A DNA stretch of 64,000 nt from positions 62,001 to 126,000 of the forward strand of contig JAJRPM010000002.1 in NCBI GenBank assembly GCA_024280775.1, in the 5' to 3' direction. Within the stretch, counting starts at the first letter, position 1. Each line of letters begins with the position of its first letter. Source of the DNA: Candidatus Zixiibacteriota bacterium. GTDB taxonomy: Bacteria > Zixibacteria > MSB-5A5 > GN15 > JACZUZ01. This document shows, in pieces, positions 1 to 64,000 of this stretch. The translations under genes were made by a program, and so were the position numbers. The notes below the pieces were generated by a model. The model was given only the letters and a program-made list of their open reading frames with translations. It was not told where the DNA came from and made no database searches.

Positions 1-2
1 TA

Positions 3-281
3 GTTGTCGTTATCGGAATCCGAAATGCCAAAGGGTTTGAAGAATCACAGCGGAAAATTATGGCTCAAGTCCTACGCGAGATGCAAGACCTACTTGGATT
101 CGTTGAAACTCCGCAAGTCACTTCCACGAGAGGCGAGAATTTTTCACCCCTTGGAGTTTCCAGTGAAATGGATATGTATTTCGCCAATCCTCAGCTAATA
201 AGAAGAGGCGGAAAACCACGAGCTCACAACACGCCCCGGTCCGAAGAATCGGAACTCAAAACACCAACATTGACTATTTGA
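3..281 (+). CDS. C-terminal end of an unidentified protein (5' truncated by window edge)
   Basis: The third forward frame is open from the left edge to a TGA at 279-281, so at least 92 codons of a gene that began before the window are visible. An internal ATG at 60 could be mistaken for a start, but the reading continues upstream without a stop and in similar style. The fragment has an amphipathic stretch (MAQVLREMQDLLGF) followed by a polar, probably disordered tail rich in Pro, Arg and Ser. I do not recognise the family. It ends 13 bp before the histidine kinase, so the two may be co-transcribed. Confidence 0.5.
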   Translation, partial: VVVIGIRNAKGFEESQRKIMAQVLREMQDLLGFVETPQVTSTRGENFSPLGVSSEMDMYFANPQLIRRGGKPRAHNTPRSEESELKTPTLTI

Positions 282-294
282 AAGTAGCTACGAC

Positions 295-2421
295 TTGTCC
301 AATCAGGAAAATATTCTCCGTTCACTGACGAGCTCGACCAGTGTCACGTTCGACGGCGCTCTACAAATTCTCGATATCATCACCGAGATGGTGTCTGATA
401 GAATCGGCGCTAGAATCTGCGTGACATTGTATCGTCGACAGAACGATGAGCATTATCGTCTTTTGGCAATTGAGGACACCGCTGGACTGGCAACCAACGA
501 GTTGCCACAAATCGAAGAGTTTCTCAATGTCTTCGGCGAACGCCGGGAGCTCAGCGATAAATACCTTGATCTAGAGTCATTGATATCAGATAACGCCATC
601 TTGCAGGGCATAGCCGAGCGCTTGAATCTTAAGCGAGTGTATGCCCATGTGTTCTCGCCGCAAAATGGGGATAGCGCTATGATTGTTTCCCTGATGGCCA
701 ATGACGAGCGCACCGGCATTGTTTCGGCGCGCAAAGTTTGCCAATTGGCCGCCCAGCAGTTCAATGTAATTTTTCAATTCGTAGAGTTAGAATTGCGACA
801 GCTTGTAGTCGGGGCTTTCATGCGCGTAATCCTACGTCTCTCAGCTATGAGTTTTGAGGGACTGGCTATAGCTGACACACTGGAGAGAATCCGTCGCATG
901 GGATGTGAGCTCGCCGGTGTCACCAAGGTGCAAATAATTACCCGGGAATCTTCTGCAAATCTATATCACGAAGTTCTGGCGCAATTTGAGAGGCAAATCG
1001 AAACCTCCAAAGATCTAGGCTTGGCCATCAACGGAGAGGTGACCGAGGGCAAAGTTATCTCAAAGTCGGATGAAACTTTGGTTGAAGGCGATGCATCGAT
1101 AGGGTCAGTATTGTACCGGGATGGCTCCTATATGGTCGGTCTTGAAAAAGGCGCCGATCCGCAGTGGATATTACAATTTAGGCCGAATGACTATGCCTCT
1201 TTTAATGCGTATGAGACACATTTGCTTAAACTATTTGGTTCGTACTCGGTGGTGGCTCTTGCCAACCACACTCTTCTACGGATACAGAGACGAGCCAATG
1301 ACGATTTGCGGGCCGCACAAGACCGCTTAGTGGAAGCCGAATCCTTAGCGGCCTTGGGAGATATGGCAACCGGAGTGGCTCATGATTTCAATAACCTGCT
1401 GGGCGGTGTTATTGGTAGAATTGAACTCATGACCAATCAGTTCCAAGACCCGGAATTGTTAAAGCATCTAAAGAACATCGAAGCGCTAGCTACCGAAGGG
1501 GCCGAGCGAGTTAAGCGCTTGCAGGAATTCGCAATCGTAGCCAAGCCGTCCAAGTTAGAGCCATTTGACATCAAAAAGTTTCTTGATTCCTATGCCAATG
1601 ATTCTCATAGTTGGTCTGATGCCGCAAGGGAAAAGAACACCAGGGTTTCATTCGCACATCCAAAGCAAAGCTCAGTGATGATAGCCGCGAAGGGGCATGA
1701 CATTGAATTACTAATTGATAGTCTGATAAAAAACGCAGTCGAAGCAACTGCTAAAGCAGGGTCAGTTGAGGTGTCATTGTCAGTTGCAAATGATCGCGCC
1801 ACACTAAATGTGCGAGACACCGGTCAAGGTATCCCCAGCAATATCAAGAACAAAATCTTCAACCCATTCTTCAGCACCAAGTCACACAAAGGCGCAGGTT
1901 TGGGGTTGAGCGTTGCCCACGGCATAGCCGTTCGTCATGGCGGAGCCATTAAAGCTGAATCAGATAGCGCCGCTATTGGTTCTACTTTTACTACTAGCTT
2001 CCCGCTCATCGACTCCATGGAAGTTTTAGAGGCTGAGCCATCGAAGGAGCATAGGGAGAAGTCTATGCGTGTAATGGTAGTCGACGATGACCCGCAAATC
2101 CGCGAAGTGTTGGGTGATATGTTGACACTTATTGATCAGGAGTCCGATGTCTTCCCGGATGGTCCCAGCGCTTTGGATGCCTTCGAAAAAGGTAAATACG
2201 ATCTAGTTATTACTGACCTCGGTATGCCGGGGATGTCCGGTTTGGAACTAACTGAGGAACTAAAGAAAGAAGACCCTGAGCTTCCGGTTGCGATGATTAC
2301 CGGATGGGGCGCCCAGTTGAACCAGAAAGAGATGCTGGAAAAGGGTGTTTTCAAAGTAGTAGCCAAGCCGTTCTACCTAAAGGATGTTCGCGAGCTAATC
2401 GCCACCGTCTCCAATCTATAG
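295..2421 (+). CDS. Hybrid sensor histidine kinase with C-terminal receiver domain
   Basis: A 708-residue two-component protein. No transmembrane segment is obvious, so it is probably a soluble sensor. The first 330 residues look like one or two GAF-type sensory modules (inferred from length and pattern). The HisKA H-box is GVAHDFNNLLGG with phospho-acceptor His363. The HATPase domain shows the N box around Asn480 (LIKNAVEAT), the G1 box at Asp508 (DTGQGIP) and the G2 box GAGLGLSVAHG. A receiver domain starts near Met591 with acidic residues DDD at 597-599, phospho-acceptor Asp641 (TDLGMPG) and the late lysine in AKPF. The HDFNN variant is typical of kinases of the NtrB/hybrid PAS-GAF type. 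The start is the TTG at 295; no good upstream ATG exists, and starting at the next ATG would cut the first sensory module. Its signal and output are unknown. Confidence 0.9.
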   Translation: MSNQENILRSLTSSTSVTFDGALQILDIITEMVSDRIGARICVTLYRRQNDEHYRLLAIEDTAGLATNELPQIEEFLNVFGERRELSDKYLDLESLISDNAILQGIAERLNLKRVYAHVFSPQNGDSAMIVSLMANDERTGIVSARKVCQLAAQQFNVIFQFVELELRQLVVGAFMRVILRLSAMSFEGLAIADTLERIRRMGCELAGVTKVQIITRESSANLYHEVLAQFERQIETSKDLGLAINGEVTEGKVISKSDETLVEGDASIGSVLYRDGSYMVGLEKGADPQWILQFRPNDYASFNAYETHLLKLFGSYSVVALANHTLLRIQRRANDDLRAAQDRLVEAESLAALGDMATGVAHDFNNLLGGVIGRIELMTNQFQDPELLKHLKNIEALATEGAERVKRLQEFAIVAKPSKLEPFDIKKFLDSYANDSHSWSDAAREKNTRVSFAHPKQSSVMIAAKGHDIELLIDSLIKNAVEATAKAGSVEVSLSVANDRATLNVRDTGQGIPSNIKNKIFNPFFSTKSHKGAGLGLSVAHGIAVRHGGAIKAESDSAAIGSTFTTSFPLIDSMEVLEAEPSKEHREKSMRVMVVDDDPQIREVLGDMLTLIDQESDVFPDGPSALDAFEKGKYDLVITDLGMPGMSGLELTEELKKEDPELPVAMITGWGAQLNQKEMLEKGVFKVVAKPFYLKDVRELIATVSNL

Positions 2422-2499
2422 CCCCCTTCCCTCGTTTTCACCTTGTGAAAAGTCATTTTCAATCTGGTTTTTTGTCTCACCGAATATCCAGGTTCACGC

Positions 2500-2527
2500 T
2501 TGACATCTCGCCCTAGGCTAATATCTT
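2500..2527 (+). promoter_or_regulatory. Putative promoter of the riboflavin operon
   Basis: TTGACA at 2500-2505, a 16-bp spacer, then TATCTT at 2522-2527 followed by TG. An overlapping TAATAT at 2519-2524 is an alternative -10. The site lies directly in front of the FMN riboswitch, where the transcript must begin. TATCTTTG fits the FCB-type -7 pattern TAnnTTTG, and the -35 matches the general sigma-70 consensus. Confidence 0.55.
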
Positions 2528-2660
2528 TGTTCTCAGGTTCTTCGGGGTGAGGTGAGATTCCTCAACCGGCGGTGAAAGTCCGCGAGTCTATGAAAAACAC
2601 ATGGATTGAGCTGGTGGGATTCCAGCGCCGACGGTAATAGTCCGGATGGGAGAAGAATTG
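2528..2660 (+). promoter_or_regulatory. FMN riboswitch (RFN element)
   Basis: The conserved RFN blocks occur in order: TTCTCaGGttcttCGGGGtg near 2529-2549, CAACCGGCGGTgAAAGTCCGCGAG at 2563-2585 (in pieces), a variable hairpin, then GATTCCaGCGCCGACgGTAATAGTCCGGATGGgAGAAGAA ending near 2658. The 5' strand TTGTTCTC and 3' strand GAGAAGAA form the closing P1 helix. FMN binding in such leaders reduces expression of the riboflavin genes, and the operon directly downstream is exactly that pathway. The aptamer blocks are seen in the sequence; the mode of control is known from the family. Confidence 0.95.
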
Positions 2661-2687
2661 TCACGCTGTGACTCCATGACGCAAATA

Positions 2688-2706
2688 CCCTGCTTTTGTA
2701 GCAGGG
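2688..2706 (+). terminator. Hairpin downstream of the FMN aptamer, possible expression platform
   Basis: CCCTGCT-TTTGT-AGCAGGG forms a perfect 7-bp stem about 30 bp after the aptamer, followed by a T-rich but not continuous tract (GATTGTTTTG). It may be the regulated terminator of the riboswitch. The T tract is weak, and the remaining 250 bp to ribD show no clear sequester or anti-sequester pairing that I could find by eye, so the mechanism stays open. Confidence 0.4.
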
Positions 2707-2955
2707 AATGGTGTTGATTGTTTTGCATCGTGAGCGCGCTAGAATCATTGGTGGCAAGTCATTAACTGTGTTGGGCAGTCCATTGATTGCAATACCCGGT
2801 AATGACAGGCTGATGCACCGGCGCTTTCTAATCGATATTATCCCCGAAAAACTAAATAGAGTTGTTTGAGTTACAGCATCATTGCGTCATATAACGCCAC
2901 ACAGCGCCCTGTAGTCGTGCGACGGCTGATTTCTGTGTTGTAATTCGAGATAGGA

Positions 2956-4116
2956 ATGTCTGAGACAAGAGCAATGTTCAAGAGCAATGTTATGGTCAAC
3001 GCCAAATTGACAGATTCTAAAGAGGTCAAACAGAGATTCATGGGCAGAGCTCTGGAGCTTGCCGAGCTGGGCCGGGGTTTGACTGCGCCCAATCCTTATG
3101 TTGGCGCCGTTATTGTCAAAAAAGGCAAGGTTGTAGGCGAAGGTTTTCATCGGAAAGCCGGAAGTCGCCACGCAGAGATTGCCGCTCTGAAGCAAGCCGG
3201 AACTAAGGCGCGAGGCGCGACGTTATATGTGACTTTGGAGCCTTGTTGTCATACCGGTCGCACCGGGCCGTGTACAGAGGCGATAATATCTGCAGGTATC
3301 ACAGAAGTATTCTATGCGGCAAAAGATCCGAACCCAAAGGTAAATGGCAAAGGCGCCAAGGCGCTACGTCAAGCGGGAATTGTAGTCCATGCCGGACCGA
3401 TGCGCGCCGAAGCGGAATCATTGAATGAAATATATCTGAATCGTTTTCATGGTGACAGGCCGTTTGTAATTCTGAAAACCGCCCAAACTCTCGACGGGAG
3501 AATAGCCTGCGCTAACGGGCGCTCGCAATGGATTTCCAGCTCAAAATCATTGCAATTAGCGCATCGTCTGCGCGCTGAAGTTGATGCGGTAGTCTTGGGT
3601 TCGCGCGCGGTGGAGCTAGATAATCCACAGTTAACTGTTCGCCGCGTAAAGGGCGCCAATCCCTATCGCATAATTCTATCGACAGACGCCAATCTGTCAC
3701 CTAAGCTTCGTTTGATATCTGAAAACCGTGATAGAAAGACCATCATCGCAACTAGCAAGCAAAACCTTCCAGAGAAACTTCGTAACGAGGCAGGGTTGAT
3801 TTCCTGGACAGTAAAGAAAGATACCTCGGGTCTCAATCTCGTTGACTTTCTAATCAAAGCCCGGGGGTTTGGAATCAACTCTATACTTGTAGAGGGTGGC
3901 GGACAACTTGCCACTAGTTTCTTAAAGGCCGGACTCGTAGATAAACATGTAATAATCATAGCGCCATTGACACTCGGCGCCGGAATAGAAGCAATCGGAG
4001 ATTTGACGTCCAAAGACATCGGCGAGGCAATTACCTACAAGCAGAGCCGATTCACCCCGATAGGCCAGGACATTCTTTTCAGCGGATACCCCCAACCAAG
4101 AGTACTAGGGAAGTAG
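2956..4116 (+). CDS. ribD: Bifunctional riboflavin deaminase/reductase RibD
   Basis: RibD catalyses the second and third steps of riboflavin synthesis: zinc-dependent deamination of the pyrimidine made from GTP, then NADPH-dependent reduction of its ribosyl chain. The N-terminal deaminase carries the zinc ligands His72 (in HAE, with Glu74 as proton shuttle) and Cys97 and Cys106 in PCCHTGRTGPC. The C-terminal reductase half shows LKTAQTLDGRIA and VEGGGQLATSFL. At 386 residues it is slightly longer than the E. coli protein, owing to an N-terminal extension of roughly 20 residues; the ATGs at 2983 and 2992 are alternative starts. It is the first gene after the FMN riboswitch. Confidence 0.97.
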   Translation: MSETRAMFKSNVMVNAKLTDSKEVKQRFMGRALELAELGRGLTAPNPYVGAVIVKKGKVVGEGFHRKAGSRHAEIAALKQAGTKARGATLYVTLEPCCHTGRTGPCTEAIISAGITEVFYAAKDPNPKVNGKGAKALRQAGIVVHAGPMRAEAESLNEIYLNRFHGDRPFVILKTAQTLDGRIACANGRSQWISSSKSLQLAHRLRAEVDAVVLGSRAVELDNPQLTVRRVKGANPYRIILSTDANLSPKLRLISENRDRKTIIATSKQNLPEKLRNEAGLISWTVKKDTSGLNLVDFLIKARGFGINSILVEGGGQLATSFLKAGLVDKHVIIIAPLTLGAGIEAIGDLTSKDIGEAITYKQSRFTPIGQDILFSGYPQPRVLGK

Positions 4117-4157
4117 CCGCCAATAGTAACAGCGGGCATAGGAGAGCAGGCAATACA

Positions 4158-4847
4158 ATGTTTACCGGATTAGTGACACATAGAGGCCAACTGACAGCCA
4201 CCGAAAAGCAGGCTGACGGTGGATTGACGCTTACCATAGCGAATCCGTTTCCAACCTCTGAGCCTGTGCAAGACGGAGAATCAATAGCCGTCAATGGATG
4301 CTGTTTAACGGCCCTGATAAATGACGACAAACATTCAGATAAGCTCTCTTTCTTCGTCTCCGAAGAAACACTGTCACTAACGACAATCGGAAACTTGAAT
4401 CGCGAGTCGACTGTCAATCTCGAACGCGCCCTGAGACTAGGCGACAGATTCGGTGGGCATATTGTAAGCGGCCACATAGACTGCATAGGTCGCATCGAAG
4501 ACGTACAGTCTGTCTCCGGTTCAACCTGTTTCACCGTCGCCTATCCTGCAAAGCACAGCGCCATGATAATCACCAAAGGCAGTGTGACTATTGATGGCGT
4601 AAGTCTAACGATAAATGAGCTCATCGATACACCAAGTAACAAGATGAGAAGTTTTACGGTAAATATAATTCCACATACCAGTAGCCAAACCGGATTCTCA
4701 AATCTGACGCCGGGGGACAGCGTCAATCTTGAATTCGATATGTTCGCCAAATTCGCGCTTCGCAGTGAAGAACTCCGCAAGAGCAAAAAGAGCGAAACCT
4801 TCAGTGACTCGCTAGGAGAACTCACTGAGAGCATGCAAAAGGGGTAA
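4158..4847 (+). CDS. ribE: Riboflavin synthase, alpha chain
   Basis: This enzyme dismutates two molecules of 6,7-dimethyl-8-ribityllumazine into riboflavin and a pyrimidine that is recycled to RibH. The start MFTGLV is the family's near-invariant N-terminus. The protein is two similar lumazine-binding barrels, visible as the paired motifs VNGCCLT with GDRFGGHIVSGHID, and IDGVSLTIN with HT. At 229 residues it has about 20 more than usual at the C-terminus, rich in Ser, Glu and Lys (EELRKSKKSETFSDSLGE). It lies 41 bp after ribD and 52 bp before ribBA. The symbol ribC is used for the same enzyme in some species. Confidence 0.96.
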   Translation: MFTGLVTHRGQLTATEKQADGGLTLTIANPFPTSEPVQDGESIAVNGCCLTALINDDKHSDKLSFFVSEETLSLTTIGNLNRESTVNLERALRLGDRFGGHIVSGHIDCIGRIEDVQSVSGSTCFTVAYPAKHSAMIITKGSVTIDGVSLTINELIDTPSNKMRSFTVNIIPHTSSQTGFSNLTPGDSVNLEFDMFAKFALRSEELRKSKKSETFSDSLGELTESMQKG

Positions 4848-4899
4848 TCAATCACAGCCATCGGAAGTAACAAGCTAGCCGATGGAGGAGAAACATACA

Positions 4900-6291
4900 A
4901 TGAGCAATCTCAATGGTAACCAAGCTCAAGAGTCGACATTCGATGCAATACCCGATGCGGTGAAAGACATCCGTGATGGCAAGATGGTCATAGTCATCGA
5001 CGATGAAGACCGCGAGAACGAAGGCGACATCATTATGGCCGCCACGGCTGTCACGCCGGCTGATGTGAATTTTATCACCCGCAATGCGCGCGGCTTGCTT
5101 TGTGCGCCAATGACATCCTCCTGGCTAAAACGCCTGGAGCTTGACCAAATGACGCCCAACAACACCGCCCGATTAGGCACCAGATTCACAATTTCCGTTG
5201 ACCTGCTGGCAGGCGCCACCACAGGTATCTCGGCGGCCGATCGCGCACAAACACTAATAGCGCTGGCGCGACTTGAAACCCGCCCGGAAGAATTCGGCAG
5301 ACCGGGACACATTTTCCCGCTGGAGGCCAAAGAGGGCGGAACCTTGGCGCGCCCGGGACACACCGAGGCCGCAATTGATTTATGCCGCCTCGCCGGAGTC
5401 GCTCCGGTTGGCGCTCTTTGCGAGATTCTCTCCGAGGATGGCTCAATGGCCAGAACGCCTGAGCTACTCCAAAAAGCCAAAGAATGGGGCTTGAAGATTA
5501 TCACGATAGAAGCCCTGATTAAGCATCTGAAGAATATCGAACTTGAGGCAGGAGCAAAACTCCTCGCTAACGGTAATCGAAACGGCGCTTCGATAGTGTC
5601 ATCAAACGGCTCCTCGGCAAAACAATTCGATGAACCTGCAGAAGTAGAAGAAATCGTAGCAGTTGATTTCCCTAGCAAATACGGCGAGTTCCGTTTGCAT
5701 ATATTCCGTTCTCTAGCCGACGGAAAAGACCATGTGGCAATAACCAAAGGAGAATTCCACGGCGATTCGCAGAACGGAGAAAAAGTCTTCACTCGAATAC
5801 ATTCAGAATGTTTGACAGGAGACACTCTCGGTTCACAACGCTGCGATTGTGGTTCGCAACTGGTATTAGCGCTGGAGCGCATCGAAAAAGAAGGCCGGGG
5901 CATTGTCCTCTATATGCGTCAAGAAGGAAGAGGCATCGGCCTGGCCAACAAAATCAAAGCCTACGCACTTCAAGAGCAGGGCGCAGACACCGTTGAAGCC
6001 AATGTGCAACTGGGTTTCGAGCCGGACCTGCGCGAGTATGCCACTTGCGGCGCGATGCTACAAAAACTGGGAGTCAAGTCAGTGACCCTGATGACCAACA
6101 ACCCCGCCAAAGTAAAGGGGCTGGAGAGTAGCGGCATCAGTGTTTTCAAACGTGACTCTGCTTTCACCCCGCCGAACCGATTCAACAAAGCCTATATGCA
6201 AACCAAACGCGAAAAACTCGGCCATATTTTGTGCGAGCTGGATGGCGTGGAAATCGAAGCAATCAAACCCAATGACGCCAAGCTCAATTAG
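4900..6291 (+). CDS. ribBA: Bifunctional DHBP synthase / GTP cyclohydrolase II RibBA
   Basis: Both entry reactions of riboflavin synthesis are in one 463-residue protein. The N-terminal 3,4-dihydroxy-2-butanone-4-phosphate synthase shows DDEDRENEGDII from residue 34. The C-terminal GTP cyclohydrolase II carries the zinc cysteines Cys304, Cys315 and Cys317 (SECLTGDTLGSQRCDCGSQ) and the catalytic loop YMRQEGRGIGL. A longer reading from ATG 4882 exists, but GAGGAG at 4885-4890 lies inside it and is ideally spaced for the ATG at 4900. The Ser/Asn-rich linker around residues 225-245 joins the two domains. Confidence 0.96.
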   Translation: MSNLNGNQAQESTFDAIPDAVKDIRDGKMVIVIDDEDRENEGDIIMAATAVTPADVNFITRNARGLLCAPMTSSWLKRLELDQMTPNNTARLGTRFTISVDLLAGATTGISAADRAQTLIALARLETRPEEFGRPGHIFPLEAKEGGTLARPGHTEAAIDLCRLAGVAPVGALCEILSEDGSMARTPELLQKAKEWGLKIITIEALIKHLKNIELEAGAKLLANGNRNGASIVSSNGSSAKQFDEPAEVEEIVAVDFPSKYGEFRLHIFRSLADGKDHVAITKGEFHGDSQNGEKVFTRIHSECLTGDTLGSQRCDCGSQLVLALERIEKEGRGIVLYMRQEGRGIGLANKIKAYALQEQGADTVEANVQLGFEPDLREYATCGAMLQKLGVKSVTLMTNNPAKVKGLESSGISVFKRDSAFTPPNRFNKAYMQTKREKLGHILCELDGVEIEAIKPNDAKLN

Positions 6292-6351
6292 ACTGGCAAG
6301 TCCGATTAGAAATAGCGATAATACTAAGACTAAATAAAAACGTAGAACAGA

Positions 6352-6927
6352 ATGGCAAAAGATTACCAAGACCCCGATAATCCCGATTCAGCGCAACTTC
6401 TAAGTGACAAGAAACTCGATGCGCGAGGGATGAGAATCGCTGTGATAGTCAGTCGATTCAACAGCTTAATAACCGGACGTCTACTCAAAGGAGCTCTCGA
6501 AGAGCTTTCAAATCTTGGGGCAGAGCGCTCTGATATAACGGTAACCGAAGTACCAGGCGCCTTCGAATTGCCGCAAGCGGCAAATATTCTCTTGCAGAAT
6601 GGCAAGTATGATGCAATCATCTGTCTAGGGTGTGTGATACGCGGTGAAACCTCACACTATGATTACATCTGCCAGTCCTGCGCAATGGGACTTGAGACGC
6701 TGTCTATGGATACCGGCATACCAATAATCTTCGGGGTATTGACGACGGAGAACATTGAGCAGGCCGAAGCTCGCTGTGGAGGAGCTCATGGACACAAAGG
6801 CTTTTTTAGCGCCCGGGCGGCAGTTGAGATGGCTATGTTAGTAGCAGAGCAGAAATCAACGATTCCAACTACCGTACAACAAAGACTGGCGCCAAAAAAG
6901 GCTGGAAGTTTGAGCAACGCATCATGA
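6352..6927 (+). CDS. ribH: 6,7-dimethyl-8-ribityllumazine synthase
   Basis: RibH condenses the RibD pyrimidine product with the four-carbon phosphate from RibBA; in most bacteria it forms a 60-subunit capsid. Family motifs are in order: RFNSLITGRLLKGA, VPGAFELPQAA, GCVIRGETSHYDYI (with the catalytic His) and FGVLTTENIEQA. At 191 residues it has an N-terminal polar extension of about 25 residues and a C-terminal tail of about 20 compared with the usual 150-160. The stop codon overlaps the nusB start (ATGA), so the two are translationally coupled. Confidence 0.96.
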   Translation: MAKDYQDPDNPDSAQLLSDKKLDARGMRIAVIVSRFNSLITGRLLKGALEELSNLGAERSDITVTEVPGAFELPQAANILLQNGKYDAIICLGCVIRGETSHYDYICQSCAMGLETLSMDTGIPIIFGVLTTENIEQAEARCGGAHGHKGFFSARAAVEMAMLVAEQKSTIPTTVQQRLAPKKAGSLSNAS

Positions 6928-7328
6928 ATTCACGAAGAAAAGCCCGAGAGTTAGTACTCAAAGCCCTATACGCCCATGAAGTAGGCGAGCAGGCGCCCGA
7001 AGTAGAATTCGACTCGCTAATAGAACGCAGCAAATTTGACGATTCAACCCGTGAATTCGCCCGGACTCTCTTTGGGCAGATTCTAGCTCACTCATCCGAG
7101 AGCGACACCCATATCGCCGCATTGGCCAAAAACTGGAAATTCGAGCGCATTGCCGCTATCGACAAAAATATCCTGCGGCTCTCAATGACCGAGTTGGCCC
7201 ATTTCCCGGACATCCCTGTAAGAGTTTCAATAAATGAGGCGGTAGAATTGGCCAAACGCTATGGCGGCAAGGAAAGCTCCGGTTTTATCAACGGCATCCT
7301 CGACGCCTACGCCAAGACGCTCTCTTAG
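6924..7328 (+). CDS. nusB: Transcription antitermination protein NusB
   Basis: The 134-residue all-helical NusB binds boxA RNA with NusE (S10) to suppress termination in rRNA operons. Typical features are the N-terminal SRRKARELVLKALYAHEV, the central IDKNILRLSMTELAHFPDIPVRVSINEAVELAKRYGGKESSGFINGILD region (quoted here in family order, conserved throughout) and standard length. The ribH-nusB pairing with a 4-bp overlap is widespread. Here it places nusB expression downstream of the FMN riboswitch. Confidence 0.96.
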   Translation: MNSRRKARELVLKALYAHEVGEQAPEVEFDSLIERSKFDDSTREFARTLFGQILAHSSESDTHIAALAKNWKFERIAAIDKNILRLSMTELAHFPDIPVRVSINEAVELAKRYGGKESSGFINGILDAYAKTLS

Positions 7329-7375
7329 CCCAAGATTCAAGAAACACGGCGACAACCTTAATCGGATTCTGCGTT

Positions 7376-7435
7376 GCATTCGGCTTTGTTGCAATCGGCT
7401 TTGTTACAATCGACTTTGTTGTATTCGACTTTGAA
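7376..7435 (+). repeat. Four tandem copies of a 15-bp repeat
   Basis: Units start at 7376, 7391, 7406 and 7421, with consensus GCAATCGGCTTTGTT. The copies diverge gradually (GCATTCGGCTTTGTT, GCAATCGGCTTTGTT, ACAATCGACTTTGTT, GTATTCGACTTTGAA), and a fifth degenerate CTTTGAATT follows. The array fills part of the 229-bp space between nusB and the DUF2723 gene. There is no hairpin inside a unit and no coding use is apparent. Confidence 0.8.
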
Positions 7436-7557
7436 TTTCAGCTTTGAATTGTCTATATTCGCTCTCTCGTCAGATATTAATTATTAGTCGGGCGTTTATC
7501 TGAGTCTTAGGGTTTTATCGAAGCTGTAACCAAATATAGAACAAAAGCGCCGACCGA

Positions 7558-10500
7558 ATGAATCTCCCTTCAAACCAATCACCTGCTAAGGCTATTCCCA
7601 CTAATGGCGGTTCTGCTGATTGGCTGAATCGGATCTTTGCGGCGCTGGCCTTTGTCATCAGCGCTGTAGTATATCTGAAAACCGTCGCCCCGACTTTCTC
7701 CTTCTGGGATTGCGGCGAATTTGTCGCTTGCTCAACAACCCTCGGAATAGCCCACCCTCCCGGTTCACCCCTATTTATTATTCTAGGTCGACTTTTCGCC
7801 GCCGCACCGCTTGGCGGAGATGTAGGCTGGCGCATAAACCTGATTTCAGTATTCTCATTCGCCTTCGCCACCATGATAGGCTACCTGATAGCCAAGCGAC
7901 TAGCTGATTCCCTCTGGGGCAATGGCGCTGGCAATGGCAACAGCAGAAGCCTTTCGGAGAGCCTAACTGTAAACTTCTGCTCTCTAACCGGAGCTCTTTT
8001 GCTATCTTTTGGACTTACAACCTGGGCCAGCGCGGTAGAGGCCGAAGTCTATGGGCTTGCCATGGCGATCTACTTCGCAATCATCTGGCTGGTAATGTCG
8101 GCCTATCAGGCGCAAACCCCCGGAGCTCGAACTCGATATGCTCTGCTGGCGCTATACCTGATGGTCCTGGGAATCGGTGTGCATATGACAGTTGCCCTAG
8201 CGGCGGTCATAGTGATTCCAATTTTCGCCTTGAAAGAAGCCCGGCAAAGTGACTGGCTATTGCTGATTATATTTGCGCTGGTTTCTCTGTATCTGATTTT
8301 TGCGCTCTCTTCACGTCCCGGAGAGATTCCGCTGGCCTTGCCGCTGGCTCTGGTAGGAGCAGGTCTGCTGTTCCACATTTTCTCTTTACAACAAACCCCA
8401 CGCAATCTGATAGTCACGGTCTCAATTATCTCATTGGGCGCTCTGCCAATCCTCTTCGATATTTGGCGAATTGTTCGTGGCGCAGAACTGCCGGGCGTTG
8501 CGAATGGAATAGCCGCCGCGCCACTGGAAAGCGCCGGATTGATTCTAATGACACTATGGGGAGGATACCTGGGCTACAAAGTACTAGGACACTACCGCTC
8601 CGGAGCCAGTAGAAAACCGGCTTTTACAGAAGAATTCATGAACTCCGGTTACCTGATTTCGTTGTACTATGTGCTTTGCGCGCTGTTTTTAGTGGTAATG
8701 ACAGAATACGTTCGCGGCTACACCGCGTTCTTGATTACCGCCGCCCTATTGGGAGGTGGAGTCTTGTTCGTTATTCGTACCAGAGTAAACTGGATGCTGG
8801 CGCTGGCCTCGCTTGCCACATCAGGTATGATACTAGGGTTCTGGGAGTTTGTGCATGGTACGTTAATGGTTGTTCCGATTGTCACAGCGCTTGAGTATTT
8901 ACGGTTGCGCGAAATTCGCCGCCCGATGAGTTTGCTCAACAAAGCAATTGCCGGGGCAATATTTGTGGTAATTGCATACGCGCTTCACAAGACAGGTGTA
9001 CTTAGTTCTGAGCCTCTTTATGCCACCGCTGTATTGGGAGCTATCGCCGTCATGAGTGTTTTGACTCTGGTGCTAGCTCAGAGAAGCAAGTCACTATCGT
9101 ATGTGGGAATCTCCTCGCATTGGAAATCAGCAATAGTGATTGTCGTCCTGGCCCTAATCGGTTACTCGACAAATCTTACTGTGCCGGTGCGCTCCGCACA
9201 ATCGCCGATGATTGACCAAAACAATCCTTCGCGTTCTGTGGCCGCTTTTGTGGGTTACATCGAGCGCAAACAGTATGGTCGAACGTCAATGACTAAACGC
9301 ATGTTTACTAGACGAGCTGAATGGCTAAGTCAATTCGGGGTGCACAGGCGCATGGGCTTCTGGGAGTTCTTCCGTCAGCAATATGGAGTCGGCGGCTGGA
9401 AATTTCCGGCTTTGTTTGTGCTTGGTGTCTTTGGCTTATGGGAATTGATACGTCGCAACAAAGTTCTCGGCGGGGTCTTGTTTATCTCTCTGCTGGCGGG
9501 AACTGTGGGGCTAATCTTGTATATGAATTTCGCCGACGGCTCCCGAATGATAGGAGGCGCAGACTATCTCGAAGTCCGTGACCGAGACTATTTCTTCACT
9601 CCGGGTTTTATGATTTTCGGCTTGGTTATCGGTCTAGGCGTGGTTGCTTTGTTACGTCTCTTGCAAGACTTAATGGAGACGCCCAATAACAAGTTAAAGT
9701 TATTGTTACCGATTTTCGCGGCGTCATCGCTGGTCCTGCCGTCCCTCGCTGTTGCGTACAACTATAGGGTAGAGGATCGAAGCGGGAACTTCATTCCCTA
9801 TGACTACGCTACCAATCTGCTGGACTCAGCCGAAGAAAACGCAATTCTGATAACCGGTGGAGACAATGACACTTTCCCCTTGTGGGCCCTGCAGGCGGCC
9901 TATGGCTATCGTTTGGATGTTGCTGTGTTGAACCTTTCGCTGTCAAATACAGATTGGTATCTCAAGCAAATGCGCGACAAATGGGGTGTGCCAATACCTC
10001 TAAGTGACAAACAGATTGAAGGTCTGCGCTACAGGCGCATGCAGGACGGCAGACTCAACCGCATACAAGATCAAATAGTGGACATTCTACTGTTGACATC
10101 AGACCAACACAAAAGACCAATCAATTTCGCTAAGACGATTCCATCCAGTGGCAGAAAACTACAAGGCCAGTCGATAGACAATCGACTCACCGCCAGAGGG
10201 CGAGTGTATTTAGTACGCCCGGACACTGGCGGTTTTGTGCTGGCTCTAGGTGAGACTGACAGTCTTTACACACAAGCTATGTCATTCCGCGGGCTCGGTA
10301 AGGACGCAGTCTATCAGGATGTAGTCTCGCGCGGCATGACCAACAGCTATGCCGGTGACTTTCTCAACCTGGCGCGAATCTACCGTAGCCGAAAAGCCTG
10401 GAGCGATGTCAAACGTGTATTAACCAAGGCCATTGAAGTATTTCCACGTGACAGCCGAGTCGTCGCAGAATATGCCGAGGCGCTTTATCAAACCGGTGAC

Positions 10501-10812
10501 GTAGCCCAACTCCGCGCTTTTGCAGATAGTACAATTACAGATGACAAGGCGGCGCTATACAAACGCTGGATTCAAGCCGCAAGGGACGCCGGTAATTCCA
10601 GTGAAGCAATTGGGATACTTGAACAGTCGGTTGTAGAATTCCCCGACAACCGTGAATTATTCTACGGTCTAGTGGCAATGCAACTTGAAGAAAAAGAATT
10701 TGGCAAACTCATTTCCCAGCTAGGGGTTTGGACAAATGCGCATCCAAGTGACACTTCCGCGCAAAATTTGCTTCAACGTTTGCTGAACTCAACCGGAGAA
10801 ATCACCAAGTGA
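7558..10812 (+). CDS. DUF2723 family membrane glycosyltransferase-like protein with C-terminal TPR
   Basis: A 1084-residue multi-pass membrane protein. After the first transmembrane helix comes the DUF2723 signature FSFWDCGEF, with acidic residues Asp51 and Glu54 in the first extracytoplasmic loop, then LGIAHPPGSPLF. This layout matches GT-C glycosyltransferases related to protein O-mannosyltransferases. Roughly 15 hydrophobic segments follow, then a soluble region after about residue 730 and TPR-like helices after about 930 (YRSRKAWSDVKRVLTKAIEVFP). In FCB bacteria the family is thought to transfer sugars from a polyprenyl carrier to exported proteins; here that is an inference. It heads a five-gene glycan operon and overlaps the next gene by 4 bp. 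The ribosome site is weak. Confidence 0.85.
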   Translation: MNLPSNQSPAKAIPTNGGSADWLNRIFAALAFVISAVVYLKTVAPTFSFWDCGEFVACSTTLGIAHPPGSPLFIILGRLFAAAPLGGDVGWRINLISVFSFAFATMIGYLIAKRLADSLWGNGAGNGNSRSLSESLTVNFCSLTGALLLSFGLTTWASAVEAEVYGLAMAIYFAIIWLVMSAYQAQTPGARTRYALLALYLMVLGIGVHMTVALAAVIVIPIFALKEARQSDWLLLIIFALVSLYLIFALSSRPGEIPLALPLALVGAGLLFHIFSLQQTPRNLIVTVSIISLGALPILFDIWRIVRGAELPGVANGIAAAPLESAGLILMTLWGGYLGYKVLGHYRSGASRKPAFTEEFMNSGYLISLYYVLCALFLVVMTEYVRGYTAFLITAALLGGGVLFVIRTRVNWMLALASLATSGMILGFWEFVHGTLMVVPIVTALEYLRLREIRRPMSLLNKAIAGAIFVVIAYALHKTGVLSSEPLYATAVLGAIAVMSVLTLVLAQRSKSLSYVGISSHWKSAIVIVVLALIGYSTNLTVPVRSAQSPMIDQNNPSRSVAAFVGYIERKQYGRTSMTKRMFTRRAEWLSQFGVHRRMGFWEFFRQQYGVGGWKFPALFVLGVFGLWELIRRNKVLGGVLFISLLAGTVGLILYMNFADGSRMIGGADYLEVRDRDYFFTPGFMIFGLVIGLGVVALLRLLQDLMETPNNKLKLLLPIFAASSLVLPSLAVAYNYRVEDRSGNFIPYDYATNLLDSAEENAILITGGDNDTFPLWALQAAYGYRLDVAVLNLSLSNTDWYLKQMRDKWGVPIPLSDKQIEGLRYRRMQDGRLNRIQDQIVDILLLTSDQHKRPINFAKTIPSSGRKLQGQSIDNRLTARGRVYLVRPDTGGFVLALGETDSLYTQAMSFRGLGKDAVYQDVVSRGMTNSYAGDFLNLARIYRSRKAWSDVKRVLTKAIEVFPRDSRVVAEYAEALYQTGDVAQLRAFADSTITDDKAALYKRWIQAARDAGNSSEAIGILEQSVVEFPDNRELFYGLVAMQLEEKEFGKLISQLGVWTNAHPSDTSAQNLLQRLLNSTGEITK

Positions 10813-11954
10813 ACATCTTAGCCCTCAATTGGCAGGACCTAAAGAACCCGCTATCGGGAGGCGCCGAGGTGCATCTCGAAGAACTCCTGCGCAGACTAGT
10901 GACAATGGGTCATCAAGTAACTCTGTTCTGTAGCAACTATGCAGGTGGCCCGCCGGAGGAAACCATAGAAGGCGTGCGAATTATTCGCAGGGGAAGCCGT
11001 TTTGATTTTAATTTCATAGCGCCGTTTCATTTGCGCAAGCTGGTCAAAGAAGAGCGCTTCGATATTCTGCTAGAAGACATCAATAAGATTCCATTCTACA
11101 CACCTTTGTATTTGAATATTCCAACCTTGGTAGTAATTCCGCATCTTTTCGCCACCACCGTGTTTCAGGAGATCAATTTCATTCTGGGCAGCTACATTTA
11201 TTGCGCCGAGCGACCAATGGCCACAGTTTACAAACGCCGCAAGTTCAATGTGATTTCCGAATCCACCGCCGACGACCTGATGGCCCGTGGTATTCCCGAA
11301 AGTAATATCACTGTCGTACATTGTGGCATCGATGACTCGATGTATTTCCATGACCCGACTTTCGAAAAATATGAGACACCGACAATAATCTACTTAGGCC
11401 GTCTCAAAAAATACAAATGCGTCCAGCATTTGATAAGCTCCTTGAAAGAATTACGTAAGATCGTAACCAATGCCAGACTAATGGTAGTCGGCGCCGGAGA
11501 CTATCAAGAAGAACTAAAGGCCCACGCAGAAACGCTAGGGCTGGAAGACTCAGTTGAGTTCACAGGTTTCGTCTCAGCCGAGGACAAAGTGGAGCGATTA
11601 CGTCGCTCACACGTATGCGTCTGTCCCTCAACCAAAGAGGGTTGGGGCCTAACCAATATCGAAGCCAACGCCTGCGGTACGGTAGTAGTAGCCGCCAATG
11701 TCGCAGGATTACGCGACTCGGTCCGTGACAATGAATCCGGATTATTGTATCCTCACGGAGACATCGGCGCGCTGACCGAAAGGATTCAGGGCATTATCAC
11801 AGACAAAGCCAAGCGAGAGCGCCTCGAAGCCGGAGCTCTAAGCTGGGCAAAGAATTTCAACTGGGACACCGCGGCCGCGGAATTTATGGAAAATATCAAT
11901 ACCACCCTCAACGACAACAAACCGACAAGCGCAAATCCGGAGGCAAAGAGATGA
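10809..11954 (+). CDS. Glycosyltransferase family 4
   Basis: A 381-residue GT-B fold glycosyltransferase starting at a GTG that overlaps the previous stop (GTGA). The N-terminal acceptor domain begins NILALNWQDLKNPLSGGAEVH, a pattern common in GT4 enzymes that use nucleotide sugars on lipid-linked acceptors. The donor-site motif is KEGWGLTNIEANACGT (the E-x7-E pair), preceded by YLGRLKKYKCVQHLI. The C-terminal 15 residues are polar. The sugar and acceptor cannot be told from sequence. Overlap with the flanking genes indicates co-translation in an envelope glycan pathway. Confidence 0.9.
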   Translation: MNILALNWQDLKNPLSGGAEVHLEELLRRLVTMGHQVTLFCSNYAGGPPEETIEGVRIIRRGSRFDFNFIAPFHLRKLVKEERFDILLEDINKIPFYTPLYLNIPTLVVIPHLFATTVFQEINFILGSYIYCAERPMATVYKRRKFNVISESTADDLMARGIPESNITVVHCGIDDSMYFHDPTFEKYETPTIIYLGRLKKYKCVQHLISSLKELRKIVTNARLMVVGAGDYQEELKAHAETLGLEDSVEFTGFVSAEDKVERLRRSHVCVCPSTKEGWGLTNIEANACGTVVVAANVAGLRDSVRDNESGLLYPHGDIGALTERIQGIITDKAKRERLEAGALSWAKNFNWDTAAAEFMENINTTLNDNKPTSANPEAKR

Positions 11955-12955
11955 GCCGACGCAATAGCGCTATAATAATCGGCGCAGTCATCTCAATTGT
12001 GGCCCTTTGGCTAACTGTTCGGCAGATCGAATTCGAAAAAGTCGCCGCCGCTCTGGAAACTGCCAACTATTGGTTACTGTTACCGAATATTGCAATCATA
12101 CTTGTAGGCATGTATCAACGAGCCTGGCGCTGGAGAAGAATGGCTCTGCCCATCAAAAAAGTCGCCTTCAACAAACTCTTGTCGGCCACCGCCGTAGGCT
12201 TCATGGCCAACAATGTTCTCCCGTTACGTCTCGGTGAATTCGTTCGCGCATATTCTCTGTCAAAGCAAGACCCCGATATCACCAAGTCCGCGTCACTGGC
12301 TATGATATTCACCGAAAGAATAATTTTTGACCTCGCGGCGCTCATAGGAATCTTCGGCATAGTAATTTGGTCCACATCACTAGACACTCCCGATCAACTT
12401 AAAAGCAGTAGCTTCCTGATTTTGATTGTCGCCTTCAGCGGCTATTTCTTCGCGGTTATAATGGCCAAATGGCCGGAAAAAATCTCCCACCTGGCGCATA
12501 GCAAACTCAGCTTCCTGCCTCTCAAAGGGCGCGATTTTCTGCGCGATACAATCGAGCGCTTCTCTGTTGGGCTAAAATTTATGCGCTCACCGCTAGCCGG
12601 ACTTTCGGTGTTAGGCCAAACCGCCCTAATCTGGTTCATGCTTGGCATCTCAAACTATTTCGTCTTCCAAGCTTTCAATCTCAATCTGCCGCTTGAGGCC
12701 TCTTTCGCAACTTTGGCCGTCGTTTCAGTCTGGATACTGGTTCCCGCGGCGCCTGGATTTGTCGGTGTGTATCATGCCGCAGTTGTTTTCACTCTCGCCC
12801 AATACGGAATAGAGCGCGACACAGCCTTCGCCTGCGCAGTAGTGATGCACGCCGCACAATACGCCGCAGTCACACTTTTCGGATTATACCATCTGTGGAG
12901 AGGACATCTCTCGCTAAAGGAGGTTGAAGAGGAGGCTACCGGAGCCGATGCCTGA
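11951..12955 (+). CDS. Lysylphosphatidylglycerol synthase TM-domain / flippase-like membrane protein
   Basis: A 334-residue integral membrane protein with about eight hydrophobic segments. It contains the UPF0104/YbhN-type pattern of the LPG_synthase_TM family: NNVLPLRLGEFVRAYSL in an early loop and LVPAAPGFVGVYHAA near the end. It lacks the catalytic domain of MprF, so it is not expected to make lysyl-PG. Proteins of this type next to GT2 and GT4 genes are usually assumed to move or accommodate polyprenyl-linked sugars, which is inference. It overlaps the upstream gene by 4 bp (ATGA) and the downstream one by 8 bp. Confidence 0.85.
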   Translation: MSRRNSAIIIGAVISIVALWLTVRQIEFEKVAAALETANYWLLLPNIAIILVGMYQRAWRWRRMALPIKKVAFNKLLSATAVGFMANNVLPLRLGEFVRAYSLSKQDPDITKSASLAMIFTERIIFDLAALIGIFGIVIWSTSLDTPDQLKSSSFLILIVAFSGYFFAVIMAKWPEKISHLAHSKLSFLPLKGRDFLRDTIERFSVGLKFMRSPLAGLSVLGQTALIWFMLGISNYFVFQAFNLNLPLEASFATLAVVSVWILVPAAPGFVGVYHAAVVFTLAQYGIERDTAFACAVVMHAAQYAAVTLFGLYHLWRGHLSLKEVEEEATGADA

Positions 12956-13673
12956 TACCAATCAAATCCTCATTATCCTGCCAGCCTACAATGAGCTGGG
13001 GAAAATCGGCAAAGTGGTCAACAAAATCCGCGCCACCAATATTGACTGCAAAATCCTCGTAGTAGATGATTGTTCAACTGATGGAACCAGGGAAGAGGCT
13101 CTCAAAGCCGGAGCCGAAGTTATTACCCACGAAAAAAACCTCGGTGTCGGAGGAGGCATTCGCACCGGAATCCAATACGGACTCGACAACAAATTCGAAA
13201 TCGGAGTAGTAATGTCCGGCGACGATCAACACGAACCCTCCGAATTACCCCGAGCCCTCGCGCCACTGGAAAACGACACCGCAGACTTTGTGCAAGGCTC
13301 ACGCTACATGGAAGGCGGCCGTCTAATCAACGAAAAACTCTTCCGCAAAGTCACTACCCACGCCTACAGCTGGATTTTTTCATTTCTAACCCGCACAAAA
13401 ATCACCGATGCAACCAACGGCTTCCGCGCCTTCAGATTCTCAATGTTCTCCGATCCCTCTATCAATCTGAATCAGGAATGGCTAAACGGCTATGAGCTGG
13501 AGCCATATTTCCTCTACAAAGCCGTAAAATCAAAATCCATCCGGGTGATTGAAGCCCCGATAACGATTCGTTATCATGCCTCTGGAAAAGACTACACCAA
13601 AATGCGCCCCGTGCGCGATTGGTGGCGCTTGGCCCGTCCGATGTTTCTGCTTAAACTAGGTATCAGAAAGTGA
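12948..13673 (+). CDS. Glycosyltransferase family 2 (polyprenol-phosphate mannosyltransferase-like)
   Basis: A 241-residue GT-A enzyme similar to dolichol/polyprenol-phosphate mannosyl- or glucosyltransferases. It has no C-terminal membrane segments and so resembles the soluble DPM1 form. The N-terminus IILPAYNELGKIG, the nucleotide-binding DDCSTDGT, the glycine-rich GVGGGIRTGIQYG and the metal-binding MSGDDQHEP are in the right order. A longer reading from a TTG at 12924 is unlikely: GGAG at 12941 and an ATG at 12948 give the usual N-terminus. It would charge a lipid carrier with the sugar later used by GT-C enzymes such as the DUF2723 protein. Confidence 0.9.
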   Translation: MPDTNQILIILPAYNELGKIGKVVNKIRATNIDCKILVVDDCSTDGTREEALKAGAEVITHEKNLGVGGGIRTGIQYGLDNKFEIGVVMSGDDQHEPSELPRALAPLENDTADFVQGSRYMEGGRLINEKLFRKVTTHAYSWIFSFLTRTKITDATNGFRAFRFSMFSDPSINLNQEWLNGYELEPYFLYKAVKSKSIRVIEAPITIRYHASGKDYTKMRPVRDWWRLARPMFLLKLGIRK

Positions 13674-13685
13674 TGTAAGGTTATT

Positions 13686-14642
13686 ATGATAACTCCCATT
13701 GATTTCAGCGGTAAACGTGTATTGATAACCGGCGGCGCAGGTTTTGTCGGCTCAAATGTTGTCCGTGCTGTATATGACGCCAAAGGCGAGATTACCGTTC
13801 TCGATGACCTTTTCACCGGCGACCTCAAAAACATCGACAGTGACATCAAGTACAAATTCGTGCAGGGAAGTGTCACCGACGAGAAACTTGTCAACAAGCT
13901 CGTCAAGAACGCCGACTATGTAGCCCATCTCGCCGCACGCAACATCATTGTCTCCACCAAAAACCCGCGCGAGGATTACGCCAGCAACATCGGAGGCACT
14001 CTAAATGTCCTGATGGCCGCACGCGAAAACCCGAAAGTCAAAGTAGTCTATACCTCATCCGCATCGGTATATGGCAACCCGATGCACCTGCCAATCTCCG
14101 AAAACGAAACCCCGCTTACATTTTCACCCTATTCAGTCTCAAAACTCGGCGGCGAAAACTATTGCACCGCGTTCTATGAAACCTATGGGGTACACGTATC
14201 AGTAGTCCGCTACTCAAATGTCTATGGCGTAAAACAAGACCCGGCGAACCCCTACTGCGGCGTAGTCTCAAAATTTGTCGAGGCAATTTCCGATGGCAAG
14301 ACAATCAGCGTTCACGGTGATGGCATGCAAACCCGCGACTTCACCTATGTAACTGACACAGTGGAGGCTACTCTAATCGCCTTGCTTTCACCTCGCGCCG
14401 ATGGCATGATATTCAATGTCGGCTCCGGCTTCGAAGTCTCAATCCTAAAGCTAGCCAACGAAATTGGCAACGCCCTGGGCAAAACCCCCAAGATCGAACA
14501 CATAGACCGCCGCGACATTGACAACATCCGCCGCCGCGTCCTAAACATCGAAAGAATCCGCTCCCGCCTAAGATGGCAACCCCGAACCACCCTACGCCAA
14601 GGCATCCAAAAAACCGTAGACTGGTGGAAAGAGTCCCGCTAG
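13686..14642 (+). CDS. NAD-dependent epimerase/dehydratase (UDP-glucose 4-epimerase-like)
   Basis: A 318-residue extended short-chain dehydrogenase. The Rossmann motif is VLITGGAGFVGSNVV near the N-terminus, the catalytic Ser-Tyr-Lys set is visible in VVYTSSASVYG and YSVSKLGGENYC, and the C-terminal substrate-binding half contains VHGDGMQTRDFTYV. Substrate class cannot be fixed; NDP-sugar 4-epimerase or 4,6-dehydratase relatives are most similar. It is the last gene of the five-gene glycan unit, 12 bp after the GT2 gene. Codon choice is noticeably rich in A- and C-ending codons compared with later genes in the window. Confidence 0.9.
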   Translation: MITPIDFSGKRVLITGGAGFVGSNVVRAVYDAKGEITVLDDLFTGDLKNIDSDIKYKFVQGSVTDEKLVNKLVKNADYVAHLAARNIIVSTKNPREDYASNIGGTLNVLMAARENPKVKVVYTSSASVYGNPMHLPISENETPLTFSPYSVSKLGGENYCTAFYETYGVHVSVVRYSNVYGVKQDPANPYCGVVSKFVEAISDGKTISVHGDGMQTRDFTYVTDTVEATLIALLSPRADGMIFNVGSGFEVSILKLANEIGNALGKTPKIEHIDRRDIDNIRRRVLNIERIRSRLRWQPRTTLRQGIQKTVDWWKESR

Positions 14643-14679
14643 CCGTCGACACAAACAGACAATCACATGCTAAGCAACC

Positions 14680-14714
14680 GTAGGTCAAGTCCCCTTCTAA
14701 GGGACTTGACGCAC
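14680..14714 (+). repeat. REP-like palindrome 1 (GTAG head)
   Basis: GTAG at 14680 is followed by a perfect 10-bp stem GTCAAGTCCC (14684-14693) / GGGACTTGAC (14701-14710) with a 7-nt loop. It lies 38 bp after the epimerase stop, so it could also act as a transcript end, but no T tract follows. Head plus hairpin matches the definition of REP elements mobilised by RAYT transposases. Confidence 0.75.
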
Positions 14715-14810
14715 CAAGACTCTATTAGGAGTAAGGTACATATCAAAGAAGATTGGGGATGCAAAAAAGACCCAACAATCTCCGGAGGATACGGTGAATA
14801 GCCAACCAAT

Positions 14811-14839
14811 CAATCGAAACCACAAGGGTTTCTACCTAC
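14811..14839 (-). repeat. REP-like palindrome 2 (reverse orientation)
   Basis: Read on the minus strand: GTAGGTAGAAACC, then CTTGT, then GGTTTCGATTG. The GTAG head is at 14839-14836 and the stem is 14827-14832 paired with 14816-14821. Apart from one position it is identical to REP 4 at 16248 in the opposite orientation. It sits 21 bp upstream of the next start codon, just before the ribosome site GAGGAG. Confidence 0.75.
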
Positions 14840-14860
14840 AGAACTTATAGAGGAGATTAA

Positions 14861-15514
14861 ATGGCTATTAAGTTTGAGTGTCCGGTGTGCAAGGCAAAAG
14901 TGTGTGCAAAGGGAGTTGGGGTAAGCTCCAAGTGCCACCGTTGCACTAATGTTATTCAAGGTGTGCCCGATGACTATTCTCAGATTACTGATGATGAATA
15001 CGAGAGTTGGCTCGTTGATTCTAGTTTGAATGTGGATAAGCCGAGTATTGATGGAACCATAGAAACTGTTCGCGATGCCGACATACACCACAGCGGATTG
15101 GCTAGCGGCATACGTGGTTTTGCTTGGGTTGTCTCTGTAATCGCTATGATCGGTATAATCTCTAAGGCTAGTGAAAGCTCCTATGAAGGTGGGATTGATG
15201 GGACTACAGCCTTTACGTGGGTACTAGCTGTGGTCATAGAGCTAATGCTCTTACTCGGAGTGGCGGCAGTAATAGAGTTGTTGGGCGCGATTGAGCGGAA
15301 CACGATGAGTGGCACAAGAAAGCAAATGAGACATATTTCTATAGAACGTCCACAAGAATTCTCGGGTCCACAAGCGATCAAAAAAACCACTACCGCAACA
15401 ACGATATGTCCACATTGCAAGGTTGGAGTAACAATTGAGGAGTCGGAGGTGGTTGGCGAATACTTGAAGTGCAAGAGTTGCGGCAACAATGTGTTTGGAT
15501 CTGCCACTACTTAG
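14861..15514 (+). CDS. Membrane protein with zinc ribbons at both ends, unknown function
   Basis: A 217-residue protein of unknown family. The N-terminus has a CPVC...CHRC four-cysteine ribbon (residues about 6-31). Two hydrophobic segments follow in the middle (around residues 85-105 and 110-135). The C-terminus has a second four-cysteine ribbon CPHC...CKSC. Zinc binding by both is an inference from cysteine spacing. A good ribosome site (GAGGAG) precedes the ATG. It stands alone between REP-like elements; the flanking genes give no hint of role. Confidence 0.7.
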   Translation: MAIKFECPVCKAKVCAKGVGVSSKCHRCTNVIQGVPDDYSQITDDEYESWLVDSSLNVDKPSIDGTIETVRDADIHHSGLASGIRGFAWVVSVIAMIGIISKASESSYEGGIDGTTAFTWVLAVVIELMLLLGVAAVIELLGAIERNTMSGTRKQMRHISIERPQEFSGPQAIKKTTTATTICPHCKVGVTIEESEVVGEYLKCKSCGNNVFGSATT

Positions 15515-15725
15515 ACTCCCGACCGTCTTTTTTTCTAAGATAATCTTCATAGGTTTCCACTGGGCCTGGGGAGATTGTGATCCCCATAGCTTCCTGAAGT
15601 GGAAGTGTCAAATTGCTATAGATGCGAGCAGCAGTTTCCAAGTTGAGTAGGTTGGGAGCCCTGCGCTCCCGACATTTTGCTTTCAAGTCGCCCACAGCTT
15701 GCTGTCGGAATACATCGCCCCACAC
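15507..15725 (-). CDS. Short ORF interrupted by a REP-like element, possibly a gene remnant
   Basis: A 72-codon minus-strand frame directly downstream of the dinB-like gene. Its C-terminal half (ARIYSNLTLPLQEAMGITIS, then PGPVETYEDYLRKK) reads like genuine protein but belongs to no family I recognise. Residues around 18-27 are encoded by the inverted repeat of REP 3, so either the element inserted into a small gene in frame or the frame is fortuitous. No clear ribosome site. Confidence 0.3.
   Translation of the reverse strand: MWGDVFRQQAVGDLKAKCRERRAPNLLNLETAARIYSNLTLPLQEAMGITISPGPVETYEDYLRKKDGRESK
15647..15680 (+). repeat. REP-like palindrome 3 (GTAG head)
   Basis: GTAG at 15647, then stem GTTGGGAGC (15651-15659), loop CCTGC, and GCTCCCGAC (15665-15673); one G-T pair interrupts otherwise full complementarity. 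Same head and geometry as the other copies but a different stem sequence. Confidence 0.7.
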
Positions 15726-15726
15726 C

Positions 15727-16197
15727 TCAATCCCAAATCAAAGCCCGCTCAACCCCAGCCGTCCGCAAATAATCCAACATCTGACCCATATGCACCGACT
15801 CATGATAAGCAATCCGATTTAGATAATCACCAAGCCCCTTAATCTGACCTTTCTCACTCCGCACAATCTTAACCTCAGAGAAATCACTCTCCGAAAACCC
15901 ACGAATCATCTCAATAAAATCCGCCCGATGTGGCTGTGCCAAAGCCAATTCATTCTCAACACTAACCAACGGCGCATCACCCCACGGCGATTTAAACTCC
16001 CCAAGATTCCCTCGGTTCTTAACAATCGTATGAAACAAATGCTCGCCCTCAAGCACATGACGAATCATCTCAATCACCGTCAAAGCCTTCTCATCAGGCC
16101 GCCACGAAAGCGACTCCTGAGGAATCAACTCCCAAACTTTAATACTCCGCCGACGAATCTCCGAAAAGTTCAAAACAACAATCTCACTAGCAGTCAT
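15727..16197 (-). CDS. DinB-like / DUF664-type four-helix metalloenzyme-like protein
   Basis: A 156-residue protein of the DinB/YfiT-like superfamily, which uses a four-helix bundle with a three-histidine metal site. Candidate ligands are a His in the MIRHVLEGEHLFH region and two in AYHESVHMGQMLDYL. WRPDEKALTVIEMIRH is the usual second-helix entry pattern. Family members include thiol S-transferases for bacillithiol or mycothiol, but most are uncharacterised. Upstream ATGs at 16212 and 16203 exist; GGAAGG sits about 6 bases before the ATG at 16197, which I prefer. The + strand here is strikingly C/A-rich although the gene is on the minus strand. Confidence 0.8.
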   Translation of the reverse strand: MTASEIVVLNFSEIRRRSIKVWELIPQESLSWRPDEKALTVIEMIRHVLEGEHLFHTIVKNRGNLGEFKSPWGDAPLVSVENELALAQPHRADFIEMIRGFSESDFSEVKIVRSEKGQIKGLGDYLNRIAYHESVHMGQMLDYLRTAGVERALIWD

Positions 16198-16247
16198 AAC
16201 CATCCCTTCCAAATGTCATCCTAACCAAGGCCCCAAACTCCAGTCCA

Positions 16248-16276
16248 GTAGGTTGAAACCCTTGTGGTTTCGATTC
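16248..16276 (+). repeat. REP-like palindrome 4 (GTAG head)
   Basis: GTAG at 16248, stem GTTGAAACC (16252-16260), loop CTTGT, GGTTTCGAT (16266-16274). About 20 consecutive bases of stem and loop are identical to REP 2 on the opposite strand. It lies upstream of the dinB-like gene in a C-rich intergenic space. Confidence 0.75.
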
Positions 16277-16391
16277 TCACATAACAAGACAACATAACGC
16301 CAAACCCACCTCCCTCCAAATCCCCCACACACAAATTCACCACAACCTCACCCCAAAATCCCAACCACCCCCATAGTAAAAGGACTTACCC

Positions 16392-17102
16392 ATGCCCGTC
16401 ACCGAAAAACAACTCATCGCCAATCGCCAAAACGCACAAAAATCAACCGGACCAAGAACAGAAACTGGCAAACGCCGCTCATCACAAAACGCCGTCAAAC
16501 ACGGACTGCGCACAACCGACACCGTCATCAATTCACCCCACCTCAAAGAAGACCCCGCCGAATACAAAAACCTCATAACCTCTCTAATCGCCGAACTAAA
16601 CCCCGACGGCGCTTTCCAAACCGAACTAGTCCACAAAATCGCCAACTGCCTCTGGCGCCAGCGCCGCGCCATCAACGCCGAAACCGCCCATCTCAATCAA
16701 TCGCTAGCCGAAGACAGAATCGCCCAAACCTCATCAATCGACGCCAAAGCTCTCACCGACAAAGACCGGGAAGACCTCTGCAACATTGTAGCCAAAGCCC
16801 GGTCAATCCCAACCGGACTATTCTCACTAAACCTCCTGCGCTACGAACTCCGCAACGACCTCCAACTAGCCCGCTCCTACAAACTCCTCCGCCATTTACA
16901 ACGCCTGCAAAAAACAAAAATACTACAAGATTACTATGACGACTACCTCCATATTCCGAACGAACCCATTTCCCCCCAACTGAAAGAACCCGAGCCACTC
17001 GTAACCATCCAAGCCCCATCCGTAGGTCGGGTTCCGGCGTTCGCTTCAGCGAACAAGAAACCCGACAGGAGCGCCACGCATGCGAAAACGCCCTCATACT
17101 GA
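16392..17102 (+). CDS. Conserved hypothetical protein with 'ANRQNAQKSTGPRT' N-terminus
   Basis: A 236-residue cytosolic protein. The N-terminal sequence ANRQNAQKSTGPRTETGKRR, followed by SSQNAVKHGL, defines a conserved family found in many environmental bacteria, often in many copies per genome; I know of no assigned function. The central region is helical and charged (RQRRAINAETAHLNQSLAED). The last 26 or so codons are contributed by REP 5 and read as low-complexity sequence, so the original C-terminus may have been replaced by the repeat. The coding strand is extremely C/A-rich (by my count 26 C against 10 G in 16501-16560). Confidence 0.75.
   Translation: MPVTEKQLIANRQNAQKSTGPRTETGKRRSSQNAVKHGLRTTDTVINSPHLKEDPAEYKNLITSLIAELNPDGAFQTELVHKIANCLWRQRRAINAETAHLNQSLAEDRIAQTSSIDAKALTDKDREDLCNIVAKARSIPTGLFSLNLLRYELRNDLQLARSYKLLRHLQRLQKTKILQDYYDDYLHIPNEPISPQLKEPEPLVTIQAPSVGRVPAFASANKKPDRSATHAKTPSY
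17022..17070 (+). repeat. REP-like palindrome 5, two-tier hairpin inside a coding end
   Basis: GTAG at 17022, outer stem GTCGGGTT (17026-17033) / AACCCGAC (17059-17066), and an inner perfect stem GTTCGC (17039-17044) / GCGAAC (17049-17054) with loop TTCA. It overlaps the last codons of the preceding hypothetical gene. Confidence 0.75.
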
Positions 17103-17222
17103 TACATTCTAAGCGAGGCTTCAGTTTATTATTGCGGATGGGTCATGATTCTGGTGATATAGACTTCGGATAGTCTGGATATGAGATCCGGTGTCGTTTT
17201 GCGGTTATAGGAAGATGCTGAA

Positions 17223-17861
17223 ATGAAGCTATTGTTGAAATTATTGTTGTCGGTGACCTTGTTGGGAGTTGTAGTTGGTGTTTCATATTTGAAAACCGTC
17301 TCTGAAAATGACTCTGAGAAGTCTGTAGTCGATGAGAACGCATCCAAGATGGACACCGCGGTTAAAGAAAACGCTACTGATGATACAAATGAGCCGGAGT
17401 TGACTGACAAGAAGACCTCTGTGTCCAAACCCTCAATAACACCTAGTGAGAATATTGCAGAAAAAATAGTCAAAAAGCCAAAGCCATCAGCAAAGACCAA
17501 GAATGTACCAGCGGGGTCAAAATCCTCTGGCGCGGAGGCCCCGAAAGTAATGGCTCTGACTTCACAAGCTATCCCCAAAGCCGAAAAGAAGACACATCAA
17601 GAAGAGCCTACCACGGCCACTCCAACTAGTTCAAAGTCCGGCAAAAGCAAACCTAACGCATCAAACTCTGATGAGGGTGTTCGCGAAGAGCAAATAGTTC
17701 TGTATTTCAGAAATAAACTAAGCGCTTTGCCCGATGATTTGAGCTCCTATGAAAAGAAAGTCGCTTTCAAAGAAGTGCGCGACGAAACCTGTGAATTATT
17801 CCACATTTCCCGAACCAAACTCAGCCAATTGGCGCGCGTTCACAAAATAACCTATCCTTAG
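17223..17861 (+). CDS. Single-pass membrane protein with disordered linker, unknown function
   Basis: A 212-residue protein. Residues 1-23 form one hydrophobic segment (LLLKLLLSVTLLGVVVGVSY), a signal anchor. Residues about 30-150 are a Lys/Ser/Thr/Pro-rich low-complexity linker. A compact C-terminal domain of about 60 residues contains DDLSSYEKKVAFKEVRDET and ISRTKLSQLARVHKIT, whose last helices resemble a helix-turn-helix. Family not recognised. It is followed after 3 bp by an HTH protein, and the two are probably one unit. The gene begins where the + strand switches abruptly to G/T-rich composition. Confidence 0.6.
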   Translation: MKLLLKLLLSVTLLGVVVGVSYLKTVSENDSEKSVVDENASKMDTAVKENATDDTNEPELTDKKTSVSKPSITPSENIAEKIVKKPKPSAKTKNVPAGSKSSGAEAPKVMALTSQAIPKAEKKTHQEEPTTATPTSSKSGKSKPNASNSDEGVREEQIVLYFRNKLSALPDDLSSYEKKVAFKEVRDETCELFHISRTKLSQLARVHKITYP

Positions 17862-17864
17862 GTT

Positions 17865-18191
17865 ATGGGCCGTGAATACGAATTTGCCGAACTAATCGTC
17901 AGCCGCAAAGTACTGGAGAGTTTCCCCGCCTCGCGCTCAGCCTATCGCAGTCGCGAGTCCTCAGCCGAGCTGGACAATTTGGTTGAGCGACTAAGCAAGA
18001 AAATCAAGTGGCACATCGCCCATTCGCTCTCTCAAAGGCAAAAAGAGGTCATCCGTTTGTATATGCGCGGCAAGAAAGAGCGCGAAATAGCGGAGATTCT
18101 CGGCATCAAGCAGCAGGTGGCGCACATTTATAAATGGCGAGCTATTAAGAAGTTACAAAAAAAGTTAGCTTCAGAGGTGTATGTCAAATAA
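17865..18191 (+). CDS. Small sigma-70 region 4-like helix-turn-helix protein
   Basis: A 108-residue protein whose C-terminal 55 residues match a sigma-70 region 4 / LuxR-type HTH: LSQRQKEVIRLYMRGKKERE, then IAEILGIKQQVAHIYKWRAI. No region 2 is present, so it is not a complete sigma factor; it may be a transcription regulator or a partner of the membrane protein in front. The N-terminal half has YRSRESSAELDNLVERLSKK, probably helical. It starts 3 bp after the previous stop, suggesting coupled translation. Confidence 0.7.
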   Translation: MGREYEFAELIVSRKVLESFPASRSAYRSRESSAELDNLVERLSKKIKWHIAHSLSQRQKEVIRLYMRGKKEREIAEILGIKQQVAHIYKWRAIKKLQKKLASEVYVK

Positions 18192-18466
18192 CTAGGTATT
18201 GACAGTAGTGTCTCCGTTCATGTCGGACCCTCCCACAGCTCCCTCACTGTGCCGGCAAAGCAGTAAAGCAAAGTGGAGGAGGTGGTTCCTCAGTAAGAAA
18301 CCGGGATTTATCTCAGCGTTTGGATCATGACCCTGATTCGACATTGAATTATCTCGTCTTTTCATCCAATTCACATTTGGCTCTAATAATTGCCTCACGC
18401 CTTCACCGTTAGTTGTGCGTAACGAAACGTATTACTACAAAGGTCTGACGACGACAGGAGGTTGCA

Positions 18467-18655
18467 ATGCCGAGAAAGAAAGAAAACGAAAAGTTTGTAG
18501 CAGTTGGCTCCAAAGACATTTGGAATCCCTTCGGACTACAAACACTAGCGCCTGAAAAATTCAGCGCAGTTGCCACAATGATTCTTAGCGGTAAACATAA
18601 CTTATTGACTTTCGCAAATCGACGCACCCCGCGCTCGACTTTCAGAAGTTTCTAA
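18467..18655 (+). CDS. Small basic protein (62 aa) with strong ribosome site, unknown function
   Basis: An AGGAGGT at 18459-18465 is well placed for the ATG at 18467. The product is short and positively charged at both ends (MPRKKENEK and ANRRTPRSTFRSF), with one aromatic motif SKDIWNPFGL. No family recognised. A strong intrinsic terminator lies about 75 bp after the stop, consistent with a monocistronic transcript. A 275-bp stretch upstream (18192-18466) contains no convincing gene. Confidence 0.55.
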   Translation: MPRKKENEKFVAVGSKDIWNPFGLQTLAPEKFSAVATMILSGKHNLLTFANRRTPRSTFRSF

Positions 18656-18730
18656 GTCAAGCATTTTGAAACCAAGTATTTTTGAAACCAAGTAATCTTA
18701 TCAAGTAAAGACTAACTTGATTGGCAATAG

Positions 18731-18763
18731 AGCCGCAGGGTTAATACCTGCGGCTTTATTTTT
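18731..18763 (+). terminator. Rho-independent terminator
   Basis: AGCCGCAGG (18731-18739) pairs perfectly with CCTGCGGCT (18747-18755) over a 7-nt loop, followed by TTATTTTT. It closes the transcript of the small 62-residue gene and insulates the ZIP transporter downstream. Confidence 0.9.
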
Positions 18764-18835
18764 GGCCAATAGCAATATTGAATTGTAAGCTTAACCTTGA
18801 CATAACCAACGGAATTGGGGAGATTCGGTTCACTT

Positions 18836-19582
18836 ATGAACCCGAGCCCACTATTATCCTCAATTGCTGTTTTCTTGCTCGCTCTAGCCGGTGGAATGTG
18901 GGGGAGTGTAAGGAAAATAAGCGAAGAGAGTCTGCATTTGGCGCTGGCTTTTGCCGCTGGATTCTTTCTAGGCGCCGCGTTTCTTGAACTGCTCCCCTCA
19001 GCTTTCACCTCCAGTGGCGGCTTGGAGCCAGTAACTGTTGGTGGGGTGGCCCTGCTGGGGTTTTTGGTGATATATGTTGTAGAGCGCGGCTTGGCCCCCG
19101 ATAGCGCCAATCAAAGTCATAGTCAGGCGCATGCCACAGTGGCGATGACCGCGCTGTTGGGCCTATGTATCCATTCGATAGCCGAGGGCGGGGCGCTATT
19201 AGTGGCCTCTGATGTAGTAGGTGGTGAGAGTATTGTCCTTTCAATAGCCTTGCATAAAGGTATCGCGGGATTGGCGCTGGGATCGTTGTTCGGTTTGGCG
19301 CATTTCAGCAAGAGTAAGACCGTAGCGCTTTTAGTGGTTTTCGCCTTGATGACACCTTTGGGAGCGGGACTTTCCGCGCTGGCTTTGACTGGTGATACTA
19401 TGGCAGAGAGTGTTTTCTTTACGGTGATTACCGCTCTCTCTAGCGGTGTGTTTTTGTATGTCGCCACAGTAGATATATTGCCGGAAGTTTTGCACTCCAG
19501 GGCGTCACTGGCTTGGAAGTTGCTCTTGGTGGTTATAGGAGCGTTGGTAATGTGGCTAATCACGCTATTTGAGAGTGGTTAA
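18836..19582 (+). CDS. ZIP family divalent metal transporter
   Basis: A 248-residue membrane protein with about eight hydrophobic segments, the normal ZIP size. FFLGAAFLELLPSAF lies in the third segment. The metal-binding helix shows GLCIHSIAEGGALL and the fifth ALHKGIAGLALGSLF; the His-Ser-x-x-Glu and His-Lys arrangement corresponds to the HN(x)3E and HE motifs of transporters for zinc, iron or manganese. The variable loop before helix IV contains a short His-rich stretch (HSQAHA). A longer reading from a TTG at 18815 exists, but the ATG at 18836 gives the expected start with GGGGAG upstream. It appears monocistronic. Confidence 0.85.
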   Translation: MNPSPLLSSIAVFLLALAGGMWGSVRKISEESLHLALAFAAGFFLGAAFLELLPSAFTSSGGLEPVTVGGVALLGFLVIYVVERGLAPDSANQSHSQAHATVAMTALLGLCIHSIAEGGALLVASDVVGGESIVLSIALHKGIAGLALGSLFGLAHFSKSKTVALLVVFALMTPLGAGLSALALTGDTMAESVFFTVITALSSGVFLYVATVDILPEVLHSRASLAWKLLLVVIGALVMWLITLFESG

Positions 19583-19714
19583 GGGAACTATTGAGACGCT
19601 ATTTAAGTAGAAGAGCATAATGGATTTTGAGCCGCTTTGGGAAGCGAATCGGCGACTCAACAACAATCCATGCGAATCCAGTTATACAGATAGAAAAGCA
19701 GTCCAGAGGAGTTT

Positions 19715-20266
19715 ATGTCAGCAAAGACAATCATACGCATGGTGTTTATCATTCTAATAGGCTCGGCCTTGGGAGTGGTAAACAAGTTTGTCAATCCTAA
19801 GGCTCCGGGATTTATTGGCTACTACCCGGTGATATCAGCGACCGACACGGCCAAGATTCCAGAGGCCGCCGACGAAGGAGACCCGCCTTATATATCAATA
19901 GGTGAGGCCGCGGATTTTTTCAATACTCCAGGAGTTTTGTTTGTAGACGCTCGTGATGAATGGGACTACAACGAGGGACATATCAGAGGTGCGGTTAATA
20001 TTCCGTTCGAGACAGATGATGAGACGATTTTAGAGAATTTCATGGCAGAGACTCCCAAAGACCAGCCGTTGGTAGTGTATTGCAATGGCGCTGATTGTGA
20101 TTTGTCACTGTATTTAGGCCGCACTTTAGCCGCCGAGGGGTTCACCGGGGTCAACATATTTTTCGGCGGATGGACTGACTGGCAGTTACAGGAGCTTCCT
20201 TTCGGGAAGTCATCGGAATCTGAGAGCGGTGACGCTGCTAATCAAGATAGCGGAGGTGACAACTAA
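19715..20266 (+). CDS. Membrane-anchored rhodanese-domain protein
   Basis: A 183-residue protein with an N-terminal hydrophobic anchor (IIRMVFIILIGSALGVV) and one rhodanese domain from about residue 60. Marks of the fold are FVDARDEWDYNEGHIRGAVN and the active-site loop VVYCNGADCDLS with Cys123 as the sulfur-carrying residue. The domain probably faces the periplasm. The C-terminus is a Ser/Gly/Asp tail. The stop overlaps the start of the MauE/DoxX-like gene, and rhodanese-DoxX pairs are common; a role in sulfur or thiol redox handling is inferred. Confidence 0.88.
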   Translation: MSAKTIIRMVFIILIGSALGVVNKFVNPKAPGFIGYYPVISATDTAKIPEAADEGDPPYISIGEAADFFNTPGVLFVDARDEWDYNEGHIRGAVNIPFETDDETILENFMAETPKDQPLVVYCNGADCDLSLYLGRTLAAEGFTGVNIFFGGWTDWQLQELPFGKSSESESGDAANQDSGGDN

Positions 20267-20712
20267 TGCGGAAACTACTTGATAATCCACAGTTCATACT
20301 AGTACTGAGAATCGTCTTTGCAGGCATATTCCTCTTTGCCGCATTTGGCAAGATCATTGATCCTGCGGCATTTGCCAAGAGTATTAACAACTATCATATC
20401 GTCCCGGGTTCGCTGGTCAACATTTTTGCGCTGACTCTCCCCTGGGTGGAGGCGCTGGTCGGTATTGGTCTGTTGACAGGCATTTGGGGCCGGGCGTCTG
20501 CCTGGCTGACTCAGCTGATGTTGATAATGTTTACTATTGCACTGCTTATCGCGATTTCGAATGGAGTAAATATCACTTGCGGTTGCTTTAGTCAAAACCC
20601 TGAAGTCAAAGGTTCTTTGACAATGGATGTGGTGCGTGATATCGCAATGATGATTTTTGTTACCCCGCTACTTATCACCAAAGCGCGCGGATTCTGTTGG
20701 ACTGAAGAGTGA
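20266..20712 (+). CDS. MauE/DoxX family membrane protein
   Basis: A 148-residue protein with four hydrophobic segments. The N-terminal LRIVFAGIFLFAAFGKIIDP and the later VEALVGIGLLTGIWGRAS are typical of the MauE/DoxX superfamily, and the central ITCGCFSQ carries the vicinal cysteine pattern of MauE-like proteins involved in disulfide chemistry. It is translationally coupled to the rhodanese gene (TAATG overlap). Its function in this organism is unknown. Confidence 0.85.
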   Translation: MRKLLDNPQFILVLRIVFAGIFLFAAFGKIIDPAAFAKSINNYHIVPGSLVNIFALTLPWVEALVGIGLLTGIWGRASAWLTQLMLIMFTIALLIAISNGVNITCGCFSQNPEVKGSLTMDVVRDIAMMIFVTPLLITKARGFCWTEE

Positions 20713-20722
20713 TTGGCAAGAA

Positions 20723-22096
20723 CTAGAGCCGCATAATTCTTGGTGTGATAAGAATAATCAGGTCCGTATTTTCTTTGGACGTGGATTTGTGTCTGAATAG
20801 AGCGCCTAGAATCGGAATGTCACCAAGTAGGAACACCTTGTTTATATTGGTAATGTCATTCTCGCGTAGTAAGCCGCCGATTACGATTGTCTGACCCTCT
20901 CTACATGTGACCATAGTCTGCACTGAGCGCTCGGTAGTAATTGGCTTTTGTTGGTCAGCCGTTCCGGTGAAACCAACTATCTCTTGTACGCGTGGGAAAA
21001 CGTCCATAGTGATTATGCTGTCTTCATTGATTCGCGGTGTGACATGCAAAGTGATACCTACTTCTATATCCTGAAAGGTGACAATATCAGACGTGGATGA
21101 ACCTTCAGAAAAGCGGTTGATGGTTTGTATCGGAACTATGGTTGCAACTTTGAATTCCGCTTTGTGGTTCTCCAGGGTGGCTAATTTAGGATGCGAAATT
21201 AACTTACTCTTTCCGGTTGTTTGTAAGAAGTCTAATGTGGCATTCAATTCGTTCGCACTTAGCGTACCCCAGTTCCAACCACCCCGGGAAAGGTCTTTGG
21301 AGATTGAGCGTTTTTGAAATTGGCTAAGGGCGCCACTGGTGGTAGTTCCAGAACCGGTACCTGTTCCAGTTGTTGATGAATTGATGGCGCTACGGTCACT
21401 GAGCGTGGCAGTTAACGATGTTGGCCAATTGATTCCGATAATGTCCTTGATATCAACTTTTGTCTCAATCATCTTGACTTCTATCATCACCATACGTTCC
21501 GGCTGATCAATTTGAGCCAACAGACGCTCCGTTTCACGCAGGACCTCCGGGAAGTCGTGGATCAATATCGCATTCGGGGATACTGATGGTGTTTTACCTT
21601 CTATGGCGCCTTCTTCCGGAACTAGAACCTCAGCTTTGCCGGAGGCGCTTAATAGGGGTGTAACCGCATTCTTGGCCATCTGAGCCGGGATAAACTTGAG
21701 ACGGTAATACAGAGTTGACATACTACCCACGCCGGGATCTGCACTGGAGGTTATCACAATAATGTTGCCACGAATGTAATAGTTGAACCCATTAGGGAAG
21801 AGTAGTGACTCTAAAGCGTCTTTTAGTGTCACATCAGTGAGAAACAAACTGACCACAGCGCTACCTGCGTCTGAGACGACCATATTGAGCTCGAATTGAT
21901 TGGCCAGCATGTTCAAAGCTGCGCCGAGCTTCATTGACTCTAGACTTAAAGAAACTTGTTGCTCCAAATCCAGAGTTCCAGCGTCTGAATCAGCAACCAC
22001 AGGCTTTGTCATCAGTGAAGTAGCTAGCAGAGCTATCACGACCGCTATGCCAATGCGCTTGAGAATTGGATTTGATTTGATGAGTAGAAAATACAT
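20723..22096 (-). CDS. Secretin of the type IV pilus / type II secretion family (PilQ/MshL-like)
   Basis: A 457-residue outer-membrane secretin. A signal segment (IGIAVVIALLATSLM) leads to a STN/N0-like domain (MKLGAALNMLANQFELNMVV), an N1-type domain with LKFIPAQMAKNAVTPLL, and the C-terminal secretin pore domain with GVTLHVTPRI-like and GQTIVIGGLLRE motifs, ending LIILITPRIMRL. It lacks the AMIN domains of long PilQ proteins and is closer in size to MshL. It is the last gene of the minus-strand pilus operon, 5 bp after the PilP/GspC-like gene. Confidence 0.9.
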   Translation of the reverse strand: MYFLLIKSNPILKRIGIAVVIALLATSLMTKPVVADSDAGTLDLEQQVSLSLESMKLGAALNMLANQFELNMVVSDAGSAVVSLFLTDVTLKDALESLLFPNGFNYYIRGNIIVITSSADPGVGSMSTLYYRLKFIPAQMAKNAVTPLLSASGKAEVLVPEEGAIEGKTPSVSPNAILIHDFPEVLRETERLLAQIDQPERMVMIEVKMIETKVDIKDIIGINWPTSLTATLSDRSAINSSTTGTGTGSGTTTSGALSQFQKRSISKDLSRGGWNWGTLSANELNATLDFLQTTGKSKLISHPKLATLENHKAEFKVATIVPIQTINRFSEGSSTSDIVTFQDIEVGITLHVTPRINEDSIITMDVFPRVQEIVGFTGTADQQKPITTERSVQTMVTCREGQTIVIGGLLRENDITNINKVFLLGDIPILGALFRHKSTSKENTDLIILITPRIMRL

Positions 22097-22101
22097 ACTT
22101 A

Positions 22102-22536
22102 TTAACCTCGATTGACCGTAATTATGATTTCTCGCCCGTTATCTTCAACTGTAACGGCTCGCTTGCTGATCTTTGTTACCTTTGCTCCGTTGACTGTATC
22201 GCCCAAACGAACGATTCGCCCGTTTAGAAATGCCGAAGGAGCGGTTTCATTGTATATGATGGCTTTCAATTCATAGAAGTTCGCAAGTGTCGGAGGTTGG
22301 TTTACCTGGCGTCGTTTCTTGCGGTTGTAGAATGGGTCTTTTGCCCAAGGCTTACTTCTAACCAGACCAACCTCAGGGGTTGCAACAGGCGCTGTCGACA
22401 CAGCTAGAGGGGTAGTTACTACTTGTTGAGGCGCAGTGTCGCTTTCGGCGCTCTGGCGCTTTACTGCGTTGTAACCCCAGAAAGCAATCGCGGCGGCAGC
22501 GAGGATCATGTATATGCGTTGTTTAGTATCACTCAC
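22102..22536 (-). CDS. PilP/GspC-like periplasmic linker protein
   Basis: A 144-residue protein with one N-terminal membrane segment (IYMILAAAAIAFWGYNAV), a Pro/Thr/Val-rich linker and a C-terminal beta domain containing LKAIIYNETAPSAFLNGRIV, then RLGDTVNGAKVTKI. This is the homology-region pattern by which GspC, PilP or MshK contact the secretin. Sequence identity to a named family is weak, so the call rests on size, topology, domain pattern and position between the PilO-like and secretin genes. Confidence 0.65.
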   Translation of the reverse strand: MSDTKQRIYMILAAAAIAFWGYNAVKRQSAESDTAPQQVVTTPLAVSTAPVATPEVGLVRSKPWAKDPFYNRKKRRQVNQPPTLANFYELKAIIYNETAPSAFLNGRIVRLGDTVNGAKVTKISKRAVTVEDNGREIIITVNRG

Positions 22537-22560
22537 AATATCGTCTCGGTGACTACGAAA

Positions 22561-23142
22561 TTATTCTTTGATCGCGCCCTCTGAAGAGCCGCCTATCATA
22601 GAGGAAAAACGGATACGGTATTCCGCTGGAACCAGGCCGGTTTCACGAGAGCTTACGTCCAGACTCAGAAGAGAGACAAACATGCGTTCCTTCTCGAGTT
22701 CTTTCAGGAAAGTTCCCGCGTCTTTGTATGAACCGGTGTAACGCATTGCAATATCCAAATATCGAGGCGCTCCGTCGCCGGGCGGCAGAGCATTAAGCGT
22801 TAGTAGTTCACTTACCGAGGGAGTGATTTCTTTGACATTCAGTTTTAAGTTCTGAGCGTCGGATTTTAGATGAGCAACTAACTTCAAGACTTCCTCTTTG
22901 TTGAACAATTGCGCAGAGAGAACGTCATGTTGTGATTCGAGATCGCGTTTTCTTTGCAAATATTCATTTATCGTAAACAGAGTGTGTTGATAGTCTATCA
23001 ACTGTTTGTCGAAAGCATCAGTTTCGGCCCGGGTCGCTTGATACGACTTTTTCATTGGGAGTAATAGAGCGTAATAGACTCCTGATACAACTACCGCAAA
23101 CCCGACAAACGCGAACACGTATTTCTTGATTATACTATTCAT
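22561..23142 (-). CDS. PilO-like pilus assembly protein
   Basis: A 193-residue protein with a single N-terminal membrane helix (YVFAFVGFAVVVSGVYYALL), a coiled-coil segment (about residues 35-95) and a C-terminal ferredoxin-like domain. This is the usual build of PilO, which pairs with PilN to link the cytoplasmic ATPase apparatus to PilP and the secretin. The ATG at 23142 is the last start codon of a tandem repeat in which each start overlaps the previous micro-frame's stop. Confidence 0.75.
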   Translation of the reverse strand: MNSIIKKYVFAFVGFAVVVSGVYYALLLPMKKSYQATRAETDAFDKQLIDYQHTLFTINEYLQRKRDLESQHDVLSAQLFNKEEVLKLVAHLKSDAQNLKLNVKEITPSVSELLTLNALPPGDGAPRYLDIAMRYTGSYKDAGTFLKELEKERMFVSLLSLDVSSRETGLVPAEYRIRFSSMIGGSSEGAIKE

Positions 23143-23206
23143 TGTGTTTCCCGACTCATTGTGTTTCCCGACTCATTGTGTTTCCCGGTATTGTGTTTCT
23201 TGTCAT
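23140..23206 (-). repeat. Tandem 17-bp repeat carrying successive overlapping start/stop codons before pilO
   Basis: On the minus strand the unit GGGAAACACAATGAGTC recurs with starts at ATG 23206, 23176, 23159 and 23142 (the first interval is 30 bp and diverged). The micro-frame from 23159 reads MSRETQ and ends in a TGA overlapping the ATG of pilO. The frame from 23206, with 23176 in phase inside it, ends in a TGA overlapping ATG 23159. The array fills the 82 bp between the pilM-pilN fusion and pilO. Confidence 0.75.
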
Positions 23207-23224
23207 TGTGTTACCCGGCGCCTA

Positions 23225-24862
23225 TCAGAGTGTTGCTTCAAGGTCAAGTGAGAAGGCGACTTTTCTGGTGCCGCCATCGATGCTTTTGCTATGGCTCTTG
23301 AGCTGTACATTCGTGAAGAGAGGCGACCCGCCCAAACGTGTGACAAATTCCGCCAGTATTATTTCCGGAGCGACAAGTCTAGAAACTACAATCCCTGAGA
23401 GAGTGGTTGTTCTGCCGGATTCTTTTGGGAAGTACTGCAAATAGTCGAGCTGGATGGTTGAAGGGGTAAGCGCCGCTATATCTTTAAGAGCCAAGTAGTG
23501 CTCGGAGTTCTTGTGCTCCAGTTCGTCTATCATTCTTTCCTGTCGCAGTAGCTCTTCTTTTAGGATTCGGTAGCCTGCGTAGGCTGTGGAATTCTCGAAT
23601 CTACTGACCGTTTTGGAAGCGCTCTCTAATCTGCTAATTGCATTCTTGTTTTTAAGCCATAGCGATGTCCATGATAGTCCCATAGTTAGCATTACAAGGG
23701 CGGCGGCGGACAAAGAATGACGTACAAATGTTTTGTGTCCTCTTTGATGGTGCACTGAAGCAGGAGTGAAATCTGATAGTTCATAAGGACTGGTTGCTAC
23801 TGCAACAACAGGTAAAGCAACCGGAATGATTTCCTTAAGCTCAGCATTGGCCAGCGGGTATTTATCAAATACTTCTATAGGGAAGCGTTTGAAAGTGACC
23901 CCAAAGCGTTGTGACATTATGTCTATGAGTTCAGCTGAGTACGAGAAGTCGCCGTAGATGTAGAACGTGTCCAAATCATCGATTCCGTAATGTGCGCCAT
24001 AGTAGTCTAAAGCCTGTTGAATTGTATTCTCTAATCCTTCAGCAAAGTTGTTCAGGGCTTGGGGCATGAACGAACTAGTGTCTGAACCTAAGTGAAGGCT
24101 TTGCCCAAGGGCTAGCGACCCGATTCCCCCGTGATGCAGAAACTGAAGGCAAGAGCCGGCATAGAGAGAAACGTCAGTTCGCGCCGGACGGATATTGAGT
24201 AATCCGAACGAGCGCTCCTCTGTGAATTCTGGTAGGAGGCCAAGAGATAGTCCCAAGGCTTCGGTGTCCTGGCAGATGAAGTCAAAGGTGATGCTGTTGC
24301 TTTCAAAAAATCTCAGCGTATCATCGAGATTTGTCTTTAGGAGAGCCATTAGTGTGATAGTTATATCGCAACTAACATCAGTTGTGAATTGTTTGCATCG
24401 CCTGTAAGCCCAATAGGCGTCAGCGAGCGCGAAGGGAACGCTTTTATCTCCTTCAAAATAGACGGCGTTGCGTTCTTCGCTACGAGACATTTTGGGTATA
24501 CGAATACTGCGAACTGCTATGTCACTGGAGGGAATGCTTAGTCCGAAACGCGCGTTAGATGTTTTGTGTTGTTTGGTGATATGCTGGAGCTCTTCGCTTA
24601 AGAAGTCGCTATGATCAGACAGGGTGGCGCCTGTCCGCGGTCTATAGATTTTGCCGAAGTCAATTATCTTGGTTGAGGAAATGTTTCTCTTTGTGATGCA
24701 ATACTGCAGTGACTGTTCGTCGATTTGGAAGACGATTTCCTTGCCGAGATTCCAGTCTCGTTTCATGGCGCAAGTCGTCACAGTCGAGTTGGTGGACTCG
24801 ATCAATACATTCTTCTTCCGGGGAAGAACGGCGTCAATAGCCTTGTTTAGAAGTTCATTCAT
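23225..24862 (-). CDS. PilM-PilN fusion protein of the pilus assembly platform
   Basis: A 545-residue protein combining two parts that are normally separate. Residues 1 to about 370 resemble PilM/MshI, the actin-like cytoplasmic ATPase-fold protein (FGLLNIRPARTDVSLYAGS, LQQALDYYGAHYG-like and YIYGDFSYSAELIDIM). Around residue 385 a single membrane helix (SLSAAALVMLTMGLSW) begins, followed by a coiled coil and a PilN-like domain (YLALKDIAALTPSTIQLDYL). PilN normally binds PilM through its cytoplasmic N-terminus, so fusion would fix that contact. No frameshift or internal start separates the halves. The family assignment is by architecture and operon position. Confidence 0.75.
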   Translation of the reverse strand: MNELLNKAIDAVLPRKKNVLIESTNSTVTTCAMKRDWNLGKEIVFQIDEQSLQYCITKRNISSTKIIDFGKIYRPRTGATLSDHSDFLSEELQHITKQHKTSNARFGLSIPSSDIAVRSIRIPKMSRSEERNAVYFEGDKSVPFALADAYWAYRRCKQFTTDVSCDITITLMALLKTNLDDTLRFFESNSITFDFICQDTEALGLSLGLLPEFTEERSFGLLNIRPARTDVSLYAGSCLQFLHHGGIGSLALGQSLHLGSDTSSFMPQALNNFAEGLENTIQQALDYYGAHYGIDDLDTFYIYGDFSYSAELIDIMSQRFGVTFKRFPIEVFDKYPLANAELKEIIPVALPVVAVATSPYELSDFTPASVHHQRGHKTFVRHSLSAAALVMLTMGLSWTSLWLKNKNAISRLESASKTVSRFENSTAYAGYRILKEELLRQERMIDELEHKNSEHYLALKDIAALTPSTIQLDYLQYFPKESGRTTTLSGIVVSRLVAPEIILAEFVTRLGGSPLFTNVQLKSHSKSIDGGTRKVAFSLDLEATL

Positions 24863-24984
24863 GCTATTACTTATTATCGTAAGTTGTTAGCTTGCAATTC
24901 ACTGTGTGAGGATGAATAGTGGCTGGGAATTGATAATCGTTGAGCAGGGAGGAGCCCCAAGTTTCAAGCTGAAACCAATATCCA

Positions 24985-25746
24985 CTAGTAGTTTGTAGTA
25001 GATAATCTCAACGTTCCAATGTCTGTGTTTGAAGGCGCTGAGCGAGGTAGTAGGCGCACAATTGATGAGGCGCTATCAGTGGCTATTGTGTCTTTAATCA
25101 TTACGCTCCTAATTCCGATTGGGATTCCTGAAGCAAATGAAAACACACCCAATGAGTTTACCGAAGTTGTATCGCTTTTGAAGCCTCCGACTCCGTTGGG
25201 GTAGGTAACGATGGCGATGATGTTCCCAGCGCTGGTTCCGGGCTTGACTCTATTGGCTCCCTCAGCTGTACCAGAGAAGCCGCAGTTCAGCAAGTCAGTG
25301 GTTGACTTAACCAGGGTATAACTTATCGAGCTTCCTGAACCTGTTGAAGAAACAGTGATTCCACCTGCATAGCTGAACGACGTTCCCCAACCGTCAGTAA
25401 TCGACTCGTTGGTAGCCTCAGTGAATTCATCAAGAATGTATGGACCATTCCATGTCGAATAGCCTCCAGGGTTTGTTTGCAGGGACGCGAGTGACGAGGG
25501 CATCGAACCCACATCACCAACATAGCCAAAGTCCGCTCCGGACATGGCTCCGCCCAGCGCATAGTCTCCGGCGATTGCGTTGCCGATCTCTTGTAGCTCC
25601 CTGATAGTTTCCACACGCCTTTGCTCCTCCAGAGCCGGAGTAATCACCTCTAGAGCTATTGATGTCATAATGGACAAAGCGACAATCATCGCCAGGATGG
25701 TTACCAAGGAAAAGCCATGCTCGTTATGGTTTGCTAGACGTGACAT
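24985..25746 (-). CDS. Pseudopilin lacking Glu at +5, with extra beta domain
   Basis: A 253-residue prepilin-like protein. The cleavage motif is HG/FSLVTILAMIV after a 10-residue leader; position +5 is Thr instead of the usual Glu, as in tip-type minor pseudopilins such as GspK. The core carries the module shared in this operon: FGYVGDVGSMPSSL, STWNGPYI and DGWGTSFSYAGG. The C-terminal region (GTSAGNIIAIVTYPNGVGGF) resembles the carboxypeptidase-regulatory-like domain of its neighbours. It ends in RLLPRSAPSNTDIGTLRLST, the same ending style as its paralogues. Confidence 0.8.
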   Translation of the reverse strand: MSRLANHNEHGFSLVTILAMIVALSIMTSIALEVITPALEEQRRVETIRELQEIGNAIAGDYALGGAMSGADFGYVGDVGSMPSSLASLQTNPGGYSTWNGPYILDEFTEATNESITDGWGTSFSYAGGITVSSTGSGSSISYTLVKSTTDLLNCGFSGTAEGANRVKPGTSAGNIIAIVTYPNGVGGFKSDTTSVNSLGVFSFASGIPIGIRSVMIKDTIATDSASSIVRLLPRSAPSNTDIGTLRLSTTNY

Positions 25747-25750
25747 TCGG

Positions 25751-26938
25751 TCAATACACTACAGTAAAGTTAATTATATCGCCATTGCTGAAAGTAACAG
25801 TGTAGTCCGTGTTGGCGGGAATGCTAGCGTTACCTCCGAAGCAATAGGCTGTTTTGTACTTCTTTATCTCAATTTTCTTTTGTTGAGCTGGTGGCAACGA
25901 ATATGTAGGTGAGATGAATGTTATATCGCCTGAAGGTTTTGCATTACAGAAGAAGTACAGAAAGTAGATAGAGCCATCTAACCATACTTGTTCCGCATAG
26001 GCTCCAGTTGGCGTATTCCAAGTTATTACCATCCAGGAAATAGGTATGTTACTAGATCCGGTGTTTGTTATCATGAACTCAATGTCCTTACCCGAATTTA
26101 GAATTTTCCCTGAGCCGTTAACATACTGTATCGATCCGCTTGACCCTGTACCGCCAGTTGTGTCGGCCCAATAGGCGTTTCCGAGACGTAGTGAACCTGC
26201 ATAGGCTCCAGTGCGTGGAATCGATGATACATAGGCGAGAACAGTGTCGTTTGTCGTCGTGTATACTGCGGTAATCGAATGGTTGCCGATGGGTAGCCCT
26301 GTAAATGAAAAGAAGCCCGAAGAATTCGGATTGACTGTGGTTGAAGTAGTTCCGCCAACGCCATTGGGGTAGCTTACAGTGACATTTACATTTGAGGCGT
26401 CTGTTCCGGGAGGGGCGCCATTTCTGTCAAGTATAACACCTCGCAAAGGTGTAGCTAGAATATCCGAAGTGGAATTTGCGAACTGTTTTGTGATTGTACT
26501 GCCAGAGCCTGTTGATTGGATTGTTGTCCCGGAGCTGTAGGAGTATGTGGCCCCCCACGGATCGGTTTTGTAGTCGTTGCTGTTTTCGGAAAAATTGTCA
26601 CGTATGTATGGCCCATTCCAGGTAGAGTACCCCCCGGGATTCGTAGCGAGATAGTCCAGTGATATAGGCAATGCTCCAATGTCACCGACATATCCGAAAT
26701 CTGTTCTCATGCCGCCGGAGTTCAATTGTTCATTTCCGACGGTGGCCACAGCAAGCCGCTCTAGCTCATCTTCGACCTGCGCCTGACGGCTGGCTTCGAT
26801 AGATGTGTCTATTGTTCTAGTCGCCACAGTAACAAACACACCCAAGATGACAATCACTATTACTAGCTCGATGAAAGTGAATCCTTTCGAATTCCCTTTC
26901 AAGGCTGTTTTCCAATTTCGAGACCCTTTGGCTACCAT
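25751..26938 (-). CDS. Large prepilin with GspG-like core and two appended C-terminal beta regions
   Basis: A 395-residue prepilin, more than twice the usual size. Cleavage motif KG/FTFIELVIVIVILG after about 19 residues. The core matches its neighbours (FGYVGDIGALPISL, STWNGPYIRDNF, DPWGATYSYSSG). A carboxypeptidase-regulatory-like domain follows (RGVILDRNGAPPGTDASNVN, then FSFTGLPIGNHSITA), and a further C-terminal domain of about 140 residues is unique in the operon (MVITWNTPTGAYAEQVWLDG) and has one probable disulfide pair. Its size and modular tail suggest an exposed, possibly adhesive pilus subunit; that is inference. It overlaps the next upstream gene by 7 bp. Confidence 0.85.
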   Translation of the reverse strand: MVAKGSRNWKTALKGNSKGFTFIELVIVIVILGVFVTVATRTIDTSIEASRQAQVEDELERLAVATVGNEQLNSGGMRTDFGYVGDIGALPISLDYLATNPGGYSTWNGPYIRDNFSENSNDYKTDPWGATYSYSSGTTIQSTGSGSTITKQFANSTSDILATPLRGVILDRNGAPPGTDASNVNVTVSYPNGVGGTTSTTVNPNSSGFFSFTGLPIGNHSITAVYTTTNDTVLAYVSSIPRTGAYAGSLRLGNAYWADTTGGTGSSGSIQYVNGSGKILNSGKDIEFMITNTGSSNIPISWMVITWNTPTGAYAEQVWLDGSIYFLYFFCNAKPSGDITFISPTYSLPPAQQKKIEIKKYKTAYCFGGNASIPANTDYTVTFSNGDIINFTVVY

Positions 26939-27663
26939 AAGGCGACTCCAAAAGCCAGCGGAACTGTGGTAATTGATCTGGGGAGAACATTGATATTGGC
27001 GACCACGGTGTCCGGAGCTACATTGTCGACTACTTGTAGAGAGTAGTTTCCGATGGGAATACCTGAAAGTGTGAACGCTCCGGTTTGCGTTGGGTTTACT
27101 GATGTTGTAGTGACGCCACCTGCGCCATTAGGATGGGTAACCGAAACTGTTACATTCCCACCATTGGCGCTTCCAGGTGGTAGTCCGGCGGCATCGAGTA
27201 TTACGCCCCGCACAGTATTGGATGTGAAATCTGTGGTTGCAGACCCGAGTTGTTTGGTAATTGTAGAACCGGAACCGGTCGATTGAATGGTGGCTCCACC
27301 AGAATAAGTGTATGTTGTGCCCCAAGCATCCTTAGCGTATTCACCTGAGCCGTCATCCGATATGTATGGGCCATTCCAGGTTGTGAACCCTGAAGGCTGT
27401 GTCACCAGGTCAGCGAGGGTACTAGGAAAAGCGCCAACATCACCAACGTACCCAAATGATGATGTTTGTCCTGATTCATAGAGCGCCGGGTTACCACGTA
27501 TTGCGCGAGCAAGTGCAGTTAGTTCGTTTTCGGTTGCCGACTGACGAGCGGCTTCATTGACGCCCGTACTCTTATTAAGCGCCAATGTTGATATTATTCC
27601 AATGATCACAATCACCACCGCCAGCTCTATCAGCGTAAAGCCTTTGTCGTTCATTGTCATCAC
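26932..27663 (-). CDS. Prepilin with GspG-like core and carboxypeptidase-regulatory-like domain
   Basis: A 243-residue prepilin. Cleavage motif KG/FTLIELAVVIVIIG with Glu at +5, after an 8-residue leader. The core repeats FGYVGDVGAFPSTL, TTWNGPYISDD and DAWGTTYTYSGG, then ATIQSTGSGSTITKQLGSAT, which is nearly identical to the 395-residue neighbour and points to tandem duplication. The extra domain begins RGVILDAAGLPPG and has AFTLSGIPIGNYSLQVVDN, the signature of carboxypeptidase-regulatory-like folds. Confidence 0.85.
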   Translation of the reverse strand: MMTMNDKGFTLIELAVVIVIIGIISTLALNKSTGVNEAARQSATENELTALARAIRGNPALYESGQTSSFGYVGDVGAFPSTLADLVTQPSGFTTWNGPYISDDGSGEYAKDAWGTTYTYSGGATIQSTGSGSTITKQLGSATTDFTSNTVRGVILDAAGLPPGSANGGNVTVSVTHPNGAGGVTTTSVNPTQTGAFTLSGIPIGNYSLQVVDNVAPDTVVANINVLPRSITTVPLAFGVALW

Positions 27664-27697
27664 CGCCCAGTAATCCAGTCGCTCCCAATTAGCCCTG

Positions 27698-28216
27698 CTA
27701 AAATGTCAGGACTATGTTTGAGGCGCCACCTGTTGAAGTGATGGTGCGCGCGCCGGCGTTGTAGGTGTAGTTAGCTCCCCAAGCGTCTTTAAGGAAGTCA
27801 CCATTGGCGCTGTCTACATAAGGGCCATTCCAACCTAGTCTGGTGAACTTATTGTATACACTGACAGAGCCAGGCTTGATAGTGAGGTCAACCAAAGCGC
27901 CAGGAAGGGCGCCAACATCCCCGGAGTAACCGCGACTTGTTAATTTGCCGGCAGAGGACAAGGACGGGTCACCCAATATGGCGACTTTTAGTCGTCGCAT
28001 TTCTTCTTTGGTAGTAGTTATCTTGGAGTTTTCCGCTACATCGCCCATGCGGGGGATTGCCACTGCCGCGACTATGGCCAAAACGACCATAACAATAACA
28101 AGCTCGATCAATGTGAATCCATCACACTGACCGAGCCTATAGATTTGTGTCCTTGCTTTAGGCCGTCGCGAGAGGGAATGCTTGCTGAAACTGTTCTGTC
28201 TGTCGAGCTGTTTCAT
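27698..28216 (-). CDS. Prepilin with GspG-like core only
   Basis: A 172-residue prepilin with the cleavage motif DG/FTLIELVIVMVVLA and Glu at +5. The leader is unusually long (33 residues, with many Arg and Ser), so either the protein starts later at a rare codon or the leader is truly extended. The core shows GYSGDVGALPGALVDL, WNGPYVDS and DAWGANYTYNAG, then ends without the added beta domain. This is the likely ancestral form of the duplicated set. Confidence 0.85.
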   Translation of the reverse strand: MKQLDRQNSFSKHSLSRRPKARTQIYRLGQCDGFTLIELVIVMVVLAIVAAVAIPRMGDVAENSKITTTKEEMRRLKVAILGDPSLSSAGKLTSRGYSGDVGALPGALVDLTIKPGSVSVYNKFTRLGWNGPYVDSANGDFLKDAWGANYTYNAGARTITSTGGASNIVLTF

Positions 28217-28346
28217 TGAAACAAATCCTCACGTTAGCGCATCAAGAATTTACGCAATGATGTTTTAGGCGAGGATACGCCTTTCTTGTAGTCTTACTTT
28301 CTGCGGCGAACTAGCAAGATAACTTACGTTCTTAACAATGAAGTTT

Positions 28347-28778
28347 CTAGAAGTTATTCTCACCTGCGACATTTGTGTTGGGCCACAATTCTCCGGTGGA
28401 GGCTTTGTACGCCCATCCGCCTCTTGTACCTACAATTGTGCCTTTGGTTACGCCAGTGACGATGCTATCGGGCGCATTAGCGGTGGCTTGGTACGGATTC
28501 TTGGGGATACCTTGTTCCATGACTGTGCCAGCGGTTTCCAACTGTGATAGTGTTGGCCAAGTTGCTGTTCCGGTTGTGACGGCTTGGTTGGCATAAAAGA
28601 TCATTACGCCTGACCGAATACCGCCAAGAGCCGCGCGAGCGCTTGCGTCTTTGGCCTCTGAGGTAATGTCCTGATACTTAGGGATAGCTACCGCGGCAAG
28701 GATGCCGAGGATAACGATAATTATTACGAGTTCAATTAGGGAGAAACCCTTTTGATTGCTCAATGACTTGAAGTTCAT
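28347..28778 (-). CDS. pilA: Major-type IV pilin (PilA-like)
   Basis: A 143-residue pilin whose leader MNFKSLSNQKG is followed by the classic N-terminal helix FSLIELVIIIVILGILAAVA with Glu at +5, then IPKYQDITSEAKDASARAAL. A slightly longer reading from 28796 exists, but GGAG lies 8-9 bases before the ATG at 28778. The globular part is small and lacks the GspG-like module of the other four. It is the best candidate for the main pilus subunit. An upstream gap of about 140 bp separates it from pilC and may hold its own promoter. Confidence 0.85.
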   Translation of the reverse strand: MNFKSLSNQKGFSLIELVIIIVILGILAAVAIPKYQDITSEAKDASARAALGGIRSGVMIFYANQAVTTGTATWPTLSQLETAGTVMEQGIPKNPYQATANAPDSIVTGVTKGTIVGTRGGWAYKASTGELWPNTNVAGENNF

Positions 28779-28921
28779 GATACAGTCTCCATACAAGTTA
28801 TATAATTGGTATTATTCCATACTTGATATATGACGAATGCAATACTCTTGCTACTGACATCGGCCTCACTGCCTGCGAACTTGAGTCAATTAGTCAAGTC
28901 TTGAATTGAACTGGATGTTCT

Positions 28922-30154
28922 CTAATGAAACACCTTAATCAAATTCCACATTGGCAAGAAGATAGACAACGCTAGAAGTAGCACGATCCCACCGACTGCG
29001 ACAGTTAGTATGGGTTCTATCAATGATGCGAGGTTTTTCGAGGTGCGCTCTACTTCTCGCGAGTAATGGTTCCCGATCTCCGCCAGCATCGTATCAAGCG
29101 AGCCACTCTCCAGGCCGGATTTTATCATATTGAGCGCCATTTCCGGGAAATACTTATAGGCGCCGTCACTTACATCTATTTCCTTGCCTGACTCGAATGC
29201 CAAACGCATAGAATTGATTTCGCTTTTCAGATGTACATTGTTTTGAGAATCTTCGAGAACGCCCAGAGACTTTACTATCGGGATGCCCGCTTTGAATAGA
29301 ATCATCAGCAATAGGGTAAACCTTGCCACCGCGGCCTTGATAATCAAATCTCCAAAAACCGGGAGCTTGAGAGTCAAGCCATCCCATATTTGTCTCCCTC
29401 TCATTGATTGGTAGGATTTGCGCAACAAGTACCCGAAAGCAACCAGTCCTGCGAGACAATAATACCAATACGCTTGAGTCATTTCGCTTATCCAGATGAG
29501 GGCTCGAGTAGGCGCTGGCAGTTCAGATCCAAATTTTCCGTAGAAGGTCGCGAATTTGGGGATTACGAAAGTAATAAGCACACCAATGGCCAAGCCGACC
29601 GCTATCACAACAATCATTGGATATCGGAGTGATGATTTTATCTGACGCCTCAGTTCCAACTCTCGCTCCATAGTTGTGGCGGAATCATCGAGAATCGATG
29701 CGAGATGTCCTGACGTTTCACCAGCTTCTACAGCATTTACAAAAACATCCCAAAATGCATCAGGATAGTCACGCATTGCCGCTGAGAGTTGTTTTCCTTC
29801 TGATACTTTTTGGGCTACTTCGCTCAAGATGACTTGGAATGGACTTCCTGGCTTGTCGACTTTGATAAGGGAGAGGGCTTTTAGCAATGGGATGCCCGAG
29901 CGATGGTAAGTTGCTAAGTGCCGGGCGAACATTATCAGTTGTTGACTATAGTCAGGCGTAAATATCTTAAAAGAACTAGCCGAAAGGATGTCATTACGCT
30001 CTTTAAGAGAAGTGACTATTACATGCTTTCTCTCTAAAACCTCAAGAGCGTGACGCTGAGAGTCCACTGTCAGCTCGCCTGATACTTTGGCTCCGTCCCG
30101 CGATCGACCTGTGTAGTTATATGTGACTGGCACGACTCGTTTTGTCCATTGCAA
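28922..30154 (-). CDS. pilC: Pilus/T2SS inner-membrane platform protein (PilC/GspF)
   Basis: A 410-residue protein with two GspF domains, each ending in a conserved hydrophobic pair. Motifs include FARHLATYHRSGIPLLKALS and the second-copy FTLLLMILFKAGIPIVKSLG; membrane helices are near residues 175, 225 and 385 (IEPILTVAVGGIVLLLALSI). The N-terminal segment (YNYTGRSRDGAKVSGELTV) is the usual PilC start. The protein couples the PilB ATPase to pilin polymerisation. It lies 25 bp after pilB. Confidence 0.93.
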   Translation of the reverse strand: MQWTKRVVPVTYNYTGRSRDGAKVSGELTVDSQRHALEVLERKHVIVTSLKERNDILSASSFKIFTPDYSQQLIMFARHLATYHRSGIPLLKALSLIKVDKPGSPFQVILSEVAQKVSEGKQLSAAMRDYPDAFWDVFVNAVEAGETSGHLASILDDSATTMERELELRRQIKSSLRYPMIVVIAVGLAIGVLITFVIPKFATFYGKFGSELPAPTRALIWISEMTQAYWYYCLAGLVAFGYLLRKSYQSMRGRQIWDGLTLKLPVFGDLIIKAAVARFTLLLMILFKAGIPIVKSLGVLEDSQNNVHLKSEINSMRLAFESGKEIDVSDGAYKYFPEMALNMIKSGLESGSLDTMLAEIGNHYSREVERTSKNLASLIEPILTVAVGGIVLLLALSIFLPMWNLIKVFH

Positions 30155-30179
30155 GAAAGGTTAAGGCGAAGTTGATATA

Positions 30180-31934
30180 TCAAATACCTGTGCTATGCGT
30201 TTGGGATAGTGAATTGATGCTAATATCTGACGGAAGACGTTTATGTTCGTGATTTGCCTCGCTTCGATCTGGTGAGGTTACTTGGATTAGTTCTTCAAGT
30301 GTGATTTCACCCGCTAACAGTTTTTTTGCGCCAGCCTCGAATAGAGTTTCCATTCCCATGGATCTCGCGTACGCCTTGATTATCGCGTCAGATTCGCTTT
30401 TAGCGATCATTTCACGAATCGTGTTATCAATAGGCAGGAATTCATACAGGGCAGACATACCACTGTATCCTGTCATTTCGCATTTGGCGCAACCGCTTGA
30501 TCTTTGAAAGACGGTATCCACTGGAAATCCTGCAATAGTGATTATTGCTTCAGGAGGTTTATAGTTTTCAAGACAGTCCGGACAATTGAGGCGCACTAAT
30601 CTCTGGGCTAACGCGCCTTTTAATGATGAGGCAACTAGAAATGACGCAACACCGATATCGGCAAGTCTAGTGACACTTCCTGCGGAGTCATTGGCGTGCA
30701 GGGTAGAGAATACTAAGTGCCCGGTAAGAGCGGCCCTCACTGCCATAGTAGCGGTTTCGTCGTCACGAATCTCTCCAATCATAATGATGTCCGGATTCTG
30801 TCGCAATATTGATCTTAAGCAGGATGCAAAAGTCAAGCCGGCGCGGTCATTGGTCTGCACCTGGTTTATGAGCGGCAAGGAATATTCGACCGGGTCTTCT
30901 ACGGTTATTATGTTTTTCTCTATGGAGTTTATTTCTTGCAATGAGGCGTAGAGTGTAGTTGTTTTGCCGCTGGAAGTAGGGCCTGAAATCAGGACAAGTC
31001 CTTCAGTTGAATGGATTAACTCTTGCCAGTTTTCAAGAAACTTTTCGGTCAATCCCAATTGCGACAGGCCGATTCGAATTTTGCGCGGATCTAGAATTCG
31101 TATTACAACTTTTTCGCCGTGAATAGTAGGGAGAGTAGAGATTCTAAGGTCGATGACCACGTTGTCCACTTCGAATGAAAATCTGCCGTCTTGTGGAATT
31201 CTCTTTTCGGAGACATCCAAATTTGAGGCAATTTTGATTCGTGAAGTGATTTCTGCCTGCAATGACTTTGGTGGTTCCGCCTCTTCACGCATGCGTCCGT
31301 GAATTCGATAGCGTATGCGCAGAGTATCGGAGCTGGGTTCAACGTGGATATCAGATGCGCCGTCGCGGACAGCTTTGGTGATAATGAGCTGGACGAGTTG
31401 GACGACAGGCGCTTCGTTTTGTTCTTCGTTGTTAGCGGCGTTTTGGGTGGCAGTTTTTTCTATGGCCTTTTCCGGCATGTCTCCGATAACTGATTTCAGG
31501 CGCTCTTGAACTGAATAGTAGCGTTCTATGGCATTTTTGATTCCACGCTCGGTTGCGATTGCTCGTCGGATTTCGCAACCGGTGGTGTAGGCGAGCTCGT
31601 CGATTGCGATAATATTCAGCGGATCGGCCATTGCTACTGTAAGGGTCTTGCCGATACGGAAAACCGGTATCAGCGTGTAGCGTCTAGCCAACTCAACAGG
31701 GAGAGATTTAATCACATGGGGGTCAATAATCAGCGATTCGAGTGTAATTTTCGGCATTTTCAGCCGTTGCGCCATAACTTCGACCAGTTGATCCTCAGTA
31801 ATCAATTTCCGGCCCAGAAGGATATCGCCGAGCTTTTGACCGCTCTTTTGTTGCTCAGTAAGGCATTGTTGGAGAGCTTCTTCTTCGAGAATGCCCTTCT
31901 CAACCAGCAATTCGCCTATTTTCTTGATAGCCAT
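30180..31934 (-). CDS. pilB: Pilus/T2SS assembly ATPase (PilB/GspE)
   Basis: A 584-residue hexameric assembly ATPase. The N-terminal GspE/MshE-type domain (GELLVEKGILEEEALQQCL) is followed by Walker A GPTSSGKTTT from residue 318, the Asp box and Walker B region IMIGEIRDDETA, and the His box. The zinc-binding CPDC...CAKC tetracysteine is near residues 455-490. The C-terminal tail of about 30 residues is polar. It is the first gene of the minus-strand operon, and a divergent Omp85-like gene starts 54 bp away or slightly further in. Confidence 0.95.
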   Translation of the reverse strand: MAIKKIGELLVEKGILEEEALQQCLTEQQKSGQKLGDILLGRKLITEDQLVEVMAQRLKMPKITLESLIIDPHVIKSLPVELARRYTLIPVFRIGKTLTVAMADPLNIIAIDELAYTTGCEIRRAIATERGIKNAIERYYSVQERLKSVIGDMPEKAIEKTATQNAANNEEQNEAPVVQLVQLIITKAVRDGASDIHVEPSSDTLRIRYRIHGRMREEAEPPKSLQAEITSRIKIASNLDVSEKRIPQDGRFSFEVDNVVIDLRISTLPTIHGEKVVIRILDPRKIRIGLSQLGLTEKFLENWQELIHSTEGLVLISGPTSSGKTTTLYASLQEINSIEKNIITVEDPVEYSLPLINQVQTNDRAGLTFASCLRSILRQNPDIIMIGEIRDDETATMAVRAALTGHLVFSTLHANDSAGSVTRLADIGVASFLVASSLKGALAQRLVRLNCPDCLENYKPPEAIITIAGFPVDTVFQRSSGCAKCEMTGYSGMSALYEFLPIDNTIREMIAKSESDAIIKAYARSMGMETLFEAGAKKLLAGEITLEELIQVTSPDRSEANHEHKRLPSDISINSLSQTHSTGI

Positions 31935-32098
31935 GATAATATCTTCGATCTACAGTTCGGTAATGACTCGGGCTTGAAGTTGTTCGTATGAGTTATATTA
32001 CGTCATTTCTAGGTATCGGCCTTGGAGAGCATCTTCTTAGCCGCTTCAAAGCGACTTTTGGCTGGGTTGCTCAGGCTAGGGGAGTCTGCGCTTTGATC

Positions 32099-33787
32099 AT
32101 GCAATCGCCAGGGCGCCAATCGCTTAGGGTAAGTATGGCGGAGGCTCTGGCGCTTGTTTTCTTCGTTGCAATGAGCGCAAACGCTGGCGCTGCGTCGAGT
32201 TTGATTCATTCAGAGGATGTGCCTCAGCCGATGATCAAGCGCATTGTCATTGATAGGCAAAATGTATTTGGGGCCAAGGATATCGCTAAATCCCGAGCGC
32301 TTCGGCTTGCTAATAAATTCCACATTCCAACTCGCGAATCGGTAATCTCGCGTGAGTTGCTATTGCGAGTCGGGGATAGGTTTGATCCTGAATTGGCTTT
32401 GGAGACTGAGCGTAATCTGCGTGATTTGGCGTTCATCTATGAGGCGTCTGTCACAGTAGATACCCTAGATCCTCTTGGTGTGACACTGCATGTTCAGACG
32501 GTGGACCGTTGGTCTTTGAGCAGTGGTTTGAAAGTGTTACGTCGGTCGGAGAGAAATCTTTTGAGGATTGGGCTGACTGAATCTAATTTGTTGGGCTATG
32601 GACAGAGAGTTGGTGTTACATACACAGTATTCAAGCCTGATCCGTCTTATGTTGCGTTTGAGTACAAGAACCCGCGAATACTAGGAAGTTTTAGCGAACT
32701 GGGTGTGGATGTTATCGGCAATCCGTTGGACCGAACGACGAGATTCACAATCCAAAGGCGCTATTTACATCAGTCCGATGTTTTTTCTTACCGCCTTTCC
32801 TATTTGAACTTTCTGCAACGCGATATTGATGTGACTTCAATCGGGGACACCGCCGCAACGTATTTTCAGGATGGTAATAGAATCGATTTAGGTTTCTCCA
32901 CTAGAACTGGGGACTATCACCGGAAGTTAACTGCGCGTATGAATTATCAATACAAAAGCAAAAAAGTTCAGGACCTTGCGACTTTCAATGGCTATTTGCT
33001 CGATGGCGCAGGTGACCTCATTCCGCCTGCCACCTTGATTCCCGCTGATACATTCACTCTGCCTACCGATAGCGCCTTTCATCAGTTGACGTTTTCTCTG
33101 AGTGGCTCACGATCGGATTTCTATCGTGAGCGCCGGATAAAGTATCAGCGTCGCACCGAGGACATTACCATAGTCAATAGCCTCGGAATTCTTTATGGGC
33201 AGTCTCGTGAGAGAGGCGTTGGAGGTCATCTGTATTCTGTTTGGCAGATTGGGGCTAATTATGGTATCCGTGTTTCTGATGTAATCGTTGCCGGAGGGCT
33301 AAGCCGAACCGGTTGGGTGAAGAACGGCAACGAGCTGCGTTCGACGCTTAGTTCTAATGTAATAGCTTATTTCAATCGCTTCTCCTGGGTGACGTTCGCG
33401 GGGCGAGCCCGTTTGCATTATGATAAGCGTAGAGGTGACCCGAATCCTTTGAGTCTTGATGGTGTGTCCGGCGTTAGAGGGTATCCGGCAAATTTTGTCA
33501 CAGGGCGGAAGTTGTTCATTGGGAACTTCGAGTCACGATTGTTTTCTGGCATAAGTGCGTTGACTGCCAGAATGGGGTTCGCATTACACTTCGATTTCGG
33601 AGCCGCCTGGGGGGAAGGGGATAAGTTCGGGTTGGACAGGATAGTTTGGTCGGCAGGGCCGGGTTTGCGGATTGACATGGGCCAAGTGGGTACTATTCGG
33701 CTGGATGTATCCTATGCAAACTCTATAGATAGCTGGGAAATATCCGCCGCGACGGGGCAATTCTTTGATTTGAACCCCGGCAAGTAG
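32099..33787 (+). CDS. Omp85/BamA-like outer-membrane protein
   Basis: An Omp85-superfamily protein of about 562 residues from this start. After a signal-like segment (LALVFFVAMSANAGAAS) comes a POTRA-like region (VISRELLLRVGDRFDPELAL, ETERNLRDLAFIYEASVTV), then a long beta-barrel half rich in aromatic strands. It ends with SYANSIDSWEISAATGQFFD. The barrel motif VRGYPANFVTG corresponds to the VRGF/Y loop-6 signature of Omp85 proteins. The frame is open back to an ATG at 31988, which would put the signal too far inside. ATG 32099 gives a positively charged n-region, and ATG 32135 is a third option. It is too short for a complete BamA with five POTRA domains. Confidence 0.8.
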   Translation: MQSPGRQSLRVSMAEALALVFFVAMSANAGAASSLIHSEDVPQPMIKRIVIDRQNVFGAKDIAKSRALRLANKFHIPTRESVISRELLLRVGDRFDPELALETERNLRDLAFIYEASVTVDTLDPLGVTLHVQTVDRWSLSSGLKVLRRSERNLLRIGLTESNLLGYGQRVGVTYTVFKPDPSYVAFEYKNPRILGSFSELGVDVIGNPLDRTTRFTIQRRYLHQSDVFSYRLSYLNFLQRDIDVTSIGDTAATYFQDGNRIDLGFSTRTGDYHRKLTARMNYQYKSKKVQDLATFNGYLLDGAGDLIPPATLIPADTFTLPTDSAFHQLTFSLSGSRSDFYRERRIKYQRRTEDITIVNSLGILYGQSRERGVGGHLYSVWQIGANYGIRVSDVIVAGGLSRTGWVKNGNELRSTLSSNVIAYFNRFSWVTFAGRARLHYDKRRGDPNPLSLDGVSGVRGYPANFVTGRKLFIGNFESRLFSGISALTARMGFALHFDFGAAWGEGDKFGLDRIVWSAGPGLRIDMGQVGTIRLDVSYANSIDSWEISAATGQFFDLNPGK

Positions 33788-34265
33788 ACCTCTCAAGCTG
33801 GTTGTCTCTGGTTGTAATACTCATACATAACGAGTGATGATGTAAAGTGAACCAGCGCAAGTCATTAGGTGATTCCGTCCTCTGAGAAAAGCCCTTGACA
33901 TTCTGCTATCTAATGGTAACTTTATATATGGCCGATACTTACCTTAATGTTGGCCTGGATGTGACTCTCATGGTGTTAAGTAAGGGTTTCATCACCAGTT
34001 TCATTGTCATTTTTGAATGCAACCTGTTCTTAAGTGAAGTGGCACATAGGAACAGTTTTACTCGCCTTCATTGCGAATATGGTCACATCTGATTGGTAAT
34101 TAACAGCGCAAGAACTATTACGCTATGGCTTCGTTGTTGTGATTATTTGTCTTGATTAGATGTTGTGATTCGGAGTTGTTATCCGTTGTAGTGTATCGCT
34201 AAAGGTCGGCGGAAACTTAAGTAGGACACCTTATCAGTAGGAATTCCAGTTTCTTAACCAAGAGT
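33788..34265 (+). other. 478-bp intergenic region with one weak promoter candidate
   Basis: AT-rich and without a convincing gene; a 65-codon frame at 33895 lacks a ribosome site and family features. TTGACA at 33895-33900 with a 16-bp spacer and TAACTTTA at 33917 could be a promoter, but it would leave a leader of more than 300 bases before the metalloprotease-like gene. No hairpin or repeat stands out. Confidence 0.4.
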
Positions 34266-36011
34266 ATGAATATGTTCTATACCAAATCTCAAAGAGCATG
34301 GATTAGCTCGGCTATTGCGCCCTTGTTTATTGTTGTCGCGTTAATGACAGTAGGAAGCGCCAGCGCCTCTTCAAGTCAAAATGGTAAACGGTTATCGCCA
34401 CTGGTGAAGCTGGAGGCCTCATATGACAATGGTGAGATTACTCGCTCTGAGCGAGCTATTTCGGAACTGAAATATATCTACGATACACCCAGTTTCCCGT
34501 CAAAGTACAAGCTATCGGCCAGCGCCAATGAGGTGATGCGACCTTTGAAATGCGGTTTCGGAGCGGCGAGCCTTGCAAATCAAACCTTCGGAGAGATGAG
34601 TCCTGAAAACCAGAGCTTAGTAACCAGCTTTCTTGCCCGGCCGTCTCAGCAAGCTACATATACGCCACCTGGTGGACACTTTCTTTTGCACTTTGACACC
34701 AGTGGAACTGAAGCCGTGCCTTCTGCGGATTTGGACAGCTCAGGTGTGCCGGATTATATCGAGCTTGCAGGGACTTATTTGGATAGTTCATGGGACTACT
34801 TCCACACCACAGTCGGTTACCTGGAGCCACCATCGGATGGCATACAAGGTGGAGATGGGAAGTATGACATTTACTTCCTGGCAATAGCGGCATTTGGTGT
34901 CACTATTTTTGAGAACCCGGGTCCTGAGCCATGGCAGGATTTCACGTCGTATATCCAATTGCACCATACATTCCTGGGTTTCCCGCCTAATCTAGATCCT
35001 GACGGAGATCAACTTGGGGCTTTGAAAGTAACAATAGCGCACGAGTATTATCATGCTGTACAACTGGCCTATGACGGAAGTGACGATGTTTGGCTCTATG
35101 AGTCTGGAGCAACTGCTCAGGAGGATGAGCTGTTTTTCGAGACCCATGACAACTATCAGTATTTCCCCTTTTACTGGAATGCTCCCGATACGTTTCTGAC
35201 TGTGAATCCCGGGTTTCACAAATATGGCGCTTACGTTTGGCCCGCCTTTCTCAATAACGTATTCTCTGATACTTTGATGAGAAAGTTTTGGGAATACTCT
35301 CGCTTTTCGCAGGGGATGGATTCATTCGACAGCGCTTTCGCGCTGTTTGGAACCTCTACTAAAGATCAATTTCAAGAATTTGCCAGGTGGAGCTTTTTTA
35401 CCGGTTCACGTTTTCAGCCGGGGCATTTCCCCGATGGAGCTAACTATCCCGGTGTGCCGCTGGCTCAGATTTTGCCCCAGGTACCTTTTGATAGCGTTGT
35501 TCCACTTCTGCCTCCCGATGGCCTTGGCGCCAATTACGTCGCTATGCCAACTTTCGGAGGGCCTACCGGCATGCTAGTCCTGGATTTTTCCGGTTCGAGC
35601 TCTGTGGCTTGGCGCTTGAATGTTTATCTTAAGGATTCTGTTGGCGGTTACGAAACAATTGAATTATCGCCACAATCAGGACAGCCCAACAGTGATATGA
35701 AGTTCATGAGATACAACTATACCAACTGGGATACAGTTTTTGTTTCACCTTTGGTAGTTAGTCCATTCCTGAATGACAACAGCTACGTTTTGTCAGCAAG
35801 CGTTCTTCCGCATGGGGACGCAGACGCTTCCGGTACAGTGAATATCGCTGATGTTACATATATTATTACCTATATTTTTTCACAAGGGCCTGAACCGGTT
35901 TTCGAGTTGTTGATGGGTGATGCGGACTGCTCTGATCGTGTCAATATTGCCGATGTCACTTTCCTGATTTCGCATATTTTTGCTGGCGGTCCTGCGCCTT
36001 GTGAGCAGTAG
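34266..36011 (+). CDS. Secreted metalloprotease-like protein with C-terminal dockerin-like repeats
   Basis: A 581-residue exported protein. A signal peptide lies near the N-terminus (SAIAPLFIVVALMTVGSASA). The central domain has GHFLLHFDTSG, DLDSSGVPDYIELA and a zincin motif HEYYH at 259-263 followed by AVQLAYDG and an acidic stretch, as in the MXAN_6640-type putative metalloprotease family. The tail contains two calcium-loop repeats, GDADASGTVNIADVTYIITY and GDADCSDRVNIADVTFLISH, i.e. a dockerin type I-like pair. A second, related protein follows. The substrate is unknown, and catalysis is inferred only from the HExxH. Confidence 0.85.
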   Translation: MNMFYTKSQRAWISSAIAPLFIVVALMTVGSASASSSQNGKRLSPLVKLEASYDNGEITRSERAISELKYIYDTPSFPSKYKLSASANEVMRPLKCGFGAASLANQTFGEMSPENQSLVTSFLARPSQQATYTPPGGHFLLHFDTSGTEAVPSADLDSSGVPDYIELAGTYLDSSWDYFHTTVGYLEPPSDGIQGGDGKYDIYFLAIAAFGVTIFENPGPEPWQDFTSYIQLHHTFLGFPPNLDPDGDQLGALKVTIAHEYYHAVQLAYDGSDDVWLYESGATAQEDELFFETHDNYQYFPFYWNAPDTFLTVNPGFHKYGAYVWPAFLNNVFSDTLMRKFWEYSRFSQGMDSFDSAFALFGTSTKDQFQEFARWSFFTGSRFQPGHFPDGANYPGVPLAQILPQVPFDSVVPLLPPDGLGANYVAMPTFGGPTGMLVLDFSGSSSVAWRLNVYLKDSVGGYETIELSPQSGQPNSDMKFMRYNYTNWDTVFVSPLVVSPFLNDNSYVLSASVLPHGDADASGTVNIADVTYIITYIFSQGPEPVFELLMGDADCSDRVNIADVTFLISHIFAGGPAPCEQ

Positions 36012-36187
36012 AGTCCCTCGGTTGTTTCGGTTGGCGCACCCTAATCGTTTATTGTTCTTTGTCCGATACCTTGATACGAAAGTCCGATACAAGGCGAAAG
36101 AACGTCCATCCTGCATTCTTACAGTCTGTACATAGCGTGACAAATATTAGACAAAATCACATCAAGAGTTTCAGCTCAGAGTTGGCA

Positions 36188-38233
36188 ATGGTTCGCCAGA
36201 TTGCTTTGCTGTTTGCTGTGCTTCTGTGGAACGTATTTCCTCGGTTGGCGCTGGCCAGTGGACCGCAACAGGTGAGTGAAGTATTCTCCAAAATCGATAG
36301 AGACTATTCGATTGGCAAAATATCTTATGGCAAATCGCTAGTTTTGAAAGTCAGGGCTGTCAAGAATGCAAGCTCTTTGCCAGTCGAGTATCGTGTTTCA
36401 ACGGTAGTAGATTCCAACACCCCAATACTTGATTCTCGTTGTGCCACATTGACACTACTGGAGGCATGGCGGGCCAGGACTAGCTTAGAGCCAGCCCTGC
36501 AATTGGAGCTACAGAGTCTGCTTGCCCGGCCTGTCAGACAAAAGCAATTCGATTCTCCGGGGGGGCATTTTAGGTTGCATTACGACACTTCCGGAGCGAA
36601 ATCGGTTCCGCTAGTCGATAGCGCTCTAAGCGGTGTTCCTGATTTCGTAGAGCGCATAGGAATCTACGCAGACTCTAGCTGGCGCACTCAGGTAGAAAAC
36701 TTTGGCTATTTGGCGCCGCCGTCAGATGGAAGTGATGGGGGCGATTCGCGTTATGATATCTATTTTGACGACATATCGTTTTTTGGTTTTACTCAGGCGG
36801 AATTTATTGGGCCGGAGAGCTGGGATGATGCGACTTCGTATATTGTTTGCAATAACGACTTTGTTGGACTCAGTGTGAATTCCGACCCCGAGGGTAGTGA
36901 GATTGGAGCGGCGAAGGTGACTATTGCGCACGAGTTTCAACATGCGGTTCAATTCGCCTACGATTTCGGTGATGAGTTGTGGTTCATGGAATCTACCGCC
37001 ACCTGGATGGAAGAGATGCTATTCGATGAGGTTGATGACAACTACAATTACTTTCCCCAATTTCAGTCCGCTCCTCATACGGCTCTCACAAAGACGATAG
37101 CGACCCATTATTATTCCACTTTTATTTGGCCGCTATATTTGTCGCAACAGCACGATACAACCTTGATGCGTCAGGCTTGGGAAGGCGGGAGGTTTAAGAA
37201 TGCATTTGATGCATTGCTGGACTCTTTGCCAGTATTATATGGAATCTCTCGTGACAGCGCTTTCAGTGAGTTTATTGTTTGGACCTATTTGACCGGCGCG
37301 CGTGATGATGGTCAACACTTCGAAGAGGCTCCGGCCTATCCTGAAATGCGGATTTTCGATACAGTTACAAGTCTGCCGGTTGCCAATCTACAAGTCAAAT
37401 TAAAGCCGCAAGGTTACGGAAGCGCTTTTGTGAGGTTGCCTGTTTCGGCTTCACCGGGAACCATGAAGATAGCATTCAATGGCAATGATGGTCGTACTTG
37501 GAGCGCTACAGTTATTGCCACCAGGGGCGTTTCAGATCATGATATTTTTAGCATTTCTCTTGATAGCGCCGGATTCGGAATAGTCTTTGTTCCTTCACAA
37601 GAGCAATACTCTGAGATAACCCTTATAGGGTTGAATCTCTCAGCCTATAGCGCCTCTGCTGAATATTTGTATTCCGCAGAGATTATCTCGGGCGCCGCCC
37701 TATCTGGAGCTCCTGTAGGAGATACTATTGCCTATACGTTGATGGACAATCATGTGGGGCTCAAGATTACAAATCATGGAACTGGTACAGATTCTTTTCT
37801 TGTTTTTGCTCACGATAATGGTGGTTGGGCCACGTCTGTACTGGACTCCCGGGCTATCGTTTTGCCTTCTGGAAGTGATACAACCGCTGTGGTGTCGGTG
37901 ATTCCACCGGCTGGAATACTACCTGGGATGCAATCGACGGTGACTATGGGGGCTGTTTCGCTAACCGATGGTTCAGTCGCCGATTCCACTACCATAGGCC
38001 AAACTATTGACGTATTTCAGGGTGACTTCAACTGGGATGGGAAATTGAACATTGTAGATATTACCACCATGATATCCTGGATATTCAGTGGCGGTGTCGG
38101 CCCATCTCCTGAGACTTCTGCCGGAGACGCCACTTGTGACGGGCCTGCAAATATTGTGGACCTTACATATCTCATAAGCATCGTATTTGAGGGGAAGCCT
38201 TTCCCCGGTTGTAATGTGGCTGATTCCCTCTAG
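36188..38233 (+). CDS. Secreted metalloprotease-like paralogue with dockerin-like tail
   Basis: About 681 residues from the ATG at 36188, whose first residues form a signal peptide (VRQIALLFAVLLWNVFPRLA). The frame is open back to a TTG at 36059, which would bury the signal. The domain order repeats the upstream gene: GHFRLHYDTSG, DSALSGVPDFVERI, HEFQH at 248-252, then an acidic MEEMLFDEVDDNYNYFP. An additional beta region precedes the C-terminal dockerin-like pair (GDFNWDGKLNIVDITTMISW, GDATCDGPANIVDLTYLISI). It is a tandem duplicate that has diverged strongly from the upstream gene. Confidence 0.85.
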   Translation: MVRQIALLFAVLLWNVFPRLALASGPQQVSEVFSKIDRDYSIGKISYGKSLVLKVRAVKNASSLPVEYRVSTVVDSNTPILDSRCATLTLLEAWRARTSLEPALQLELQSLLARPVRQKQFDSPGGHFRLHYDTSGAKSVPLVDSALSGVPDFVERIGIYADSSWRTQVENFGYLAPPSDGSDGGDSRYDIYFDDISFFGFTQAEFIGPESWDDATSYIVCNNDFVGLSVNSDPEGSEIGAAKVTIAHEFQHAVQFAYDFGDELWFMESTATWMEEMLFDEVDDNYNYFPQFQSAPHTALTKTIATHYYSTFIWPLYLSQQHDTTLMRQAWEGGRFKNAFDALLDSLPVLYGISRDSAFSEFIVWTYLTGARDDGQHFEEAPAYPEMRIFDTVTSLPVANLQVKLKPQGYGSAFVRLPVSASPGTMKIAFNGNDGRTWSATVIATRGVSDHDIFSISLDSAGFGIVFVPSQEQYSEITLIGLNLSAYSASAEYLYSAEIISGAALSGAPVGDTIAYTLMDNHVGLKITNHGTGTDSFLVFAHDNGGWATSVLDSRAIVLPSGSDTTAVVSVIPPAGILPGMQSTVTMGAVSLTDGSVADSTTIGQTIDVFQGDFNWDGKLNIVDITTMISWIFSGGVGPSPETSAGDATCDGPANIVDLTYLISIVFEGKPFPGCNVADSL

Positions 38234-38279
38234 CATTTCCGATGTATGACCTGATACACACTTGTCGATAAAAACAAAC

Positions 38280-38308
38280 TTGACATATATTAAACTAGTC
38301 CATTAACT
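38280..38308 (+). promoter_or_regulatory. Putative promoter upstream of the zinc-ribbon gene
   Basis: TTGACA at 38280-38285, a 17-bp spacer and TTAACT at 38303-38308. The -35 is a perfect match and the -10 is weak. It lies in the 250-bp space before the small zinc-ribbon gene, giving a leader of about 170 bases. Confidence 0.4.
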
Positions 38309-38483
38309 TAGCTCCTATCCCGGGTTGGAGTAGTCTCTTGCTTGGAAAGTCGAGAAACAGTTAAGCCACCGCTTCTAAAATGGACGCGAACGGTAGGTAG
38401 AGCATTCTCTCGGGAAAATAGCGTTGCACCGTCAGCCCAGCAGTGACGCAAAACCAAAACCATTCATACCAAGGAGGGGGAGA

Positions 38484-38726
38484 ATGGACTCAAACTTCGA
38501 ATCACGGATTCTGCTTTGTGCTTCATGCAATGAGGAATTCGCTTTTACAGTGGAGGCGCAGGAATACTTCGCACAGAAAGGATTGGTTGATGATCCTCAA
38601 ATGTGCAAGAGTTGCTACACCGAATCCAAGCGTGTAAAGCGCTCAGAGACGCCAGATGCAGTTGAAAGTCGCACTCCGGTTGATGAACGCGGTATGGTCG
38701 ATGGCAATCGCAAGAGCGCCAAATGA
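38484..38726 (+). CDS. Small zinc-ribbon protein (zf-trcl type)
   Basis: An 80-residue protein with an excellent ribosome site (AAGGAGGGGG) before the ATG. The pattern LLCASCNEEFAFTVEAQEYF, then AQKGLVDDPQMCKSCY, fits the probable zinc-ribbon family known from small bacterial proteins and from cold-shock-linked ribbons, with two CxxC pairs. The C-terminal 30 residues are charged and probably disordered. Binding partner unknown. A longer reading from upstream is possible, but the ribosome site decides the start. Confidence 0.8.
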   Translation: MDSNFESRILLCASCNEEFAFTVEAQEYFAQKGLVDDPQMCKSCYTESKRVKRSETPDAVESRTPVDERGMVDGNRKSAK

Positions 38727-38786
38727 CAGGTTCAGTTGGACTAGTCTCAAAAGGGTGGTGACCGTGTGAGTTGTTTGCTCGCCTGA

Positions 38787-38837
38787 TGTCCGGCAAAGCG
38801 CCATGGATTGATTCCTCTCTCCGTATGGCGCCGGACA
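38787..38837. repeat. Large inverted repeat between convergent genes
   Basis: TGTCCGGC (38787-38794) plus GCCAT (38800-38804) pair with ATGGCGCCGGACA (38825-38837), giving a 13-bp stem with one 5-nt bulge and a 20-nt loop. It lies between the zinc-ribbon gene and the oppositely oriented M6 protease gene and could serve as a bidirectional transcript end, although no T tract follows on either strand. Confidence 0.55.
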
Positions 38838-38894
38838 CTCCGTGTCCTGATTCTCTATTTGCTCTTACTGCAAGTCGCATTTTTTGTGATGATG

Positions 38895-40661
38895 CTATTT
38901 TAGCATTGTCATCTTACGACTTTCACGATTGTCGTCGGTAACTATTTCATATAAATACATACCAGAGGCAACAGTTGAGCCCGATTCATCGGTTCCGTTC
39001 CAAACCACTGAATGAGCCCCCGCCGAAAGCGCTCCGTCGCTGATTACTTCCACAATCTGCCCTAGAACGTTGTAAACTGTCACCTTGACTGCTCCGCTCT
39101 TAGGAAGATCAAAGCTGATAGTGGTGGTTGGGTTGAATGGGTTCGGATAGTTCTGTCTCACTTCGAATGCCGAAGGCAGAATCGGATCCGGAGTCTCGTC
39201 ACCTATCCCGGCGGCCAGTGAAACTGAGAAATCAGCGCGCATTGTATCAGCTGATGCGCTGATATTGCTCACAGCCACGAATGTTGTTGATCCTGAATAT
39301 GAATTGGAGTTCGGTGTAGTCGTTGGCGAAAAGTTGGTTGCTCCTGTTGCAGTGGAGAATGGGTCCGCAAAGCTTCCCAGGTCAACCTTCTTTTCTAGAT
39401 TCCACAAACCGTCGGCTTGCTCTAAGGCCACTAGCAAATGCCCGGAGCCAGTATTACCCGGATACCACTCATTTGTATTGCCGCTTTGGGTGTCGTCGAT
39501 ATGCCAAATGAGTAATCCTGAGTTCGGCAGAGCAGAGTCATAGCCGGTTTTCTGTCTGTTACTGACTAAGAAGTATTCATTGCTGGCGCCGCCGCCATTC
39601 CAGAGACGGAAGATATTGTTACCGGATTCGACACTGGGGATAGCGCTGGCGCTGGAATTTGAAGTGACATTGGTTGCTGTTGCAAATCCCATTTGGATAC
39701 GACTCCAGGCATCGGGATGCGCCGGGGAAGATCCAAGGTTACCTGAACCATTCCATGAACCGCTGGCCATCAGAGACCAACGCCCAAGTCCCCAGGATGA
39801 GTTATCTGTGTCATAAAGGTCCGGCAATCCGAATCCGTGTCCCAATTCATGCGCATAGACACCGATTGTCAGGTCACCCGGGCTAATCCAGTATTCGGGT
39901 TGGATAGTGTAATCGGAAATTGTAACACCGTCTTTGAAACGAGGGTTAATGCCCCATTTGTGTGACCAGATGTCATTCGAGCTACCGCTGAATTCCGCGC
40001 CGGTTCCTGCGTGAATAATAATCAGGACATCGACGGTTCCGTTTCCGTCATTGTCGTAAACCGAAAAATTTACCAGAGGATCAACTTGGTCGACAATATC
40101 CTCACATAATTTCTGAGTATTCTGCGGATAAGCTCCAGTGCCGTTTTGACCATTCACATAATATGAATATGTCTTCGGGGCTCTGTTCCAACCCAATGCC
40201 GAGGGCATATTGACCGTAATCAGGTCTAGTTGCCCATAGGAAACCTCAGAATAATAGTCACGTACTGTGCCGCTGTTTGTAGAGAATAACATAGTGTCGA
40301 AGAACGGCGCTGTGACACTTGATGTCTTATCGCTGAAGTCTACTAGAATAGCCAGCGCCCGGAATGTTGTGGCTGTGGGCGCTGAATTGGGGCCGTTTGC
40401 CTTACGCAACGCTTGAACGCGTTTCATCACGGTCGCCACGGCATTAACTTTTGCCGGTGAGCAGAGGCCTCGCGCATGTAATGCATCGATGTTTTTCATG
40501 AACGGCGGCTTTTCGATTTCACCTGCGTCGATTCTAGCCTTGAGTTGCGGGCTTGGCGGCGAGGCCGTTACCGGCATTGGAGCAAAGCTGGCCATGAGCG
40601 CTAGTCCTGCCATGGCAAGCGCTTTGGCCATAATTGTTGAGTATTTATTGAAAATAGTCAT
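38895..40661 (-). CDS. M6 family metalloprotease with type-A C-terminal sorting domain
   Basis: A 588-residue exported protease-like protein. The signal segment (AKALAMAGLALMASFAPMPV) is followed by a short pro-region. The catalytic domain has VLIIIHAGTGAEFSGSSNDI and the zincin motif HELGH at 271-275, continuing GFGLPDLYD, as in M6 (immune inhibitor A-like) peptidases. The last 80 residues (QNYPNPFNPTTTISFDLPKS, then VYNVLGQIVE and GMYLYEIVTD) are the FlgD-like/type-A C-terminal domain that FCB bacteria use for type IX-type export or attachment. It is the only protein in the window with that tail; other exported proteins carry dockerin-like tails instead. ATG 40631 is an alternative start. 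Confidence 0.92.
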   Translation of the reverse strand: MTIFNKYSTIMAKALAMAGLALMASFAPMPVTASPPSPQLKARIDAGEIEKPPFMKNIDALHARGLCSPAKVNAVATVMKRVQALRKANGPNSAPTATTFRALAILVDFSDKTSSVTAPFFDTMLFSTNSGTVRDYYSEVSYGQLDLITVNMPSALGWNRAPKTYSYYVNGQNGTGAYPQNTQKLCEDIVDQVDPLVNFSVYDNDGNGTVDVLIIIHAGTGAEFSGSSNDIWSHKWGINPRFKDGVTISDYTIQPEYWISPGDLTIGVYAHELGHGFGLPDLYDTDNSSWGLGRWSLMASGSWNGSGNLGSSPAHPDAWSRIQMGFATATNVTSNSSASAIPSVESGNNIFRLWNGGGASNEYFLVSNRQKTGYDSALPNSGLLIWHIDDTQSGNTNEWYPGNTGSGHLLVALEQADGLWNLEKKVDLGSFADPFSTATGATNFSPTTTPNSNSYSGSTTFVAVSNISASADTMRADFSVSLAAGIGDETPDPILPSAFEVRQNYPNPFNPTTTISFDLPKSGAVKVTVYNVLGQIVEVISDGALSAGAHSVVWNGTDESGSTVASGMYLYEIVTDDNRESRKMTMLK

Positions 40662-40677
40662 AGCGGTGTCCTCTTCC

Positions 40678-41949
40678 TTAGAAATTCAGTCCGGTTGATA
40701 GCGCGAACTGAGCGCCCTTATTAGAAGCGGAGCTGGTTCCGCCGGTTGTCATAACTGCCGCGTCGATATAGAGAAGCGGGATACGTATTCCTGTCCCAAA
40801 AGCCAATTGTGTTCCATGCCGACCACCAAAGCTGTAACCGGCGCGCAAGGGCAGGAAGCTGAGCGCTGAGAACTCGGCGCCAAGTGAGATTTGCGGTTTG
40901 GAAGAAGCCCCGGGGGCGCGTTTGAAGCCTTGTTCCCAGTCCAGGGCCCAGATAAGTTTGCCTGATGTCTTGGCAATACCGGCGCGAATTGTTGATGGTA
41001 ATCCAGAGCTGAAATTGCTTATCGGTCGTGAGAAGTCACTGGAGATAACCGCTGAATCACCGGAGTTGTTGATGTTCAATGAATCAAAAGAGAAGGCATA
41101 GCCCTGCTCTTGGGGATTCTGATTCCAATTGATGGAGCTGGCGAAATTCTTGAAGTTCAGACCGACAGTGTAGTTCTTGCTTAACTCAAGAGCGGCGCCC
41201 AGGTCAATAGCGTATCCCGAGCCACCCTCTGCGGTTCGCGCTACTATTTCGCCATCGCCACTGAATCCAGTAGAGAGAGTCGCGGCATTAGCCTCAAGTT
41301 TTGTGACATCGGCGAAGTATAGGCCCTTAATGTAGTGAGCTGTGACACCGATTGCCAGTTGTCGGTTTGCATGCGTGTATATTGGTGTTCCGAAAGAGAA
41401 ATCAGCTGAACCGTAGGACCAACCTGCGCCGTACATACCGCTTAGCGAGATAGTATCTCCGAAACTGTTTCCGTAGAGAAGTGTCTCTAGTATGTCATAT
41501 CCCAGGTTCACTTCACTAGCGGCAAAGCCGGTCAATCCAAAGGCAAAGCTACCGATTGCAATGCCGCTGGCGCTGGCTTCTGCGTCGGCGTTAATCATCA
41601 AACCCTCTGTCGGGACCTTATTGAGAATGTCCTGCTTGTCGACGTCGGTGAGCAGGGCGCCAGTGTATTTGTTGTAGTCATTTAGCGAGAAGCTATTGTT
41701 GGAAACGTTCAACCCAACACCCGCGAGCAAGACTCCGTTTTGCCTGTGAGTGGCAAGGCCAAGGTTCGCGGGATTGTAATATTGCGCGGCGGCTCCTGAG
41801 GCTAATCCTATATGGGCGCCGGCCATACCTGCGCTACGGGCGATTGAAAACCCTGCCGCCATAGCGTCAGTGGCGCCGAACAGCGCTCCGAAAAGTAGCG
41901 CCAGAGCTATCAGCCTTGAGGCAATCTGTTGTCTGTATAAGTTTCTCAT
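40678..41949 (-). CDS. Outer-membrane beta-barrel protein (DUF5723/PorV-like)
   Basis: A 423-residue protein with a clear signal peptide (LIALALLFGALFGATDAMAA) and a start pattern ARSAGMAGAHIGLASGAAAQ, then YYNPANLG, seen in FCB outer-membrane barrels of the PorV/UPF0164/DUF5723 group. The rest alternates aromatic and glycine-rich strands and ends in GAQFALSTGLNF, a terminal Phe as expected for a barrel. It is 12 bp downstream of a large exported protein and 16 bp upstream of the M6 gene, so all three could be one transcript. A role as shuttle or porin is not established. Confidence 0.75.
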   Translation of the reverse strand: MRNLYRQQIASRLIALALLFGALFGATDAMAAGFSIARSAGMAGAHIGLASGAAAQYYNPANLGLATHRQNGVLLAGVGLNVSNNSFSLNDYNKYTGALLTDVDKQDILNKVPTEGLMINADAEASASGIAIGSFAFGLTGFAASEVNLGYDILETLLYGNSFGDTISLSGMYGAGWSYGSADFSFGTPIYTHANRQLAIGVTAHYIKGLYFADVTKLEANAATLSTGFSGDGEIVARTAEGGSGYAIDLGAALELSKNYTVGLNFKNFASSINWNQNPQEQGYAFSFDSLNINNSGDSAVISSDFSRPISNFSSGLPSTIRAGIAKTSGKLIWALDWEQGFKRAPGASSKPQISLGAEFSALSFLPLRAGYSFGGRHGTQLAFGTGIRIPLLYIDAAVMTTGGTSSASNKGAQFALSTGLNF

Positions 41950-41961
41950 ATTCTATTCACC

Positions 41962-43998
41962 TCAAAATTTGTCGTTTATCAGGTAGTCGATGATGACATG
42001 GGCTTTGACATCCACAAAGTCCGCGCCAAGGAAACGAATTGGTTGACCGCCTGAACTAGCGAGAGTTAGCAGTTGACCAACATAGACGACGCTGTTCTTC
42101 AGGACTTGCACATCGGCGCTATCAACTGTGATGACGGAATTCGATATTGTTGACGCGACAGTAATACCTGCGCCGTCAACTCGTCCAGCGGAAACGGTAA
42201 TCGGCCCGATTGTTACTTGGGGCGCCGAGTAAAGTGTTGCTGAGTCGCTGGACAAATAGAGGTATACATCAATGCCAATTGGGAGGTGATTAGTGACAGT
42301 TGCGTTGACTGTCGCCTGTTGCAAGTGGTTAGTGATAATGTCAATACTGGAAGTGTCAACGCTTGAGGACTGGACGTCCAATTGAACAGAGGAACCATTG
42401 AAGGCCACTTCAAGTGGTGAAGAGATGGTGACATGTGAAGTTACATAGTCGCTCTTAGTGATGTCTGTGATAGTTACGCCATCGCCGAACGAAACCGAGC
42501 CGCTTACTGTGTAGGAGCTTGGTATCGGGTTTAGGAAATCCGATAGATTCGAATTAGTGATGGTCGTTGTAACCGGAGTAGTGGCCGAGCCTGCGGCTAT
42601 GGGGCCACTGATGGTGATACTCTTGCCGTTGGAGCCGAGTACACTCACATTTAGAGAACCACTTAGCCCTGAAGCGTTATCAATATCGAGGGCCAAAGTA
42701 GCGGCTGTGAACTGAGCTGAATCGAATCCATTCGGCACAGCGATGCTCGCAGAAATCGGAGCAAAGCTAGTCGTTATGGCATTGAACACACCTTGTACTG
42801 AGGAGAATGCCACATTCGAAAGACTCGCAGTTGCAGTCAACGAGTCTGTTGAGTTGACTGTGACTGCATTCGGAGCCGAGGGTGGCACATGCGCCACAAT
42901 TTGGATGTCAATATCCTGTGGCGCGATGATGTCTGTCGGAATAAGCGAATAGCCGCTAACGTCGAGATTGATGATTCTGGAAGTGTTTCCCGGAAGCGTG
43001 TCCACTATTGTTAGCGGAACTCCGGCCAATAGTAGATCAGGGATGCTGAGTGTCATATCAACTGAGAGAGCGGTTCCGTTGTTAAGCGTCAGGCTCAATA
43101 AGCCGCTTTCCAGTGTTGCATTCCTAATTACATGCGGCGAGCTAATCCCTGATTTTTGCGAAAAGTTCTTGGTGATCTCAGGAATAATAGCTGTGCCGGA
43201 CTCCAAAATCAGAGGATCAGAAATTGACATCTCCAGCATAATGTTTTTGCCGGACAGACTCAGAATTGTGCCGCCAGGTGTGTGAGCGTGGACCTGCATT
43301 CTGAAGCGATTCCCGACTGTCTTACCGTCGAGCGGGATTATCAATGTGTCACGCGCACCAATAGGGAGGCCGCCGATGAATTCTCCGCTTCCTACTACCA
43401 GGAATGATGTCAAATCCACAAGGTCGACTTTAACTGTATCCAGGAAGACGCCGAGATTGTTTTCCACGATGGTTCTCACAAAGCCGCCATTAAACTTCGC
43501 GCTCTGGAACGAAGGCATCACCGGGCCATCGAATACAATATCCATAGGCGCAGGCGGGATAAGTCCCGGCGGGAAAGCGATGATATTTGAAAAGGCTACT
43601 GTCAGCGGTGGAATAATCGCAGGGGAGATGTTAATCAGTCCCACCACATCGCCAACTGCCTGCGTTATATCCGCGACAGTCATTGAGGCGTTGACGCCTA
43701 CTGAGTCGACATCTTGCTGAATCGAGAAAAACGGATTCCCGGAGCTGTCGAGTGTCAAAGTCGGTTCGTCAATTCGTTGAATTAACTCGGGCATATCATA
43801 CTGCCGGTCTATCAACGGGACTGTGAACTGTGAAATCCAGGATGGCGCTTCGGGCTTGTTAATTGTGCATTGCACAAGCGACAGAAATGTCACAATTACC
43901 GCCAGTGAAAGCGCTATTTTGAGACTCAAGCCGATTGCCATTCTATCTCGAAATCCTAGTTGGCCGGATTTCTTCCGTCTTTTGCGACGCTTTGCCAT
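41962..43998 (-). CDS. Large exported beta-rich protein, possible lipoprotein, unknown function
   Basis: A 678-residue protein. The strongly basic N-terminus (KRRKRRKK) is followed by one hydrophobic segment ending LSLVQC; the Cys could be a lipid attachment site, but Gln before it is unusual for a lipobox. The rest is beta-rich, Ser/Thr/Val-dominated, with few Cys and several similar segments (TVNSTDSLTATASLSNV, SITISGPIAAGSATTPVTTT). Family not recognised. It is transcribed with the DUF5723-like barrel 12 bp downstream, so it is probably a surface or periplasmic partner of that barrel. Confidence 0.55.
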   Translation of the reverse strand: MAKRRKRRKKSGQLGFRDRMAIGLSLKIALSLAVIVTFLSLVQCTINKPEAPSWISQFTVPLIDRQYDMPELIQRIDEPTLTLDSSGNPFFSIQQDVDSVGVNASMTVADITQAVGDVVGLINISPAIIPPLTVAFSNIIAFPPGLIPPAPMDIVFDGPVMPSFQSAKFNGGFVRTIVENNLGVFLDTVKVDLVDLTSFLVVGSGEFIGGLPIGARDTLIIPLDGKTVGNRFRMQVHAHTPGGTILSLSGKNIMLEMSISDPLILESGTAIIPEITKNFSQKSGISSPHVIRNATLESGLLSLTLNNGTALSVDMTLSIPDLLLAGVPLTIVDTLPGNTSRIINLDVSGYSLIPTDIIAPQDIDIQIVAHVPPSAPNAVTVNSTDSLTATASLSNVAFSSVQGVFNAITTSFAPISASIAVPNGFDSAQFTAATLALDIDNASGLSGSLNVSVLGSNGKSITISGPIAAGSATTPVTTTITNSNLSDFLNPIPSSYTVSGSVSFGDGVTITDITKSDYVTSHVTISSPLEVAFNGSSVQLDVQSSSVDTSSIDIITNHLQQATVNATVTNHLPIGIDVYLYLSSDSATLYSAPQVTIGPITVSAGRVDGAGITVASTISNSVITVDSADVQVLKNSVVYVGQLLTLASSGGQPIRFLGADFVDVKAHVIIDYLINDKF

Positions 43999-44377
43999 AA
44001 TACTCCCCTCCGAGCATGTATTGCAGTTGTTGCTGCGATCGTTATTGTGAACCTTTATGTGATTCCCGGTCCTACGCTGGCTCCAAATTGCAAGCGCGGC
44101 GCCAAGATTTTCTTGGCGACATAACGCTCTACTAATCAGCGTCTTAGAGAGTATTGCTTTGGTTGAGTTGCCTCAAAAGGTATGGTGTTCGCGCCATAGG
44201 TGTGGCGCGGAGAGGCTTTCTTTTAGGCGGGGGAGCGCTACTTGATGAGAGACAAGATAGCGCTGCCTTAGAGGGATAGTTGTTCTATTGTGGAACGCTG
44301 GAGGATTGACATTCCGGGTCTTGGATTCTAATTTGATAGAGATGGTTTTGCAACACTCTTACCGAGGGGGGAGGATG
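43999..44377 (+). other. Divergent intergenic region with two perfect hairpins
   Basis: Between divergent genes, 379 bp contain CGCCAAGA-TTT-TCTTGGCG (44100-44118, perfect 8-bp stem) and CGCGCCA-TAGGTG-TGGCGCG (44190-44209, perfect 7-bp stem). Neither has a T tract. They could be operators for the WYL regulator encoded next door, or leader structures of the minus-strand gene. No gene is seen inside. Confidence 0.5.
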
Positions 44378-45325
44378 ATGAATAAATACGAGCGCCTTCT
44401 ATACATCCTGAATTTGATTCGCACGAGAAAGAATCTTAACGCCAAAGAATTGGCGACCGCCTGCGAAGTTACCGAGCGGACTATCTTTCGCGATATCACA
44501 GCGCTTTCCTCTGCGAAAATCCCAATCTATTATGATAGAGGATATAAGCTTCTCACTGACAACTTCCTGCCAACGCTGAATTTGAGTTTGAGGGAGTTTC
44601 TTACTGCGAGAGAGGCATTACGCTCTACTCCGTTGCGCAAGATTTCCGAATACAACCGAACTCTAAAAGCGCTGGAAGCGAAGATCGAAGCGAGATTAGC
44701 CCCGCAGGTCAGAGAGCAGGTAAAGACTGTCGGTAAGGAATCCTTTTTGGAGCTCAAAGATCGTCCGGCCTCGGTTCGTCAATCTCTGTGGTTTGAATTC
44801 ATTGAGCGAGCCGTTAAGGAGCGAAGAGTGATTCAGATGGTTTACAATTCCATTGACACAGGAATTCGAGAGCGGGAGGTTGAGCCTTGTTTCACTATCT
44901 ACGTAGATGGCAAATTCTATTTCGTCGGCTATTGCTTATGGCGCAACGATTATCGCACTTTTCGTCTTAGTAGGATAAAAAGTCTTACAGTAGTACAGAG
45001 GCACTTCAAGCGTCATAGTAAAATAGACCCGAAGACCTATTTCGCTAATAGTTGGTCTGTATTCGGTGGAGAGATTCTAGATGTATCATTGGAATTCTCT
45101 GGACGCGCCGCGCGTCTGGTGGGCGGCGGGTCGTACTTGGCCGGGGAAGAGAAGGAACTGGACTCCGAGGGGAAACTTATTTACCGCGCTCGCGTAGCTG
45201 GTATAGAGGAGATTGGGCGTTGGCTTTTGGGATTCGGTTCAGAGGTCAAGATAGTCGCGCCTGAGGAATTGCGGCTTTGGACGCTTTCGCAGGCAAAGGG
45301 ATTTTCGAAGACAAATTCCAGTTGA
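44378..45325 (+). CDS. HTH_11/WYL-domain transcriptional regulator
   Basis: A 315-residue regulator. The N-terminal winged HTH (YERLLYILNLIRTRKNLNAK, then ELATACEVTERTIFRDITAL) leads to a middle helical region and a WYL domain with IQMVYNSIDTG, EPCFTIYVDGKFYFVGYC and TFRLSRIKSL. The C-terminal extension (ARVAGIEEIGRWLLGFGSEV) is the usual WCX-type domain. WYL domains bind nucleic acids or nucleotides in several regulators; here the ligand is unknown. A longer frame starts at 44288, but the G-rich ribosome site at 44364-44371 serves the ATG at 44378. Confidence 0.88.
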   Translation: MNKYERLLYILNLIRTRKNLNAKELATACEVTERTIFRDITALSSAKIPIYYDRGYKLLTDNFLPTLNLSLREFLTAREALRSTPLRKISEYNRTLKALEAKIEARLAPQVREQVKTVGKESFLELKDRPASVRQSLWFEFIERAVKERRVIQMVYNSIDTGIREREVEPCFTIYVDGKFYFVGYCLWRNDYRTFRLSRIKSLTVVQRHFKRHSKIDPKTYFANSWSVFGGEILDVSLEFSGRAARLVGGGSYLAGEEKELDSEGKLIYRARVAGIEEIGRWLLGFGSEVKIVAPEELRLWTLSQAKGFSKTNSS

Positions 45326-45471
45326 AGCTTTTCTGCAATTAAGGGGCGATCCAAATTGCGAACCTGCCATTGAGTGGCAATTCATTTCAAGGTGATTGAG
45401 CTAACATGCTTGAGTGGAATGCTACTGTAAGCAAACAGGGCTGACAACCGGGACATACTTCGGTAGCATGG

Positions 45472-45500
45472 TTGACAAATAGCGGGGCATTGTGTTATGT
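45472..45500 (+). promoter_or_regulatory. Putative promoter in the 379-bp gap before the second regulator
   Basis: TTGACA at 45472-45477, a 17-bp spacer and TTATGT at 45495-45500. Another TTGACA occurs at 45573 without a good -10. The gap 45326-45704 holds no convincing gene. The leader from this promoter would be about 200 bases long and has no obvious structure. Confidence 0.4.
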
Positions 45501-45704
45501 ACTGATTAGTGTGCTGGCGCTGGAGAATCGGGTCCACACTTCATCTTAGAATCTTCATCATCTCTGCTGGGCTTGACAATCAATCAGAGAAAGTAAGTAA
45601 GCGAAGTAATGTTCGCGAGGTAAAAGGCCTTGCGTGCAAAGGGTAGGCAAACATGGATGAGTTAACGGAAGGGTGTTATCTCAAAGAAAGAAGGGAAAAG
45701 GGAC

Positions 45705-46343
45705 ATGACAAAGACTGAAAGACTGTTCCATATTGTTAACTATTTGCGGGTTAAGAAATCCGCGACTATTGAAGAGCTGACGGATGAATGCGGGGTTAGT
45801 AGTCGCACGGTTTATCGTGATGTGCTTAACCTTGAGGACATGAGCGTTCTATCCAAAGGCAAGAAGGGATTCGAACTTAACATTTCTCGCTCCGGTGGTT
45901 ATAATATGACCCCTGATGAAGCGGCAATTGTTCTGTTTTCGCTTGGCACATCTCCTTTGGCGGATTTGCCGTACTTTAAGTCCAAAGTCAAGAACGCTGG
46001 TTTGCGTATTCAAAAGGCTTTGGGGTTGGCTGATAATGATCCATTTTCGGATAATTTCTCAAGACTTGAAATGAAGACTGGTACGCCTACGTCACGTAAG
46101 GCGATCCCAGCAGTTGCCAAGCATATTGAGGCATATTGGAAGTTCATGCATGGTAATCGCCGTATCAAAGTCAGTGTGAAGCGTCCGGGGAAGCGTACTG
46201 CGGAGAATATCGTTGCTCTACCTGAAGGACTCGGGCATTCCGGTGGCAAATGGTGGTTCAATTTGTATGATCGGGATGCAGACAAGCGCTATCGTATTGA
46301 CGCTTCCAAGGTCACAGCGGTTGTGCCGTTTCGACGCAAGTAG
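45705..46343 (+). CDS. HTH_11 regulator with shortened WYL-like C-terminus
   Basis: A 212-residue regulator that begins like the previous one (TERLFHIVNYLRVKKSATIE, then TDECGVSSRTVYRDVLNL). The C-terminal part retains only the second half of a WYL-type pattern (GLGHSGGKWWFNLYDRDADK, then RYRIDASKVTAV), and the WCX extension is missing. It is not a simple truncation at the DNA level, because the frame is intact, has a ribosome site (GAAGGGAAAAGGG) and ends near a strong terminator. It may sense a different ligand or act as a DNA-binding partner of the full-length regulator. Confidence 0.75.
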   Translation: MTKTERLFHIVNYLRVKKSATIEELTDECGVSSRTVYRDVLNLEDMSVLSKGKKGFELNISRSGGYNMTPDEAAIVLFSLGTSPLADLPYFKSKVKNAGLRIQKALGLADNDPFSDNFSRLEMKTGTPTSRKAIPAVAKHIEAYWKFMHGNRRIKVSVKRPGKRTAENIVALPEGLGHSGGKWWFNLYDRDADKRYRIDASKVTAVVPFRRK

Positions 46344-46425
46344 TCTTGCATTGAGCGCACAGCAACTTTGGGCAACCGCATTCCAACTTCACTTGGGAGC
46401 ATAAGTCCGGAGGGTTCAGATAAAT

Positions 46426-46467
46426 GGCGTCTCGCAGGGTATTAACATACCGGCGAGACGCCTTTTT
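46426..46467 (+). terminator. Rho-independent terminator
   Basis: GGCGTCTCGC (46426-46435) pairs perfectly with GCGAGACGCC (46453-46462), enclosing a second small stem (GGTAT/ATACC), followed by TTTTTATT. It terminates the short regulator transcript. Confidence 0.92.
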
Positions 46468-46539
46468 ATTGGTCTTGTACCGCTGGTCGAATTATCGTAT
46501 TCTCGTGCGAGGCTTTTGACGACCTCAGGATGAAATATC

Positions 46540-47796
46540 ATGCGAAACTTACTTATCATATACGAAGGCTCCGATTGGAGAAATTACGGTTCATTGGCAG
46601 TTTTGCGCCCGGTGTTCTCTCTTCGGTCGGGAATGATGGCCTTGTGGCAGTCTTTGAAACGTGACTTCGCGGGATATGACTTGCAGTTTATTTGTCGCTC
46701 AGAAGTTGCGCATGTAACTTTACGTGAGACCTCCATAGCGCCAAATCAAGTCGAGTCCAGAGGATACCAAAGGATAGTATTCGTTGACGCCTCATTGCGT
46801 CCCGACAAAGACCTCTTGCAAGAGTTGCAAAACTCAGAAAAGTCACAGTGTTTCACTGAAAATGGTCGTTTGGTTGCGCTAGTTCTGGCCGGAGAAGGTG
46901 TTGCCAACGCTGGCAGAGTTGCGAAATCTATTGAGGTCGCATCTAGCGAGATCACCGCTGACAATGTTGATTGTCCGGGGATAGGCTGTTCTGCAATCTC
47001 AGCGAAACGGTATGCCTACATTTGGGATTTGATACTGGCAAATCCGGCCAATATTGCCAAAGACTTTGAGGGCGCTCTAAGAGACCTTGAAGGAATGCGC
47101 GATCAGAATCTTGCCAATAGGCTGGAAGGCTCGCATGTGGTAGGACAGTCGGATATATTCATACATCCTACGGCGACTGTAATGCCGGGGGTGGTTTTCG
47201 ATACTAGTTCCGGGCCGATATATATTGACGAAGAAACGGTGATTGAGCCAGGCTCGCATATTATCGGGCCATTTTATGCCAGTCACAATTGCAAGATTCT
47301 TGGTGGAAAGCTCGCGGGTTCATCACTTGGCCCGGTATGTCAAATAGCCGGCGAGTTAGAGGAGTCAGTCCTGCAGGGCTATGTGAATAAACATCATGCG
47401 GGATTCATCGGACACAGTTACATCGGCGAATGGGTTAATTTCGGAGCTATGACTACTAACTCAGATTTGAAGAATAATTATTCGTCAGTTCGAGTCAATG
47501 TCAACGGCGAGCTACGTGATAGCGGTTCCAACAAGATAGGCTCATTTGTCGGGGACCATACGAAATTTGGTATCGGAACCTTGCTCAATACCGGGATAAA
47601 TATTGGGGTGTTTTGTAATATCTTTGGTGGCTCTCTAATTGCAGATAAATCTGTACCGTCTTTTAGTTGGGGAGATGGAACATCTTGGCAGAAACACCAA
47701 GCCGATAAGGCGCTGGAAACAGCGCAAAGGGCAATGGCCCGACGTGATAGAAAATTGAGCGAGGAAGACGTTCAATTGATTCGTTCTTTAGGGTAG
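46540..47796 (+). CDS. GlmU-like protein (NTP_transf_4 domain plus left-handed beta helix)
   Basis: A 418-residue protein of the putative sugar nucleotidyltransferase group common in FCB bacteria. The start LLIIYEGSDWRNYGSLAVLR, then PVFSLRSGM, is the NTP_transf_4 pattern; the classical GxGTRM loop of GlmU is absent, so nucleotidyl transfer is uncertain. The second half is a left-handed beta helix of hexapeptide-like repeats (SHIIGPFYASHNCKILGG, SLGPVCQIAGELEES) with conserved TTNSDLKNNY. It lies 70 bp after a strong terminator. UDP-sugar or acyl/acetyl transfer for the envelope is the likely theme. Confidence 0.85.
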   Translation: MRNLLIIYEGSDWRNYGSLAVLRPVFSLRSGMMALWQSLKRDFAGYDLQFICRSEVAHVTLRETSIAPNQVESRGYQRIVFVDASLRPDKDLLQELQNSEKSQCFTENGRLVALVLAGEGVANAGRVAKSIEVASSEITADNVDCPGIGCSAISAKRYAYIWDLILANPANIAKDFEGALRDLEGMRDQNLANRLEGSHVVGQSDIFIHPTATVMPGVVFDTSSGPIYIDEETVIEPGSHIIGPFYASHNCKILGGKLAGSSLGPVCQIAGELEESVLQGYVNKHHAGFIGHSYIGEWVNFGAMTTNSDLKNNYSSVRVNVNGELRDSGSNKIGSFVGDHTKFGIGTLLNTGINIGVFCNIFGGSLIADKSVPSFSWGDGTSWQKHQADKALETAQRAMARRDRKLSEEDVQLIRSLG

Positions 47797-47818
47797 TTGG
47801 AATGATTTGGAGGGTATA

Positions 47819-48415
47819 ATGGGATTTGAGAATAAGAAAGAAACGACTGCTTACACCTTGGTTAGGGCGGGAGTTCTTGTTGCACTCTTTGTGCTGGGTA
47901 ATTTGTCTATCTCCGCTTGTTCAAGCGGAGGCGGGAACGGAGCAGATCCAGGTATAGTTGATAATCCCCAACCGATTGACTCGGTGTTTGGGGCTCCAGA
48001 ATTTGATACGCTCTTGCATATCGATTCTCTCCTGACTTTCGATTCCTTTGTCGATATTAATCCGGAGCTCATTGAGGCTACTGTGTTCCTGGTGAAGAAG
48101 TATGACCCGGGGCTATGTTTTGGGATGCCGTCACCAATACCCAATGAGGTTGTTGCCAGGGTTATTGCAACAAATCCAAGGTTAGTGAAATTTGTTCGTG
48201 AGAACTTCACGGTGGAGTCGGACTTTCAGGTGTTTGTTAAGATACGTCAAATGTTTATGACTAAAGTCAGAACTCACGAACGTGGAGCCATTGAGTACTA
48301 CTTATTGAGCGGAATGTGTTGTGACATCATTCAGGTTCATGGAAAACTTGTGCGGCGCAATGGTGAGCTATTCGATAGCCTCCTCGACAGGGCTGTCAAG
48401 AATGTCCCTTGTTAG
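47819..48415 (+). CDS. Predicted lipoprotein, unknown function
   Basis: A 198-residue protein with a lipobox: LVALFVLGNLSISAC, cleavage before Cys, then the low-complexity SSGGGNGADPG. The mature domain is helical with several Cys (FLVKKYDPGLCFGMPSPIPN, EYYLLSGMCCDIIQVHGK). No family recognised. TTGGAGGG precedes the ATG at 47819; the frame extends to a TTG at 47807 that overlaps this ribosome site. It follows the GlmU-like gene by 22 bp and is probably co-transcribed with it. Confidence 0.65.
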   Translation: MGFENKKETTAYTLVRAGVLVALFVLGNLSISACSSGGGNGADPGIVDNPQPIDSVFGAPEFDTLLHIDSLLTFDSFVDINPELIEATVFLVKKYDPGLCFGMPSPIPNEVVARVIATNPRLVKFVRENFTVESDFQVFVKIRQMFMTKVRTHERGAIEYYLLSGMCCDIIQVHGKLVRRNGELFDSLLDRAVKNVPC

Positions 48416-48517
48416 ATTTAAGTCTATTGTATTTACAAGTCGTTGTGAGATAGTTTTATAGGTGGCATCTCTAGTGTTGTGCGTTAAGGGAGGCTGAGGT
48501 GTGGTATAGTCGGAGTG

Positions 48518-48546
48518 TTGACATCGTCAATCTTGCCTATTAGTAT
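48518..48546 (+). promoter_or_regulatory. Putative promoter in the 524-bp gap before glgA
   Basis: TTGACA at 48518-48523, a 17-bp spacer and TAGTAT at 48541-48546; a perfect TATAAT at 48548 is too far from the -35. It is the best promoter candidate for glgA, about 390 bp upstream of the start. The rest of 48416-48939 contains a 100-codon frame without ribosome site or family features and a short GGCGC/GCGCC inverted repeat, nothing else. Confidence 0.45.
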
Positions 48547-48939
48547 GTATAATAGACGTGAGAACGATAGGAAACATTTCCGTTGAGACTCTCCGACTGA
48601 TTAGCAGATCGGGGCGCCGTCATGCGCCACAGGGCGACTCAGGAGCGCTTCAACTCTTCGAGATTGGAGCTTGATTCTATGTACGGCCGTCAGCATGCAC
48701 ACAATGTTCGACAATCTGTAGGCCGCGTAGTAAAGTGTTTTGTAGCAGGGTGTGCTTCGCCCGGTGTTTCAGCGCTCTTATTTCCAAGCAATTCATTCAG
48801 CAAAGACTATATCCCCATATCATTAACCTTACTGAAGCAGATTCGCCGCATGGATTGGCGTTTTGTTTCTAGTGCAACTATTCCGACGGATTTTGGCAGG
48901 TTGTCGGCGCGGGTTGTATCGTAACTAACGGAGGAAAGA

Positions 48940-50475
48940 ATGGCACGGATTGAAGAAATAGCAGGCAAAGGTTCCATGAACATTCTCATCACCACTTCAG
49001 AGATGGCCCCTTTCGCAAAGACAGGTGGGCTGGGCGATGTAATTGCAGCTCTTGGCGGCAGGCTTGCGCTTGCGGGGCATGATGTGAAGGTCTTTTTGCC
49101 AAAGTATAGTTCAGTATATCAAACCGGTGTTTCCGGGGAGGCTTCTCAGGAATCCTGCGTGATTTCTATCAATGGCGCCGACTATCCATTACGGTGGGAG
49201 GTCTATCAGGACAAGAAATCCGGATTGGATGTGGTCTTTGTGATAAACGATGATTTGTATCATCGTCCGGATATATACACTGATCGGGAGACCGGGTTGG
49301 ATTATCCTGATAATGATGTGCGTTTCATTTTTCTAAGTCAGGCGGCATTGGCGATTGCCAAGCGGATGAAATGGAAGCCGGATATTGTCCACGCCAATGA
49401 CTGGCAGACTGGTTTGATTTCTGTGTATTTGAAGACGCTTTACGGTGAAGATCCTTTTTTCAAGTGGACTCGCAGTTTGCTGACTATTCATAACGTAGCT
49501 TATCAGGGTGTGTTTAAGAAAGAGTCGTTGTTGAAGCTGGGGCTTTCCAGCGAATATATGTTGGACCCTAAGGTGTTTACCCATCGCGGTAAGCTAAATG
49601 TTCTCAAGGCTTCTATTGCTTATGCTGATAAAATTAACACGGTCTCCGAGAGGTATGCTTCGGAGATGCAGACGGTTGAATACGGTTATGGACTTCAGCG
49701 GGCGATGCGCGCTCGTAACGCTGATTTAATTGGAACGCTGAATGGTGTGGACTATTCAATTTGGGATCCCGCGACCGATAAGAATATTGCTCAGACTTAT
49801 GACAGCGCGCACTTGTCGCTAAAGGCGAAGAACAAGTCCGCCCTGCAACGTCAGGTTGGGCTTCCGGTGCGTAATAAACATGCCTTGCTTGGAATGGTGA
49901 CTCGTTTGGCTGAGCAGAAGGGTATTGAGTTATTTGAAGAGATTGCTGATGACGTTCTTGGGCTGGACGTTCAGATGGTTGTTCTTGGCGATGGTGATAA
50001 GAAGTATGTAGAGGCGCTGCAGGCTATTCAAGAGCGTCATCCGAAGAAATTTCGCGTGGTTATTGGTTTTGATGACCAACTGGCGCATCAGATTGAGGCC
50101 GGTTGTGATATGTTCTTGATGCCGTCATTGTATGAGCCATGTGGTTTGAATCAAATGTATTCCTTGCGTTATGGCACAGTTCCGATTGTGCGCGAGACGG
50201 GTGGGTTAGCGGATACCATCATTGAGTGCGACAAAGAACGTGACACAGGTAATGGTTTCGTATTTAAGAATTTCAGTTCTGATGAATTGCTTGAAGCTTT
50301 TTGTCGGGCTCATGATTTGTTTATGGACAAGAAGAGCTGGAAGAAACTACAAAAGCGCGGTATGGCCGAGGACTTTTCTTGGAACACCGCAGTCGGCCGC
50401 TATGAAAAACTGTATCGCGACACGATGATAGCGAAAGAGCCGCAGGTAGTTTTTGAGGGGGCCACGGCGGTTTAG
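48940..50475 (+). CDS. glgA: Glycogen synthase (ADP-glucose starch synthase type)
   Basis: A 511-residue GT5 enzyme that elongates alpha-1,4-glucan from ADP-glucose. The KTGGLGDVIAALGG motif binds ADP-glucose. The N-terminal MNILITTSEMAPFAK start of the family lies 15 codons in; a strong GGAGGAAAGA ribosome site supports the slightly earlier ATG at 48940. Other family marks are DIVHANDWQTGLI, KLNVLKASIAYADKINTVS, MVTRLAEQKG, MPSLYEPCGLNQMYSLRYGT and VRETGGLADT. It stands alone; glgB or glgC are not nearby. The gene is strongly G/T-rich on the coding strand. Confidence 0.97.
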   Translation: MARIEEIAGKGSMNILITTSEMAPFAKTGGLGDVIAALGGRLALAGHDVKVFLPKYSSVYQTGVSGEASQESCVISINGADYPLRWEVYQDKKSGLDVVFVINDDLYHRPDIYTDRETGLDYPDNDVRFIFLSQAALAIAKRMKWKPDIVHANDWQTGLISVYLKTLYGEDPFFKWTRSLLTIHNVAYQGVFKKESLLKLGLSSEYMLDPKVFTHRGKLNVLKASIAYADKINTVSERYASEMQTVEYGYGLQRAMRARNADLIGTLNGVDYSIWDPATDKNIAQTYDSAHLSLKAKNKSALQRQVGLPVRNKHALLGMVTRLAEQKGIELFEEIADDVLGLDVQMVVLGDGDKKYVEALQAIQERHPKKFRVVIGFDDQLAHQIEAGCDMFLMPSLYEPCGLNQMYSLRYGTVPIVRETGGLADTIIECDKERDTGNGFVFKNFSSDELLEAFCRAHDLFMDKKSWKKLQKRGMAEDFSWNTAVGRYEKLYRDTMIAKEPQVVFEGATAV

Positions 50476-50514
50476 TATCTCCGTTGAGCTCTCTTAACAC
50501 ACAGTCTCAGTTGA

Positions 50515-52548
50515 ATGAAGAAACTCGAAATAGCTCTTCGTATTACTTTGCCGGGGATGCTCACTTGGATATTGTTATTGGTTTCTTCGGCGTCTCCTGT
50601 TGAGAGCATGTGGGGGCTCAACAGCGCCAAGTTTGTTTTTCCTGTTTGGGCGATAATTGTTACTGCCTCTATTGGTCTGCTGTTAGCGCTTTATCCGTTG
50701 ATTCGTGGTGAGAATGTCACCTCACGGGATAACATTCAGTCGGGTATTCCGCGGATTTGGGAGAAGCGAACAGCGCTTCACCTTTTTGCTGCACTCTTAG
50801 CAGGCGTCATATTCTATGCGTTGCGCATTGACACTTACTTTCTTGGTGACGGGTACAACTGGATTTCGAACTTCTCGCACCCGGAATTCTATGTAGCGAA
50901 ACTCACAGAGCCGCTATCCACGCGACTAGTTCGATTAATACAGCATGTATCTGGCGCCTATGATTCAGAGAGCGCCATTCTATCATTTCAAATACTTTCA
51001 ATAGGTTCGGGTGTAGTTGCTACATTCTTCGTGCTAAAGCTTCTGGGTGAAGTAACGAGCAGGGCGAATGTCAGGCTCTTGGGACTGGTACTTTGGTTCG
51101 GTAGCGGCGGGATGCTTCTGTTTCTCGGGTATCCCGAATTCTACTCACCTCTATGGGCTGCCGGGATCGCGTTCCTGTATTATTCAGTTTCATTTCTTAA
51201 GAAATCAGCGAGTTTATGGCCAGCTCTACTTCTTTTTGCGCTTGCGATTTCGATGCACCTGCAAGCTGCATACCTGACTCCTGCGGTGTTGTACCTTATG
51301 TATATCTATGGCGTTCGCCAAAAAGTACTTGGCGACTCTAGACGATTCAAACGGACGGCGAAGATGGCTGTTGCCGTAATAGCTGTTTCAGCGCTCCTGA
51401 GCTTTGTCGTTTTCTATGACTCAATTAGTGCGTATTTTCTGCCTCTTTGGGTTGGGAGGTCGAGTTCCCCTGATTATGCGATGTTTTCATTGAGCCATAT
51501 TAGAGATGTTCTCAACTTGGGGCTTATAGTCTTTCCTGGGGTTATTATCGTGTGCCTGATTGGCGGGAAGAGTGTCAAGCAGGAGGATGAAGGAAAGAGG
51601 GTTGCGAGATTCTTTCAGCTATCATTAATTGGCTCTTTGCTGTTTCTATTTTCAATCGACCCGGTTCTTGGACTCGCTCGGGATTGGGACTTGTTTTCGT
51701 TCACCATTGTACCGCTCCTGTTTCTCTCGTTGCAAAGAATTGAATCAAAGAAGAATCGTGTCCCGCTGGTTGTGGTGATGAATGTGGCGCTCCTGAGTCT
51801 GATGGTAACTGGCTCTTTCATTGCGGTGAATGAAAGCAGGACCCAATCGGTTGAAAGGTATCATGAACTGCTCAACCTCTATGGCTCAAAACATCGCGGG
51901 GGATGGACCATTTTGGCGGAGTATCACGAAAAACGCGGTGATGTAGAGAGTGGCAAGCGAGTTCGCGAGGATATGGTTAGAACCTTCCCGGATTACGAGA
52001 TACTAAATGGAGTATTTGTAAATTTTGGCGCCCGGGATTGGAAGGCTGGATTGCGATCGGCAAGATATCTTGTTGCGAGAGATCCTAATAACCCGGACTT
52101 CTTGCAAGCTCTCGGCACTGCTCTTTCTCGACTGCGTATGACTGATAGCGCTCTTGCGTGTTATGACAAGATGATAAAGCTTCGCCCATTTTCAGCTATA
52201 TATCGAATAGAAAAAACGCAGATTCTTTACTACTCCAAGAAGTCCTCAATCGCAAGAGTCACTATTCAAGACGCGCTTGAAATTGAACCTTCCAGCGAGT
52301 TGGCAAAAGAATACCTGGGTCGCGTGCTTCTCTCGCTAAATCATGCCGACTCCGCTAAAGCAATTGCAGATTCACTATTGTCTGATAATGAGCAGTCTCC
52401 CACCGGTACTTTGCTGAAGTTTCTCTATTACCACCAAGTCGGTCCGATAGATAGCGCAAGGAGCTACTTCACGAGGTATCGGGTAGCAGGGCGCAACCAC
52501 TACAGTCACCGATCAATTCTCAGGAAGTTCAGCGATCAATACAACTAA
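50515..52548 (+). CDS. Multi-pass membrane protein with C-terminal TPR repeats
   Basis: A 677-residue protein. The first about 440 residues carry ten or more hydrophobic segments, including an extracytoplasmic loop with DTYFLGDGYNWISNFSHPE and a segment LFLGYPEFYSPLWAAGIAFL. This arrangement resembles GT-C-type membrane glycosyltransferases but without a recognisable catalytic signature. The C-terminal 200 residues are TPR-like (ALGTALSRLRMTDSALACYD, IYRIEKTQILYYSKKS). It starts 40 bp after glgA and is immediately followed by the left inverted repeat of the RAYT element. Function unknown; envelope glycan work is plausible. Confidence 0.7.
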   Translation: MKKLEIALRITLPGMLTWILLLVSSASPVESMWGLNSAKFVFPVWAIIVTASIGLLLALYPLIRGENVTSRDNIQSGIPRIWEKRTALHLFAALLAGVIFYALRIDTYFLGDGYNWISNFSHPEFYVAKLTEPLSTRLVRLIQHVSGAYDSESAILSFQILSIGSGVVATFFVLKLLGEVTSRANVRLLGLVLWFGSGGMLLFLGYPEFYSPLWAAGIAFLYYSVSFLKKSASLWPALLLFALAISMHLQAAYLTPAVLYLMYIYGVRQKVLGDSRRFKRTAKMAVAVIAVSALLSFVVFYDSISAYFLPLWVGRSSSPDYAMFSLSHIRDVLNLGLIVFPGVIIVCLIGGKSVKQEDEGKRVARFFQLSLIGSLLFLFSIDPVLGLARDWDLFSFTIVPLLFLSLQRIESKKNRVPLVVVMNVALLSLMVTGSFIAVNESRTQSVERYHELLNLYGSKHRGGWTILAEYHEKRGDVESGKRVREDMVRTFPDYEILNGVFVNFGARDWKAGLRSARYLVARDPNNPDFLQALGTALSRLRMTDSALACYDKMIKLRPFSAIYRIEKTQILYYSKKSSIARVTIQDALEIEPSSELAKEYLGRVLLSLNHADSAKAIADSLLSDNEQSPTGTLLKFLYYHQVGPIDSARSYFTRYRVAGRNHYSHRSILRKFSDQYN

Positions 52549-52609
52549 GGTAGTCTAGTAGGTCTGTACCGGTCGGGTGGCCCACCTTTCAGGTGGGTTT
52601 CTCTTGCCA

Positions 52610-53146
52610 CTATAAGACACCCGATGGCTCCAGGGCATCCATGGCTAACGGGATATTCGCTTCCCCAGTATAGTAACCATAGCTCGACCAGCGCCATTGC
52701 CTTGCTTCGGGCGCCAAACCTAGTTTCACTGGATTATTGTGACAGTAGTTTATCTTTTCAATGACAGTCTCTTGTGACCGGCAATTGTGATCATAGCATC
52801 TCGGTTGCCAAAAGGCGCGTCGCTGGATCCCGTTCTTACTAATCCAGCAAGAATCCGGGAGTGAGACCATCTTCTCGGCGATTATCGCGCTTGCAGATTT
52901 CGATTTCAGAGCGCCAATGACAGGGCCGAGTTTCACTGAATCTGGTGGATGCAGAACCAGATGAACGTGCTCTGGCATTATCACGTAGCCGAAAAGCCGA
53001 ATTTTATGCTGGATCTGCATCGCTTCCAGCGCCTGAAGAAATGTTTCGATTACCTGCGGCTGTGTAAGTAGTTTGTTTCTCCGATAACAGCAAAATGTCA
53101 CGAAGCGCGCGGTGTTGAGATTGTCGTAGTGTCGGAGTTTGGGCAT
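52610..53146 (-). CDS. REP-associated tyrosine transposase (RAYT), Y1/HUH family
   Basis: A 178-residue HUH nuclease from the ATG at 53146 (the frame extends further upstream through the palindromic leader to 53308, but MPKLRHYDNLNTARFVTFCC is the normal start). The HUH pair is His60-Val-His62 in MPEHVHLVLHP, the catalytic Tyr is Tyr134 in INYCHNNPVKLGL, and WRWSSYGYY is the downstream RAYT signature. RAYTs nick single-stranded REP hairpins next to a GTAG-type tetranucleotide. Several REP-like copies with that head lie at 14.7-17.1 kb, so this protein may be, or have been, their mobiliser. Confidence 0.92.
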   Translation of the reverse strand: MPKLRHYDNLNTARFVTFCCYRRNKLLTQPQVIETFLQALEAMQIQHKIRLFGYVIMPEHVHLVLHPPDSVKLGPVIGALKSKSASAIIAEKMVSLPDSCWISKNGIQRRAFWQPRCYDHNCRSQETVIEKINYCHNNPVKLGLAPEARQWRWSSYGYYTGEANIPLAMDALEPSGVL

Positions 53147-53175
53147 AGACACTCTATAGTTTTCAGGCTCACGAT

Positions 53176-53191
53176 TGTCAACCGGTTGACA
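53176..53191. repeat. Perfect 16-bp palindrome upstream of the RAYT gene
   Basis: TGTCAACCGGTTGACA is completely self-complementary and lies 30 bp before the RAYT start. With this position it could be an operator for the transposase gene or part of its binding architecture. It is not part of the terminal inverted repeats. Confidence 0.7.
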
Positions 53192-53278
53192 GTGTGAAAT
53201 CCTGCGAGTTCTCGTTGCGAGGTGAACCGCCGCAAAACGGACTATTGTCAATAAATGAGAGGGAAACCCACCTGAAAG

Positions 53279-53500
53279 GTGAGCCACCCCGCCGGAGATT
53301 TTAATCATGATGGAGTTTATAATATTGTGGATTTGACCGATGCGATTGCCAGAGTTTTTTCAGGTGGAGCAGGGCCGTTCTGTCAGGATGAGGCTGACTC
53401 CAATGGGGATGCTGTTTTTAACATTGTAGATGTGACATTCAATATCAGCCGGATATTTGCCGGGGGCGCCGCTCCGGTTTGCGGGACTACTGGAAACTGA
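53279..53500 (+). pseudogene. Orphan dockerin-like fragment truncated at the RAYT element
   Basis: The frame encodes only a dockerin-like pair, GDFNHDGVYNIVDLTDAIAR and DSNGDAVFNIVDVTFNISRI, then AGGAAPVCGTTGN and a stop, the same ending as the tails of the 58-62 kb proteins. The first codons are inside the right inverted repeat and no signal peptide or catalytic domain precedes them. The 5' part of the gene is not found on the left side of the element, so it was lost by deletion or replaced. A strong terminator follows 34 bp later. Confidence 0.75.
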
Positions 53501-53533
53501 TAATCTCCGTAAGACAATAGTTTGTTTGATAGA

Positions 53534-53569
53534 GCAGGCGTCCGGAAGATTTCAGGCGCCTGCTTTTTT
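53534..53569 (+). terminator. Rho-independent terminator
   Basis: GCAGGCG (53534-53540) pairs with CGCCTGC (53557-53563) and is followed by TTTTTTG. It ends the transcript of the truncated dockerin locus and lies tail-to-tail with the Rrf2 gene. Confidence 0.88.
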
Positions 53570-53589
53570 GTATTAGGAGCTTTTGCGAA

Positions 53590-54021
53590 TCAGGAAGGCG
53601 GGAGAAGTTTTGCCATTACTATCTCTGAAAGCTCTTCTAGCGTTAGCTTTTGCGCACGTGAGATTGCTTCTTCGCGGAATACTACCCAGCGGTCATGGAA
53701 GGCGCAGGGATGAACGTTGCTACATTCTTTGAGCCCCATTACGCATTCGTCCTCTAGATTTGAAAGCGCATCGAGAGATGCAAGGATGCGGTATAGAGTA
53801 ATTGAAGCCGGATTGACCAGTAGTGAGAAGCCTCCGGTCGGGCCTTTGGTGGAGGTGATGAATTTCTTTTTGACTAACTGACTTAGGACTTTGCCGAGGA
53901 AGTGCTCTGGGATACCCAGGCGAGAGGCGATGTCTTTGGCTTTGACCGCTTCACCGGCCGGTAGGCTGGTTATGTATCCGAGGGCTTCAACTGCGTAAAC
54001 TGTGGATTGCGAATAAATCAA
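53590..54021 (-). CDS. Rrf2 family transcriptional regulator (IscR-like)
   Basis: A 143-residue regulator with the Rrf2 winged helix (YAVEALGYITSLPAGEAVKA, then IASRLGIPEHFLGKVLSQL) and the wing KGPTGGFSLLVNP. Three cysteines in DECVMGLKECSNVHPCAFHD are spaced like the Fe-S ligands of IscR (C-x6-C-x5-C here, against x5/x5 in IscR), so it probably senses Fe-S status, nitric oxide or redox. Target genes cannot be told. It has a convincing promoter upstream. Confidence 0.9.
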   Translation of the reverse strand: MIYSQSTVYAVEALGYITSLPAGEAVKAKDIASRLGIPEHFLGKVLSQLVKKKFITSTKGPTGGFSLLVNPASITLYRILASLDALSNLEDECVMGLKECSNVHPCAFHDRWVVFREEAISRAQKLTLEELSEIVMAKLLPPS

Positions 54022-54110
54022 TCTCTGAATCCTTTCGACTACTAGATTTGGCTATAGGCAGGTCGAAGAGCGTCTCATGAGTCATAGCTATTTCCGACCG
54101 CGTTGTCCGA

Positions 54111-54139
54111 TATATAAGAGTTGTTGAGTGTTTTGTCAA
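54111..54139 (-). promoter_or_regulatory. Promoter of the Rrf2-type regulator; rest of the divergent 393-bp region empty
   Basis: On the minus strand TTGACA (54139-54134), a 17-bp spacer and TATATA (54116-54111), followed by TCGGACAACG. The transcript start would be about 85 bp before the Rrf2 gene. The remainder of 54022-54414, divergent to tgt, shows no further gene or clear repeat. Confidence 0.65.
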
Positions 54140-54414
54140 TACTTTTGGATTGCCGAGAAGTTCGACGCCAATCTGAGTTGTGGGAATTGCTAATGCAGTG
54201 CAACTTAAGTAGTTGTATCGCATACTTAATTAAATGCTTCTATCGGACTCGATAATGGAGATTCTTATGGAAGTGCGAACAGAGTGGGGCTTACTGTAGA
54301 CCTACGGGATTTATGACCCTGTATGAGTGAATTACTTTTTGCTACATCAAGAGGTGAGATGATTTTGGCCTGGCAAATTGACTTGTATGGGAATATCGGC
54401 TACTGTGACTCGTC

Positions 54415-55530
54415 ATGGATTTTTCTATTTCAAATACAGATAAGAATGCGCGACGCGGGATTGTCAAGACAGCGCATGGAGCTTTTCAAACGCCGGCGTT
54501 TATGCCGGTTGGAACCGCAGGGGCTGTTAAGGCATTGACCTGCGAGGATCTTGAATCATGCGGGGCCGAGATAATCTTGGGGAATACTTATCATCTGTAC
54601 CTGCGCCCGGGGCATGAGTTGATAGAGCGCCTTGGGGGGCTGGCGAGTTTTAATGGTTGGAACAAACCGACTCTGACTGACTCGGGCGGGTTTCAGGTGA
54701 TGTCGCTTTCTGATAAACTGAAGATCAGTGAAGACGGGGTGGAGTTTGCTTCGGTGATTGATGGCTCATTGCATTTATTCACACCTGAGCGCGCAATTGA
54801 TATACAGCGCTCTATCGGGGCGGATATAATCATGTCTTTCGATCAATGTCCGCCTGCTGATTGTGAACGCGAGTTCGCCGAGGAGGCAGTGGAGAGAACT
54901 GCGCGTTGGGCGGAACGTGGTTTGAAGCATTTTGCTAAGCAAAACTCAGAGAATGACACACGGCAAGCCCTATTTGGAATTGTTCAGGGTTGGACCGATA
55001 AGGAATTGCGCCGACGCTCAGTGGGGCAGATAACCGGACTTGATTTCCCGGGATATTCTATCGGCGGATTAGCGGTGGGAGAGTCTAAGTCACTGCTAAA
55101 TGAGATGACGGCCTTTACTACCGAATTACTTCCTGCGGATAAGCCCAGGTATTTGATGGGTGTTGGATATCCTGAGGATATTTTAATGGCGGTTGCCGCT
55201 GGTGTGGATATGTTTGACTGTGTGCTTCCGACTCGGAATGCGCGCACCGGTTTGGTTTTTACATCTGAAGGGCCGCTGGTTTATCGTAACGCTACTAATT
55301 CTGAGGACGATCGTCCGCTAGATGCGAATTGCGAATGCCGGGTTTGCCAGCGATACAGTCGCGCCTATATTCGTCATCTCTATAATCAAAAAGAAATCAC
55401 AGCTCACATTCTAGCAACATATCATTCGACCTACTTTTACCAAAACCTGATGTCGGGAATTCGGCAGGCTATTGAGAGCCATTCTTTTACGGAGTTTCGC
55501 GGGAAGTTTTTGGAGCGGTATCTGTCGTGA
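54415..55530 (+). CDS. tgt: tRNA-guanine transglycosylase
   Basis: A 371-residue TIM-barrel enzyme that exchanges the wobble guanine of GUN-anticodon tRNAs for the queuosine precursor preQ1. Signatures are TPAFMPVGTAGAVKAL, TDSGGFQVMSLSDK with the general acid/base Asp, GVGYPEDILMAVAAGVDMFDCV with the nucleophilic Asp, and the zinc site CECRVCQRYSRAYIRHLYNQ with three Cys and a following His. Length is standard. The ATG at 54415 gives the usual MDFSISNTD-type N-terminus. Confidence 0.97.
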   Translation: MDFSISNTDKNARRGIVKTAHGAFQTPAFMPVGTAGAVKALTCEDLESCGAEIILGNTYHLYLRPGHELIERLGGLASFNGWNKPTLTDSGGFQVMSLSDKLKISEDGVEFASVIDGSLHLFTPERAIDIQRSIGADIIMSFDQCPPADCEREFAEEAVERTARWAERGLKHFAKQNSENDTRQALFGIVQGWTDKELRRRSVGQITGLDFPGYSIGGLAVGESKSLLNEMTAFTTELLPADKPRYLMGVGYPEDILMAVAAGVDMFDCVLPTRNARTGLVFTSEGPLVYRNATNSEDDRPLDANCECRVCQRYSRAYIRHLYNQKEITAHILATYHSTYFYQNLMSGIRQAIESHSFTEFRGKFLERYLS

Positions 55531-55552
55531 TTAGTTTGTTACTGGCTTTTTG

Positions 55553-57415
55553 CTAATTTCCACGCGAGAGTCTCTCTATGTCATTCATGGCCCAGGGAAC
55601 CAGGCGCCTCAAGTAACTTCGATGTAGCTTGGTTTGTTTTTCGAAACCTCTTTTGCCCAGTAAGCCGCCGTATAGCTGTATGTGGGAAATGTAGATAGTA
55701 GAGTCGAGCTTGATAGCTTGCTCGTAGGCTTTGAAAGCCGGCTCGTATTTCCCGAGGGCCACCAGACATTCTCCGATGAAGTGATAGTCATAGGCATAGT
55801 GCGGGGTGGGGCCAAAGCGTATTGATTTTTCAAAATGCTTTAGGGCGCCTTTATAGTCACGCGCTGACCAGCTTTCTATTCCCTGAACATATTCCTGCAC
55901 AAAGCGCACATCGATAGTTCTTTTGACTTCGCCTGAGTAGTCGGTGTGTTTGCGGAAGATGTCGTTGAATCTACCGCCGAAGAAGAATCCTATTGTGGAA
56001 TAATTCTGCAAGAACTCTGGATATAGCATCAGAGCGCGCTCGCCGGGGGAGGACGGTTTTATGCTTGTGCTGAAGAGAATATAGTCTGGAGATCGCTCTA
56101 AAATATATCCGGCATTGTATTTTCTTTCGCGCCAGGAAGTGACTAGGCCGTCAATTGGCTCTTGCGGATGCCGTGATACGGTAGTGTCTGTGAGACCTAC
56201 CATGTCGTAGACTGGATGTCCCATCAGCATGAATCCGACTTTACCTATGGTGGATGTTGCCAGCGAGAAGTTTGTGGAGTCATTTGCCAGTAGTTGGGTG
56301 ATTAGTTTGGCATTGGCGCGTTCGAAGCCTTGTTCTTGTGCGAGCTGTTGTTTGGCGCGGTTGAATGGTAGCCAAAGGTTTAGAGCTAGTGTGAGGGCTA
56401 CTACGCTTAATGTTATCAATTGATTGCTAAAGAGCGCTCGTAGAGATAATGCAAAAGCCAGATACAGTGGAGCAAGAACAGGGACCAGGAAGCGTCCGAT
56501 GCGGAGGACATCACCTCCTACTATTACCACATAGGCTGTGTAGAGAAGCGCGAAGATGTATAGCGCTCGTGCGGTCTCGGGAAGTTTTTTGTAGAAGAAC
56601 GCTGGTAGAATGTATGCGATTCCGAAGAGGGCGTTGCCATTGAGAAAAGTCAGCAGGTATTGGCCGCCTTGTATCAGTTGTTGCATATCCCAACCGGTTT
56701 TGGCATAGAACGGATTGGGGAGAATACCGCCGTAATAGTATATCTTGAAGAAGACGAAAGGTAGTGACAGCCCTAGGGCCAAGCCAAGTTGTGAAAGTTC
56801 AAAGCGTGGGAGTTTACGTGATTGGAGCAGGGCAAAGAGGGGAAAGAATCCAGCGAGTAATGCGCCTTCGGGGCGGGTTAGGGTTGCGAGCGCCAGCAGT
56901 AGCGCCAAGAGCCAGCTTCTTTTGTGCCAGGCGAGAAACGAGAGTAGGGTTAGCGCGGCAAACATGGTAGTCTCCAGGCCAGCTAGAGTCCAATACAGTA
57001 AAGGATAGCTGAATGCTACCAGAGCGGCGGCGCTGAGGCCGACGATAAATGTCTTGCTCTTGGGTTCAGTGTTTACTCCGAGTTTTATGGTTACGCCGAG
57101 CAGGGTTAGTGAGGAGAGGACACCCAGGAATTTGGCGCTGAAGGTGTAGGTGAGTCCGAGCGCTTTCAAGGTGATAAGCAACATTAGCCACAGGGAATTG
57201 GTATAGCCTTCGACACGCTCCCCGATGTTCCAAACCAAGCCGTGGCCTGATTCGAAATTCGCGGCATAGCGAAAAGTTATGAATGCGTCATCCTGAGTGA
57301 AGCTAAAGTATTGTAGGCCGACAGCGAATCCTATGGCGATTGCGAGCGCCGATAGAAGCGGTAACAGAGGGATTTTCGTGAGGCTAAATTTCGTCGTCAT
57401 TGATTTTGGTGTCAT
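55553..57415 (-). CDS. GT-C-type membrane protein with C-terminal TPR motif
   Basis: About 620 residues from the ATG at 57415; the frame extends to 57478 with a poorer N-terminus. The first extracytoplasmic loop reads [19 protein letters not shown], then [20 protein letters not shown], the signature of a large family of putative GT-C glycosyltransferases related to arabinofuranosyl/mannosyl transferases; the DD pair is the presumed catalytic site. About ten hydrophobic segments follow, then a soluble region and two TPR-like repeats ([20 protein letters not shown]). It is transcribed towards tgt. Even though it is a minus-strand gene, the + strand here is G/T-rich. Confidence 0.75.
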
Positions 57416-57571
57416 ACTAATTCGAGAGTTGCCAGTGAGGAGTTGTATGCATGTATTTGCGCTACTTATACATATCACTATTTCACTGGTTACATACCGG
57501 ATTACCTAACCTGTTGTCAAGTTATTAGGTTTCGGAGGGCTGTAAGCGTTACTGCAGAGAGAAAATCTTCA

Positions 57572-57599
57572 TTGCCAAACTGATATTATGTATTATCTT
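57572..57599 (+). promoter_or_regulatory. Putative promoter of the small secreted protein / metalloprotease unit
   Basis: TTGCCA at 57572-57577, a 16-bp spacer and TATCTT at 57594-57599 followed by TTC. The same -10 recurs before other genes of this region. The 371-bp gap 57416-57786 otherwise holds a tandem direct repeat GTTTTCCACCATAAT / GTTTTCCACCATGAT at 57739-57768 just before the ribosome site. Confidence 0.5.
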
Positions 57600-57786
57600 T
57601 TCATCCGGCTCATCTATAGACCATATAGAGGGGCCGTTTTGCCGTCAACAGTTACCTCTATCTATCTGTTTATTCGCAGTTTCATTACTGAATTGATTTC
57701 AATCGTCAGAGCCTTTTCGATTATAATCAAATAACATCGTTTTCCACCATAATGTTTTCCACCATGATATTTATTGGAGCCTTTCA

Positions 57787-58212
57787 ATGAGTCATAGCAA
57801 CTATCGTCCCTTGTTTACCTCACCCATATTCAAAATATTGTTATTGTCCTTAGCTCTTTTTGGAGCGTCGTTGTTAGTGCGAAGCGCTGAAAGTTATGGC
57901 GATGGTTCAGGGGATACCGGACTTGCTCCTCATACTTCGGCCAGTCGCATTTATGTTGATCCGAATACAGGGGCATTGAGCGGCGCTCCGGTAGATGCTG
58001 TTGGCTCTGCATTGCGGTTGACTCCCGAGTTGCGGAATTCAGTTAGTCGGTCGACTGCTGGTTTGGTAATTGAGGATGGCGCAGGTGGCGGGAAGATGGT
58101 GCGGTTGCAAGGAAGGTTTAGGCATCTTAGCGCCGCTACGGCTAATGGTGACTCGGTTAAGTGTTTTGATGGTTCGGGAGTTTTGGATGTGACTGAAGGG
58201 ACGGTAAAGTAA
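57787..58212 (+). CDS. Small secreted protein coupled to the TSP3 metalloprotease
   Basis: A 141-residue exported protein. The hydrophobic segment FKILLLSLALFGASLLVRSA is a signal peptide. The mature part has YVDPNTGALSGAPVDAVGSA and GKMVRLQGRFRHLSAATANG, then one Cys. Its stop overlaps the start of the metalloprotease (TAATG), so both are translated together. Small secreted partners of such zincins could be inhibitors, chaperones or co-factors, but nothing shows which. Family not recognised with confidence. Confidence 0.65.
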   Translation: MSHSNYRPLFTSPIFKILLLSLALFGASLLVRSAESYGDGSGDTGLAPHTSASRIYVDPNTGALSGAPVDAVGSALRLTPELRNSVSRSTAGLVIEDGAGGGKMVRLQGRFRHLSAATANGDSVKCFDGSGVLDVTEGTVK

Positions 58213-60419
58213 TGAATCTGTCCAGCATATTACGTTCGACTATTACAACACTCGTTCTAATTCTTGTTATTGGAGCTTCAATTAGTTTCACGGGAAATGT
58301 GGACGCCGCAACTATTACTGTAATCAACAATGACGGTCCGAATGAAGGGTTTAATGATCCTACTCCATTTACGCCAACAGGCGGGAACCCTGCCACGACT
58401 GTGGGGCAAGCGCGACTTAATGCATTCCAATTCGGCGCGGATTTGTGGGGCGCTTTGCTTTCCAGCACAGTTGAAATCAAGGTCGATGCAAATTTCGACC
58501 CTATGTTTTGTAGCGCAGGTTCCGCGGTGCTTGGCGGGGCAGGGGCGAATACGGTTCATTGGGACTTTCCGAACGCGCCACTTCCGAACACACTTTATCC
58601 TGAAGCGCTTGCCAATGCTCTTGCGGGTGTAGATCAATCTCCGGGCACTGCCGATATTGGCGCGACATTCAATAGTGATTTGGATTTGTCTTCCTGTTTG
58701 GGGGGCACATCATGGTATTATGGCTTTGACGCCTCACCTCCTGGAGGGGATATTGATTTTGTAACGGTTGTATTGCACGAAATTGGCCATGGGTTGGGAT
58801 TTCAGACATTTGTGGATGACGCCACTGGTCAACGTTTTCTGGGGCGGAATGACATGTACATGGTTTTGCTGGAAGATCATGGCGCGAATCCGCCGGATTG
58901 GCCGTCGATGAATGACAATCAGCGCAAGGCCTCGGCCATTGGCGATCCGAATCTACATTGGGTGGGCGCGCAGGTAATCGCCGACGCTACGGCAATTCCT
59001 TTGACCAATGGTGTGCACGGGGGGAGCGGGCATGTGCGAATGTTCGGGCCAGATCCGATACAGCAGGGTTCGTCGGTGTCGCACTACAGTACAGCAGTTT
59101 CTCCCAATGAATTGATGGAGCCGTTTATTACCGGACCTAATCACACACTTGATTTAACATTGTCATTATTGAAGGACATAGGTTGGCCGACTTCCGCTGT
59201 GGATACTGACGGTGATGGTGTGCCGGATAATTTGGACAACTGTCCTTCTACCCCTAATCCTTCGCAAATTGATAGCGATGGTGACGGCTTTGGTGATGCG
59301 TGCGATATTTGCCCGGGTTTTGATGATAACATTGACTCGGATGGTGACGGTGTACCTGATGGATGCGATGTATGTTTTGGGTTCAATGACCTAATTGATT
59401 CTGATGGTGATGGGGTTCCCGATGGGTGTGATATTTGTCCAGGATTTGATGATGGCATTGATTCCGACAGTGATGGTGTACCGGATGGATGTGATATATG
59501 TGCGGGGTTCAATGACAATGTTGACTCCGACGGTGATGGTGTGCCTGATGGTTGTGATGTATGCGCTGGGTTTAATGATGCGTTGGATGCTGATGGAGAT
59601 GGCGTTCCGAATGGTTGTGATTTGTGTCCGGGATTCAATGACAATGTTGATTCAGATGGTGATGGTGTTCCTGATGGCTGTGATGTTTGTCCAGGATTCA
59701 ATGACAATTTAGACTCCGATGGTGATGGAGTTCCTGATGGCTGTGATGTCTGTGCGGGTTTCGATGATAGCATTGACTCGGATGGTGACGGGGTTCCTGA
59801 TGGCTGTGATATTTGCGCGGGTTTCGATGACACTATCGACTCTGATGGTGATGGGGTTCCTGACGGATGTGATATTTGTCCGGGATTTGATGATGGTGTT
59901 GATTCTGACAGCGATGGTGTACCTGATGGATGTGATATATGTGCGGGGTTCAATGATACGCAGGATGCAGATGCCGACGGTGTGCCTGACGGTTGTGATA
60001 TTTGCGCCGGGTTTGATGACACTATCGACTCTGATGGTGATGCAGTTCCTGATGGGTGTGATGTTTGTCCGGGATTCGATGATGGCGTTGATACTGACGG
60101 GGATGGTATAGCGGACGGCTGTGACAATTGTCCATTGGATTCTAACCCGGATCAGCAGGATACGAACAACAACGGTATTGGTGATGCATGTGATAGCTGT
60201 TGTTTGCTTGCCGGTAACGCTGATAATGTTGGTATTGTAAATATAGCTGATGTGACATTTCTGATTGCCAGGATATTCGGCGGTGGACCGGCTCCGGCCT
60301 GTGAGGATGCAGCTGATGCCAACGGTGATAACTCGGTGAACATAGCGGATGTGACTTATCTGATCCAAAGAATCTTCGGCGGTGGCCCTGCGCCGGTTTG
60401 TGGTACTACAGGGTTCTAA
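58212..60419 (+). CDS. Secreted zinc metalloprotease-like protein with thrombospondin type 3 repeats and dockerin-like tail
   Basis: A 735-residue exported protein. The signal segment (TLVLILVIGASISFTGNVDA) leads to a zincin domain with HEIGH at 189-193 (VVLHEIGHGLGFQTFVDD) and a later SHYSTAVSPNELMEP that could be the Met-turn. From residue 331 to about 655 there are 16 thrombospondin type 3-like calcium repeats, 13 of them 21 residues long and almost identical (DSDGDGVPDGCD plus VC/IC and GFDD/N), each with two Cys. A dockerin-like pair follows (NADNVGIVNIADVTFLIARI, DANGDNSVNIADVTYLIQRI) and the end is PVCGTTGF. The repeats probably form a calcium-stiffened stalk. Confidence 0.88.
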   Translation: MNLSSILRSTITTLVLILVIGASISFTGNVDAATITVINNDGPNEGFNDPTPFTPTGGNPATTVGQARLNAFQFGADLWGALLSSTVEIKVDANFDPMFCSAGSAVLGGAGANTVHWDFPNAPLPNTLYPEALANALAGVDQSPGTADIGATFNSDLDLSSCLGGTSWYYGFDASPPGGDIDFVTVVLHEIGHGLGFQTFVDDATGQRFLGRNDMYMVLLEDHGANPPDWPSMNDNQRKASAIGDPNLHWVGAQVIADATAIPLTNGVHGGSGHVRMFGPDPIQQGSSVSHYSTAVSPNELMEPFITGPNHTLDLTLSLLKDIGWPTSAVDTDGDGVPDNLDNCPSTPNPSQIDSDGDGFGDACDICPGFDDNIDSDGDGVPDGCDVCFGFNDLIDSDGDGVPDGCDICPGFDDGIDSDSDGVPDGCDICAGFNDNVDSDGDGVPDGCDVCAGFNDALDADGDGVPNGCDLCPGFNDNVDSDGDGVPDGCDVCPGFNDNLDSDGDGVPDGCDVCAGFDDSIDSDGDGVPDGCDICAGFDDTIDSDGDGVPDGCDICPGFDDGVDSDSDGVPDGCDICAGFNDTQDADADGVPDGCDICAGFDDTIDSDGDAVPDGCDVCPGFDDGVDTDGDGIADGCDNCPLDSNPDQQDTNNNGIGDACDSCCLLAGNADNVGIVNIADVTFLIARIFGGGPAPACEDAADANGDNSVNIADVTYLIQRIFGGGPAPVCGTTGF
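59271..60089 (+). repeat. Thirteen tandem 63-bp coding repeats (21-residue calcium repeat)
   Basis: Units of 63 bp follow each other in frame with consensus DSDGDGVPDGCDICPGFDDx. Copies differ mainly at synonymous or conservative positions, so recent unit duplication and homogenisation are likely. Non-identical units at both ends (starting 59202 and 60090) belong to the same calcium-repeat family. Long frames on the opposite strand through this region are by-products of the repetition. Confidence 0.9.
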
Positions 60420-60504
60420 GAAATCGTTTTGGTATTCATAGCGCTATTCATAGAATGTACAATCGCAACGATTTTTCGTCTTAGATAGCATGGGATATTA
60501 TTTC

Positions 60505-60532
60505 TTGACTCCTTAGGCAATGTTACTATCTT
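60505..60532 (+). promoter_or_regulatory. Putative promoter of the first FG-GAP gene
   Basis: TTGACT at 60505-60510, a 16-bp spacer and TATCTT at 60527-60532, followed by TTG. It lies 134 bp upstream of the start codon and matches the layout found before the riboflavin operon. Confidence 0.55.
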
Positions 60533-60665
60533 TTGATAAAGTGGCATTTACTGAATCAGTCACTCCGATCCGATTTCTGAATGCCAGTCATGGCTCATTG
60601 TCCCTGCTACTTCAGTTCCGAAAGGGATGATTGTTTGTCGAGGCGAGCCAGGAAGGTGCGGGAGA

Positions 60666-62198
60666 ATGAATTCCAGGTCAAAATCTTTTATAGCAACCCT
60701 TGTAGCGCTTGTTGTGGGAGGGATTGTTTGTTCTTTCTCCACTAGTCAGGCCGACACACAAACCTCCCTGATATTCACTGGTGGTGCGGCCGGGGACATG
60801 CTAGGTGTTTGCGTATCAGATGCAGGTGACGTCGATAATGACGGATATGCTGATATGATCGTCGGAGCATATAGGGGTGATGCATCTGTGATAGATGTAG
60901 GGATTGCATATGTGTATTCCGGGCAGACTGGGGCTGTGCTTTACACATTCTACGGTGAGAGTGAATTGGATGCATTTGGCTATTCCGTAGCGGGCGCCGG
61001 AGATGTTGACAATGACGGTTACGCAGACCTAATCATTGGAGCGTACTACAACAGCGTAGGCGCTTCGCACGCCGGTAGAGTATATGTCTATTCTGGCCAA
61101 ACCGGACTACTGCTTCACACTTTCACAGGCAATGTGGTTAATGACTGGTTCGGCCTTTCGGTTTCCGGGGCTGGAGATGTCAATGGCGATGGGTATGCTG
61201 ATCTGATTGTTGGGGCTGGCTACACATCTATAATTGGTGGGCGTGCATTTGTGTATTCCGGCCAGACTGGAGATTTGTTGTATACTTTCGTCGGAGAAGC
61301 TTCAAATGACAGGTTCGGATATGTTGTCTCCGGAGCTGGAGACGTCGATAGTGATGGATTCGACGATGTCCTCATTGGAGCTCCCTCTAACGATGCGGCC
61401 GGGATCGACGCTGGCAGCGCGTATGTCTATTCAGGGAAGACAGGGATTCTGATTTACACTTTCATCGGCGAAGTGGCTTGGGACAAGTTTGGTTGGTCAG
61501 TTGCCGGAGGAATGGATGTCGATAGTGATGGATATTCAGATTTGATTGTTGGGGCTCCAGGCAATTCTGTCGGCAACCCTTATGCTGGTCGAGCGTATGT
61601 GTACTCTGGACAAAGTGGAGTTTTGCTTTATACTTTTACGGGCGAAGCTGAGAATGACATATTTGGTACCTCAGTCTCAAGCGCCGGGGATGTTAACGGC
61701 GACGGATATGATGATCCAATAATAGGAGCGACTGGGAGGTCCTCCCCCTCGTCCACCAATGAAAGCTCCGGTAGAGTCTATGTGTATTCAGGTAAGACCG
61801 GCGGGATTCTGTATTTGCTTAACGGTGAGGCGGTGAATGACTGGTTCGGTTTTTCGGTCTCCGGGGCAGGGGATGTCGATAATGACGGATATGACGAGCT
61901 GATAATTGGCGCCCATTTGAACGATAATGGGGGAGATCGCGCCGGACGAGCGTATGTTTACCTACTCGGTGATATTTGCTGTGACACTCCAGGTGATGCC
62001 GACAATGATGGAAACTTCGATATCGCCGATATCACGTTTGGTATAGCTCGAATATTCAGTGGTGGCGTTGCGCCTGCTTGTCAGGATGCGGCGGACGCCA
62101 ATGGCGATAACGTGTTCAATATCGCAGATGTAACCTATGGTATAGCGAGGATTTTCGGCGGCGGTTCGGCGCCGGTTTGTGGTACGACAGGTTTCTGA
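60666..62198 (+). CDS. Secreted seven-FG-GAP beta-propeller protein with dockerin-like tail
   Basis: A 510-residue exported protein. The signal segment is SFIATLVALVVGGIVCSFST. Seven FG-GAP repeats follow, each with a calcium loop such as AGDVDNDGYADMIVGA, AGDVNGDGYADLIVGA and AGDVDSDGFDDVLIGA plus YVYSGQTG, the number needed for a closed integrin-alpha-like propeller. The tail begins CCDTPGDADNDGNFDIADIT and continues CQDAADANGDNVFNIADVTY to PVCGTTGF. A longer reading from a TTG at 60627 exists; GGGAGA before the ATG at 60666 decides the start. It probably binds surface glycans or proteins. Confidence 0.9.
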   Translation: MNSRSKSFIATLVALVVGGIVCSFSTSQADTQTSLIFTGGAAGDMLGVCVSDAGDVDNDGYADMIVGAYRGDASVIDVGIAYVYSGQTGAVLYTFYGESELDAFGYSVAGAGDVDNDGYADLIIGAYYNSVGASHAGRVYVYSGQTGLLLHTFTGNVVNDWFGLSVSGAGDVNGDGYADLIVGAGYTSIIGGRAFVYSGQTGDLLYTFVGEASNDRFGYVVSGAGDVDSDGFDDVLIGAPSNDAAGIDAGSAYVYSGKTGILIYTFIGEVAWDKFGWSVAGGMDVDSDGYSDLIVGAPGNSVGNPYAGRAYVYSGQSGVLLYTFTGEAENDIFGTSVSSAGDVNGDGYDDPIIGATGRSSPSSTNESSGRVYVYSGKTGGILYLLNGEAVNDWFGFSVSGAGDVDNDGYDELIIGAHLNDNGGDRAGRAYVYLLGDICCDTPGDADNDGNFDIADITFGIARIFSGGVAPACQDAADANGDNVFNIADVTYGIARIFGGGSAPVCGTTGF

Positions 62199-62227
62199 CA
62201 AAGAATCTACATTGCAAGTCCAAGCCG

Positions 62228-62260
62228 GGCGGGAGAGACTGATTTCTCCCGCCTGTTTTG
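62228..62260 (+). terminator. Rho-independent terminator
   Basis: GGCGGGAGA (62228-62236) pairs perfectly with TCTCCCGCC (62245-62253) over an 8-nt loop, followed by TGTTTT. It separates the two FG-GAP genes. Confidence 0.88.
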
Positions 62261-62318
62261 CTTGGGTTTACCTGAATGAGGCATTTGAGCTGTAGGGGCA
62301 GGAATGTCAAGAAAGGAC

Positions 62319-62347
62319 TTGCATTGTCTATGGTGTCTTCCTATCTT
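62319..62347 (+). promoter_or_regulatory. Putative promoter of the second FG-GAP gene
   Basis: TTGCAT at 62319-62324, a 17-bp spacer and TATCTT at 62342-62347 followed by TTG. Located between the terminator and the next start codon, 69 bp before it. Confidence 0.5.
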
Positions 62348-62415
62348 TTGGTGAAGAAAGAAACTCGTGTTCAACTGGCATTACGCTAGTTGATTGAGAC
62401 AATCGGGAGGAATGT

Positions 62416-63990
62416 ATGTTTGAGACTCATTCACATCAGATTAGAAGGTTTGGGCTTTTGGCTGTGAATTTGACTGTGAGTTTGGTTGTAAGTGTGACTG
62501 TGTCAGTTTTGGCATTTCACTCGATTTCATCGGCGCAATGTCCAAGCACGTTAACCGGCGAGATATCTAACGGTGTGGGGCTCGGTATGCAAGTCGGCGC
62601 CGCCGGGGATGTTGACGGGGATGGATATGCAGACTATATCGTCGCCACGCGTAATTTCCCGGGGTATCTGTCTGAGATTTTTGTTTATTCCGGTCGTACT
62701 AATGAGCAATTGAAGTCCTACAAGCAGATTAACGACTACTATTACCGGAGTAACGTTGGTGGAATTGGCGACATCAACGGTGACGGTTATGGTGATATTC
62801 TTATTGGCACGGTCATATTCTCCGGGGCTGATGATGCTATTCTGTATTCGCTTGATTCTCCGATAGTTCCAACATTGTCGTTTGTGGGGATTCCCTTTAG
62901 GTCCAGTAAGGTCTTGGGGGATGTCGATGGTGATGGGATTTTGGATTTCTCAATTTCGACTGTTACCAATGATAGCCTTAATCCTGGGATATGGGACGTC
63001 ATCGTCTATTCCGGAGCGAATCAGGCAGTATTGCATACGTTCACTAGTATTGTTAGTCCGACCGTTGTGTTCGGGCGCAAGGTGGCAGACGCCGGGGATG
63101 TAAATGGCGATGGGCATGCAGATATTATGATTCAGGAGTACGGCGATAGTGTCGATCCGACTACTACTTTAATACATGTGTATTCGGGAATTGACGGCTC
63201 TGAGCTGTATGTTTTCTCTGGAAATTCCGAGACGGGGAATTTTGGTTTGGCTATCAGCGGGGTGGGTGATATAAATAACGATGGTTTTGATGACTTTGCT
63301 TTTGGCTCGAATTTGTTTGATGCTACCAGTAACCAAATCACTGAAGAAGTGCGGGTGCATTCCGGAGTCGATGGAGTTGAGTTAATGAGGCTGGTCAAGG
63401 ATCCCGCTGATACCTCATTGGCATATTATGGTTGGCAGATTGTTGGCGGTTCTGATATTGATGGCGACGGTACTCCTGATATTGTTGTTGGGGCTCACTA
63501 TTTTGGTGATACTTTTGAGACCAACACCGGGGCTGTGTTTGTGTATTCGGGAGTTGACGGCTCTCTAATTGGGAGTATGTTTGGAGAGAAGAGCCCTTCG
63601 TTCTCTTACGAGTTTGGCAGGAGCGTTGCGGTTGTTGGAGATGTAAATGGCGACGGGCTAGCTGATATATTGGTCGGTTCTTCGAACTTTGGTCAATACT
63701 CGGGGACGACTAACCAACCTAACTATCTGAATTCCGGTAAGACATATTTGTTTACTTGCTTGAATCCCTGTTGCGAAGTTCCAGGTGACGCTAATAGTGA
63801 TTTCTCAATGAATATCGCAGATGTTACTTTTGGTATCAGCCGTATATTCAGCGGCGGACCGGCTCCGGTTTGTCTGGATGGGGCTGACTGTAACGGAGAT
63901 GGTTCCTATAACATTGCGGATGTCACATACGGTATCTCGCGTATTTTCGCCAGCGGCCCAGAGCCGGTTTGTGGTGGGAATGGGTATTGA
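62416..63990 (+). CDS. Secreted seven-FG-GAP beta-propeller protein with dockerin-like tail
   Basis: A 524-residue exported protein, paralogous to the previous one. A signal segment (LVVSVTVSVLAFHSISSAQC) is followed by seven FG-GAP calcium loops (AGDVDGDGYADYIVAT, IGDINGDGYGDILIGT, LGDVDGDGILDFSIST, AGDVNGDGHADIMIQE, VGDINNDGFDDFAFGS, GSDIDGDGTPDIVVGA, VGDVNGDGLADILVGS). The tail is CCEVPGDANSDFSMNIADVT and CLDGADCNGDGSYNIADVTY, ending PVCGGNGY. A TATCTT-type promoter and GGGAGGAATG-type ribosome site (GGGAGGAATGTATG) lie upstream. It ends 10 bp before the window edge. Confidence 0.9.
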   Translation: MFETHSHQIRRFGLLAVNLTVSLVVSVTVSVLAFHSISSAQCPSTLTGEISNGVGLGMQVGAAGDVDGDGYADYIVATRNFPGYLSEIFVYSGRTNEQLKSYKQINDYYYRSNVGGIGDINGDGYGDILIGTVIFSGADDAILYSLDSPIVPTLSFVGIPFRSSKVLGDVDGDGILDFSISTVTNDSLNPGIWDVIVYSGANQAVLHTFTSIVSPTVVFGRKVADAGDVNGDGHADIMIQEYGDSVDPTTTLIHVYSGIDGSELYVFSGNSETGNFGLAISGVGDINNDGFDDFAFGSNLFDATSNQITEEVRVHSGVDGVELMRLVKDPADTSLAYYGWQIVGGSDIDGDGTPDIVVGAHYFGDTFETNTGAVFVYSGVDGSLIGSMFGEKSPSFSYEFGRSVAVVGDVNGDGLADILVGSSNFGQYSGTTNQPNYLNSGKTYLFTCLNPCCEVPGDANSDFSMNIADVTFGISRIFSGGPAPVCLDGADCNGDGSYNIADVTYGISRIFASGPEPVCGGNGY

Positions 63991-64000
63991 GTGGGCAATA

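Follow-up and report, generated by a model that had tools for sequence, protein, structure and literature searches.

Four REP families are represented by five solitary GTAG-headed hairpins at one locus of a Candidatus Zixiibacteriota genome

Within 2.4 kb of the genome of a Candidatus Zixiibacteriota bacterium lie five palindromes that begin with GTAGG and continue with dissimilar stems. Such a cluster raises the question of whether a single kind of element is recognised by its head and geometry while its stem drifts, whether several repeat families lie side by side, or whether unrelated hairpins happen to share a head. The window, i.e. the whole stretch of 64,000 nucleotides that was analysed, corresponds to C5:62001-126000 of an assembly of 3.17 Mb (3.167 Mb; 17 contigs; here G000). 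MAGs of Candidatus Zixiibacteriota supply the closest named relatives of a protein encoded in the window. Genome-wide scans read 2.757 of the 3.167 Mb, most of contig C7 being covered by pattern searches alone. They relied on a direct scan for GTAG followed by a stem, since the five hairpins represent four families and the information in head plus stem is too low for a genome search with one covariance model.

The hairpin cluster and its genomic background

All five palindromes listed in an earlier note on this DNA are present (window positions; A- and B-type ends are treated below):

14680-14710, plus strand: REP of family F1 (GTAG-GTCAAGTCCC-CTTCTAA-GGGACTTGAC), stem gtcaagtccc/gggacttgac, solitary
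14813-14839, minus strand: REP of family F4 (GTAG-GTAGAAACC-CTTGT-GGTTTCGAT), stem gtagaaacc/ggtttcgat, solitary
15647-15673, plus strand: REP of family F3, A-type end (GTAG-GTTGGGAGC-CCTGC-GCTCCCGAC), stem gttgggagc/gctcccgac with one T:G, solitary
16248-16274, plus strand: REP of family F4 (GTAG-GTTGAAACC-CTTGT-GGTTTCGAT), stem gttgaaacc/ggtttcgat, solitary
17022-17066, plus strand: REP of family F2, B-type end (GTAG-GTCGGGTT ... AACCCGAC), stem gtcgggtt/aacccgac, solitary

The cluster at 14680-17066 is not expected by chance. When dinucleotide shuffles of the region were scored for GTAGG and a stem of 6 or more bp within 0-3 nt of it, a mean of 0.06 hairpins was expected and none of 2000 shuffles reached the observed five. 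Nowhere else in the 2.76 Mb read are as many REP units found per 2.4 kb. The relationship that had been noticed between the minus-strand hairpin near 14811 and the plus-strand hairpin at 16248 is real, as these two F4 copies share 34 nt at 91% identity in inverse orientation (14813-14839 on the minus strand versus 16242-16275). The stems had been said to differ completely; they have a G-T-N-R-R-R start in common and belong to four repeat families of this genome.

The F2 copy contains a 25-nt loop with the inner hairpin GTTCGC-TTCA-GCGAAC. It lies within the 3' end of the open reading frame 16392-17102, where it encodes residues 211-225 of 236. The REP makes up part of the C-terminal end of this protein, and homologous proteins in other Zixiibacteriota end differently. 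An Rfam search returned no family matching the window hairpins. Elsewhere in the window, an FMN riboswitch is located at 2534-2661 (Rfam RF00050).

Across the genome, 113 perfect stems of 8 or more bp follow a GTAG in the 2.757 Mb, versus 5.1 expected from shuffles (maximum 9), an excess of the kind that the earlier note had proposed to look for. GTAG ranks first of all 256 tetranucleotides for enrichment next to such stems: it precedes a perfect 8-bp stem in 123 cases, which is 6.2 times the mean. The hairpins are GTAG REPs, as had been suggested: the head stands directly 5' of the palindrome and the copy number is far above chance. Grouping of the hairpins by stem, with two or fewer mismatches allowed in a good copy, yielded at least eight families with 216 good copies, roughly 13-47 in each:

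F1: stem GTCAAGTCCC; 20 exact heads genome-wide
F2: stem GTCGGGTT, long loop holding a second hairpin; 46 exact 15-mer heads genome-wide
F3: GTYGGGAGC / GTCAGGAGC
F4: GTYGAAACC, GTCGAATCC / CTCAAAACC
F5: stem GGCAGAACC
F6: stem GGGCACAG
F7: GGGCGGGG / GGGCGYCG
F8: T-GGCGGGG / T-GGCGTCC

Each family keeps its own stem, and its copies are near-identical at tens of distant loci. The five window hairpins are real leftover solitary copies of four of these families (F1, F4 twice, F3 and F2), and the mixture of stems at the locus arises mostly because several families lie side by side, not from one element with a freely drifting stem. The REPs are predominantly extragenic, with 187 of the 216 copies outside crude open reading frames and 29 inside, in a genome of which such frames cover 88% (coding fraction 0.88). 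Units of different families are found within 2 kb of each other in 54 of 139 cases, compared to a mean of 30.9 (sd 6.2) under random intergenic placement.

Convergent gaps comprise 12% of the intergenic bases and hold 35% of the intergenic REPs, a placement that would also suit intrinsic terminators, and the F3 copy at 15647-15673 indeed scores terminator-like. However, the other four have no T tail, terminator-like sites show no excess (5 versus 3.6 in shuffles), the shared head is the top tetranucleotide of the genome-wide ranking, and each family recurs with sequence identity at distant loci. The idea that the five are unrelated terminators without a common head, or chance hairpins, is hardly tenable; for the five as a group it is refuted by the shared head, the recurrence of the families and the absence of a terminator excess.

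Paired ends and RAYT genes

Same-family dimers, in which two inverted REPs carry GTAG outermost at a fixed short spacing (REPINs), occur in all eight families. The spacings are narrow, for instance 83-86 in 16 of 19 F8 dimers and 106-108 in all seven F3 dimers. In contig C5, four F8 REPINs stand in tandem with a 114-bp period (G000 C5:131906-132333). F6 pairs with a nested F7 REPIN are found at G000 C1:281548-281728, C10:1061-1249 and C13:61994-62181; the F6-F6 spacing is 180-188 bp with the nested REPIN and 80-86 bp without it. None of the five window copies has a same-family mate within 210 bp, and the F1 copy at 14680-14710 lacks one at the usual spacing of ~119 bp. As no window copy forms part of a recognisable REPIN, the mobility of the five is inferred from their relatives elsewhere in the genome.

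Nine RAYT-like genes were detected, eight by the PF01797 profile and the ninth (C17:195023-195568) with an F8 RAYT as query. PF01797 matches and a motif alignment of eight genes, in which the HUH motif and the catalytic Tyr are recognised, place them in the Y1_Tnp family. One of the RAYT-like genes (C1:183880-184455; C1:184111) is decayed: it carries H-I-Y in place of HUH, and its Tyr region has gone out of frame. Four genes are flanked by REPs of one family, and a further one lies in the window:

C9:26795-27304: F1 cognate RAYT, F1 REPINs on both sides
C5:250-762: F3 cognate RAYT, flanked by F3 REPs
C17:195023-195568: F7 cognate RAYT, F7 REPINs on both sides
C11:129053-129538: F8 cognate RAYT, A-end and B-end F8 REPs on either side
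52610-53359 of the window, minus strand (C5:114793): RAYT-like gene (Y1_Tnp, PF01797)

The gene in the window has no flanking GTAG REP and is not assigned as cognate to the five; inspection of C17:30383, C5:114793 and the genes on C6 and C1 revealed no convincing flanking GTAG REPs. For F2, F4, F5 and F6, no flanking cognate RAYT was found in this genome. Relatives supply three of these associations. G001, a genome of the same genus, has a RAYT at C10:199317-199754 that is enclosed by F2 REPs at 199229 (plus) and 199816 (minus), and its RAYT L188 is flanked by F4-type REPs (GTCGAAACC). In G002, an F2 REP (C236:720-734) follows a RAYT at 211-681. F5-type REPs flank the RAYTs L167, L198, L201 and L209 of relatives. 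A cognate RAYT for F6 was found neither in this genome nor in the relatives examined.

An F7 REPIN lies in frame inside its own cognate RAYT gene (G000 C17:195308-195387, between the HUH and Tyr motifs), where it adds about 27 codons and no stop. C17 ends in ~112 bases that match the start of C11, and these contigs are therefore probably adjacent across an F7 REPIN. The notion that copy number follows the presence of the RAYT was dropped: F1 fits, with 20 copies here beside its RAYT and 9 in G001, where no F1-flanked RAYT is among the matches listed, but F2, among the largest families, does not, with 46 copies here without its RAYT versus 16 in G001 with it.

Very probably, then, four REP families left the five hairpins as solitary relics, and each family is a non-autonomous single-stranded-DNA element with a RAYT of its own that copies it and to which the family stem is tied. 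Each family is predicted to depend on its RAYT as an HUH/Y1 transposase, and the mobile unit would be the REPIN, mostly 75-127 bp long with the GTAG heads of its two inverted REPs outermost. Different RAYT lineages within one genome would give rise to different stems. Genes and gaps are short at this locus, which may have collected insertions of several families whose mates have since decayed.

Constraint and compensation in stem and loop

The part of the REP that is constrained was examined with 29 REP-flanked RAYTs of the phylum, representing 22 distinct stems. The consensus of the RAYT-flanking stems reads G-K-C-R-R-R-A: G1 is present in 21 of the 22, C3 and R4 in all, R5 and R6 in 21 each and A7 in 20, and 15 of 16 distinct stem-plus-loop types with 5-nt loops carry the loop C-N-T-G-Y, an agreement that is in part shared ancestry, since many of the RAYTs were retrieved because they resemble a single gene. 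Over the first eight positions, stems to the left and right of one RAYT differ by 14% and those of different RAYTs by 40%. Similarity between RAYTs correlates with similarity between stems (Mantel r=0.35, a value reached in 74 of 5000 permutations). The claim that only head and geometry are constrained does not hold against these family-specific, RAYT-linked stems and their shared positions. The pattern agrees with published biochemistry of a group 3 RAYT, which depends critically on GTAG and on a base of the loop, and less on the stem sequence (PMC8266576). Judged from this literature and the conservation, RAYTs may recognise GTAG together with the loop and some of the stem, on the strand that carries the folded REP, and stem positions that are not read would drift with compensation within a family.

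Compensatory change can be followed best in F2. Among 17 distinct F2 REPs of one length, double changes affect five of the seven pairs of the inner stem, and inner and outer stem together contain 16 compensatory cells versus 3.6 in shuffles (0 of 500 as high). Pairing falls from 99% to 27-49% when the partner columns are slid. For this part of F2, drift under structural constraint is the right description. In F8, the A-end stem occurs as GGCGGGG, GGTGGGG, GGAGGGG, GGCAGGG and GGCTGGG with mostly matching 3' arms. Compensatory drift, which the earlier note had postulated for the whole cluster, is thus real but local: it takes place within a family, most clearly in the F2 inner hairpin, and does not explain the mixture of stems among the five.

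A single class of elements, recognised by head and geometry alone and free to change its stem as long as complementarity is kept, would draw on precisely these F8 and F2 variants and on the many stem changes that the group 3 RAYT tolerates provided that loop and GTAG are intact (PMC8266576). It is nevertheless very improbable, because copies within a family are near-identical, stems sort by RAYT, and positions 1, 3, 4-6 and 7 are conserved together with the loop. Covariation and the preference for convergent gaps would equally be expected of hairpins kept for a function in RNA, as 3'-end stabilisers of mRNA or as terminators, with different stems because only the RNA fold matters. This explanation is unlikely, though less so than the preceding one, as GTAG is conserved although it lies outside the stem, and inverted copies at fixed spacing and the association with RAYTs are left unexplained. 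A secondary RNA role of the REPs is possible.

Unequal mates and relation to known systems

Within the REPINs of families interpreted here as RAYT-copied elements, the two mates are often unequal. The division into A and B ends was made once the data had been seen; in F8, F7 and F3 the two types are discrete stem sequences. Among same-family inverted dimers, an A end is joined to a B end in 18 of 19 cases for F8, 13 of 15 for F7, 7 of 7 for F3, 12 of 13 for F2 and 3 of 4 for F4. F1 ends differ in loop length alone, and F1 is therefore not counted as a stem heterodimer; the stems of F5 and F6 mates are alike. Folding with DNA parameters predicted one long hairpin for every homodimer built in silico. 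Among natural pairs, those of F3, F7 and F8 divide into long and local hairpins, those of F4 adopt local folds, and those of F2 retain an outer long pairing with local inner hairpins. According to these calculations, different stems in an inverted pair weaken the long hairpin that identical REPs would form.

Di Nocera and colleagues, who described heterodimers, wrote that the preference for them "has no obvious explanation" and suggested protection from hairpin nucleases (PMC3733652). It is conceivable, albeit tentatively, that unequal mates are selected because mismatched upper stems prevent collapse into a long hairpin or cruciform, so that each REP folds alone as a RAYT substrate, or because left and right ends stay distinguishable. 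The same counts would also result if the copies descend from a single unequal founder pair.

In Stenotrophomonas and Pseudomonas, a genome is described as having several REP classes that are associated with different RAYTs (PMC3686654, PMC3733652). As this is the published norm, several stems in one genome need no special mode of recognition. A close counterpart is the GTAG REP superfamily to which the SMAG repeats of Stenotrophomonas maltophilia belong, described with the same head, 6-10 bp stems, several families per genome, complementary stem subfamilies, inverted dimers including heterodimers, some intragenic copies and family-specific RAYTs (PMC3733652). The stem and loop sequences are different here, five of the eight families are almost wholly heterodimers, and the host group is not among the phyla named for the superfamily in the sections cited. 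REPINs of Pseudomonas fluorescens likewise consist of an inverted pair as the repeated unit, with a RAYT acting in trans and relic singlets, but their doublets are mostly identical pairs that form one long hairpin (PMC3116915), whereas mates of F2, F3, F4, F7 and F8 differ in stem. The BIMEs of Escherichia coli pair non-identical y and z REPs served by one RAYT, TnpA-REP (PMC8266576; PMC3733652). E. coli REPs have a conserved bulge and a group 2 RAYT, in contrast to the stems found here, which are perfect or contain a single T:G and in most cases start immediately after GTAG, as those of group 3 do. IS200/IS605 elements likewise have an HUH/Y1 transposase, and a tetranucleotide guide lies 5' of each of their subterminal hairpins (PMC8266576); here the two REPs have opposite orientations and the transposase acts for the most part in trans.

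Coexisting families, complementary stem subfamilies, intragenic copies and heterodimers have all been published, and the finding is ordinary in kind. With it, an uncultured lineage joins the REP/RAYT world through a 3.2-Mb genome that carries at least eight families and nine RAYT-like genes. The 22 distinct RAYT-flanking stems provide a natural panel in which the fixed parts (GTAG, stem base and loop) can be told from those that drift. Near-obligatory heterodimers together with the folding calculation open to testing a pattern that has been published without an explanation, and selection for unequal mates, if true, would answer the puzzle of heterodimer preference (PMC3733652).
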